From assembly GCA_012799825.1 (NCBI GenBank), contig JAAZKK010000109.1, positions 1 to 38,991 on the forward strand: a stretch of 38,991 nt of DNA, written 5' to 3'. Of the stretch, positions 1-38,991 are shown piece by piece. Made by a program: the position numbers and the translations under genes. Below the pieces are notes generated by a model. That model ran no database searches, was not told the DNA's origin, and worked only from the letters and a program-made list of their open reading frames with translations. Every line of letters begins with the position of its first letter. Within the stretch, counting starts at the first letter, position 1. This DNA is from Clostridiaceae bacterium (GTDB taxonomy: Bacteria > Bacillota > Clostridia > Saccharofermentanales > DTU023).

Positions 1-66
1 AAAATGACATACCCGGAGGATATGGCACTTGCGGAACACATTATTCTTCATCGCCGGAACGGTTGA
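1..66 (+). CDS. ispD: C-terminal end of an IspD-like cytidylyltransferase (partial)
   Basis: The first 22 codons of the window are open in frame 1 and end at TGA. They read KMTYPEDMALAEHII followed by a basic end. This matches the usual C-terminus of 2-C-methyl-D-erythritol 4-phosphate cytidylyltransferase (typically K-I-T-x-P-E-D-L-x-L-A-E), an enzyme of the MEP isoprenoid pathway. Only the tail is visible, so the call rests on this short signature. The gene starts outside the window. Confidence 0.6.
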   Translation, partial: KMTYPEDMALAEHIILHRRNG

Positions 67-427
67 GGCAAGATTTGCATAATAATCATGACATCTTTTC
101 CTGTATTACCATGATGGGCGATCCTTTTACCTTGAATTAATGCATATTCGAACTGTTTTTCTGGTATAGATTACTAGCACTTTTATCTGACTCATGGTAA
201 AGTAAAAATTACAAATGTCAGGACATCAGTAACAGGTAAGTTCCTGCTTCTGATTTGTTCTTTTATGGTGACGTTTTTGACATGGCAATGGCAATAGTCA
301 CAAGGTTAGGGTGCGGCCACCACTATACGAGCCGTGCTTTTAACATGAAAGCTGAATGAAATCGTATCGACTTTCTGCGATAATCATGAAGCAATGAGTC
401 ATCCGTCATTATTTTGGAGGTATGCAT
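67..427 (+). promoter_or_regulatory. Intergenic leader with extended -10 promoter candidate and hairpin
   Basis: No convincing gene lies in this 360-base stretch. At 194-209 it has ATGGTAAAGTAAAAAT, which contains an extended -10 (TGG then TAAAGT at 198-203). The same 16-mer with one change lies upstream of the small membrane protein gene at 15223. If it is used, the mRNA has a leader of about 220 bases. That leader can fold at 225-254: ATCAG pairs with CTGAT, and CAGG with CCTG, around a TAAGTT loop. No -35 box is obvious. A GGAGG ribosome binding site at 416-420 serves the next gene. Confidence 0.35.
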
Positions 428-2419
428 ATGGCAAAGGGGATCACGCCAACGACAACAAGACTGGCCGCAACCGTCAACGCTCGATATTATCCCGTTGAGG
501 GCGTTGCGGACGCGTACTGCATGGACGGCAAATTGCCCGGCAAACGCGAAACGCGCTCCGTCAACATGACCATGGACCGCGAATCGCGCGGCTTTTTGAT
601 TGCCGTCTACGGGTATCCGATGGACGGTCGAAGTAAAACGGAAGCCGGAGCCCGAGCACTCGTCGAACTTTCGGATGAGATGTCAGGCAGCAATGTAACC
701 ATTGATAATGCGATCAATGATCTTGCAGAGGCGGCTCTCGAGGTGACAGGGCGTCTTGAGGTTCGCCAAGAGGCGACTCGTGATCCTTATTTTGCCGGCA
801 TCATGGTGCATGACGGCGAAATGGCCGCTCTCACGGTCGGCAACGGCATCGCGCTGATTTTCCGCCACGATGTGCTTTATCCTCTGACAAGTTCCGTACG
901 TGATTTGAAAGCGACGGATCTTTATGGCGATCCCGTCGACGGGATTGACGATTTTATCGCGGGAGATGCCGGCACGATTTCCTATTCGAATATCGCGCAA
1001 CTCGAAGAAGGTGACCGCTTCATCCTCTGTAACGAGGATCTTTATCAATCGATCGGGCAGGATGGCATTTTGCGCATATTGAGCGAATCTGATGATCAGA
1101 TGGACGCCTCCGGTGAGATGATCACCTACGCCGCTGCCAACATGCCCGGCAAGCCGCTGCAGATCATCGCCATCTCCGTTGAGAAACTCATAATGGAAGA
1201 TTCGCCGACGTCTCGTTTTAGTCTCGGCCGTTTTGCTACACAAGCTATGGAACCGGTTCGTGATGTTCCGCAGGCTCGCCCTGATCCGAAAGCGCATCCT
1301 GCGTCCGATGTTTCGGCAACGCAGCGCTATCAAAAGCAAGACCGGCTTGATTTCCCTCCACCGAAGGAAGAACCGCCGATAGAGCAGGCACCGCCTAAAA
1401 CGCCTTTTGACCGCATCTACACAAGTGCCGCTTCTGACGTTCAGACCGCTCCCGCCGATGACTTGCCTTGGTCCTCGCCGGATGCTCGAGTTGACGACAC
1501 GCCGCTCTATCAGGATAGAAGTGTCAAGCGCGACATGACATCGCCCTTCGACGATCTTTCAACGGACGATCAAAATGCGGCTCCGCGCGACACTTACTAT
1601 GAATCAACGCCCCCCGCAACAGACGACGACCGATATGACGAAGATTATAGACCTCATGATCCGTATTCATACGATGGCGCGGGCGCCGGCGAAGACTATC
1701 TTAATGTGGGAAGTGCGCGTCGCGACACCGCAAGCAATCTTCCTGAATTTGCCTATTCGTCTGCGCATCAGCGCCGACGCTCGAGGATTCAAGATCAACG
1801 CGCACGCGATAGCCGATGGGGCGACGATTATGCTCAGACGTCCGATCAACTGCGAAGCACAGATTCATATGACGATGACGAGTATGACAATTTCGACCAT
1901 TACGACGATTATGACGATGATTTCGATGACAGATATAGTGATGACCGCGCGACCACCGCTTGGCCTCGCCGCCGACCCTATAACAAGAAGCGTCGTATTA
2001 TTTTCTACGCGCTTTTAGTCGCCGTCATCGTGATTTGTATCATTGCTCTGATCAAGCTTTTGACAAAGAATGATAAACCGACAGATACGACGACAACCCT
2101 CCCGCAAGAATCGGCTGATGTGATTGTGCCGAGTCAATCGGAATCAGTGGATACGTCCACGCCATCAGAATCGGCAGAACCCGACCCCTCTGAATCTAAG
2201 ACTGATCCGCAGCCTTCCGGTATCACAGGTGAGGTCACGCATACGATTGTAACCGGTGATTCTTGGTGGAGCATCTGCATGCAGTATTATAATACTGCGA
2301 CCGAAGCTCTCTGTCAGAAATTGGCTGAATACAACGGCAAAAAAATGACTGACCATATTCATACGGGCGGAAAGATCAAGGTTCCTCCGCTCAGTGTCTT
2401 GACAGGCAGCGGAGATTAA
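428..2419 (+). CDS. Membrane protein with degenerate PP2C-like domain, acidic linker and external LysM
   Basis: I start it at ATG 428, 7 bases after GGAGG, rather than ATG 422, which sits only 1 base away. The product is 663 residues. Residues 1-255 have the layout of a PP2C/PPM phosphatase: a FLIAVYGYPMDG segment at about 56-67 where phosphatases have VADGMGG, a VGNGIALIF strand near 138 and an EEGDRFILCNEDL segment near 193. The metal-binding aspartates of the family appear to be replaced (ADG to YGY, SDGL to NEDL), so it is probably not an active phosphatase. Residues 270-520 are low complexity and very acidic, with Asp/Tyr runs. A basic KKRR precedes one membrane span at about 524-548, which puts the C-terminus outside. 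Residues 602-655 form a LysM peptidoglycan-binding domain. I do not know a named family with this order. It could link the cell wall to a cytoplasmic signalling partner, but that is inference. Confidence 0.8.
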   Translation: MAKGITPTTTRLAATVNARYYPVEGVADAYCMDGKLPGKRETRSVNMTMDRESRGFLIAVYGYPMDGRSKTEAGARALVELSDEMSGSNVTIDNAINDLAEAALEVTGRLEVRQEATRDPYFAGIMVHDGEMAALTVGNGIALIFRHDVLYPLTSSVRDLKATDLYGDPVDGIDDFIAGDAGTISYSNIAQLEEGDRFILCNEDLYQSIGQDGILRILSESDDQMDASGEMITYAAANMPGKPLQIIAISVEKLIMEDSPTSRFSLGRFATQAMEPVRDVPQARPDPKAHPASDVSATQRYQKQDRLDFPPPKEEPPIEQAPPKTPFDRIYTSAASDVQTAPADDLPWSSPDARVDDTPLYQDRSVKRDMTSPFDDLSTDDQNAAPRDTYYESTPPATDDDRYDEDYRPHDPYSYDGAGAGEDYLNVGSARRDTASNLPEFAYSSAHQRRRSRIQDQRARDSRWGDDYAQTSDQLRSTDSYDDDEYDNFDHYDDYDDDFDDRYSDDRATTAWPRRRPYNKKRRIIFYALLVAVIVICIIALIKLLTKNDKPTDTTTTLPQESADVIVPSQSESVDTSTPSESAEPDPSESKTDPQPSGITGEVTHTIVTGDSWWSICMQYYNTATEALCQKLAEYNGKKMTDHIHTGGKIKVPPLSVLTGSGD

Positions 2420-2444
2420 CACAGGGCCTTACTTGAGCATTTAC

Positions 2445-2491
2445 ACAGGACCCGGCCGTTGTACCGGGTTCTGTTATCTTTAATACAGAAC
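2445..2491 (+). terminator. Terminator-like hairpin overlapping an alternative hairpin before alaS
   Basis: ACAGGACCCGG (2445-2455) pairs with CCGGGTTCTGT (2464-2474), giving an 11-base stem with one G-T pair and an 8-base loop, followed by a weak T-rich tail. The right arm can instead pair through GTTCTGT with ACAGAAC at 2485-2491. The two folds exclude each other. This fits either a terminator for the upstream gene or an attenuator in the alaS leader. No T-box consensus is visible. Confidence 0.5.
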
Positions 2492-2545
2492 GGCAATTTT
2501 CCCGCGTTTATAACGTCGCCATTCGCCGCTTTTTTGGAGGAGCAT

Positions 2546-5203
2546 GTGAAAGACAAGAGTCTCAATACGATTAGAAGCGCTTTTCTCTCTTTTTTTGAAA
2601 AAAAAGAACACCTCATTTTACCCAGTTTTTCCCTAATTCCGGAAAATGACCCTTCGATCCTTTTAATTAATGCAGGTATGGCGCCTTTGAAGCCAGCGTT
2701 TACCGGCGCAGAGGTACCGCCTTGCCGACGCATCGCGACGGCACAAAAATGCATTCGCACACCCGACATCGAACGCGTCGGCAAAACAGCAAGACACGGC
2801 ACTTTCTTTGAAATGTTAGGAAACTTCTCCTTCGGCGATTACTTCAAAGAGGAAGCGATTGCTTGGGGATGGGAGTTTTCAACAGAAGTATTAGGATTAG
2901 ATCCGGAACGCATATACGTTACGGTCCATATTGAAGACGATGAGGCTGAACAAATATGGCTTAAGGTAGGCGTGCCGAAAGAGCGCATTTATAAATTCGA
3001 TAAGTCCAATTTCTGGGAACTCGGATTAGGTCCTTGCGGTCCTTGTTCTGAGATGTTTTACGATCGGGGAGAGGTGTACGGTTGCCAAGAGCCTGATTGC
3101 GCACCGGGTTGCGAGTGCGATCGTTTTGTTGAGTATTGGAATCTTGTATTCACGCAATTTGACAAGCAGGAGGACGGCTCTTATATAACTCTCAAATCGA
3201 AAAACATCGACACCGGAGCCGGACTTGAACGCATCGCCACGATCGTTCAGAACGTCAACAATCTCTTCGAAGTGGATACGATACGCTCTATCCTTGATAC
3301 CGCATCTCGAGTGACAGGTACCGCTTACGGGGCATCGGAGCGGGGAGACGTCGCTCTTCGCGTCATCACAGATCATGTGCGTTCTTCGATGATGATGATC
3401 GGCGACGGCATTCGTCCGAGCAATGAGGGGCGCGGCTACGTCCTCAGGCGTCTTATCAGACGCGCGTCGCGTCACGGTCGCCTGCTCGGCATTGATCGTC
3501 CATTCCTTGAGCCGATCATGCGTGCGGCCATTCTCGAATCGTGTGAACATTATCAGGAGCTTGCCGACGCGGATAAGATCGTTAAAGTGCTTAACAATGA
3601 GGAAGCTCGATTTGACCGCACGCTCACGGCAGGGCTCGAACAACTTCAGAAAGCTTGCGATGAACAGCGCCGTCAAGGCTCTGCCGTTCTTCCCGGAAAA
3701 ACAGCCTTTTTACTCCATGACACGTTCGGCTTTCCGATCGAGCTCACAACTGAGATCGCGTCAGAATACGGTATAGATGTCGATCACGAAAACTTTAAAG
3801 AGGCCATGCGCCGCCAGCAATCGCGCGCACGGCACGATTTTCTTGAGAAATCGTCTACCACCGGATGGGGAAACATGGCTCTGCCTTCAGATGTTCGCGC
3901 CATGCCTGCAACGGTCTTCACCGGATACGACACGCTAACAGATACGACTAAGTTATGCGCCATCCTTCTGTGGTCCGAAGAGGATCACGCGTTTGATCTT
4001 CTCGAAGAGACTATTGAAGACGGCGAATATGTCTTCATTTTTGACAGGACACCCCTTTATCCTGAAGGCGGCGGCCAAACAGGAGATACGGGTACCATTG
4101 TGCAAGGTGACGCTCGAGCGGATGTCCACCGTACAGAAAAATCGGGAGACGGACATATCATGCACCACGTGCGTGTAATCACCGGCGTCTTCTCAGTTAA
4201 CCGGTCAGCTGAGATTTCATGTAATGAAGATCAACGCCTTTCGACGGCGCGCAACCACACAGCGACTCATCTGCTGCACGCGTCACTTCAGAAGGTGCTC
4301 GGTGATGATGCGACACAACGCGGATCATATGTGTCACAGGACAGACTTCGCTTCGACTTTTTACATGACGGCCCGCTTACCGATGCACAGTTTGAGGACA
4401 TCGAACAGCGTGTCAATCGCGTCATCATCAATGATCTTCCGGTAACGACAGAGATCATGGCGCTTCAACAAGCAAAAAAACTCGGCGTCACAGCGCTTTT
4501 TGGTGAAAAATATGATGACGAGGTGCGTGTAGTGTCTTGCGGCACTTTTTCACGGGAACTTTGTGGCGGCACACATTTGAAGAGGACTTCTAACGTCTTG
4601 CTTTTCACCATCCTTTCAGAATCCGGGATCGCGGCAGGCGTTCGTCGCATTGAAGCGGTGACCGGAGAGCGCGCGATCGCAGTTGCGCAAGATGGTGCTA
4701 AACTTATAAAGACACTATCGGAGCGCCTAAACACAACGCCCAATGATCTTTTTGACAAGGTCGAGGCGCTTCAGGATAAGGCGGCAGATCTTGAGGAGCA
4801 GGTGAGCATCTTAACGCGTGAAAAATTGTCCGGCGCAGTCGACCAGTTAAAATCAAACGAAGAGATTATCGGCGACTATCGCTGCATCTTCGCTGTTTTG
4901 CCTAACGCCGACGCACCTGCGCTTCGCAATGCAGGTGATCGACTCCGCGATCGGCTTGGCGATATGGCCATCGTGGTGCTTGCGGGGACTACTTCTGACA
5001 AAGTCCTATGGCTCGTGATGACAGGAAAAGAGACCGTCAAGACAGGTCTTAAAGCCGGCGATCTAGTACGTTTGGCCGCTAAGCAAACCGGCGGCGGAGG
5101 CGGCGGACGCCCCGATATGGCGCAGGCCGGCGGCCGCGATGTATCGCGTGTCGCTGAAGCGATGGATGCTTTACGTGACCTCGTTCGCCAACATTCATCG
5201 TAA
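2546..5203 (+). CDS. alaS: Alanyl-tRNA synthetase
   Basis: Charges tRNA-Ala in the cytoplasm and edits mischarged Ser and Gly. The six-frame ORF begins at TTG 2459, but the GTG at 2546 has GGAGG 5 bases upstream. It gives 885 residues, close to the usual 875-880, and starts at the conserved region before the motif SFFEKKEH. The class II catalytic core lies at the N-terminus. The editing domain keeps HTATH (about residue 569) and CGGTH (about 672), which together bind zinc. The C-Ala domain has the glycine-rich GGGGGGRPDMAQAGG near residue 849. It leads the run alaS-HIT-membrane protein-miaB-mutS-mutL-miaA. The hairpins at 2445-2491 may control it. Confidence 0.96.
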   Translation: MKDKSLNTIRSAFLSFFEKKEHLILPSFSLIPENDPSILLINAGMAPLKPAFTGAEVPPCRRIATAQKCIRTPDIERVGKTARHGTFFEMLGNFSFGDYFKEEAIAWGWEFSTEVLGLDPERIYVTVHIEDDEAEQIWLKVGVPKERIYKFDKSNFWELGLGPCGPCSEMFYDRGEVYGCQEPDCAPGCECDRFVEYWNLVFTQFDKQEDGSYITLKSKNIDTGAGLERIATIVQNVNNLFEVDTIRSILDTASRVTGTAYGASERGDVALRVITDHVRSSMMMIGDGIRPSNEGRGYVLRRLIRRASRHGRLLGIDRPFLEPIMRAAILESCEHYQELADADKIVKVLNNEEARFDRTLTAGLEQLQKACDEQRRQGSAVLPGKTAFLLHDTFGFPIELTTEIASEYGIDVDHENFKEAMRRQQSRARHDFLEKSSTTGWGNMALPSDVRAMPATVFTGYDTLTDTTKLCAILLWSEEDHAFDLLEETIEDGEYVFIFDRTPLYPEGGGQTGDTGTIVQGDARADVHRTEKSGDGHIMHHVRVITGVFSVNRSAEISCNEDQRLSTARNHTATHLLHASLQKVLGDDATQRGSYVSQDRLRFDFLHDGPLTDAQFEDIEQRVNRVIINDLPVTTEIMALQQAKKLGVTALFGEKYDDEVRVVSCGTFSRELCGGTHLKRTSNVLLFTILSESGIAAGVRRIEAVTGERAIAVAQDGAKLIKTLSERLNTTPNDLFDKVEALQDKAADLEEQVSILTREKLSGAVDQLKSNEEIIGDYRCIFAVLPNADAPALRNAGDRLRDRLGDMAIVVLAGTTSDKVLWLVMTGKETVKTGLKAGDLVRLAAKQTGGGGGGRPDMAQAGGRDVSRVAEAMDALRDLVRQHSS

Positions 5204-5228
5204 ACACAACAAAGAGGAGTTAACTCGA

Positions 5229-5579
5229 ATGAAATCATGTCTTTTTTGCAAAATTGTCAACGGCGATGCGTCATCTGACATCATCTATGAAAATGATGCT
5301 TTGATCGTTTTTAAGGATATTCATCCAATCGCGCCGGTGCATGTTCTGATCGTGCCGAAGAAACATTTCAACCATCTTATCGAGATGGTGACGTCCGAGG
5401 AAGGTCGCGCCGTGCTCGCGAACGTAGCGGAGGCGCTTCCCGATATTGTGCGAGCAGCAGGTCTTGAGAACCGAGGTTTCCGTCTGGTCAACAATTGTAG
5501 AGAAGAGGGCGGCCAGACGATAGCGCACGTGCATTTTCATCTGATCGGCGGACGAACCCTCGCTCGGGAGTTGCCGTAA
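5229..5579 (+). CDS. HIT-family nucleotide hydrolase/transferase
   Basis: 116 residues from ATG 5229, preceded by AAAGAGGAG. The upstream extension in the ORF track overlaps alaS and is not needed. The C-terminus has the histidine triad HVHFH followed by LIGG, and the N-terminus has the SCLFCKI segment common in bacterial HIT proteins (CxxC, possibly zinc-binding). The family is mostly Hint-type purine nucleoside phosphoramidases; the exact substrate cannot be told from sequence. It starts 25 bases after alaS and is followed 3 bases later by the next gene, so it sits within the operon. Confidence 0.93.
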   Translation: MKSCLFCKIVNGDASSDIIYENDALIVFKDIHPIAPVHVLIVPKKHFNHLIEMVTSEEGRAVLANVAEALPDIVRAAGLENRGFRLVNNCREEGGQTIAHVHFHLIGGRTLARELP

Positions 5580-5582
5580 AAC

Positions 5583-6296
5583 ATGTTAGTTGTTGCTCTC
5601 CTCACGCTTTCTGTCGCTTCGGTCGTACTGGTCTGGCAGGGCACATTGCCTCTCGTACCCGGATTTATTATTGCGGCCTCATCGATCGGCACATTGCTAT
5701 GGAAATTAATGCGCTTGGCGCAAATGCGCCGCAGCGTCAGAAAGGAAACACGTGCCAGGAAAGCGAAGTGGGGCGGCGAACTTTTGGTAATCACCGGACT
5801 TTCCAGCTTGATCGGAATGCACTGCCGTCTTTTTATTACGCGCCAAGACGCGCTGATATTGGACGACGGCGCAAGTGAACGCACCATTCATCTTGATGAC
5901 GTCCGAAGAATTGGTCTTTTCTACGGAGAAACCGTTGATCACTATAACGATGTTGAGTTGGGAGAACTGCTCAAAATAGAGAGCATCCCGCATTTTTCAG
6001 CGGTTCGCGCGTGGCTTTCCCGCAATCCCGGCGCCCGAAAAAACCTCATGCTGGCGATCATCTTCCAGAAACCTTTAAACGATCTTGTGTATTCGGAGAT
6101 GGCTGTATTTTCAGATTTTACAGATACGGGCAATCTTAAAGCTTTTGCAGCGCGCCCGGAAGTGGCCGTCAAATTGGTCTTCATCCCTCATTCCCGAAAG
6201 AATAAACGAAACAAAAAATCAGTTCAGTCTGCGCGCAAATCTTCGCGATCGGCGACATCGAGAGCCGTATTTAAACGACGTAAGGGTCAAACATGA
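5583..6296 (+). CDS. Small membrane protein of unknown function between HIT and miaB
   Basis: 237 residues from ATG 5583, 3 bases after the HIT stop, with GGGAG inside the end of the HIT gene as a possible ribosome site. Two hydrophobic segments lie within residues 1-45. Next is a cytoplasmic-looking region (GGELLVITGLSSLIGMHCRL, then a strand-rich stretch) that may be a PH-like or similar beta domain, although I cannot match it to a named family. The last 40 residues are strongly basic (KNKRNKKS... and RRK), which suggests contact with RNA or membrane phosphates. Its TGA overlaps the ATG of miaB (ATGA), so the two are translationally coupled. Confidence 0.75.
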   Translation: MLVVALLTLSVASVVLVWQGTLPLVPGFIIAASSIGTLLWKLMRLAQMRRSVRKETRARKAKWGGELLVITGLSSLIGMHCRLFITRQDALILDDGASERTIHLDDVRRIGLFYGETVDHYNDVELGELLKIESIPHFSAVRAWLSRNPGARKNLMLAIIFQKPLNDLVYSEMAVFSDFTDTGNLKAFAARPEVAVKLVFIPHSRKNKRNKKSVQSARKSSRSATSRAVFKRRKGQT

Positions 6297-7870
6297 CGCC
6301 TTGCAATATGATATCGCTTCTAAAAAACGGCAACGTGCTAGGAAAGGGCGATGCTGAAAGAGACATTCGCGACCGGATATCGGATATGTCAGAACGTCTC
6401 GGACGCCCATTGACATACTTCATAAAGACATTCGGCTGCCAACAGAACGACCACGACAGCGAGATCGCAGCAGGCATTCTCTCTTTACTCGGGTTTCAAG
6501 AAGGCTCTTCCGCGGAAGAATCAGATGTTGTGCTATTCAACACATGCAGTGTCCGTGCCAATGCGGACGATCGTTTTTATGGTCATGTAGGGAACTTAAA
6601 ACCGTTAAAAAAAGACGGTCGCCCCATCATCGGTGTTTTCGGCTGCATGATGGAGCAATCTATCCATGTCAATACCATCTTGACGACCTTCCCATACGTC
6701 GATTTTATACTCGGCGCCGGTGCGATGTCGCATATTCCTTACGCGCTGGCAGCCGTCTTGAAAGCACGAAATGCCGATAAACGAGGCACCTGCAAACCGC
6801 TCGATCTGACCGCAATATCGACACCCTCCGATAGCATCACCGCGGGAGATCTTCCGGTTAAACGCGAAAACCGACAGCGCGCCCTTGTCACGATCATGAC
6901 AGGCTGCAATAACTTTTGCACATATTGCATCGTTCCTTATACAAGAGGACGAGAGAAAAGTCGCCTTGCCGCAGATATCCTCCGCGAAGTAAAACAGGCG
7001 ATAAAAGAGGGAGCGCGCGATGTAATGCTTCTTGGCCAGAACATCAATTCCTACGGTGTAGATGAGCGCAAAAAAGGGGAAGATCCGACGCATTATCCGA
7101 CGTTTGCCGAACTTCTTTCAGAAATTGCCCTGATCGATCAACTCTTCGTTCTACGCTATATGACTTCACATCCTCGCGACCTCTCCGATGAACTTATTGA
7201 TGTAATCGGTCGAACGCCGGTCGTAGAACCGCATATCCATCTTCCGCTTCAATCAGGAAGCGACCGCATATTGAAAAAAATGAACCGCCACTATGACACT
7301 GCGCACTATCTTTCACTTGTTAGAAAATTGCGCATGGCGCGACCGGACATCACCATATCAACCGATCTCATCGTCGGTTTTCCGGGTGAGACGGAAGAAG
7401 ACTTTGAGGCGACACTCAATGTGATGAAAGAAGTGCGGTTTGATGCGGCTTTTACGTTTATCTACAGCCCGCGTGAAGGGACTCCGGCAGCCCGTTGGTT
7501 CAAGAAGTCAAGTAATGAGAGGGGAGAAGATGACGACTCAAACCGTGATGCCGTGATTCGCGATCGTTTTGGACGCCTTACAGAGCTTCAGAATCAATTG
7601 AGCTTCGACTCCAACGTTAAGCTTCTGGGAAAAGAGGTCACCGTTCTAGTCGACGGCCCGAGCAAACGCTCACCTGACATCTTTTCAGGGAGAACGCGTG
7701 ATCACCGATTAGTAAACTTTACAACACCAGACAGGATGTCCTTACCATGTGACAACGCACTGCAACCAGGTGATATCGTCGTTGTTCGCATCGATCGTGC
7801 AAAAATCTTTTCACTTGAGGGGACCGTAACATCGATCTTAGAAAGGAGTATCAAGACACGATGGCTTTGA
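6293..7870 (+). CDS. miaB: tRNA-2-methylthio-N6-dimethylallyladenosine synthase
   Basis: A radical-SAM methylthiotransferase that converts i6A37 of tRNA to ms2i6A37. It uses two Fe-S clusters. The N-terminal UPF0004 domain carries the three cluster cysteines in FGCQQNDHDSE, FNTCSVR and FGCMMEQ. The radical SAM motif is CNNFCTYC followed by VPYTRGREKSR, which separates MiaB from RimO and MtaB. A TRAM domain lies at the C-terminus. At 525 residues it is somewhat longer than E. coli MiaB and has about 40 extra N-terminal residues. The usual GCQMN is GCQQN here. The start overlaps the previous stop and its end overlaps mutS by 10 bases. The gene works after MiaA, which lies downstream in the same run. 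Confidence 0.94.
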   Translation: MTPCNMISLLKNGNVLGKGDAERDIRDRISDMSERLGRPLTYFIKTFGCQQNDHDSEIAAGILSLLGFQEGSSAEESDVVLFNTCSVRANADDRFYGHVGNLKPLKKDGRPIIGVFGCMMEQSIHVNTILTTFPYVDFILGAGAMSHIPYALAAVLKARNADKRGTCKPLDLTAISTPSDSITAGDLPVKRENRQRALVTIMTGCNNFCTYCIVPYTRGREKSRLAADILREVKQAIKEGARDVMLLGQNINSYGVDERKKGEDPTHYPTFAELLSEIALIDQLFVLRYMTSHPRDLSDELIDVIGRTPVVEPHIHLPLQSGSDRILKKMNRHYDTAHYLSLVRKLRMARPDITISTDLIVGFPGETEEDFEATLNVMKEVRFDAAFTFIYSPREGTPAARWFKKSSNERGEDDDSNRDAVIRDRFGRLTELQNQLSFDSNVKLLGKEVTVLVDGPSKRSPDIFSGRTRDHRLVNFTTPDRMSLPCDNALQPGDIVVVRIDRAKIFSLEGTVTSILERSIKTRWL

Positions 7871-10509
7871 CTTTTGAAAGTGTTGACGTCAATGCGCTGA
7901 CGCCTATGATGAAACAGCATTTTGATATCAAGGCGCAACACCCGGACTGCCTTATCTTTTTTAGACTAGGCGATTTTTATGAGCTCTTCTTTGACGATGC
8001 GCAGGCGGCTTCACGCGAGCTTGAAATAGCGCTGACGGGTCGCGACTGCGGACTTTCTGAGAGAGCCCCGATGTGCGGTGTTCCGCACCACGCCGTAGAT
8101 CAATATATAAAGAAACTTTTGACACGCGGTTACAAAGTTGCTATCTGTGATCAAGTCGAAGATCCCGCCGAAGCAAAGGGTCTTGTCGATCGTCAAGTCG
8201 TTCGCGTCATTACACCGGGAACGCAAACCGATCCTGAGGGCGTTGAATCGCGCGCTTATCAATATATCTGCTCCGTCTTTCAGATGAGTCGCGCGTTTGG
8301 ATTCGCCGCCTGTGATCTTTCCTCCGGGCGCTTTGAGACGTCTGAACTGCTCTCTTCCGAAGCGGAAGACCAACTTTTTGATGAGCTCTCACGTCTAAAA
8401 CCGGTTGAATTCGTCGTCAATGAAACATTTTCAAAGAATCGACGTTTCATGGAACATATTGAACGTTTGCAGATCACGAGTACGGTTCTGCCTAATGACG
8501 TGTTTGATATCAAGGACGCTGAGCAGCGCGGCCTTAAGTTTACCGCTTCTGAGCTGCTCTGGCCTCGCGCGTCGGCGGCGCTCTTGTATTATCTCGAGTC
8601 AACACAGATGGCGTCACCTGATCAAATTGGCGAGATTCGGCCCTTTACGATACGCGAATATATGCTACTTGATCGCGCGACGCGCTTGAATTTAGAACTT
8701 GTTGAAACCATCCGCGACCGAAAAAGAAGGGGAAGCCTTTTGTGGGCGATCGATCGGACGAAGACGTCGATGGGAAGCCGCTTGCTGCGCGCTTGGATTG
8801 AACAGCCCCTGATCGATCGCGATAGGATTGAGAGGCGACAATCCACTGTTGCCGCCCTATACGACGATTATCGTCTGCGCTCTTCTTTGCAGGAAGCATT
8901 GACGGGGCTCTACGATATTGAGCGCCTCTCTGCGAGAATCGCGACGGGACAAGTCAATCCGCGAGATTTGGCGGCGCTCCGTACGGCACTTAGAAAACTC
9001 CCGAATGTCAAGAATCTGCTCGATAGGGAAGAGGAACCCGGCATTGCCCGCTTGAGTGAAGAGATTTTCACATTGCCTGAGCTTTGTGAACTTTTGGAAA
9101 CTGCTATCGTCGATGATCCGCCTGTCCTCATCACTGAAGGCGGAATCATCCGGCGCGGCTACAACGCACATGTCGATGAATTGATGGATATCTCTTTACA
9201 CGGCAAAGATTACATTCTTTCCCTAGAAGCGAAAGAGCGCGAGGCCACAGGCATCAAGAATCTGAAAATCGGCTATAACCGTGTGTTCGGCTATTATTTT
9301 GATATCACAAAAAGTCAACTTTCAAAGACGCCGGATCATTTCCAAAGATTGCAGACGCTTGCCAATTCAGAGCGTTTCGCAACACCGGAACTCAAGGATC
9401 TTGAATCAAAAATAATCGGAGCGGAGCAACGGCAAAAGAACTTGGAACATGAGCTTTTCTCTGAGATTCGAACGACGGTGACGTCTTCGCTTGCACCTCT
9501 TCAATCGACGGCTCGTGCGCTTGCAACATTGGATGTTCTGTTATCTTTAGCAGAGACGGCAGAACGTCAGCGTTATTGCCGCCCAAAACTTACTTCCGAT
9601 CGAAGACTCAACATTGAAAAGGGTCGACATCCCGTTGTAGAGCTGATGATGTCGCAGGGCCAGGACTTTGTCGCAAATGATCTTCATATGGACGGGGATG
9701 ACCGTCGCCTCATGATCCTCACCGGTCCGAACATGTCCGGGAAATCTACCTATATGCGTCAAACTGCCCTCATCGTTCTTTTAGCGCAGATCGGCAGCTT
9801 TGTACCTGCCGAATCGGCTGAAATCGGCATTGTAGATCGCATCATGACGCGTGTCGGAGCCTCTGACGATCTCGGAGCGGGACAATCCACCTTTATGGTC
9901 GAAATGTCGGAAGTCGCTTCAATACTAAACAACGCGACAGCGCGAAGTCTGCTCATTTTAGATGAAGTCGGACGGGGAACGGGTACGGCCGACGGACTTT
10001 CGATTGCGTGGTCCGTCATCGAATACATCGCGGATCCTTTGCTTTTAGGCGCGCGGGCTCTTTTTGCGACGCATTACCACGAATTGATCGACCTCGGCAA
10101 CCAATTGCCCGGCGCATTCAACTGTCATGTCGATGTCGCGGAAGATAAAGGCGAGATCGTCTTCTTACACGTGATCCGTGACGGAGGAACGGATGATAGC
10201 TACGGCATTGAAGTCGCTCGTCTTGCCGGTGTTCCTGACTCCGTCGTCTTGAGAGCTTCCGAAATTATGGAACAGTTTGAGAAAAGCCGACGCCACCGCC
10301 GCAAGGTAGTTCGCCACACATCGCGTCAGATGGACGGCCAGCAAGACTTATTTTCAAAAGCGCAGTCTGTCCGAACGGCAAATGACATCGTTCAGCGCCT
10401 GCGCGATACTGATATTGATACATTGCGCCCCGTGGACGCATTCGGAATGCTCATTGATCTGAAGGCTCTTGCCGAACGCCATGACCGACAACAAGGTGAA
10501 GGGGAGTAG
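7861..10509 (+). CDS. mutS: DNA mismatch repair protein MutS
   Basis: Recognises base mismatches and small loops and recruits MutL. The start ATG at 7861 lies inside the end of miaB and is preceded by AAGGAG. The protein is 882 residues, normal for MutS1. The mismatch-reading Phe-x-Glu lies in GDFYELF (about residue 39). The ATPase has Walker A GPNMSGKST (about 621), Walker B DEVGRGT (about 700) and the ATHYHEL motif. It is followed by mutL after 20 bases, the usual pairing. Confidence 0.97.
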   Translation: MALTFESVDVNALTPMMKQHFDIKAQHPDCLIFFRLGDFYELFFDDAQAASRELEIALTGRDCGLSERAPMCGVPHHAVDQYIKKLLTRGYKVAICDQVEDPAEAKGLVDRQVVRVITPGTQTDPEGVESRAYQYICSVFQMSRAFGFAACDLSSGRFETSELLSSEAEDQLFDELSRLKPVEFVVNETFSKNRRFMEHIERLQITSTVLPNDVFDIKDAEQRGLKFTASELLWPRASAALLYYLESTQMASPDQIGEIRPFTIREYMLLDRATRLNLELVETIRDRKRRGSLLWAIDRTKTSMGSRLLRAWIEQPLIDRDRIERRQSTVAALYDDYRLRSSLQEALTGLYDIERLSARIATGQVNPRDLAALRTALRKLPNVKNLLDREEEPGIARLSEEIFTLPELCELLETAIVDDPPVLITEGGIIRRGYNAHVDELMDISLHGKDYILSLEAKEREATGIKNLKIGYNRVFGYYFDITKSQLSKTPDHFQRLQTLANSERFATPELKDLESKIIGAEQRQKNLEHELFSEIRTTVTSSLAPLQSTARALATLDVLLSLAETAERQRYCRPKLTSDRRLNIEKGRHPVVELMMSQGQDFVANDLHMDGDDRRLMILTGPNMSGKSTYMRQTALIVLLAQIGSFVPAESAEIGIVDRIMTRVGASDDLGAGQSTFMVEMSEVASILNNATARSLLILDEVGRGTGTADGLSIAWSVIEYIADPLLLGARALFATHYHELIDLGNQLPGAFNCHVDVAEDKGEIVFLHVIRDGGTDDSYGIEVARLAGVPDSVVLRASEIMEQFEKSRRHRRKVVRHTSRQMDGQQDLFSKAQSVRTANDIVQRLRDTDIDTLRPVDAFGMLIDLKALAERHDRQQGEGE

Positions 10510-10529
10510 AAGAAAGGAAGCGTTGAAAG

Positions 10530-12647
10530 ATGGACCAACAGAGTATGAACGATCATAACGTAGTGCGTCGCATAGAGAATGATAAAAGCGATGGCATACC
10601 CGAAACAACACCGACATCGGTCATTCGTCGACTTGATCCGCAGACCATCAATCACATCGCAGCAGGTGAAGTCATTGAACGGCCTGCATCTGTCGCAAAA
10701 GAACTCGTCGACAACGCTTTAGACGCCGGCGCTTCCATCATTCATATCGCGATTGAACAGGGCGGCGTCCGCTTTTTATCTTGCACCGACAATGGCTCCG
10801 GCATGTCTCCCGAAGACGCTCGGATGGCCTTGGAGAGCCACGCCACGAGTAAGCTCAATACGATTCACGACCTGACATCGCTATTGACTTTAGGTTTTCG
10901 CGGTGAGGCGTTGCCATCGATCGCATCCGTTTCTCGTTTGGAACTTCGCACACGTGCCCACGGTTCACTTGAGGGCACAAAGATTGTGTCAGAAGGTGGC
11001 AAGATAACAGAGTCCGGTCCTTGCGGAATGCGCGAGGGCACAACGGTCATCTGTCGCGATCTTTTCTTTAACACACCTGCGCGCTATAAATTTCTAAAAA
11101 AAGATACGGCTGAAACCGGCGCCGTTGCCGATGTCGTAGGTCATGCGGCTCTGGCACGTCCCGACGTCTCCTTTCGATTGGAAGAAAGAGGCCCTAAATC
11201 GCGTGAGCTTCTCCATACTCCGGGAAATGGCGATTTGCTGTCGGCCATCCATGCCGTATTCGGAAAAGACACGGCCGACATGATGATTCCCGTCATGTCT
11301 CCTGAAGGTGCTCCTGTTCGTGTTGAAGGATACGTCACAAAACCGGAAGGGGGGCGCGGGAACCGGTCGAGGCAGATTTTCATTGTCAACGGTCGCGTCA
11401 TCACGTCCGGCACTTTGCGTGCGGCCACCGATGAGGCGTCAAAGACGTGGTTCATGAAAGGACGTTTTCCGCAACTCGTCCTAAATATCACGCTGCCCGG
11501 GAATCTTGTCGATGTCAACGTGCATCCTCAGAAGCTCGACGTGCGATTCTGGGATCATCGCAAAGTCTTCCAATCCGTCTATCGAGCACTTCGGAGCGCA
11601 TTTGAACAAAGAGGAGGCATCGTTACGCCGACGCCACGGATACCGCTGTCATCGCTTTCAGAGCGCCAAATCACGTACACAGACATGGGAACAGACACGG
11701 GAAATCTCAAAGATCATCTTACAAAAACGCCTCCTTATAAACTTACGGACAGAGACAAAGAAGATACGAGCGTCTCTTGTGGTACACAGGTCGAGAGTGA
11801 TAAAGAACATCTTGAAAAATCTGCCTTTAATGCACGCGTCGACAGGGACCGAGATGATAAATTTATCGCTTCAGTCGCAACACATGTCGGCATTGACGGA
11901 AATCATCTTGGAGATCATCTTAACAAAGCGCCCATTCGCGCAGATGATATAGCCGATAAGCCCATGCCTCTGACAGGAGAAAATAACGTTCAAAGCGCGC
12001 GTCCACTGAAAGATACTGGGACTTTACGTGTTGAAACTCTCCAAAATGCCAGATTAATCGGCACTTTGTTTGATACGTATATTTTGCTGGAAGATCTTGT
12101 ACATCAAGAGTTTCTCATCATTGATCAACACGCCGCTCACGAGCGCGTCCTCTATGAGCAATTAATGGAACGGCGGAAATCAAGCTTGCAGGATCGCCCT
12201 GCCGGACAACTTCTTCTCGTACCTGTTCGCGTCGACATAAGCGAAGGGGAGAGAGCTCTCCTTTTGGAGGAACAGACCTGGTTTTCCGATCTTGGCTTTG
12301 AGTACGAGCCGTTCGGAGAACACTCCGTGGTTATAAGATGCATTCCCAATAGCGGAAAAGGACCATTCGCCGGTCTTGACGCGACCGATGCTTTCCGAGC
12401 GGCAATCGATGCGCTTGATGCCGCAAAACAGTCAGGCACATTGCCCGATGACACGACGGTCTTTCACGATATGGCATGTAAAGCGGCCGTGAAAGCTCAT
12501 GATCGCTTGTCAGAAGATGAGATTCATTTGCTGCTTGATCAACTTTTGACATTGAATAATCCCTATCATTGTCCGCACGGTCGTCCCGTCATCCTGCGTT
12601 TAAGTAAGAAAGCGATCGAGAAAAAGTTTGGGAGAATCGTGGGATGA
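10530..12647 (+). CDS. mutL: DNA mismatch repair protein MutL with endonuclease motif
   Basis: 705 residues from ATG 10530, preceded by AAGGAAG. The GHKL ATPase half shows AAGEVIERPASVAKELVDNA, DNGSGM and GFRGEAL. The C-terminal half has DQHAAHERVLYE (about residue 531), an exact match to the DQHA-x2-E-x4-E endonuclease motif, plus ACKAAVKA and CPHGRP near 680. It should therefore nick DNA itself, as expected in bacteria without MutH. About 25 extra N-terminal residues precede the conserved start. The linker at about 390-500 is hydrophilic and contains loosely repeated units (GNLKDHLTK, GNHLGDHLNK, DKEHLEKS), which suggests local duplication. Its stop overlaps the miaA ATG. Confidence 0.97.
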   Translation: MDQQSMNDHNVVRRIENDKSDGIPETTPTSVIRRLDPQTINHIAAGEVIERPASVAKELVDNALDAGASIIHIAIEQGGVRFLSCTDNGSGMSPEDARMALESHATSKLNTIHDLTSLLTLGFRGEALPSIASVSRLELRTRAHGSLEGTKIVSEGGKITESGPCGMREGTTVICRDLFFNTPARYKFLKKDTAETGAVADVVGHAALARPDVSFRLEERGPKSRELLHTPGNGDLLSAIHAVFGKDTADMMIPVMSPEGAPVRVEGYVTKPEGGRGNRSRQIFIVNGRVITSGTLRAATDEASKTWFMKGRFPQLVLNITLPGNLVDVNVHPQKLDVRFWDHRKVFQSVYRALRSAFEQRGGIVTPTPRIPLSSLSERQITYTDMGTDTGNLKDHLTKTPPYKLTDRDKEDTSVSCGTQVESDKEHLEKSAFNARVDRDRDDKFIASVATHVGIDGNHLGDHLNKAPIRADDIADKPMPLTGENNVQSARPLKDTGTLRVETLQNARLIGTLFDTYILLEDLVHQEFLIIDQHAAHERVLYEQLMERRKSSLQDRPAGQLLLVPVRVDISEGERALLLEEQTWFSDLGFEYEPFGEHSVVIRCIPNSGKGPFAGLDATDAFRAAIDALDAAKQSGTLPDDTTVFHDMACKAAVKAHDRLSEDEIHLLLDQLLTLNNPYHCPHGRPVILRLSKKAIEKKFGRIVG

Positions 12648-13630
12648 TAGAGCCGCGTTCCGTTCATTCAAATGTAAAGATACATCTTAGCGATCGCGCC
12701 GCATTAGAAGAAATGTTCATCGAGTTGTGTCTCGAATCCGACAAGACACATCACGCGATTCCCGTCTTGACCGGACCGACGGCAACGGGAAAATCGTCTT
12801 TTGCGATGTCGCTGGCTACGCGTTACGGGTATGAAATCGTTTCTGCAGATGCCATGCAGATCTACCGCGGATTTGATATCGGTACGGACAAACCGACCGC
12901 CGATGATCGCGCTCGTGTGCCGCACCACATGATCGATATTCTAGATCCTTGCGAATCCTACAGCGTCGCATCCTACGTCAAAGAGACTGAACGAATCCTT
13001 TCTCATCTGCTTTCTGAAGGAAAAAAGCCGCTCGTCTGCGGTGGAAGTGTGCAATACGTTTCCGCTTTGCTCGACGGTCTCCTTTTTACGCCGAAATGTA
13101 TTGATCAGAATCTTCGTCAGCAAGTGAATAGCAAGATCGATGTCATCGGTGTACAGGATGCTTGGCAAAAGCTTCATTCATTAGATCCTGAATCAGCTGA
13201 GGCCATCGCGCCGACGGATCGTCGCCGTATTGCGCGCTTTTTTGAGATGTATATCGAGACAGGCAAGACAAAAAGCGAACTGAATCGCCTTTCGCGCCGT
13301 CGCGGTCCGCTTTTTTCTTTTGTTGCTTTTCACTTGGACATTGAGCCGCGAACCGCACTTTATGAACGCATTAATAAACGTTCTGCCATCATGTTTGAAC
13401 GAGGTCTTATTGAGGAAACAGGAGATTTGATGAAAAAATGGCCTCATTATGAGTCTTGTCCGGCTTTTAGAGGAATCGGCTACCGCGAATCGATCGATGT
13501 CGTACTCGGCAAATGTACTGAGCCTGAAGCCCTCGACGAAATACAAAAATCGACACGCCGCTATGCCAAAAGGCAACAAACGTGGCTTCGTAAGCGCCGG
13601 GATATGATTAAACTTATTCTTGAATGCTAA
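12644..13630 (+). CDS. miaA: tRNA dimethylallyltransferase
   Basis: Transfers the dimethylallyl group to A37 of tRNAs that read UNN codons, the step before MiaB. It has 328 residues with Walker A GPTATGKSS (about 43), SADAMQIYRGFDIGTDKPT, DILDP and GGSVQYVSAL, where the family usually has GGTGLYI. About 40 residues precede the P-loop, an N-terminal extension. The ATG overlaps the mutL stop (ATGA), with GGGAG 9 bases upstream. The MEP-type gene tail at base 1 would supply its prenyl donor pathway, though that link is only contextual. Confidence 0.95.
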   Translation: MIEPRSVHSNVKIHLSDRAALEEMFIELCLESDKTHHAIPVLTGPTATGKSSFAMSLATRYGYEIVSADAMQIYRGFDIGTDKPTADDRARVPHHMIDILDPCESYSVASYVKETERILSHLLSEGKKPLVCGGSVQYVSALLDGLLFTPKCIDQNLRQQVNSKIDVIGVQDAWQKLHSLDPESAEAIAPTDRRRIARFFEMYIETGKTKSELNRLSRRRGPLFSFVAFHLDIEPRTALYERINKRSAIMFERGLIEETGDLMKKWPHYESCPAFRGIGYRESIDVVLGKCTEPEALDEIQKSTRRYAKRQQTWLRKRRDMIKLILEC

Positions 13631-13761
13631 ATTCCACTAAAATTTCTTAATTTCATCTCTTTTTTACTCAATTTTGATAAAAACAAAAAATAGTAGCGAT
13701 TTCTTGCTTATTCTTAAATGACTTCATTTTATTTTAATAAAACAAGAGGGGGGAGGTTATT
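13631..13761 (+). promoter_or_regulatory. AT-rich leader and probable promoter of hfq
   Basis: This 131-base gap is far more AT-rich than its surroundings. A possible promoter is TTGCTT, then 17 bases, then TTTTAT within the stretch before 13740. It ends in the very strong GGGGGGAGG ribosome site about 6 bases before the GTG start of hfq. The -35/-10 assignment is tentative. Confidence 0.3.
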
Positions 13762-14121
13762 GTGGAAAACAGAACAACAAGATATGTCGAGGAAAGGGAA
13801 GGGGCCGTCGTCAACCAGCGACCTTTTAAGATTCAGGAATCTTTTCTTAATCATTGCCGAAAAGAGAAAATTACCGTCGTCATCCAGCTTTTTGATCAAA
13901 CGATTCTTGAAGGACTGATCATCGGATTTGATCAGGAATCCCTTGTCGTAGCGGCACGCGGCGTACAACAGCTGATCTATAAAACATCAATCGTTTGCAT
14001 TCGGCCACATGCGGAGATACACATTCTTTTCGGTGATACACAAAGGCCGAGGCGTCGGAACGTCCCGCGACGCACTTATCCGAGTGCAAGTGTTGTATCA
14101 GTGCCACTCAATTATCACTAA
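13762..14121 (+). CDS. hfq: RNA chaperone Hfq
   Basis: 119 residues from GTG 13762 with a strong GGGAGG upstream. The Sm fold is clear: FLNHCRKEKITVVIQLFDQTILEGLIIGFD forms Sm1, and GVQQLIYKTSIVCIRP is Sm2 (usual form QQLIYKHAI). Hfq forms a hexameric ring that binds U-rich and A-rich RNA and pairs small RNAs with mRNAs. About 25 N-terminal residues precede the core, and an Arg-rich tail (RPRRRNVPRR) follows it. Both are longer than in Bacillus Hfq, and the basic tail may add RNA contacts. miaA-hfq order is conserved widely. Confidence 0.93.
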   Translation: MENRTTRYVEEREGAVVNQRPFKIQESFLNHCRKEKITVVIQLFDQTILEGLIIGFDQESLVVAARGVQQLIYKTSIVCIRPHAEIHILFGDTQRPRRRNVPRRTYPSASVVSVPLNYH

Positions 14122-14255
14122 AACAAAATGGCGAACCTAAGTCGAGCGAGGAAGTTAAGTAATGTGAAATGCACTCGACAAGGGTCTACATGTAACGGAA
14201 ACGAGCGATGATGAGCGGGAAATATCTTATATAAGCAATATAAAGATCATATTCA

Positions 14256-14891
14256 CTAAAATGATTTTCGAATCAGACCGCAAACAGCGCCCAGAATCTG
14301 TGAAGTATCCTTGTCAAAAGGGATATCACCATAACAGCTATTTTCCGGATGCAGATACGCGCGGCCTGATGTGTCGTATTTGAGCGTCTTGACGGTCGCT
14401 TCATCCTCAAGGAGCGCGACGATAATATCACCTTCGTTCACGACGTTCGTCTTTTCGACGATGACGATGTCGCCATCTAAAATAGCGGCATCGATCATGC
14501 TGTCGCCTTGTACGCGCAACGCAAAATAATCGCCAGGTGCCGTCGTATGGTTAAAGGGGAAAGCGACGTATTGTTCGACGTTTTCAGAAGCAAATACTGG
14601 TTTTCCGGCGGCAACGCGCCCTAATAGAGGGACTAGAACCGGTACCGACGTATGATGCGACGTCACTCGGATAGCGCGTCTTTTGCCTGATCGGAGCTCG
14701 AGGAGACCGCTTTCTTCGAGCTTTTTCAAGTGATGGTGAACAGTAGACGTCGAGGCAATGCCAACTCCGCGACCAATTTCGCGAATGCTCGGCGAATACG
14801 CGTGCTCAGAAATATAACGAACAATAAAACGAAATATTGATGCCCGTGTTTCACCGGCATTTGCTCTTGTACGCTGTGCTTGTCGTGACAT
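14256..14891 (-). CDS. lexA: SOS repressor LexA
   Basis: 211 residues. An N-terminal winged helix (YSPSIREIGRGVGIASTSTVHHHLKKLEESG) binds SOS boxes. The C-terminal S24 self-cleavage domain has the Ala-Gly scissile bond in RVAAGKP (about 95-96), nucleophile Ser in GDSMID (about 131) and the general-base Lys in EATVKTLKY (about 168). RecA filaments trigger cleavage, which releases the SOS genes. Two LexA-box candidates lie 37-91 bases upstream, so it is autoregulated. It is convergent with hfq; the 134 bases between them hold only a weak AT-rich inverted repeat. Confidence 0.96.
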   Translation of the reverse strand: MSRQAQRTRANAGETRASIFRFIVRYISEHAYSPSIREIGRGVGIASTSTVHHHLKKLEESGLLELRSGKRRAIRVTSHHTSVPVLVPLLGRVAAGKPVFASENVEQYVAFPFNHTTAPGDYFALRVQGDSMIDAAILDGDIVIVEKTNVVNEGDIIVALLEDEATVKTLKYDTSGRAYLHPENSCYGDIPFDKDTSQILGAVCGLIRKSF

Positions 14892-14927
14892 AATCGCATT
14901 TCCTCAAAAGTGCCCGTTCTTAGAATA

Positions 14928-14941
14928 AGAACAAATGTTCG
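14928..14941. promoter_or_regulatory. LexA (SOS) box 1
   Basis: AGAACAAATGTTCG contains the perfect palindromic core GAAC-N4-GTTC. It matches the Gram-positive consensus CGAACRNRYGTTYG at all but the first base. It lies 37 bases upstream of the lexA start codon, downstream of the probable -10. Confidence 0.8.
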
Positions 14942-14968
14942 CATCCCGGGCAGCAATATAATTATAAT

Positions 14969-14982
14969 CGAACATTTGTTTG
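14969..14982. promoter_or_regulatory. LexA (SOS) box 2 next to the lexA -10
   Basis: CGAACATTTGTTTG matches CGAACRNRYGTTYG with one mismatch. On the minus strand TATAAT lies directly next to it, so a bound repressor would cover the lexA promoter. The two boxes are 41 bases apart, about four helical turns, which would allow cooperative binding on one DNA face. Confidence 0.7.
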
Positions 14983-15151
14983 CTAATCTCAGCTTATCAG
15001 ATGAACAGCACATGATCAAGGAGTTTTAAGCGTTTTGATCAAATGAACGCAATTTTAGCATGTACATGTAATAGAAAACAACTTGATGATGGACTGCTTT
15101 GCTGCGTAAAACACGATGAGACTTTCTTGTGAATGCGATGCAGTAGTGCCT

Positions 15152-15195
15152 ATGGTAAAATAAAAATCGCAAGATCGTCATCAATCTCTCTTGCG
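15152..15195 (+). promoter_or_regulatory. Extended -10 promoter and leader hairpin
   Basis: ATGGTAAAATAAAAAT (15152-15167) holds an extended -10, TGG then TAAAAT at 15156-15161. It is almost identical to the element at 194-209. Right after it, CGCAAGA (15168-15174) pairs perfectly with TCTTGCG (15189-15195) around a 14-base loop, just before the AAAGGAG of the next gene. The hairpin lies near the predicted mRNA 5' end and could stabilise the mRNA. Confidence 0.4.
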
Positions 15196-15222
15196 AACAA
15201 GTCAAAAGGAGTTTTTCGTTTC

Positions 15223-15708
15223 ATGCACGATTCATATGATTCGTATGATAATAAGGATCGGGATCATCCGAGTGAGCGTCGTCGCGACTCGAGAAACATA
15301 GCGTCGCGGATTTCATCATTTGGCCGTCGCAAACGAAAACCGACTCAAATTGATTTCAAAGGAACGGATCCAAAACGTAGTGCAGATCGATTCGTATACG
15401 CTGGTTTAGAACCAACGCAACTCGGCTATGAAAATGAGAAGAAATTCGGGCACCGAATGTACAAGCTCAAGGGTTATACGACGTACAGCAAAGTGAGACG
15501 CAAGTATCAGATGGAACGTAATCAAAGACTATTGCGCGATCTGTTGACCGTTGTCATGATTATCATCCTGATCGTGATCCTAGCAATAATTTACAATCCA
15601 TTTAAAAATGCAGCTGAATTTTCAAAAATCTTCGGCTGGGATAGCAAGTTTGAAGATCCAAAATCGACGGTCGTCTATGAAGAGAGCGGACCGTCCGAAA
15701 CGCAGTAA
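15223..15708 (+). CDS. Small single-span membrane protein, unknown function
   Basis: I place the start at ATG 15223 because AAAGGAG lies 11 bases upstream; the ORF track extends further without a ribosome site. The 161-residue product is charged and basic at the N-terminus (Arg/Lys rich, with DSYDSYDNKDRD at the start). One membrane span, LLTVVMIIILIVILAII, lies at about 108-126, followed by a short acidic tail. The basic half should be cytoplasmic. Its short Tyr/Asp repeats and single span recall the protein at 428, and both share a promoter element. I do not recognise the family. It is divergent from lexA, but its own start is about 240 bases from the SOS boxes. Confidence 0.75.
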   Translation: MHDSYDSYDNKDRDHPSERRRDSRNIASRISSFGRRKRKPTQIDFKGTDPKRSADRFVYAGLEPTQLGYENEKKFGHRMYKLKGYTTYSKVRRKYQMERNQRLLRDLLTVVMIIILIVILAIIYNPFKNAAEFSKIFGWDSKFEDPKSTVVYEESGPSETQ

Positions 15709-15819
15709 AATAAAAGCCATCATAGGAAAAGAAACTATTCGGCAGATTAAACTCTTTAAGATGGAAATGACAAAAAAAGAACTTAGTATCAAAAAATCGT
15801 TAAAACGCTCCCCCTCAAC

Positions 15820-15843
15820 TTCGTAAAATTTCTATTTTACGAA
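15820..15843 (+). terminator. Perfect 10-base stem hairpin, possible terminator
   Basis: TTCGTAAAAT pairs perfectly with ATTTTACGAA around a TTCT loop, about 110 bases after the small membrane protein gene. The stem is AT-rich and has no following T run, so it could equally be a protein-binding palindrome. Confidence 0.4.
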
Positions 15844-15938
15844 TTACAATATCTCTCTTATCAGTCTAATACAAAACAATAACCCGACAGGACAACATGA
15901 GAAAATGCCAGCTTTCTCTCATCATCCTCCCTTCAGTC

Positions 15939-16237
15939 TCATTGTTTTTTCAGACTTTCCAGCCATTCAAATGACGGACCATAATAGTCTTCACTGGTCA
16001 CTTCATGAACTGTTCCTTGACAGAAGGAATAATTAATTTATCATTCTACAATCTCTCGAGTCGCTCAAAAGATAATTCAGAACCAAAACCGGGCCCGCTG
16101 ATCGTCGTGCCGTCTGTGTTATAAAGTGACTGAAAGCCATTGAGAAGCCACGCCCCGTTTTCAAACAAGGTCGCCACCTTGGAAATCAACCTCATGAAGA
16201 CAGACGCTCTACATCTGTTTAGATTGTTGAAATGAAT
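15939..16237 (-). pseudogene. Decayed coding remnant, family not recognised
   Basis: The ORF track lists nothing here, but the minus strand reads like protein in two frames. A 63-codon piece (16237 down to a stop at 16046) includes FENGAWLLNGFQSLYNTDG and GPGFGSELSFERLERL. After a frame change, a second piece ends at 15939 with GTVHEVTSEDYYGPSFEWLE. Together they look like the C-terminal 100 residues of one gene broken by a frameshift. A GAGGG-containing hairpin (ATGAGA/TCTCAT) lies just downstream near 15896-15924. I cannot assign a family. Confidence 0.5.
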
Positions 16238-16266
16238 TCACTAGTTTTCGTTGCGGATGCCAGTGA

Positions 16267-16362
16267 TTTGCTTTAAAATGCGTATTTGCAAGAAACTGCT
16301 TGTTTTAAAGTGCGTATTTGAAGGAATTTGGTTGTTTTTAAATGCGTAATTTGTAATACTAA
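16267..16362 (+). repeat. Three degenerate tandem repeats of 32 bases
   Basis: Units start at 16267, 16299 and 16331 with a period of exactly 32. The shared core is TTG-TTTTAAAATGCGTATTTG with small changes: unit 2 has AAAGTGCG and unit 3 has AAATGCGTAATTTG. The repeats are contiguous, with no unique spacers, so this is not a CRISPR array. They lie between coding remnants in the decayed zone. Confidence 0.7.
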
Positions 16363-16519
16363 GGCAGAATTAATTCCAAGTACGTCGTCCATACGAAAGA
16401 TTTGAAAAAGAAAGGTGACTTGCTATATTTGCCATTCTATCTGGTTCAGTTCATCCGATAAGTTTGTACCGTTTATCTTTTACGTCTAATAGATAGAGTG
16501 ATTGGAAATCTTGACCACC

Positions 16520-16564
16520 GAAGGCCACTAGGCGGCTGTACTTTAGACGCCGCGACTGGCCTTC
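16520..16564. repeat. Large imperfect inverted repeat
   Basis: GAAGGCCA (16520-16527) pairs with TGGCCTTC (16557-16564). Inside it GCGGC (16532-16536) pairs with GCCGC (16549-16553), with a small internal loop and a 12-base apical loop. It is GC-rich against an AT-rich background and no T run follows on either side. It may be a remnant terminal repeat or a structured RNA. Confidence 0.45.
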
Positions 16565-16577
16565 TGCGAGTGCGATT

Positions 16578-16778
16578 TCAAGCGATTGGCGGAATCAAAA
16601 AGATGACAGATATTATTGTTGAGCTGTCAATGAATGCATCCTCAACATCATCAATTTCGGATATCAGCGCTTTTTCAATATCACTAGAGCGTACATCAGG
16701 TATCGAAACAATATGAAGGAGATCGGTAAGAGCGAGAACTGTATCTTGTCGATTCCCTAAGGCTTTCCTCAAAATACT
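16578..16778 (-). pseudogene. Remnant of a PIN-domain protein (toxin-like ribonuclease)
   Basis: Read on the minus strand directly after the asd stop codon, the frame gives SILRKALGNRQDTVLALTDL, then LLHIVSIPDVRSSDIEKAL and DDVEDAF. This matches the middle of VapC-like PIN proteins, where ILRK, a helical pair, a [IV]-P-V-T-x-x-D-I-x-x-AL stretch and the acidic D-[FY]-E-D-A[LF] motif occur in this order. The N-terminal catalytic DTN(V/I) part and the C-terminal TRN-x-x-D-F part are both missing. It is therefore a broken fragment abutting asd. No antitoxin gene is visible. Confidence 0.55.
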
Positions 16779-17855
16779 CTATTCAAGATATCCTTGATGG
16801 ACGAGCAACTCGGCTGTCAGAATAGAGCCGCCTGCTGCGCCGCGGATCAGATTGTGCGAGAGGCAAGCGAATTTGTAGTCGAATATAGGATCTTTACGCA
16901 ATCTTCCGATAGAAATGCCCATCCCCTTCCCTAACATCACATCGCATCGTGGCTGTGGGCGGTCGTTTTCTTCAAAATATCGAAGCATGGGACTTGGCGC
17001 CGAAGGTAAATTCGCTTTTTCGACTTCACTTGTAAATTGTTTCCAATGATCCAAGATGTCTGCTTCGCTAATAACGTGCTTAAACCGCACAAAAACAGCC
17101 GCCGTATGACCGTGTTCAACCGGCACGCGATAACATTGCGCTGAAATAACAGGCTTCTCGGCAAGTTCAATGTGACCGTTGCCGAGTTTTCCCCACACCT
17201 TCAGCGGTTCTCTCTCACTTTTATCTTCCTCACCGCCGATAAAGGGAATCACATTTGCATGCATTTCAGGCCAGTCACGAAGTCGCTTTCCGGCTCCTGA
17301 GACGGCTTGATATGTCGCGACGAGTACTTCTTCCAAGCCGTACTCCAAAAGCGGCGTCAGAGGCGGAACATAACTTTGAATGGAGCAATTCGGTTTGACG
17401 GCGATGAAACCGTACTTCGTATTAAGTCGCTTGCGCTGGACTTCAATCAGTGCCGTATGATCAGGATTGATCTCCGGGATAATGAGGGGCACATCCGGTG
17501 TCCAACGGTTAGCTGAATTATTAGATATGACCGGGATTTCCAGTTTGGCAATCGATTCTTCCAATTGAATCAACGCGTCCTTTTTCATATCGACGGCACA
17601 AAAGATAAAATCGACCTCATTTACGAGTTTATCGAGATCATTGGAGCTTTGGACACGCATTGATGCGATTTTATCAGGAATCGGCTCATCAAGCTGCCAT
17701 CTACCCTCGACAGATTCCTGATACGTCTTCCCTGCCGAACGCTCCGATGCCATCAATAACGATATCTGAAACCACGGATGACCCGAAAGGAGCGAGACAA
17801 AACACTGCCCAACGTAACCGGTTGCACCTATTACCCCTACACGAAACGTCCTCAT
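16779..17855 (-). CDS. asd: Aspartate-semialdehyde dehydrogenase
   Basis: Reduces aspartyl phosphate to aspartate semialdehyde with NADPH, the branch point to lysine/DAP, threonine and methionine. It has 358 residues and a start preceded by AGGGGAG. The nucleotide-binding loop is GATGYVGQ (about 10-17), the catalytic cysteine is in KPNCSIQ (C157), and the catalytic histidine region is RVPVEHGHTAAVF (about 243-255). Length and motifs fit the archaeal/fungal-type Asd subfamily rather than the short E. coli type. It ends in the conserved ILTAELL... block, so it is intact, although a PIN remnant begins right at its stop codon. It stands alone and is divergent from the recombinase. Confidence 0.93.
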   Translation of the reverse strand: MRTFRVGVIGATGYVGQCFVSLLSGHPWFQISLLMASERSAGKTYQESVEGRWQLDEPIPDKIASMRVQSSNDLDKLVNEVDFIFCAVDMKKDALIQLEESIAKLEIPVISNNSANRWTPDVPLIIPEINPDHTALIEVQRKRLNTKYGFIAVKPNCSIQSYVPPLTPLLEYGLEEVLVATYQAVSGAGKRLRDWPEMHANVIPFIGGEEDKSEREPLKVWGKLGNGHIELAEKPVISAQCYRVPVEHGHTAAVFVRFKHVISEADILDHWKQFTSEVEKANLPSAPSPMLRYFEENDRPQPRCDVMLGKGMGISIGRLRKDPIFDYKFACLSHNLIRGAAGGSILTAELLVHQGYLE

Positions 17856-17916
17856 ACACTTCTCCCCTTCTGCTCGAAGCTCTTTAAGATCAATTATTGA
17901 TTACAATATTGCAATA

Positions 17917-17939
17917 GATGTTTTTGAAAGAAAAACATC
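17917..17939. repeat. Inverted repeat between asd and the recombinase
   Basis: GATGTTTTT and AAAAACATC form a perfect 9-base inverted repeat around GAAAG. It sits in the 125-base gap between two divergent genes, so it is more likely an operator or promoter-region palindrome than a terminator. Confidence 0.35.
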
Positions 17940-17980
17940 GCCATTGATGTTAAACTACATTCAAAGGAAAGGAGACTGTT

Positions 17981-19009
17981 TTGTCAATTGAACAAATGAT
18001 GAAGAATAGCAAGCATCCTATCGATACTTTCCCGCGTCTTGACGAGTTTATCGGCTATCTTCAGGCGATTTTAGGCCGATCCGAAGGCACGGCGCGCCAA
18101 TATCGCTACGATATCGTCCTCTTCTTCCGCTTCCTGATAGCCGATAATCGTTCATTGCAACCGGAGGATGACGCGTGGGAAGAGATCGATATTTCTGAAG
18201 TAGACGACAAAATGTTGCGTTCACTTCAATTATCGGATTTATACAGCTACATTACGTGGCTTGCTGTTTCGCGCAAAAACGCGCCGGCGACCCGCGCGAG
18301 GCGTACGTCTTCGTTGCGGACTTTCTTTGATTATCTCACGACGAAGGCGCATGTATTAGAAGAGAACATCGCCGCTCATCTGGAACGTCCGAAAATACTG
18401 AAAAGGCTGCCGCGCTATCTCTCTTTGGAGGAAAGTCGAGATCTTCTGAACGCCGCTTCAGAAGGAGAATGCAGACTCTCGACGCGTGATTACGCTATCC
18501 TAACGCTGTTTCTTAATTGCGGAATGCGCTTATCGGAGCTTTGCGGAATCAATCTCGCAGACTGGCGTGAAGACACTTTAACAGTGCTCGGGAAAGGCGG
18601 AAAAGAGCGCACCATCTACTTAAACGGCGCCTGCATCGCAGCTCTGCGCAACTACCTTCCCAACCGCGTTAAGCCTAAAGCGGAACACAAAGAAGCGCTC
18701 TTCGTATCGCGCATCGGGACGCGCCTCTCCCCTCGCGCAGTTGAGAACGTCATTAAGAAATACTTGCGCGAAGCAGGCATCGACAGCCGCAGATACTCGA
18801 CACACAAACTCCGCCACACGGCGGCAACCTTGATGTACCAGTATGGCGAAGTGGACATAAGAAGCCTTCAGACAATTCTGGGACACGCGTCTGTTGCGAC
18901 AACAGAAATATATACACACATCGATCAGCGGGCATTGCACGAAGCGGTCGAGAAGAACCCTCTCGCTTCAGAGCGCCCTGCCACAAATGAAAATGAAGAG
19001 AACGTCTGA
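17981..19009 (+). CDS. Tyrosine recombinase of the XerC/XerD type
   Basis: 342 residues from TTG 17981, with AAAGGAG 6 bases upstream; an internal ATG at 17996 is the alternative. An N-terminal SAM-like core-binding domain is followed by the catalytic domain. It keeps all catalytic residues: Arg in CGMRLSEL (R183), Lys in GKGGKER (K205 or K208), HKLRH (H275, R278), His in LGHAS (H302) and Tyr in TEIYTHI (Y311). Length and motif order fit chromosome-dimer-resolving Xer proteins. It is flanked by housekeeping genes, with no att sites or cargo, so a chromosomal Xer role is more likely than an integrase. A hypervariable acidic insert lies at about residues 60-80. I do not see a dif site. Confidence 0.9.
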   Translation: MSIEQMMKNSKHPIDTFPRLDEFIGYLQAILGRSEGTARQYRYDIVLFFRFLIADNRSLQPEDDAWEEIDISEVDDKMLRSLQLSDLYSYITWLAVSRKNAPATRARRTSSLRTFFDYLTTKAHVLEENIAAHLERPKILKRLPRYLSLEESRDLLNAASEGECRLSTRDYAILTLFLNCGMRLSELCGINLADWREDTLTVLGKGGKERTIYLNGACIAALRNYLPNRVKPKAEHKEALFVSRIGTRLSPRAVENVIKKYLREAGIDSRRYSTHKLRHTAATLMYQYGEVDIRSLQTILGHASVATTEIYTHIDQRALHEAVEKNPLASERPATNENEENV

Positions 19010-19050
19010 GAGTAATACATACTTCAAGACGTCCTCTTCATATACTTTTT
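18995..19050 (+). terminator. Rho-independent terminator overlapping the recombinase stop
   Basis: GAAGAGAACGTCT (18995-19007) pairs with AGACGTCCTCTTC (19027-19039), a 13-base stem with one mismatch and a 19-base loop. TATACTTTTT follows. The left arm covers the last codons and stop of the recombinase. Confidence 0.6.
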
Positions 19051-19135
19051 ACTTGTAAGATCCTGCTGATATACTTTGATGTTTTGCTTCAAAAGGATCC
19101 ATCACTTTAGCTAGAAGATCAAAAATATCAAAAAT

Positions 19136-20680
19136 TCAGCTTAGGATTGTCAAGCGATACGCTGTCCCGTCGACCACCACATCATAAGCTACATCGGCAT
19201 CGTAGGCGACAGATGCAGGCGCGCTCGTAGTCGAAGGATTGGCAACGGGCGCCGGATTGTTCGTTACAGGAGCTGTTGACTTCGCGGGCGCGCTCTCCTG
19301 TTTCGCCGGGGCATCATTAGCTTTTTTGCCGAGTTCTTTTTCCTCGTAGTAGGTTCTCACCGGTCCAGGGAAGATGGAATAGGCAACCACTTCTTCTTCC
19401 TCAGGTTCTCTTCCAAGAAATTCCGTCATTATCTTTTTGTTGTCTTCATAGACATATGGCAGATCTTCCGGCGGAACAGGTGTCTTTTTGTCCGGGATTT
19501 GAGCCATAACCTTTTCGACGATATCGAGATCAGGTTCGGCGGGGAATTTCCCGTAAAGACCCTGCACGTAGTTTTTGATCTCGGTGGGTACCATCTTATA
19601 GCGCTCACCGAAAAGCACATTTAACACGGCCTGCGTGCCTACCATCTGTGAAAGCGGCGTAACAAGAGGTGGATAGCCCATATCTTTGCGAACGTTCGGA
19701 ATCTCTTTCAGAACGTCGGTTATACGATCGGCCGCACCTTGCTGTTCCAACTGGCTTAAGAGGTTGGAGAGCATCCCACCCGGAACTTGGTAAGTCAGGA
19801 TTTTCGGATTCGGAATGAGTGAGCGCGTACGAAGATCGCCTGATTCGATGTAGTAGTTGACGATTGAATCGGCAAGATCGTAGGCATCACTTAACGCGTC
19901 CAAGTCGAGATCGGTCTCACGATCTGTCAATTTTGCCGCTTCAAGCAGTGTTTCAACCGCAAGATGCGACGTGCCGCCGGAAAAAGGTGAAATGCAGCCG
20001 TCGACAATATCGACACCGGCTTTCATAGCCTGCTCCATCACGAGCGCCGTCGCGTTCGCCGTCGTGTGTGAATGGAGATTAAGCGGCAGATCTGATGATT
20101 CCTTAATCGCGGAGACGAGCTCATAGGCGTTCTTCGGCGTGATGATACCTGACATATCCTTGATGCAAATTGAATCTGCACCCATTGATTCGTACATTTT
20201 CACAAGGTCGGCATAGTATTCGTTGCTGTGTACGGGACTTACAGTGTAAGCGATTGCCGCCTGAACATGACCGCCGTGTTTTTTAGTAAAAGCGATCGAA
20301 TTGCGTACGTTAGTAGGGTCGTTCAGAGCGTCAAATATGCGAATGATGTCGATGCCGTTCTCAATCGTCAGACGGATGAAACGCTCCAAAATATCGTTGT
20401 CATAATGTTGATAGCCGACAATGTTCTGTCCTCGTAGCAACATGGACAATTTCGTGTTGGGCGCCGCTTTTCTGATGTCACGCAGGATTTCCCACGAGCT
20501 CTCTTTGAGGAAGCGATACGCCGAATCAAAGGTAGCGCCTCCCCAGACTTCCATAGAGTAGAAGCCGACCTTATCAAGGACTGCCGCAAGCTCCATGATG
20601 TGTTGACGCGTCATCCGCGTTGCGAGAATGGACTGATTGCCATCGCGCACTGTCAAATCCTGAATCCCAAGTTTTTTCAT
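19136..20680 (-). CDS. Carboxyltransferase/decarboxylase alpha subunit (OadA/PycB-like) without biotinyl domain
   Basis: 514 residues; start ATG 20680 preceded by GGGAG. The DRE-TIM carboxyltransferase barrel is clear: LTVRDGNQS near residue 9-17, MLLRGQN, IRIFDALND, the carbamylated-lysine site CIKDMSG and metal-binding LHSHTT. The conserved PYC/OADA domain follows to about 455. A Pro/Ala linker comes next, and the protein stops at a short strand (YDVVVDGTAYRLTILS) where OadA and PycB proteins go on into a biotin domain with an EAMKM motif. That domain is absent, so biotin must come from a separate carrier protein, as in 5S-type transcarboxylases. The likely substrate is oxaloacetate/pyruvate, but glutaconyl- or methylmalonyl-linked systems are possible. 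No beta or carrier subunit lies nearby. Confidence 0.85.
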   Translation of the reverse strand: MKKLGIQDLTVRDGNQSILATRMTRQHIMELAAVLDKVGFYSMEVWGGATFDSAYRFLKESSWEILRDIRKAAPNTKLSMLLRGQNIVGYQHYDNDILERFIRLTIENGIDIIRIFDALNDPTNVRNSIAFTKKHGGHVQAAIAYTVSPVHSNEYYADLVKMYESMGADSICIKDMSGIITPKNAYELVSAIKESSDLPLNLHSHTTANATALVMEQAMKAGVDIVDGCISPFSGGTSHLAVETLLEAAKLTDRETDLDLDALSDAYDLADSIVNYYIESGDLRTRSLIPNPKILTYQVPGGMLSNLLSQLEQQGAADRITDVLKEIPNVRKDMGYPPLVTPLSQMVGTQAVLNVLFGERYKMVPTEIKNYVQGLYGKFPAEPDLDIVEKVMAQIPDKKTPVPPEDLPYVYEDNKKIMTEFLGREPEEEEVVAYSIFPGPVRTYYEEKELGKKANDAPAKQESAPAKSTAPVTNNPAPVANPSTTSAPASVAYDADVAYDVVVDGTAYRLTILS

Positions 20681-20727
20681 CTAATATTCTCCCGTTATCG
20701 GCTTTTATGATGGCATATCAAGGTCAT

Positions 20728-22200
20728 CTAGTCCTCGATGCGCATCTGTTCCATGAAAACGCTATAGGCTCTGTAGGCCGTATAAATATCTATTTTGCTC
20801 GTCACTTCAAAACACGAGTGCATGGAAAGCACTGGCACGCCGCAATCGATGACCGTAATGCCGAGGTCAGCCTGATAAACAGCAACAGTGCCGCCACCGC
20901 CCAAGTCGACACGCCCCAATTCACCTGTCTGCCAAGGAATATTATTTTTGTCCAAAAGTTTGGTTACTTCATCAAAATATTCCGCGCTCGCATCCGACGT
21001 ATAACCCTTGCCGCCACGACCGACGTACTTAACAATTGCTATGCCGCGTCCGGCATAGGTACTGTTAAGCGGATCAAACGCTGACGCGTACGTCGGGTCA
21101 TAGGCCGCAGCGACATCTGAGGACAACATGACGGACTGTTCAATATTATCAATAAGCTCAAACGCAGAAGGCTCACGGCCAAGTATCGATCGAACAATTC
21201 GCTTCTGAACGGAAGGATAAAGTTGAGAACGCGCGCCGGTAACTCCACTCGAGCCAATTTCCTCTTTATCGTAAAAAATGCACACAGAGGTGCGCCGCAA
21301 CGGCTGATCAATATCGATCAACGCGCGAAGTGCCGTGTACGCGCAAACACGGTCATCTTGTCCGTATCCGCCAACAAAAGCGCGGTCAAAACCGATATCG
21401 CGCGATTTCACCGCAGGGACAATTTCAATTTCTGCCGTCAAAAGATTTCGTTCGACAATGCCGTACTGATCATAAAGCAGTTTCAGGATACCTAATTTAA
21501 AGCGTTCTTTTACGTCTTCATCACTTGTGATCGGGATACCTCCGACGAGAATATTGAGCTCTTCGCCGGACACGACATCCGACGCTTTTTTCTGCATGTG
21601 ATCACTAGATAGATGGATGAGCAGATCCGTGATATAAAAGACAGGATCTTCCTCATTCTCTCCGATGGAGATATCCACGGTCGTTCCGTCATTTAGTGTC
21701 ACAAAGCCATGTAACGCAAGAGGAATCGCGACCCACAGATATTTTTTGATGCCGCCATAGTAGTGTGTTTTTAAAAATGTAAAATCATTCGATTCATAAA
21801 GAGGATTCGGCTTCAGATCAAGGCGCGGCGAATCGATGTGCGCACCGATCATATTAAATCCTTTGACCGGCGAATCCGATCCGACGACGGCGGCGACTAA
21901 ACCTTTGCCGTGTACGGAATCGTACACGCGATCACCGGCTGCAAGCTGTTCATCAGGTTTAAACGCGCGAAAACCGTTTTCTTCGAGAAGACCTACCGTG
22001 AACTTCACAAATTCGCGTTCTGTCTTCCCTTCATTGAGAGCGACTTTATAATCTTCACAAAACGCCATGACGGAATTTATCTCTTCTTGATTATCGGGAT
22101 TCCAAAGATTTTTGAAAGAGAATGTCAATTGTTTGCGTAATTCCTCATATGGCTTACGATCTTTAGGATCGTTCGCAGTGCCTTGGTTCTGTTCTGTCAT
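20728..22200 (-). CDS. M18-family aminopeptidase
   Basis: 490 residues; AAGGAAG lies 6 bases before ATG. It is a cytoplasmic dinuclear zinc aminopeptidase of the aspartyl-aminopeptidase family. Metal and catalytic segments are visible: GAHIDSPRLD (about 117), the GYGQDDRVCAY segment, YDKEEIGSSG (about 320) and the C-terminal PVLSMHSCFEV with its metal-binding His. Length fits the family. Its promoter appears to lie in the gap to iscU, inside an inverted repeat. The role is peptide turnover; exact specificity cannot be read. Confidence 0.93.
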   Translation of the reverse strand: MTEQNQGTANDPKDRKPYEELRKQLTFSFKNLWNPDNQEEINSVMAFCEDYKVALNEGKTEREFVKFTVGLLEENGFRAFKPDEQLAAGDRVYDSVHGKGLVAAVVGSDSPVKGFNMIGAHIDSPRLDLKPNPLYESNDFTFLKTHYYGGIKKYLWVAIPLALHGFVTLNDGTTVDISIGENEEDPVFYITDLLIHLSSDHMQKKASDVVSGEELNILVGGIPITSDEDVKERFKLGILKLLYDQYGIVERNLLTAEIEIVPAVKSRDIGFDRAFVGGYGQDDRVCAYTALRALIDIDQPLRRTSVCIFYDKEEIGSSGVTGARSQLYPSVQKRIVRSILGREPSAFELIDNIEQSVMLSSDVAAAYDPTYASAFDPLNSTYAGRGIAIVKYVGRGGKGYTSDASAEYFDEVTKLLDKNNIPWQTGELGRVDLGGGGTVAVYQADLGITVIDCGVPVLSMHSCFEVTSKIDIYTAYRAYSVFMEQMRIED

Positions 22201-22222
22201 AAAACTTCCTTTCCGTGCGACT

Positions 22223-22284
22223 ATCGTACGATGTGCCGCAATTTACTCACTCATTATAACAATAGAGGACATTGCTGTCCTCTA
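22223..22284 (-). promoter_or_regulatory. Promoter and palindromes upstream of the M18 aminopeptidase
   Basis: On the minus strand a perfect TATAAT (22253-22258) follows AGGACA by 17 bases. The -35 and spacer lie inside TAGAGGACA-TTGC-TGTCCTCTA (22263-22284 on the plus strand), a perfect 9-base stem. Downstream, ATCGTACGAT (22223-22232) is a perfect palindrome in the leader. The hairpin could act as an operator or as a terminator for iscU, although no T run follows it. Confidence 0.5.
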
Positions 22285-22362
22285 GTCACTTACATAAAAA
22301 ATATGCCGCGTGGTCTGACGTGCTTATGAACGGATTTTTTGCATATTTACACATAATTGTGT

Positions 22363-22788
22363 TTAATGCTCATCGTCATCGAGGATTTTGAACATTTTTT
22401 CGCGTTCAGGGGTCATCAGACCTTCTCTTTGATAGTAGTCGTAGAGCGCTTTCTTTACTGCTTGCTCCGCCAAAACGGAGCAATGCATTTTGACCGCCGG
22501 CAATCCGTCGAGCGCTTCAGCTACGGCTTTATTGGTAAGCACAAGAGCCTCATCCGTCGTCTTTCCGATAATCATTTCGGTGGCCATGCTGGAGGTTGCA
22601 ATCGCCGATCCGCAGCCGAATGTTTTGAACTTAGCGTCGACAATGACATTATCTTCAATCTTTAGATACATCTTCATGATGTCTCCGCATATAGGATTCC
22701 CTACCGTCCCCGTCGCGGTCGCGTCCTCGATTTCGCCTACATTACGCGGATTCATGAAGTGATCGAGTACTTTTTTGCTGTATTCCAT
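22363..22788 (-). CDS. iscU: Fe-S cluster scaffold protein, IscU/NifU-N type
   Basis: 141 residues. The three cluster-ligand cysteines lie at GNPICGD (C34), FGCGSA (C59) and MHCSVL (C103), the standard IscU arrangement. It has the conserved Asp after the first Cys but lacks the LPPVK chaperone motif in its exact form (LPAVK instead). It lies 84 bases downstream of the cysteine desulfurase gene, which delivers the sulfur. Together they form a minimal ISC pair typical of Clostridia. The acidic end (DDDEH) is unremarkable. Confidence 0.94.
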   Translation of the reverse strand: MEYSKKVLDHFMNPRNVGEIEDATATGTVGNPICGDIMKMYLKIEDNVIVDAKFKTFGCGSAIATSSMATEMIIGKTTDEALVLTNKAVAEALDGLPAVKMHCSVLAEQAVKKALYDYYQREGLMTPEREKMFKILDDDEH

Positions 22789-22844
22789 ACCTTTGTTCTG
22801 TCATCCTTCCTTTAAAATAGAAACGCCTCGTCTATGACGTCTCT

Positions 22845-22864
22845 CTCTTTGCGTTATCAAAGAG
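22845..22864 (-). repeat. Hairpin between iscS and iscU
   Basis: CTCTTTG and CAAAGAG form a perfect 7-base stem around a 6-base loop, directly after the iscS stop. It could be an RNA processing or stability element that sets the iscS:iscU ratio. No T run follows, so it is not a good terminator. Confidence 0.35.
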
Positions 22865-22872
22865 CAAATTAT

Positions 22873-24156
22873 CTAGCTAAAATCATACCCTCCGATGATC
22901 GGAACGTCCTTCCCTCCCTCTTCCGGAATGATTGCGGCAAGGCTCCCCTGCTGATAATCCTCCCAGAGCGGTGACATGACACGCAACCTTTCGACGACAA
23001 GCGGAATCACATCAAGGAAACGATCCACTTCTTCGTCGGTCGAAGATCGTCCAAGGGTAACACGGAGCGAGCCATGAGCGATCTCCGCCGGCATACCTAT
23101 CCCCAGCAAAACATGCGATGGATCAAGCGATGACGATGTGCATGCCGATCCGCTAGAACAGGAAAAGCCGAGCGCGTCTAGAAGCAAAAGGATGGACTCC
23201 CCTTCTATGAATTCAAAAGAGACGTTGACATTGTTGGGCAAACGTTTCGTCGGATGTCCGTTGAGTTTTGTATGAGGTACGCGTTGAATGATGCCGTCGA
23301 TCAAGCGATCGCGTAGACGTGTCTGTCGTTTTGCCTCGCCTTCAAGGCTTTTAACGGCAAGTTCGAGCGCTTTTGCGAAGCCGACCGCGTAGGCGACATT
23401 TTCGGTTCCGGCACGTCGGCCGCCCTCCTGTGCGCCGCCGTCCATGAAATTTGCAAGGTGAAGGCCTTTGCGCTTGTAAAGGACGCCGACGCCTTTCGGA
23501 GCATACAACTTGTGCCCGGAAAAAGACATCATATCGCAGTTTAACTCGCGCGGGCGAATCGGTATCGCACCCAATGCTTGAACGCCGTCAGAATGAAAAG
23601 GGACACGATGTTCGCGACATATGGCGCCTATCTCGCCAATCGGCTCAATCGTACCGATTTCATTGTTGGCGGTCATGATAGAGACAAGAATCGTATCTTT
23701 GCGGATCGATTTTTCGACATCATCGGGATCAATCAGGCCAAAGCGATCAACATTGAGATATGTCACCTCATAGCCTCGTTTCTCCAAAGCTTCAGCAGAA
23801 TGGAGAACAGCATGATGCTCAATTTTGCTCGTGATGATATGACGACCCTTTGAAGCATTGGCGAACGCCATACCTTTCAATGCCCAGTTGTCAGACTCAG
23901 TTCCGCAAGATGTAAAAAAGATCTCATCACTTCGGACATCCAAGAGTGATGCGATCTTCGAACGCGCGTCTTCGAGCATGTAGGAAGCCTTGTGTCCTTC
24001 TTTATAAAAAGAAGATGGGTTCCCAAAAACGTGTTTGAGCATCTTTGTCACAACATCTAACACCTCTGGACACGGTGCCGTCGTCGCAGCGTGATCAAAA
24101 TAGACGCGCGGGCTGTGTTCCGCTTCTTTGAGTTGTCGTTCAAGCTGATCGTTCAT
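22873..24156 (-). CDS. iscS: Cysteine desulfurase paired with IscU
   Basis: A PLP enzyme that takes sulfur from cysteine for Fe-S clusters. The ORF begins at TTG 24180, but the ATG at 24156 has AGAGG upstream and gives 427 residues. VYFDHAATTAPCPEVLD opens the fold, KIEHHAVL holds the PLP-stacking His, SFSGHKLYAPKG the Schiff-base Lys, and SCSSGSACTSSS the active-site Cys on the mobile loop. A 30-residue tail (GSLAAIIPEEGGKD...) goes beyond the usual end. It is cotranscribed with iscU. Confidence 0.93.
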   Translation of the reverse strand: MNDQLERQLKEAEHSPRVYFDHAATTAPCPEVLDVVTKMLKHVFGNPSSFYKEGHKASYMLEDARSKIASLLDVRSDEIFFTSCGTESDNWALKGMAFANASKGRHIITSKIEHHAVLHSAEALEKRGYEVTYLNVDRFGLIDPDDVEKSIRKDTILVSIMTANNEIGTIEPIGEIGAICREHRVPFHSDGVQALGAIPIRPRELNCDMMSFSGHKLYAPKGVGVLYKRKGLHLANFMDGGAQEGGRRAGTENVAYAVGFAKALELAVKSLEGEAKRQTRLRDRLIDGIIQRVPHTKLNGHPTKRLPNNVNVSFEFIEGESILLLLDALGFSCSSGSACTSSSLDPSHVLLGIGMPAEIAHGSLRVTLGRSSTDEEVDRFLDVIPLVVERLRVMSPLWEDYQQGSLAAIIPEEGGKDVPIIGGYDFS

Positions 24157-24210
24157 ACAGGTGTATTCCTCTATTTTCAATAAAATGACGCATTAAGGTT
24201 ATCCATGATT

Positions 24211-24290
24211 ATTTACCATTGGATATAATAACAAGAACAGGCTGAAGGTACAGTTTCCGTAGTTACCATTAAGAGATTTTTTCATCTCTT
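24211..24290 (-). promoter_or_regulatory. iscS promoter candidate and rarA end hairpin
   Basis: In the 135 bases between rarA and iscS, AAGAGAT and ATCTCTT (24271-24290) form a perfect 7-base stem just after the rarA stop. Closer to iscS, TGGTAAAT (minus strand, 24211-24218) is an extended -10 like those at 195-203 and 15153-15161. The -35 is unclear. Confidence 0.35.
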
Positions 24291-24291
24291 C

Positions 24292-25830
24292 TCACGTCAA
24301 CGGTGTCGCATCATCGTCCTCTTCGGCATTGATAACAATTGCGTTTTGATCACCGCTGACGTCACCTTTTTTCACAGCATTATAAGAGAGATTCTGTTCC
24401 GTTTTGGCGCGCATCGCTTTGCGCCGCTCATCAACGAAGGTCATCCACTGGCCAACTTTTTTCTCATAACCGTGATCCGTGGGTGTGTAATATACGGTGC
24501 CGGCAACCTCATCCGGCAGATACGTTTGTGAAGAGATCGCGTCCGGATAATCGTGGCTATACTCGTACCCTTTGGCGTAGCCGAGTTCTTCCATACCCTT
24601 GACCGGCGCATTTCGAATATGAAAAGGCACATCACCCGTGTCACGTGATTCCAAATCTTTCAGAGCTTTATCGATGGCAAGGTACGACGCATTCGATTTC
24701 GGACTTGTAGCGACAGCGATCACCGCCTGAGCCAGTGGAATGCGCGCTTCCGGCAGACCGATCATGGACGCGGCCTGCCATGCGTCGAGTGCGATAGATA
24801 GGACTTGAGGGTTGGCCATTCCGACGTCTTCAGCGGCGCAAATCGTGATGCGTCGCGCGATGAACTGGATATCCTCCCCTGCCCTCAACGCGCGAGCCAG
24901 ATAGAAAATTGCGGCATCCGGATCGCTGCCGCGCATCGATTTGATCATCGCTGAAATGTTGTCATAATGTTCTTCGCCGGCACGATCATAACGGGCAATT
25001 TTCTTTTGCATGGAATCCATGACGACGGCGCTGTCGATCACAATGCTCCCGGTACTGTCAGGCGATGTCGTCATCACTGCAAGCTCCAGCGCATTAAGCG
25101 CCACACGCGCGTCGCCGCCCGCAAGCTCCGCAATCAGTTCAAGCGACGCGTTATCGATCGCGATATCAAGTCCGCCAAGTCCGCGCTTTTCGTCCGCTAG
25201 CGCCCTTTTTAGCACGTCCTTGACGTCGTCTTTTGTCAAAGGATAAAGCTGAAAGACCGTCGATCGCGAAATCAAAGCTTTATTGACCTGAAAGAACGGA
25301 TTTTCAGTGGTTGCACCAATGAGAATTAGTCGACCGCTTTCAACCGAAGGTAGAAGTGCGTCCTGTTGCGATTTGTTAAAGCGATGGATTTCATCGATGA
25401 AAAGCACGGTGCGTCCGCCCGGCGTCAAGAGCGGATTCTCCGTATCTGAAATAACGCGTTTGATATCGGCGACACCCGACGTCACCGCATTCAGCCGCTC
25501 AAAGTTCGACTTCGTCGTGTTGGCAATGATGCGGGCAAGCGATGTCTTCCCGGAACCGGGCGGCCCAAACAGTATAATCGACGAAAGGCGGTCCGCCGTG
25601 ATCATCCTCCAGAGCAGTTTCCCCTCGCCCAAAATATGTGACTGACCGACAAAATCATCTATCGCACGGGGCATCATCCGAAAGGCAAGCGGCGCCTCCC
25701 AGCGTGTCGAGCCGGACATAGAACTCATAGGATGTTCCGACAGTCGATGTTTATCGCCCATCTCGTTAGATGTATTCATCGTTAAATTCGTATACGTTAG
25801 CCATCTTTTAATTGAAAGATGAGTTGTCAT
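24292..25830 (-). CDS. rarA: Replication-associated recombination protein A (AAA+ ATPase)
   Basis: 512 residues of the MgsA/RarA/WRNIP1 family, which acts at stalled replication forks and loads on single-stranded DNA. PLAFRMMPRAIDDFVGQSH is the family start block (about 46-65). Walker A is GPPGSGKTS, Walker B is IDEIHRF, and sensor 1 is GATTENP. The C-terminal tetramerisation part is also present. About 45 residues lie before the conserved start with no clear ribosome site at ATG 25830, so the true start may be an internal ATG (residue 18 or 24). The first codon lies 10 bases after the glyA stop, which suggests coupling to glyA. The final 20 residues (GDQNAIVINAEEDDD) are an acidic tail. Confidence 0.92.
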   Translation of the reverse strand: MTTHLSIKRWLTYTNLTMNTSNEMGDKHRLSEHPMSSMSGSTRWEAPLAFRMMPRAIDDFVGQSHILGEGKLLWRMITADRLSSIILFGPPGSGKTSLARIIANTTKSNFERLNAVTSGVADIKRVISDTENPLLTPGGRTVLFIDEIHRFNKSQQDALLPSVESGRLILIGATTENPFFQVNKALISRSTVFQLYPLTKDDVKDVLKRALADEKRGLGGLDIAIDNASLELIAELAGGDARVALNALELAVMTTSPDSTGSIVIDSAVVMDSMQKKIARYDRAGEEHYDNISAMIKSMRGSDPDAAIFYLARALRAGEDIQFIARRITICAAEDVGMANPQVLSIALDAWQAASMIGLPEARIPLAQAVIAVATSPKSNASYLAIDKALKDLESRDTGDVPFHIRNAPVKGMEELGYAKGYEYSHDYPDAISSQTYLPDEVAGTVYYTPTDHGYEKKVGQWMTFVDERRKAMRAKTEQNLSYNAVKKGDVSGDQNAIVINAEEDDDATPLT

Positions 25831-25840
25831 CTATTAGGGT

Positions 25841-27082
25841 TCATAAGCTCTCGTAGAGTGGGAAGCGCTCACAGAGGGCGGTCGCGCGTTCTTTTATGGC
25901 TTCGCAGCTGTTGTCAAAGTCAAACGTAGCTTTCGATATCAGTTCAGCAATCTCTTCCATTTCCGACTCTTTCATACCGCGTGTTGTCACAGCAGGGGTG
26001 CCAAGTCTAAGTCCGGACGTAACCGACGCCGAGAGTGTCTCAAACGGGATTGTGTTTTTGTTCGTCGTGATGTTGACGTGATCTAGGCGATCTTGAAGCT
26101 CTTTTCCCGTGACGCCCGTATCGCATAGGTTGACCAAAAGAAGATGCGTATCCGTTCCGCCTGTCACAAGACGAATGCCATGCTCCATCAGTGACGCACC
26201 AAGCGCTTTCGCGTTCTTGATAACCTGTTCCTGATAAGTTTTAAACGAAGGCAAAGACGCTTCTTTAAAGGCGACCGCCTTTGATGCAATCACATGCATC
26301 AAAGGACCGCCTTGTGTTCCGGGAAATACGGCCGAGTTGATCTTCTTGGCGTACTCTTGTTTGCAGAGAATGATTCCGCCGCGCGGTCCGCGTAAAGTCT
26401 TGTGCGTCGTCGACGTCACAAAGTCAGCATAAGGTACTGGATTCATATGAAGTCCTGCGGCGACTAAACCGGCGATGTGAGCCATATCTACCATTAGGTA
26501 GGCGTCGACGTCGTCTGCAATATCTCTAAATTTCTTATAATCGATCTCCCGCGGATAGGCACTGCCGCCGGTGATAATCAGTTTCGGACGTTCTTCTCGA
26601 GCACGCCGGAGCACGTGATCATAATCGATTTGTTCTGTTACACGATCGACTTGATACATGGCCGTTTTGAAATACTTACCGGAAATGTTGAATTTCATGC
26701 CGTGTGTCAGATGACCGCCATGCGATAAATCAAGTCCTAATATCTTATCTCCCGGCTTCAAGACGGCAAAATAAACAGCGGTATTCGCCTGTGCGCCCGA
26801 GTGAGGCTGAACGTTCGCATGATCGGCGTCAAACAGCGCTTTAGCGCGATCAATAGCTAGTTGCTCCGCGATATCAACGTATTCACATCCGCCATAATAG
26901 CGCCGTCCGGGATATCCTTCCGCGTACTTGTTCGTAAGCACGGAGCCTTGAGCTTCAAGCACCGCTTGACTGACAAAGTTCTCAGAAGCGATCAACTCGA
27001 TTTTGTTGCGCTGACGGTTCAGTTCAAGAATCAGGGCATCGTAGAGTTCCGGATCGGTGTATTTAACATGTTCATACAGCAT
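25841..27082 (-). CDS. glyA: Serine hydroxymethyltransferase
   Basis: Interconverts serine and glycine and charges tetrahydrofolate with one-carbon units. The start is ATG 27082, preceded by AGGAGG at the right distance; the upstream TTG in the ORF track runs through that ribosome site. It has 413 residues with [39 protein letters not shown] and the PLP-lysine motif [14 protein letters not shown]. All family landmarks are intact. rarA follows at once and thiI lies upstream by 36 bases. Confidence 0.97.
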
Positions 27083-27118
27083 AAAAGACCTCCTAAAATA
27101 CAAATGGAATACCGTTAG

Positions 27119-28342
27119 TCATTCTACCACAGAGAACGGCGGTATAATGTCGATTTTTTCTATATTTTGTATAGACTGTTCGACAAGGTCAGTCATATCA
27201 AGACCCGATTCCGCTCGTTCCGCGTCGGCAAGCGAGGGATGCGTCTTCGGATGTTTTGATACGAATACAGTGCAGCAGTCTTCGTAAGGAAGAATGGACG
27301 TTTGATATGTGCCGATCTGCCGGGCGAGAGCGATGGTGTCATTCTTGTCAAGGCCGATCAGCGGCCGAAATACCGGATGAGTCGTCACGTGATCGGTCGT
27401 GGCAAGCGCTTCAAGTGTCTGACTTGCTACCTGACCGAGGCTTTCACCGGTAATGATCGATTTTGCTTTTACTTCAGGCGCGAGGCGATCCGCGACGCGC
27501 ATCATGACACGGCGCATGGCGATTGTCAGCATATCCTGTGGAACGACGCGATTCAGTTCCAGCTGCACATCGGTGAAATTGACAACATGCAACGTCATAC
27601 TGCCGGCATAGCGTGCAAGCTGTCCGGCAAGTGTCTTCACCTTCTCGAGAGCCTGAGGACCGGTGTAAGGAAACGTGTGGAAATAAAGCGGGACAAGCTG
27701 CATTCCACGCGATGCCATCATGTAACCCGCGACCGGACTGTCAATACCTCCGGAAAGGAGGAGCACCCCCTTCCCGCTCATCCCGACCGGAAGCCCTTTT
27801 GCGCCTTCAATGATCTCGTGGTAAAGATAAATGCGATCTCGAATTTCTACGAAAAAAGTGAGATCCGGCTGATGGACATCGACTGCAAGCTCCTTCGGAT
27901 AGCGCTCCAACGACCGATCCCCCAGTAAGCAGCAAAGATCGTACGTAGATATCGGAAATTCCTTATTTGCGCGCTTGACTTCAATCTTAAAGGTCTTCTT
28001 CTCACCCGTTCCGAGAATACCGGATGTATAGGTATCGAACACATTAAAGAAAGCATCTTGATCAATCGGACTTACGACGACAGGGCTTGTCGACACAATA
28101 CCGAAAATGCAAGAGAGTCGGTCGACCACCTCGCGCACAGGAAATGATGCATCTAAATCTTTCGGACGAACGTAAATCCGTGAGAACTTCTGTTCGATGA
28201 TCATCGATCCGAGATCGCGAAGGCGCCAGTGCATGCTGCGCATCAAGCAATCTATGAATCGTCCTCGATTTAAACCTTTCAGTGTAATTTCTCCAAGTCG
28301 CACCATTACGATTTGATCAAGTGTTGCAGAACTCAATGTCAT
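27119..28342 (-). CDS. thiI: tRNA 4-thiouridine synthase ThiI, short form
   Basis: Adenylates U8 of tRNA and inserts sulfur; it may also serve thiazole synthesis. I place the start at ATG 28342 because GAGGG lies just upstream. The ORF track adds 10 residues. The order is a ferredoxin-like domain, THUMP (about 60-165) and PP-loop ATPase with LLSGGIDSPVAG. At 407 residues it stops after the PP-loop domain and lacks the C-terminal rhodanese domain of E. coli ThiI. Such short forms need a dedicated desulfurase, and one lies directly upstream. Confidence 0.94.
   Translation of the reverse strand: MTLSSATLDQIVMVRLGEITLKGLNRGRFIDCLMRSMHWRLRDLGSMIIEQKFSRIYVRPKDLDASFPVREVVDRLSCIFGIVSTSPVVVSPIDQDAFFNVFDTYTSGILGTGEKKTFKIEVKRANKEFPISTYDLCCLLGDRSLERYPKELAVDVHQPDLTFFVEIRDRIYLYHEIIEGAKGLPVGMSGKGVLLLSGGIDSPVAGYMMASRGMQLVPLYFHTFPYTGPQALEKVKTLAGQLARYAGSMTLHVVNFTDVQLELNRVVPQDMLTIAMRRVMMRVADRLAPEVKAKSIITGESLGQVASQTLEALATTDHVTTHPVFRPLIGLDKNDTIALARQIGTYQTSILPYEDCCTVFVSKHPKTHPSLADAERAESGLDMTDLVEQSIQNIEKIDIIPPFSVVE
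27121..27129 (-). promoter_or_regulatory. Extended -10 candidate for glyA
   Basis: On the minus strand TGGTAGAAT lies at the end of thiI, 39 bases before the glyA ATG. The TGN extension and five of six -10 bases match, with no clear -35. glyA may thus have its own promoter besides reading through from thiI. Confidence 0.3.
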
Positions 28343-28521
28343 GTTCCCTCTCTTTCTTACTCTTTTTATCATACCTTATACGGCAGAAAAAAAAGCTGAT
28401 GCTTACCATACTGAAGATCGATGGACGCGGAAAGCTATGTAAGGATACTATTCTTCAGTTCTTGTCATATTTTTTCATTCATGAGGTTTGAAACACGTAA
28501 TCAGGCAAAGAATGAAAATGC

Positions 28522-29682
28522 TCAAAACGGCATAATTGCGTAACGCTTGTAGTTTGCGGCGATGCACTCTACAAGATAGGATACGTCATCTTCTGTCAGG
28601 AAAGGCGAAAAACTGATTCTACAAGATGACAAAATAAGATCCTTAAGATACCCCATCGCTTCGAGCACTTCGTTCTTGCCTTGATGACGTGATCCGCACG
28701 CTGAGCCGGTGCTAATAAGAATTCGGTCGGCCGACAAGGCGTGCATCAGAGTCTCTCCGCGGATACCGGGGAATGCTACCGCCAGCACATAAGGCGATCC
28801 GTCTGTAGGCGAAAGTATGCGGTGCGGAATCTTTTTTTCGTTTAACAAGTCAAGAAAGAGCGCGCGTAACGACGACACCTTTTTAAAGTGCGCTTCCATG
28901 GCCTCGGATTGGATTGAGATCGCTTCTGCGAGAGCCACCGCGCAGGGTGGATTCTCCGTGCCGGAACGCCTTCCGTCCTGCTGCCCTCCTCCGTCAATCA
29001 GCGGCACAAAATTAGCTCCGGGTCGTGCGAGGAGTGCGCCCGTTCCTTTCGGCGCGCCGAATTTATGCCCGGAAAGAGACACGAAATCAAATCCTGATTG
29101 TCGAAAAGAAAATGGCAGTTTACCTGCAAGCTGCACGATGTCGGCATGAATCAAAGCATCGGGCGCATATTGTCGCGAAAGGCGAACCAGTTCATCAAGG
29201 TCATTGACGGCACCGGTCTCATTGCTCACAGCGATGAAACTGATAAGCCCCGTAGGTGCTTTTTTGAGAGAATTACAGAACGCCTCAATATCTACATTTC
29301 CTTCCGTCGTAAGCGGAACGATATCGACATCGTATCCCAGCTTGTCTTTGAGAAAAACGGCACATTGGCGTGTCGCGTCGTGTTCGCCGGCAGTGATGAT
29401 CAGTCTTTTTGGAAGGCGTGCCGATGCAAATGCCGCGCCTTTTAGCGCGTGGTTCGTCGACTCGGTCCCGCCTGAGGTAAAGATGATGGCATCTTCCGGC
29501 GCGTCGAGAGCGCGCGCAATCTTTTGGCGGGCGCGCGAAACGGTGCGAGCGGCATTTATGCCGCCTTGATGCGACGAAGAGGGATTCAGATTATCTTCTT
29601 TAAGCGATCGTACGTACAGATCCAGCACTTGAGGCAGAATCGGTGACGTTGCCGTCGTGTCAAAATTGTAGATCAAAGTCAT
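28522..29682 (-). CDS. Second cysteine desulfurase, likely ThiI partner (NifZ-like)
   Basis: 386 residues, PLP-dependent. It has YNFDTTATSPILPQVLD, the EHDA motif (where IscS has EHHA), the Schiff-base Lys in SGHKFGAPKGTG and the active Cys in STGSACGSRHQGKNEVLEAMG. That last segment is typical of desulfurases encoded next to short ThiI in Firmicutes, as for B. subtilis NifZ. It lies upstream of thiI on the same strand, so a joint role in s4U8 formation is likely. The ribosome site is weak, and a long stem-loop precedes the start. Confidence 0.9.
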   Translation of the reverse strand: MTLIYNFDTTATSPILPQVLDLYVRSLKEDNLNPSSSHQGGINAARTVSRARQKIARALDAPEDAIIFTSGGTESTNHALKGAAFASARLPKRLIITAGEHDATRQCAVFLKDKLGYDVDIVPLTTEGNVDIEAFCNSLKKAPTGLISFIAVSNETGAVNDLDELVRLSRQYAPDALIHADIVQLAGKLPFSFRQSGFDFVSLSGHKFGAPKGTGALLARPGANFVPLIDGGGQQDGRRSGTENPPCAVALAEAISIQSEAMEAHFKKVSSLRALFLDLLNEKKIPHRILSPTDGSPYVLAVAFPGIRGETLMHALSADRILISTGSACGSRHQGKNEVLEAMGYLKDLILSSCRISFSPFLTEDDVSYLVECIAANYKRYAIMPF

Positions 29683-29705
29683 GTTATTGAAAGCTTTAAT
29701 TAAAA

Positions 29706-29767
29706 GGATGCGCTTCCGATTCCGAGGAGCCTGTCAGAGGTTTCCTACGAGAAGATGATGCGCATCC
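29706..29767 (-). ncRNA. Structured element between the GntR gene and the second desulfurase
   Basis: GGATGCGC and GCGCATCC (29706-29713 and 29760-29767) are a perfect 8-base inverted repeat around 46 bases. The loop has smaller complementary pairs (AGGA/TCCT and CCT/AGG). On the minus strand the closing arm is followed by TTTTAATT. It may be the terminator of the GntR gene or a structured leader for the desulfurase. Confidence 0.4.
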
Positions 29768-29803
29768 GTGTCGTTTTCTCAAGTGTCGTCAAGATAACGA
29801 GTT

Positions 29804-30529
29804 TTAGTTAATTTCCAGCTTAAGCAGGTCCGGACGAAGTGCCGTGCGTATGTATTCACAAACAGCGCCATTACGACCGAAAAGTTGTCCCTGCGCAGCA
29901 AGAACGATGGAACGACGTGGGATTTCTAATAACGCCGCCTCTCTATTTCTCGCCGGTCTTGCCATCAGTGCAACGGAACCTTTGACAGGTAAGTAAGCGT
30001 ACTTATTGCTCTTGATGTCGATCATGCGCTTGCCTGAAGCGATATTTTGTCCTAGATCCGGAAAAACCTGCGCTGATACGTATGACGTACACCAGCCGTA
30101 GATGCTCTCATCGAACAGTACGGGCCACTGCAACATCCAATACCCGGGATGTTTGTCCGTCGTCACCTTAAAAGCTGTGTCAATTTCCGGCTCGGGATCA
30201 ACATGCTGAACAGGCTGAAGACCGATCTCTTCGTAAGATGACAAGTTAAGAAAACTGAACGTCAGAGCATTAAAATGAGGGATGCTGAGTCGATCAGGTT
30301 CTACCGCTACAAAGGTGCCGCGACCTTTTTGGATCTCAAGTATGCCATCGGAGACAAGTTCCGCTATGGCCTGACGCACAGTCGGACGTGAGAGACCCAG
30401 CTCTTCACAAAAGGTCATTTCAGACGGAATACGCTCGCCTTGCTTATATACCTCATCCTGAATGCGCTCAACAATCAACTCGCGCAATTGCGCGTATAAA
30501 GGAATACTGCTGTGTCGATCTAGTCTCAT
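29804..30529 (-). CDS. GntR-family regulator with UTRA-type ligand domain
   Basis: 241 residues; AGGAGG lies just upstream of ATG. The N-terminal winged helix (PLYAQLRELIVERI, then IPSEMTFCEELGLSRPTVRQAIAELVSDG) is classic GntR. From about residue 85 the sequence fits a HutC/UTRA effector domain, though the binding pocket is divergent (no standard R-x-R signature is obvious). Such proteins usually sense sugars, amino sugars or amino acids. No transport or catabolic operon lies next to it, so the target is unknown; autoregulation is likely. The promoter is at 30561-30590. Confidence 0.88.
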   Translation of the reverse strand: MRLDRHSSIPLYAQLRELIVERIQDEVYKQGERIPSEMTFCEELGLSRPTVRQAIAELVSDGILEIQKGRGTFVAVEPDRLSIPHFNALTFSFLNLSSYEEIGLQPVQHVDPEPEIDTAFKVTTDKHPGYWMLQWPVLFDESIYGWCTSYVSAQVFPDLGQNIASGKRMIDIKSNKYAYLPVKGSVALMARPARNREAALLEIPRRSIVLAAQGQLFGRNGAVCEYIRTALRPDLLKLEIN

Positions 30530-30560
30530 CGGAAACGCCTCCTGAAAAACTGATGCTTAC

Positions 30561-30590
30561 ATCATATCATAGAGACAGGAATTATTACAA
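30561..30590 (-). promoter_or_regulatory. Promoter of the GntR/UTRA gene
   Basis: On the minus strand TTGTAA (30585-30590) is separated by 18 bases from TATGAT (30561-30566). A second overlapping TATGAT (30566-30571) gives the direct repeat TATGATATGATG. The start codon is about 32 bases downstream of the -10. The word CTGATGCTTAC next to it recurs at 28397-28407 upstream of thiI. Confidence 0.5.
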
Positions 30591-30739
30591 TGCCGCTATG
30601 ATGCGGATTTTAGGTATATTAGGCTCAAAATCATCCTCTTGTTAAACAGGTTGGACAAACTGGTCATGACATGTATCGAAAAAGGCGTTAATTAACAGGA
30701 TGACAAGACGTCTTTCCAGCTAAGAATTGCGGAAAGTGC

Positions 30740-31774
30740 TCAAACGGAGTCGATCGGTAGATAGGTCAACGATGATACATGACCTTTTTCGTCGAGATCA
30801 ACAGCCGCTAGATATAGTTCTATGGTCATATCGTCTCCTGAAAGATTTGCGTCGATCCAATGAGAAGCCGTTCTGCGTATGCGTTGCAGCTGATGCTCCT
30901 CCAATGACTCTTCCGATCCGCCAAAAGTAAGTGAACCAGATCCTCTGCCCTTGCACTCTATTATTAGGAGCCGTTTATCTCGCATTGCTACAAGATCGAT
31001 CTCGCCGATATTCGGGAGCGAATACCGGTGGTCCAAGATAGAAAAACCGCGCGAGATGAGGTCATAGGCGACATGGCGTTCCACAACTTTTCCCGTTTCG
31101 CGAGTTGGCAAACCGGCGTTGGATGGTTTAATAATATTTTTTAGAAAAGACAGACGATGTATGGGACATGGGCCCTCACGCAATATCGCTTCAATATGAG
31201 CTTTGCTCCCATATCCTTTATGCTTGGCAAAACCGTATTCAGGGTACACCTTGTCGAAGTTTCGCATCATGTTGTCACGCGTCACTTTTGCCAACACAGA
31301 GGCCGCCGCGACCACATTCGAATGTGCATCTCCTTGCACACGAGGTAAGATCGGAAAATCAAATCCTTCGAGCGCAACGGCGTCGATCAACGCCACATCC
31401 GGCTGTGGCCGAAGACCGTTGAGCGCTTGTCGCATCGCATCCTTTGTGGCTACAAGAATATTTGTCCGATCGATATCTTCTTCAGAGACCATCGTCACGC
31501 AGCATGCGACGGCCTCTTTCTTAATCTTTTTGTAGAGTGCTTCTCGACGTTTTTCGGTCATTTTCTTTGAGTCATTGAGCCCGTAAAAAGTGACATCGGG
31601 AGGAAGAATGCAGGCGGCGGCGACGACCGGTCCAGCAATCGGTCCTCTCCCCGCCTCATCGACGCCTGCGACAAGCTGATAACCTTGTGCGCGCAACTCG
31701 CGTTCCCATTCGGACATTCCCTCAAATCGTTCGCGATCGCGGTCTGTGATGCGGATGCAGTATTCAGATGTCAT
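30740..31774 (-). CDS. rnhB: Fusion of ribonuclease HII and YraN/UPF0102 nuclease-like domain
   Basis: 344 residues, about 120 longer than RNase HII alone. Residues 30-225 are RNase HII, which removes ribonucleotides and RNA primers from DNA: GVDEAGRGPIAGPV with catalytic Asp-Glu, the central LIDAVAL Asp region, and AAASVLAKVTRD, then KHKGYGSKAH. From about 228 a YraN domain follows: TGKVVERHVAYDLISRGFSI, GEIDLVA and IIECKGR, which match the restriction-endonuclease-like core (GEID and E-x-K). The two genes are neighbours in many bacteria, and here they form one reading frame. ATG 31774 lies 16 bases after rbgA, with AAAGGAT upstream. Confidence 0.93.
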   Translation of the reverse strand: MTSEYCIRITDRDRERFEGMSEWERELRAQGYQLVAGVDEAGRGPIAGPVVAAACILPPDVTFYGLNDSKKMTEKRREALYKKIKKEAVACCVTMVSEEDIDRTNILVATKDAMRQALNGLRPQPDVALIDAVALEGFDFPILPRVQGDAHSNVVAAASVLAKVTRDNMMRNFDKVYPEYGFAKHKGYGSKAHIEAILREGPCPIHRLSFLKNIIKPSNAGLPTRETGKVVERHVAYDLISRGFSILDHRYSLPNIGEIDLVAMRDKRLLIIECKGRGSGSLTFGGSEESLEEHQLQRIRRTASHWIDANLSGDDMTIELYLAAVDLDEKGHVSSLTYLPIDSV

Positions 31775-31790
31775 GATTTGAGATCCTTTC

Positions 31791-32852
31791 TTATGAGCTT
31801 AAAGTCGACACGTGTTCCAGAGTAATTCGTCCGATTCGTCCCGATCGAAAATCAGAGAGAAGGACGCGTGACATGCGATCTATATCCGGCTTGTCATCTG
31901 ACAAGACGCATCCCATTCGATATGCCATGGATCGAAATGTCATGCCAAGATCAGTTGTGTCGTCATCCCTGTGTGCAAGATCATCAACGTCGGCGCATCT
32001 ACGAGTGAGATCAGTATCATTGAAGTTCCTGCGAGAGAGGTCGGAGTCACTGTGTATAAACTCTGCAGCATCAACATCACCGGGAAAAAGGTCAACGTCA
32101 CTGTCATCCTCGACGCGTGCGAGATAGGCGCCCGTGTTCGGATCGAGCGACACACCGTAGCGCTCCAGCATCTCTTCCGGATAATGTTTTAGAAGATGTC
32201 CTGTGAGCGAGAGTGCGACCTGCTCGACTGAGAAGAGCGTATCATCGATGAGCCCTGCCGCCGCTAATGCCAGTCCTTCCTTCTCATCTTCAATGCGCGT
32301 CGGCAAAATACCGGGTGTATCGAGGAAAGTCAGCTCGCTTCCCGACCGAAGCCATTCAATTTTTCGTGTCACTCCGGGTCGCGCCGCCACATTACGTGAG
32401 CGTTTGCCGACAAGTTGATTGATCAGCGTTGATTTTCCTGTGTTGGGTACTCCTGCGACGACCACACGTAACGGTCGCGAACGGCGGCCGCGCGCCTGCG
32501 CGATTTCAAGCAACGGCTTATGAATCGATAGAAGATGGTCGCGAATGTTCTCGATATCGCGCGCATTCAAAAGATCACACGCCAAAGCCGTCACGCTTTG
32601 ACGGGAAAAATCGTCAAGCCACAATTTTGTCGCGTCGGGATCAGCAAGATCAGCATGAGAAAGAACAAGCAAATGAGGTTTCTCGGGGGTATCCTTGAGG
32701 AAAATAGGATTTCGACTGGCGCGCGGAAGTCGGGCATCCGCGACTTCGACGATCGCATCGATCATGCTGCGGACTTCTCGAAGTTCGCGCGTAGCGCGCG
32801 CCATATGCCCGGGAAACCAGTTGATTCTTTTTTTATCTCTTCCTTTTGCCAT
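31791..32852 (-). CDS. rbgA: Ribosome biogenesis GTPase RbgA (YlqF-like)
   Basis: A circularly permuted GTPase that helps late 50S assembly. INWFPGHMARA opens the protein. The permuted order is seen: a G4 position at 65-68, P-loop GVPNTGKST (about 134-142), then PGVTR and DTPG (about 178-181). Two oddities stand out. The G4 motif, normally NKAD, reads SHAD, which should weaken guanine specificity. Residues 245-303 are an acidic, repeat-like insert (DSDLSRRNFN, DTDLTRRCADV) inside the C-terminal domain. The ribosome site is weak. The rplS, rbgA, rnhB order is the common Firmicute arrangement, but a strong terminator separates rplS from it. Confidence 0.9.
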   Translation of the reverse strand: MAKGRDKKRINWFPGHMARATRELREVRSMIDAIVEVADARLPRASRNPIFLKDTPEKPHLLVLSHADLADPDATKLWLDDFSRQSVTALACDLLNARDIENIRDHLLSIHKPLLEIAQARGRRSRPLRVVVAGVPNTGKSTLINQLVGKRSRNVAARPGVTRKIEWLRSGSELTFLDTPGILPTRIEDEKEGLALAAAGLIDDTLFSVEQVALSLTGHLLKHYPEEMLERYGVSLDPNTGAYLARVEDDSDVDLFPGDVDAAEFIHSDSDLSRRNFNDTDLTRRCADVDDLAHRDDDTTDLGMTFRSMAYRMGCVLSDDKPDIDRMSRVLLSDFRSGRIGRITLEHVSTLSS

Positions 32853-32880
32853 CTTGATTTGATAATTTCAATTTACGTTG

Positions 32881-32929
32881 AAAAAAGCCGTGCCGTTGAT
32901 CAACCTCTGTCGATCGTCGGTACGGCTTA
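32881..32929 (-). terminator. Rho-independent terminator after rplS
   Basis: On the minus strand AAGCCGTACCG pairs with CGGCACGGCTT (11 bases, one G-T), followed by a run of six T. It lies 33 bases after the rplS stop. It should end most rplS transcripts before rbgA. Confidence 0.85.
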
Positions 32930-32961
32930 AATCCGTTGTTCTTAGCCCCAATAATAGATAA

Positions 32962-33318
32962 TTAGCTCTTCTTGGTCGGCAGCTTCGTGCGAACGCGTGC
33001 CGCTTTACCGACACGTTTACGGAGATAATAAAGCTTCGCGCGACGTACTTTACCTTTGCTTATGATTTCAATTTTCGCGATCTTCGGCGAATGAATCGGA
33101 AGAACACGCTCAACACCAACACCGTATGCAACGCGCCGAACGGTGATGGTTTCGTTCAATCCGCCACCACGACGCCCAATCACAGTGCCTTCAAAAACTT
33201 GAATGCGTTCGCGTGTACCTTCGGTAATTCTGAGATGAACATTTACGCGGTCTCCAATATTGACGTTGTCATACGAATTTTTCAAATAAGGCTGTTCAAC
33301 CGCTTTAACGTAGTCCAT
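32962..33318 (-). CDS. rplS: 50S ribosomal protein L19
   Basis: 118 residues from ATG 33318, which has AAGGAGG 7 bases upstream; the ORF track's earlier start lacks a site. [30 protein letters not shown] and [19 protein letters not shown] are standard L19 blocks at the 30S-50S interface. It has its own promoter and terminator, so it appears to be transcribed alone at high level. Confidence 0.97.
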
Positions 33319-33392
33319 ATTGCGTACCTCCTTTTCCATAAAATCGGATGTTCTTACACGCAACGGCAGCGGACCACCCGTAGACCTTAAGC

Positions 33393-33421
33393 ATTCTAGC
33401 AGATGATGAACTCATCGGCAA
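33393..33421 (-). promoter_or_regulatory. rplS promoter
   Basis: TTGCCG (33416-33421) and TAGAAT (33393-33398) on the minus strand are separated by exactly 17 bases. They lie in the pnp-rplS gap, 75 bases before the rplS ATG. The roughly 65-base leader between them can form a GC-rich fold and might be a ribosomal-protein leader. Confidence 0.6.
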
Positions 33422-33429
33422 GGATCGAA

Positions 33430-35850
33430 TTAAAAGTTGCGCTCTGATCTGGGTTCGCTGCGATCGCGACGGTCGCGTCCATCTGAACCGCGCTGTCCTC
33501 GGCGCTGCCTTGCAGATCGATCGCTGCCGTATTCGCGATTGCCGCCTGGACGACGTTCGCGGCGATTGCGGCTGACGCCGTACCCGTCATCATCATCGCG
33601 GTCATTACTCCTGAAGCTGCTGCGACTGTAGCGCGAACCGCCTCTGCTGTCTTTGTCGCGTCCACCGCGGCCGCCACTGCGTCCGCCGCGCTCACGATCA
33701 TTCCCGCCGCCGCGGCGTCCGTCGTGCTTCTGTTCAACGTAACCGTCCGGCTTCTCCATAGCATCGCGCATAGAGAGATTCAGGCGACCTTGGTCATCGA
33801 TCTCAGAAACGACGACGGTGACTTTATCGCCGACACTAACAACATCTTCGACTTGATTCACATGATTCCAAGCCATTTTAGAGATGTGGACAAGCCCTTC
33901 TTTTCCGGGAGCGATTTCAACGAAGGCTCCAAATGACATCAGACGTGTAACGACACCCTCAAAGACAGTGCCGGGTTCCGGATCGAAGACGATCGCGCGG
34001 ACGATATCCATGGCTTTTTTGCCGGATGCCTGATCGAGAGCTGCGATGTAGACATGACCGACCTCTCCATCTTCCTCGACTTCAATTTCGGTGTTCGTCT
34101 CATCGGTGATGCGGCGAATGACTTTGCCGCCGGAACCGATGACGTCACGGATTTTATCGGAAGGAATATCGATCTGGTCGATTTTTGGCGCGTAAGGCGA
34201 AAGCTCTTCATGCGCTTCAGCGATGGTCGGGTTCATATGTTCATTGATGATCTCAAGTCTTCCCTTGCGCGTGAGATCAAAAGCGTCGCGGATGATATCC
34301 ATCGTCAATCCGTCCACTTTGATGTCAACTTGGATGGACGTAATACCGTCACAAGTCCCGGCAACCTTGAAATCCATGTCGCCGTAGAAATCTTCAATGC
34401 CCTGGATGTCCATAAAGACGAGATAGTCGTCAGGACTCTCCTCATCGATAATCAAACCGGATGAAATGCCGGCAACAGGCTTCGTGATCGGCACGCCCGC
34501 CGCCATCAGAGCCATCGAGGTTGCGCATACGGAAGCCTGAGACGTCGAGCCGTTTGACATCAGCACTTCGGAGACGCAACGGATAGCATAGGGGAAATCT
34601 TCAACGTCAGGCAATACGGCATGAAATGACCGCTCAGCTAACGCACCGTGCCCAATCTCACGACGACCGGGCGATCGGTTCGGACGCGCTTCACCGACGC
34701 TGTAGGACGGGAAATTATACTGGTGCATAAAACGCTTCGTATCCTGCGAATCGATCCCGTCAAGACGCTGTGCGTTGCCGGTTGTGCCGAGCGTACAGAT
34801 GGTCAGAACCTGCGTCTGACCGCGCTGGAAGAGCGCAGATCCGTGCACACAAGGAAGGAGATCAATGTCTGTTTTGATCTGGCGTATTTCGTCGAGTTCG
34901 CGCCCGTCAACACGACGATGTTCCTTCAACAGGTAATCGCGGACCGCAATTTTCTCAAGTTTGTAGGTCACATCGCCGGCGTACTCTTTGTACGCGGGAT
35001 TTTCTTCCTCAAGCATGGCGGCGATCTCTACTTTGAGATCAGCGACGTTCTGTTCGCGAACTGTTTTGTTATCGCTCAACACGGCTTCGCGTATTCTGGG
35101 CAAGAACGATTCGCGGCAACGCGCGAAAACGTCGTCCGGCACGTCAAGCGGCGTGTAGTCAAATTTCGGTTTGCCGATTTCCTCACGCATTTGATTGATC
35201 AAACGACATACTTCCTTAATGACTTGATGACCTTCTTCGATCGCTTCGAGCATGGTATCTTCGGGAACTTCGTCAGCGCCCGCTTCGATCATACAGATTT
35301 TGCTTTCCGTACCGGCTAGGAACAGATCGAGTTCCGAATCATCTCTCTCCTCGAGTGTGGGGTTTACGATGATCTCGCCGTCAATGATGCCTACCTGGAC
35401 ACCGGCCACCGGGCCATTCCAAGGAATATCTGAAATGGTAATGGCTGCAGATGTGCCAATCAGCGCGGCCACCTGAGGTGAAAAGTCGTGATCGACGGAC
35501 AAGACTAAGCTGTTTACTACGACATCGCGTCTGAGATCTGACGGGAAAAGCGGACGGATGGGACGGTCAATAGAGCGCGCTGTCAACATCGCGTTCTCGG
35601 TCGGACGCCCTTCGCGGCGTAAAAAACCGCCGGGAATTTTACCGATGCTGTACATTTTTTCTTCATAATCAACGGACAAGGGGAAAAAGTCGATGCCTTC
35701 GCGCTCCTCTTGAGAAGCGGTTACCGTTGTCAAAACAACGGTGTCACCGTACCTTACAAGTACGGAGCCGTTCGCGAATTGTGCGAGCTCCCCTGTTTCC
35801 AAAGACAGCGGGATGCCGTTAAAATCCATATCATAGGTTCTTTTACTCAT
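33430..35850 (-). CDS. pnp: Polyribonucleotide nucleotidyltransferase (PNPase)
   Basis: Degrades RNA 3' to 5' with phosphate as a trimeric ring. It has 806 residues, about 100 longer than the usual 700. Two RNase PH domains flank a helical linker; FPSYSVGE...PGRREIGHGALAERS lies in the active second domain. The KH domain has IRDVIGSGGKVIRRITDET (about 555-600) and S1 follows as GVVTRLMSFGAFVEIAPGKEGLVHIS (about 630-690). The last 100 residues are an Arg/Gly/Asp/Ser-rich tail with many RGG-like units, likely an extra RNA- or protein-binding region. GGAGG precedes ATG. Confidence 0.97.
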   Translation of the reverse strand: MSKRTYDMDFNGIPLSLETGELAQFANGSVLVRYGDTVVLTTVTASQEEREGIDFFPLSVDYEEKMYSIGKIPGGFLRREGRPTENAMLTARSIDRPIRPLFPSDLRRDVVVNSLVLSVDHDFSPQVAALIGTSAAITISDIPWNGPVAGVQVGIIDGEIIVNPTLEERDDSELDLFLAGTESKICMIEAGADEVPEDTMLEAIEEGHQVIKEVCRLINQMREEIGKPKFDYTPLDVPDDVFARCRESFLPRIREAVLSDNKTVREQNVADLKVEIAAMLEEENPAYKEYAGDVTYKLEKIAVRDYLLKEHRRVDGRELDEIRQIKTDIDLLPCVHGSALFQRGQTQVLTICTLGTTGNAQRLDGIDSQDTKRFMHQYNFPSYSVGEARPNRSPGRREIGHGALAERSFHAVLPDVEDFPYAIRCVSEVLMSNGSTSQASVCATSMALMAAGVPITKPVAGISSGLIIDEESPDDYLVFMDIQGIEDFYGDMDFKVAGTCDGITSIQVDIKVDGLTMDIIRDAFDLTRKGRLEIINEHMNPTIAEAHEELSPYAPKIDQIDIPSDKIRDVIGSGGKVIRRITDETNTEIEVEEDGEVGHVYIAALDQASGKKAMDIVRAIVFDPEPGTVFEGVVTRLMSFGAFVEIAPGKEGLVHISKMAWNHVNQVEDVVSVGDKVTVVVSEIDDQGRLNLSMRDAMEKPDGYVEQKHDGRRGGGNDRERGGRSGGRGGRDKDSRGGSRYSRSSFRSNDRDDDDGYGVSRNRRERRPGGNREYGSDRSARQRRGQRGSDGRDRRDRSEPRSERNF

Positions 35851-35911
35851 GATTCCTCCAAATCAATTTTCGTGTTCTTCCATCAAGCAAATGGAAATGT
35901 TTCACTTTGCA

Positions 35912-36001
35912 GGTGTCGTGTTGCTTCATATTTCTTCACACACAAAAACGACACCCGGGCATACAAAAACTGCAGTTCGACAATTAATTTCGCAACTGTA
36001 G
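35912..36001 (-). promoter_or_regulatory. Structured pnp leader with alternative hairpins and terminator-like element
   Basis: On the minus strand CTACAGTT pairs with AACTGCAG (36001-35994 and 35977-35970; one mismatch) and is followed by TTTTT, a terminator-like form. Downstream GGTGTCGT (35948-35955) can pair perfectly with ACGACACC (35912-35919). The same GGTGT can also pair back with ACACC at 36001-36005. The folds compete, which suggests control of pnp by attenuation or RNase III processing, as the E. coli pnp leader is known to be processed. Confidence 0.5.
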
Positions 36002-36116
36002 GTGTATCGCTCCAAAATTCTTTTAACTGTTCTTGTGAGAATGCAGACAATAGAGTGTAGAGTCCGACTCCCTTTCATTTTGAAAGAGGGGCGCAATCTA
36101 CGTCCCACTGTCTGTT

Positions 36117-36171
36117 CCCACCGGTGGGTGCGGATATGGCGGTCGATCGTTGAGTGCAACACGACCGCCAT
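36117..36171 (-). terminator. rpsO 3' hairpin and GC palindrome
   Basis: Just after the rpsO stop, ATGGCGGTCG (36136-36145) pairs perfectly with CGACCGCCAT (36162-36171), a 10-base GC-rich stem with a 16-base loop. It is followed by the 12-base perfect palindrome CCCACCGGTGGG (36117-36128). No T run follows, so it may protect the rpsO 3' end rather than terminate fully. Confidence 0.5.
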
Positions 36172-36179
36172 CCGAACAC

Positions 36180-36443
36180 TTACTTTCTAATTCCGAGCCT
36201 TGCAATCAGAGAACGATAGCGCTCGATATCTTTCTTCGTGAGATAATCGAGAAGAGCACGACGCTGACCAACAAGTTTCAGAAGACCGCGGCGTGTATGA
36301 TGATCGCGGCTATGCACTTTCAGGTGCTCGGTCAAGTGATTGATTCGCCATGTCAGAAGTGCTACTTGAACTTCCGGTGAACCGGTATCGCCTTCATGTG
36401 TTTGATACGATTCGATGATGGCTTGTTTTGTTTCTTTGTCCAT
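36180..36443 (-). CDS. rpsO: 30S ribosomal protein S15
   Basis: 87 residues, the usual 88-89 with Met. [25 protein letters not shown] and [25 protein letters not shown] are the invariant S15 blocks that contact 16S rRNA helices 20-22. AGGAGG precedes ATG. rpsO-pnp is the near-universal order. A possible promoter on the minus strand is TTGTGT, 19 bases, TACAAT near 36520-36550. Confidence 0.98.
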
Positions 36444-36659
36444 TTTTTCCTCCTATACTCCCTAAACAGCGTGTGGGCAGGACAAATCCAAACACGATGT
36501 AAAGGGGATGACTTTTGTTATTGTAACACAAGAAAAGATAATCGACACAAGCAGCTTAAATATCAGGACAGATACATCCCATTTACAGTATGATGAAAAT
36601 GTGATCGAAACGATATCTGAACAAGATCATTGCTCAAGACTTGATGGAGGAATGCTGCG

Positions 36660-36791
36660 ATGCGGCGACATACTATTCCAAGGATCCTTCTATCGATACT
36701 GGGTGCGGCTATGATTGCATTGGGCGTCGGTCGCCTCGCTTTGGGAATCGTCGGCGAGAACAATACACTCTACTGGCATCGACGACGATAG
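36660..36791 (+). CDS. Small membrane protein of 43 residues, unlisted in the ORF track
   Basis: An ATG at 36660 has GGAGG 9 bases upstream and opens 43 codons: MRRHTIPRILLSILGAAMI, then ALGVGRLALGIV and a short polar end HRRR. The middle 23 residues are one hydrophobic membrane span after a basic start. It is on the plus strand and its last 22 bases overlap the 3' end of the methyltransferase gene. I do not recognise a family; it weakly recalls small clostridial membrane peptides with a RILLSILG start. An alternative is that the longer plus ORF at 36508-36714 is the gene, but its ribosome site is poorly placed. Confidence 0.45.
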   Translation: MRRHTIPRILLSILGAAMIALGVGRLALGIVGENNTLYWHRRR

Positions 36792-37618
36792 GTTTCCCAA
36801 AGCAGTATGGTACCGGCAGACGAAACGTTTAGCGATTCCGCGCGTCCTGTCATAGGTATGCGAACAAGGCGGTCAGCATGTTGCAGTACAGCGTTTGAAA
36901 GGCCGTTTCCTTCATTTCCGAGCATAATCACAATGCGAGGCTCCGTGAGCATTGTGTCAGTGCTTCTATCAGAAGACGATCGCGACTTGTTTTCCGGAAG
37001 ATCGATTAGATTAATACCGTCCAATGTTGCAGCGTAACACACGAAACCTTTTGCTTTAAGTGTCTCCAAAACTTTGGCAGTTTCTTCTTCCTGTACAATC
37101 GGGACATGGAATAGTGATCCCATTGCAGCAGCAGACGTTTTAGGATTCCAGATACTAGCCGTTGACCCGAAGACAATGACACCGTCTAATGAAAAGGCAT
37201 CCGCCGTACGAATCAGGGTGCCGACGTTCCCGGGATCTTGAACATCTTCAAGAAAAAGAAGACTCTCGGCATCAGGATGGTTCAAAAAGAAATCATCCAG
37301 TGTCAAGGTCATCGTTCTGACAAGAGCCAGCACGCCTTGCGACGTTTTCATCTGTGAAACTTTAGAGAACAGAGACGACGGTAATTGCACATGATCAATA
37401 TCGATGGAGAGAGATTTAAGCGTATCATAAGCGCCCCTTCCCGCTTCGTCGTCGGAGAAAAAAACAGCCTGCACATGAACACCGGAGCACAGCGCCTCTT
37501 CTACATGCCGAAGGCCTTCCACGAGCACAAGCTGATTCTTTTTCGCGCTTCTAGGCGATGTCGCCGTTGCGTATAACGTCTTATAGAGCGGATTTTGTGA
37601 TGAAGTGATCGTTCTCAT
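36770..37618 (-). CDS. TrmH/SpoU-family RNA 2'-O-methyltransferase
   Basis: 282 residues. An N-terminal L30e-like substrate-binding domain (NQLVLVEGLRHVEEAL) is followed by the SPOUT knot domain with the three SpoU motifs: LFLEDVQDPGNVGTLIRTADAF, VIMLGNEGNGLS and RIPMTGRAESLNVSSAGTILLWE. It methylates a ribose in rRNA or tRNA with SAM. Homologues are often called RlmB, TsnR or YsgA, and the exact target cannot be told. No strong ribosome site lies before ATG 37618. The 260 bases upstream are AT-rich and shared with the divergent GntR gene. Confidence 0.9.
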   Translation of the reverse strand: MRTITSSQNPLYKTLYATATSPRSAKKNQLVLVEGLRHVEEALCSGVHVQAVFFSDDEAGRGAYDTLKSLSIDIDHVQLPSSLFSKVSQMKTSQGVLALVRTMTLTLDDFFLNHPDAESLLFLEDVQDPGNVGTLIRTADAFSLDGVIVFGSTASIWNPKTSAAAMGSLFHVPIVQEEETAKVLETLKAKGFVCYAATLDGINLIDLPENKSRSSSDRSTDTMLTEPRIVIMLGNEGNGLSNAVLQHADRLVRIPMTGRAESLNVSSAGTILLWETYRRRCQ

Positions 37619-37755
37619 AATTTTTACAGCCCATTTTTATTGATTATTATGTATATTACATGATCCAAACAAAAAGACACTGGTGCTTATCTACATTTTT
37701 AACACCGAATACAGTCTGCTGATTACAGTCCCGTCATTGAATCAAGCTTATTCTA

Positions 37756-37853
37756 TTTGCATTCTAGACAAGTTGAGACTATAATTCTGAAACAGAAGTA
37801 AGATATAGTGAACTTCGTTACAATTTGTAACAAACACTACATTTCTATAGAAA
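37756..37853 (+). promoter_or_regulatory. Promoter and palindromic operators of the FadR-type regulator
   Basis: TTGCAT followed after 17 bases by TATAAT (37779-37784 approximately) is a promoter candidate. Downstream, GTTACAA-T-TTGTAAC (37817-37831) is a perfect 7-base palindrome with one central base, the size and symmetry expected for a GntR dimer. A second perfect palindrome, TTTCTATAGAAA (37842-37853), lies 11 bases further. Both are before the start codon, which suggests autoregulation. Confidence 0.55.
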
Positions 37854-37878
37854 CACACTACAGAATATCTAATAAAAA

Positions 37879-38550
37879 GTGAAAACTGAAATTATTAAAT
37901 TGAATTATGCCGATCAGATATATAACACGCTCAAACGTGATATACTTCATCATCGTATTTCTTTCGGTGAAAAGATCACAAATAAAGATCTGCGGAAACG
38001 ATTTGGAGTCAGCTCAACTCCTGTTAGAGACGCCATCAACCGACTCTACTTTGATGGTTTTCTCCAAGAAATCAGCAATGCAGGCGCTCGTGTCATGGAC
38101 TTTAACCTCAAATTTGCTTTAGAGATTAATGAGATTGTATCCATGTTGATGAATGAAGCCATGCTTTTCATTGAAGAAAAGATGATAGACACGGAAAGAA
38201 TCGGACAAAAACTTCAGCAAGTAGTACTTGACCAAAAAGAGAGCCGAACAAACAATGACGAAGAAGCCTATTTCGAGCTTGATAGTATATTTCATTTAAC
38301 GCTCGTCAATCTAACAAATAATAGTCGCTTCATTAATCTTTTTAAGCATAACAGTACACTGCTAGAAGTACTTACGCGCAAAATATACATTTTTAACGAT
38401 GAACATAGAGATGTTGCAATTTCACAGCATGAGAGTATCTGCATAGCATATATGAATAGGAATTACGCCCTGGCGAGGCTTCAAATGAAAGAACACTACG
38501 CTTCGGTAATACGTTACTTTAAAAGTGCTATTTTCGAAAAGAGCAAATGA
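37879..38550 (+). CDS. GntR-family regulator, FadR/FCD type
   Basis: 223 residues from GTG 37879, with no clear ribosome site. Residues 10-75 are a GntR winged helix (ADQIYNTLKRDILHHRISFGEKI, then LRKRFGVSSTPVRDAINRLYFDG). The rest is helical and fits an FCD effector domain, with FELDSIFHLTLVNLTNN near 130 and a HE segment near 192 that recalls the metal-binding histidines. Such proteins often sense organic acids. The gene is more AT-rich than its left neighbours, a hint of transfer. The likely targets are the genes just right of it, including the plus-strand gene starting at 38987. Confidence 0.88.
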   Translation: MKTEIIKLNYADQIYNTLKRDILHHRISFGEKITNKDLRKRFGVSSTPVRDAINRLYFDGFLQEISNAGARVMDFNLKFALEINEIVSMLMNEAMLFIEEKMIDTERIGQKLQQVVLDQKESRTNNDEEAYFELDSIFHLTLVNLTNNSRFINLFKHNSTLLEVLTRKIYIFNDEHRDVAISQHESICIAYMNRNYALARLQMKEHYASVIRYFKSAIFEKSK

Positions 38551-38569
38551 TATAAACGGAATAAAATGA

Positions 38570-38887
38570 TCATGGCCTCGATGAAAGGTCATTTAATACG
38601 AGTGACATCAATTCATAAAATGAACTGGTCATATTTTCAATATCATCATTAGATGCATCGTGAACGTGAACGCCGGCTGAAACTGAAACGACAAGACCAG
38701 TCGCTATGCACAATGATTCTGCTAATTTACGTGCAAAAATATCATCTTTATGTGCGAGCAAATTAATGACAGAAGATGTGCAGCTTTGCCCTCCGTGTGG
38801 ACTCAAGCTCGGCCTAGGCTCGGCTAAAACAACGCAACCTATATGAGGTTTTTCCCCACCACCTAAGTAGAGCCTACTGCGCAGGCA
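38570..38887 (-). CDS. LpdD-like protein (prenylated-flavin chaperone-like family), start uncertain or truncated
   Basis: The ORF track starts at TTG 38806, but the open frame continues upstream to a TGA at 38888 and reads LGGGEKPHIGCVVLAEPRPSL before SPHGG. The full stretch, with HKDDIFARKLAESL and GLVVSVSAGVHVHDASNDDIE, resembles the small LpdD-like family linked to UbiD-type decarboxylases (GGD-x-PHIG, GHKED-x-LAR, GIHVDN-x-x-x-x-x-I). No ATG and no ribosome site precede the conserved GGGEKPHIG, so either CTG/TTG is used or the N-terminus has been lost. The family call is from memory of motifs and needs a search. Confidence 0.5.
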   Translation of the reverse strand, partial: CLRSRLYLGGGEKPHIGCVVLAEPRPSLSPHGGQSCTSSVINLLAHKDDIFARKLAESLCIATGLVVSVSAGVHVHDASNDDIENMTSSFYELMSLVLNDLSSRP

Positions 38888-38927
38888 TCAAATGCTTGAG
38901 ATAAGGCGATTAGCGGTTTATATCCAG

Positions 38928-38982
38928 TATAATAGGTGCAAGCAAAATGCAGGATATTGAGGAAAACCCTTGCACTTGGAGG
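38928..38982 (+). promoter_or_regulatory. Promoter and leader hairpin of the right-edge gene
   Basis: TATAAT at 38928-38933 is a perfect -10, without a clear -35. GTGCAAG (38936-38942) and CTTGCAC (38969-38975) are a perfect 7-base inverted repeat in the leader. GGAGG (38978-38982) follows. Confidence 0.4.
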
Positions 38983-38986
38983 ATCT

Positions 38987-38991
38987 ATGAA
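38987..38991 (+). CDS. Start of a plus-strand gene running out of the window (partial)
   Basis: ATG at 38987 with GGAGG 4 bases upstream. Only the first codon and two bases are visible, so nothing can be said about the product. Its position beside a GntR regulator and an LpdD-like gene suggests a catabolic locus. Confidence 0.5.

Follow-up and report, generated by a model that had tools for sequence, protein, structure and literature searches.

A predicted wall-anchored PPM-family pseudophosphatase with an external LysM domain in the Saccharofermentanales

The window, the whole stretch of DNA analysed here, comprises 38,991 nt (contig JAAZKK010000109.1, positions 1 to 38,991 of the forward strand; assembly GCA_012799825.1, Clostridiaceae bacterium; Saccharofermentanales; DTU023). 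A gene near its beginning encodes a protein whose predicted fold, loss of metal ligands and pattern of selection identify it as a putative PPM pseudophosphatase. A sequence-only reading had proposed a pseudophosphatase joined to an external LysM domain through one membrane span, and the analysis supported the fold, the missing metal site, the span and the LysM domain. PPM pseudophosphatases have been described in eukaryotes; here, a whole bacterial order keeps a putative one that is predicted to be wall-anchored. The interpretation that we somewhat favour is that the LysM domain holds the protein to peptidoglycan while the dead PP2C fold serves as a binding module.

The gene and the layout of its product

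The gene occupies positions 428-2419 of the + strand (663 codons, 663 residues; open reading frame 422/428-2419). The ATG at 428 is preceded by GGAGG at a distance of 8 nt, and a MAK or MAT start matching this codon is common to nearly all homologues. The features discussed below are as follows.

193-209, + strand: extended -10-like element CATGGTAAAGTAAAAAT, the proposed shared promoter element (pair comparison with 15151)
428-1213, + strand: predicted cytoplasmic PPM/PP2C pseudophosphatase domain, residues 1-262 (hhalign, Foldseek, ligand table, dN/dS)
608-619, + strand: degenerate motif 2, residues 61-64, YGYP, the metal Asp of ADG replaced by Gly62 (combined alignment)
1028-1042, + strand: degenerate motif 8, residues 201-205, CNEDL, the Asp of SDG replaced by Glu203 (combined alignment)
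1148-1162, + strand: degenerate motif 11, residues 241-245, GKPLQ, the canonical DN lost (combined alignment)
1214-1996, + strand: disordered Asp/Tyr-rich cytoplasmic linker, about residues 263-523 (composition, topology, dN/dS)
1997-2053, + strand: single transmembrane span, residues 524-542, N-terminus inside (hydropathy 3.42, K/R asymmetry)
2240-2386, + strand: extracellular LysM domain, residues 605-653 (Pfam PF01476)
2445-2474, + strand: probable intrinsic terminator between the gene and alaS (11-pair stem, then a T-rich tail)

The single span and the external LysM domain that had been read from the sequence were both recovered. The 15 residues on the inner side of the span contain 7 K/R as compared to 3 on the outer side, and the PF01476 match lies beyond it, on the outer side, where an outer stem ends in it. 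The match of the window protein is 20.9 bits (E 3.6e-4), exactly at the Pfam cut-off, and is stronger in relatives, the best among the orthologues being 1.7e-14. LysM was recognised in 23 of the 38 full-length orthologues and a bacterial SH3 domain in 2 of the 38; the C-terminal ends of some orthologues are degenerate and LysM-like, or are SH3 domains. The ectodomain is predicted to bind peptidoglycan. The linker is likewise as acidic and Tyr/Asp-rich as had been claimed, with 48 Asp and 18 Tyr among the 259 residues from 263 to 521. In some orthologues with long linkers the region near the span is not acidic.

The gene has its own ribosome binding site, and the 11-pair stem with a T-rich tail follows its stop codon; the gene is therefore probably transcribed on its own. 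An Rfam scan of the window, including the 5' leader, returned no match. Downstream of the gene are alaS, a HIT-family gene, mutS, mutL and miaA. The survey of homologue neighbourhoods that the sequence-only reading had called for found no conserved neighbours and no link to PrkC or wall genes: radA-ispD upstream, and alaS or serC-serA downstream, vary by family. Operon logic is therefore uninformative as a clue to function, since the neighbours change between families.

Predicted fold and loss of the catalytic site

Scans of residues 1-262 against Pfam and NCBIfam gave no model match, and the domain is therefore hidden from routine annotation. A profile of the orthologue alignment (48 rows) found no significant PP2C match among PDB sequences either. 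The direct scans were empty because the divergence is too great, and bridging through relatives was needed. Three alignments were used, consisting of the 48 orthologues from the window's order, 15 relatives from other Clostridia, nearly all of which end in LysM (LysM-PP2Cs), and 22 canonical PP2Cs (Stp/PrpC) of the window's order. In hhalign comparisons the orthologues matched the LysM-PP2Cs with 99.6% probability and the LysM-PP2Cs matched canonical PrpC with 99.5%, both over nearly the full length. The direct comparison of the orthologues with canonical PrpC gave 94.7%, as compared to at most 3.8% for 13 unrelated neighbour clusters employed as controls. When whole genomes were searched with the orthologue profile, PP2Cs were reached in two genomes (G043 and G045) at E about 1e-4, and PF13672 independently identified the same places. 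The LysM-PP2C profile found the solved bacterial PP2Cs tPphA, PppA, PstP and Stp1 among PDB sequences, with a best E of 6e-10.

Two AlphaFold models were also evaluated, one from the window sequence alone and one from three near-identical sequences. Their confidence was low (mean pLDDT 33 and 39), yet the order of strands and helices in both is that of PP2C, and for each model all 50 of the 50 top Foldseek matches listed were PPM-type structures. At such low pLDDT the Foldseek result would be insufficient alone; it agrees with the profile evidence. Together, the hhalign chain with its controls and the two weak models confirm the predicted PPM/PP2C fold of residues 1-262. The earlier guess of a PP2C-like fold was thus borne out, and no fold unrelated to the PPM phosphatases emerged.

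The metal centre of these enzymes is binuclear and is formed by the Asp residues of motifs 2, 8 and 11 (PMC12088040). In the combined alignment every metal Asp is kept in all 22 canonical PP2Cs, whereas the window protein has V23, D28, G62-Y63, N139, E203-D204 and K242-P243 at the ligand positions. The contexts are IAV-YGY-P at the ADG position and LC-NED-L at the SDG position, so that the motifs had been read correctly as YGY for ADG and NED for SDG. The motif-2 Asp column is occupied by A, G, S or T in 48/48 orthologues and by Asp in 0/48, motif 8 has mostly K, R or another residue in its place, and the DN of motif 11 is replaced. The orthologues also lack the motif-1 Arg that binds phosphate (V23 in the window), and the motif-5 Asp, which binds the third metal, is absent from the window protein (N139). 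The motif-1 Asp survives as D28 and is Asp in 45 of the 48 orthologues. Conservation among the orthologues is particularly high at C201 and N202, and Q245, near the lost motif 11, is invariant. Homologues that retain all metal ligands were looked for within the order, and 0 of those aligned do. With the metal Asp of motifs 2, 8 and 11 gone, PP2C-type catalysis by the window domain would not be expected.

The possibility was considered that the gene is a decaying pseudogene or an annotation artefact, as the loss of catalytic residues might suggest. However, the gene is present in 95/98 genomes of the order, with full-length open frames across it. Comparison of the window with its two closest relatives showed the constraint to be strongest in the dead PP2C domain, with a dN/dS of about 0.04 as compared to 0.15-0.18 for the linker and 0.12-0.14 for the span and ectodomain. 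The dead domain is therefore under strong purifying selection and is not decaying. These values and the order-wide full-length frames refute the pseudogene or artefact explanation, to which we give practically no credence. Conservation was no higher in the old active-site region than in the remainder of the domain (Mann-Whitney p 0.94). A conserved pocket at the old active site is thus unsupported, and a retained phosphosubstrate pocket is not indicated.

A lineage of wall-anchored PP2Cs and related systems

The combination of a PP2C-type domain, one span, a low-complexity stem and LysM also occurs in several other families of Clostridia (among L121-L135 and L156-L165). The stem is Thr/Pro- or Ser/Thr-rich. 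These proteins differ from that of the window in keeping all to part of the ligands, whereas in the window's order all but one are lost. One of them, L163, has every ligand, a Stp1/IreP match of E 1e-55 and two LysMs; L129 and L158 keep the four Asp; L156, L132 and relatives keep the ligands in part; in L184 and L185 most are lost, perhaps by a separate loss of the active site. Like the gene of the window, these relatives are stand-alone genes. Scans with three single proteins found no relatives. In a maximum-likelihood tree, support was 100 for a clade comprising the window's group and 98 for a second clade of the canonical PrpCs; the LysM-PP2Cs were scattered between the two, in an inner branching order that is uncertain because of long branches. 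Given the intact to partly lost sites in other Clostridia, the window protein is the extreme of a wall-anchored PP2C lineage. An active wall-anchored phosphatase likely lost catalysis stepwise, a direction that we infer. The intact and half-lost versions offer a natural series for how and why catalysis was dropped while signalling or scaffolding was kept.

Two further variants were observed. In L184 and L185 the phosphatase domain is interrupted midway by a long, acidic insert rich in Gly. L166 and L167 combine a PP2C whose ligands are intact with one span and an external region; that of L166 matches a bacterial Ig-like (Big_2) domain, not LysM, so that the external domain is swapped within the lineage.

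Stp1/IreP/PrpC of the PASTA-kinase operon (NF033484, PF13672) has the same predicted fold and belongs to a related lineage, but is soluble, keeps NED/ADG/SDG/DN intact and in this genome lies beside prkC, whereas the window protein is membrane- and wall-anchored with its metal centre lost. The M. tuberculosis phosphatase PstP is likewise a PP2C anchored in the membrane and has a putative PASTA domain outside (PMC12088040), but is catalytically active and belongs to the pknA/pknB operon. The eukaryotic pseudophosphatases PHLPP1/2 and TAB1 share a PPM fold with a lost metal site that is conserved without catalysis (PMC12002173); they differ in lacking a wall domain or LysM and in still binding one metal ion. 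The pseudokinase MviN of M. tuberculosis likewise contains a dead Ser/Thr-signalling domain, is tied to peptidoglycan synthesis and works by recruitment (PMC12599244), but its fold is that of a kinase rather than a phosphatase and it is part of a different membrane protein. In the openly accessible literature, outside which most subscription journals lie, no study of a LysM-PP2C and no bacterial PPM pseudophosphatase was found, and the LysM-PP2Cs of other Clostridia were not found described as a family. The words "LysM" and "inactive" are both absent from a 2025 survey of bacterial PP2Cs.

Proposed role and a second gene of the window

In the interpretation that we favour, LysM would hold the protein to peptidoglycan, probably where the wall grows or the cell divides, and the PP2C fold would act as a binding module without dephosphorylating anything. 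The partner that the module recruits, retains or competes for would belong to the PrkC/PrpC Ser/Thr network or to the machinery of wall synthesis or division, and the state of the wall, or position within it, would decide where that partner acts. Information about the wall is thus probably carried inward by partner binding and not by phosphate removal. Descent makes the PrkC/PrpC network the likeliest setting. Genomes of the order also carry an intact PP2C, and the PASTA kinase was shown in the window's own genome, where an intact prkC and prpC pair lies on contig C7. The pseudophosphatase gene does not adjoin this pair and sits upstream of alaS. To call the protein a sensor is inferential and exceeds the evidence: anchoring or scaffolding fits too, gene neighbours vary between families, and the conserved residues do not concentrate around the former active site.

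A purely wall-anchored scaffold or positioning factor, in which the PP2C fold is a convenient surface for protein binding with no connection to phosphorylation, is a serious if less probable explanation, and we regard it as nearly as likely as the PrkC/PrpC setting. Both metal ligands and the phosphate-binding Arg are lost, conservation is spread over the whole domain, and the gene stands alone with its own terminator. The acidic, disordered juxtamembrane linker also fits, the layout being that of single-span division-site markers (cytoplasmic head, acidic tail, span, wall-binding end). However, the lineage is related to real Stp1/IreP-type phosphatases, and kinship of this kind in a genome with PrkC and PrpC makes an origin in that pathway likely. 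It is very unlikely that the domain is still an enzyme, using another set of residues or one metal only. PHLPP2 was long taken for active; it and TAB1 still bind one metal ion, yet are without activity (PMC12002173). The nearly invariant motif-1 Asp and the conserved C201, N202 and Q245 next to former ligand positions would suit such an enzyme, but only one of the four canonical metal Asp remains, and the phosphate Arg is missing. A more ambitious and decidedly speculative extension of the binding-module interpretation is a class of transmembrane pseudophosphatase receptors, in which peptidoglycan outside sets partner binding by the dead PP2C inside and so tunes the balance of PASTA kinase and PrpC, and which would have arisen as LysM-anchored phosphatases across Clostridia, initially active, gave up catalysis step by step.

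A shared promoter element had been taken to tie the gene at 428 to a second gene at 15223-15708 (+), and this link was not supported. The two sites, TATGGTAAAATAAAAAT at 15151 and CATGGTAAAGTAAAAAT at 193, are identical at 19 of 24 positions, as compared to an average of 16 and up to 18 of 24 for shuffled pairs of the two upstream regions. A genome search with the element gave one further site within 2 mismatches. At the PP2C gene, conservation of the upstream element is confined to the three closest species, and only L002 and L003 have it at an identical distance. The match is that of an extended -10-like element, is uninformative and gives no good reason to tie the genes.

Two proteins elsewhere may be mentioned. 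Window positions 13762-14121 (+) encode an Hfq-like protein of 119 residues that is extended at both termini and scores below the TIGR02383 cut-off. Contig C105 of genome G000 (locus L074, 1273-2331, +) encodes a 353-residue kinase-like protein. Its gene directly follows one resembling clpX, and its kinase domain is divergent (MHGDIAPGN, LVDFSSA).

The gene at 15223 encodes a short single-span protein that could be assigned to none of the known families. It is divergent from lexA (14256-14891, -), with LexA-box-like palindromes between the two at 14929 (GAACAAATGTTC) and 14970 (GAACATTTGTTT); the 427 bases upstream of the gene at 428 contain no LexA-box-like palindrome. A protein of this type is present in 28/30 genomes, and the arrangement with lexA and LexA-box-like sites was found at 12 of the 12 loci checked, that of the window included. 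The slot divergent from lexA is the one in which Bacilli have yneA, and the protein may therefore be the SOS division inhibitor of the order.
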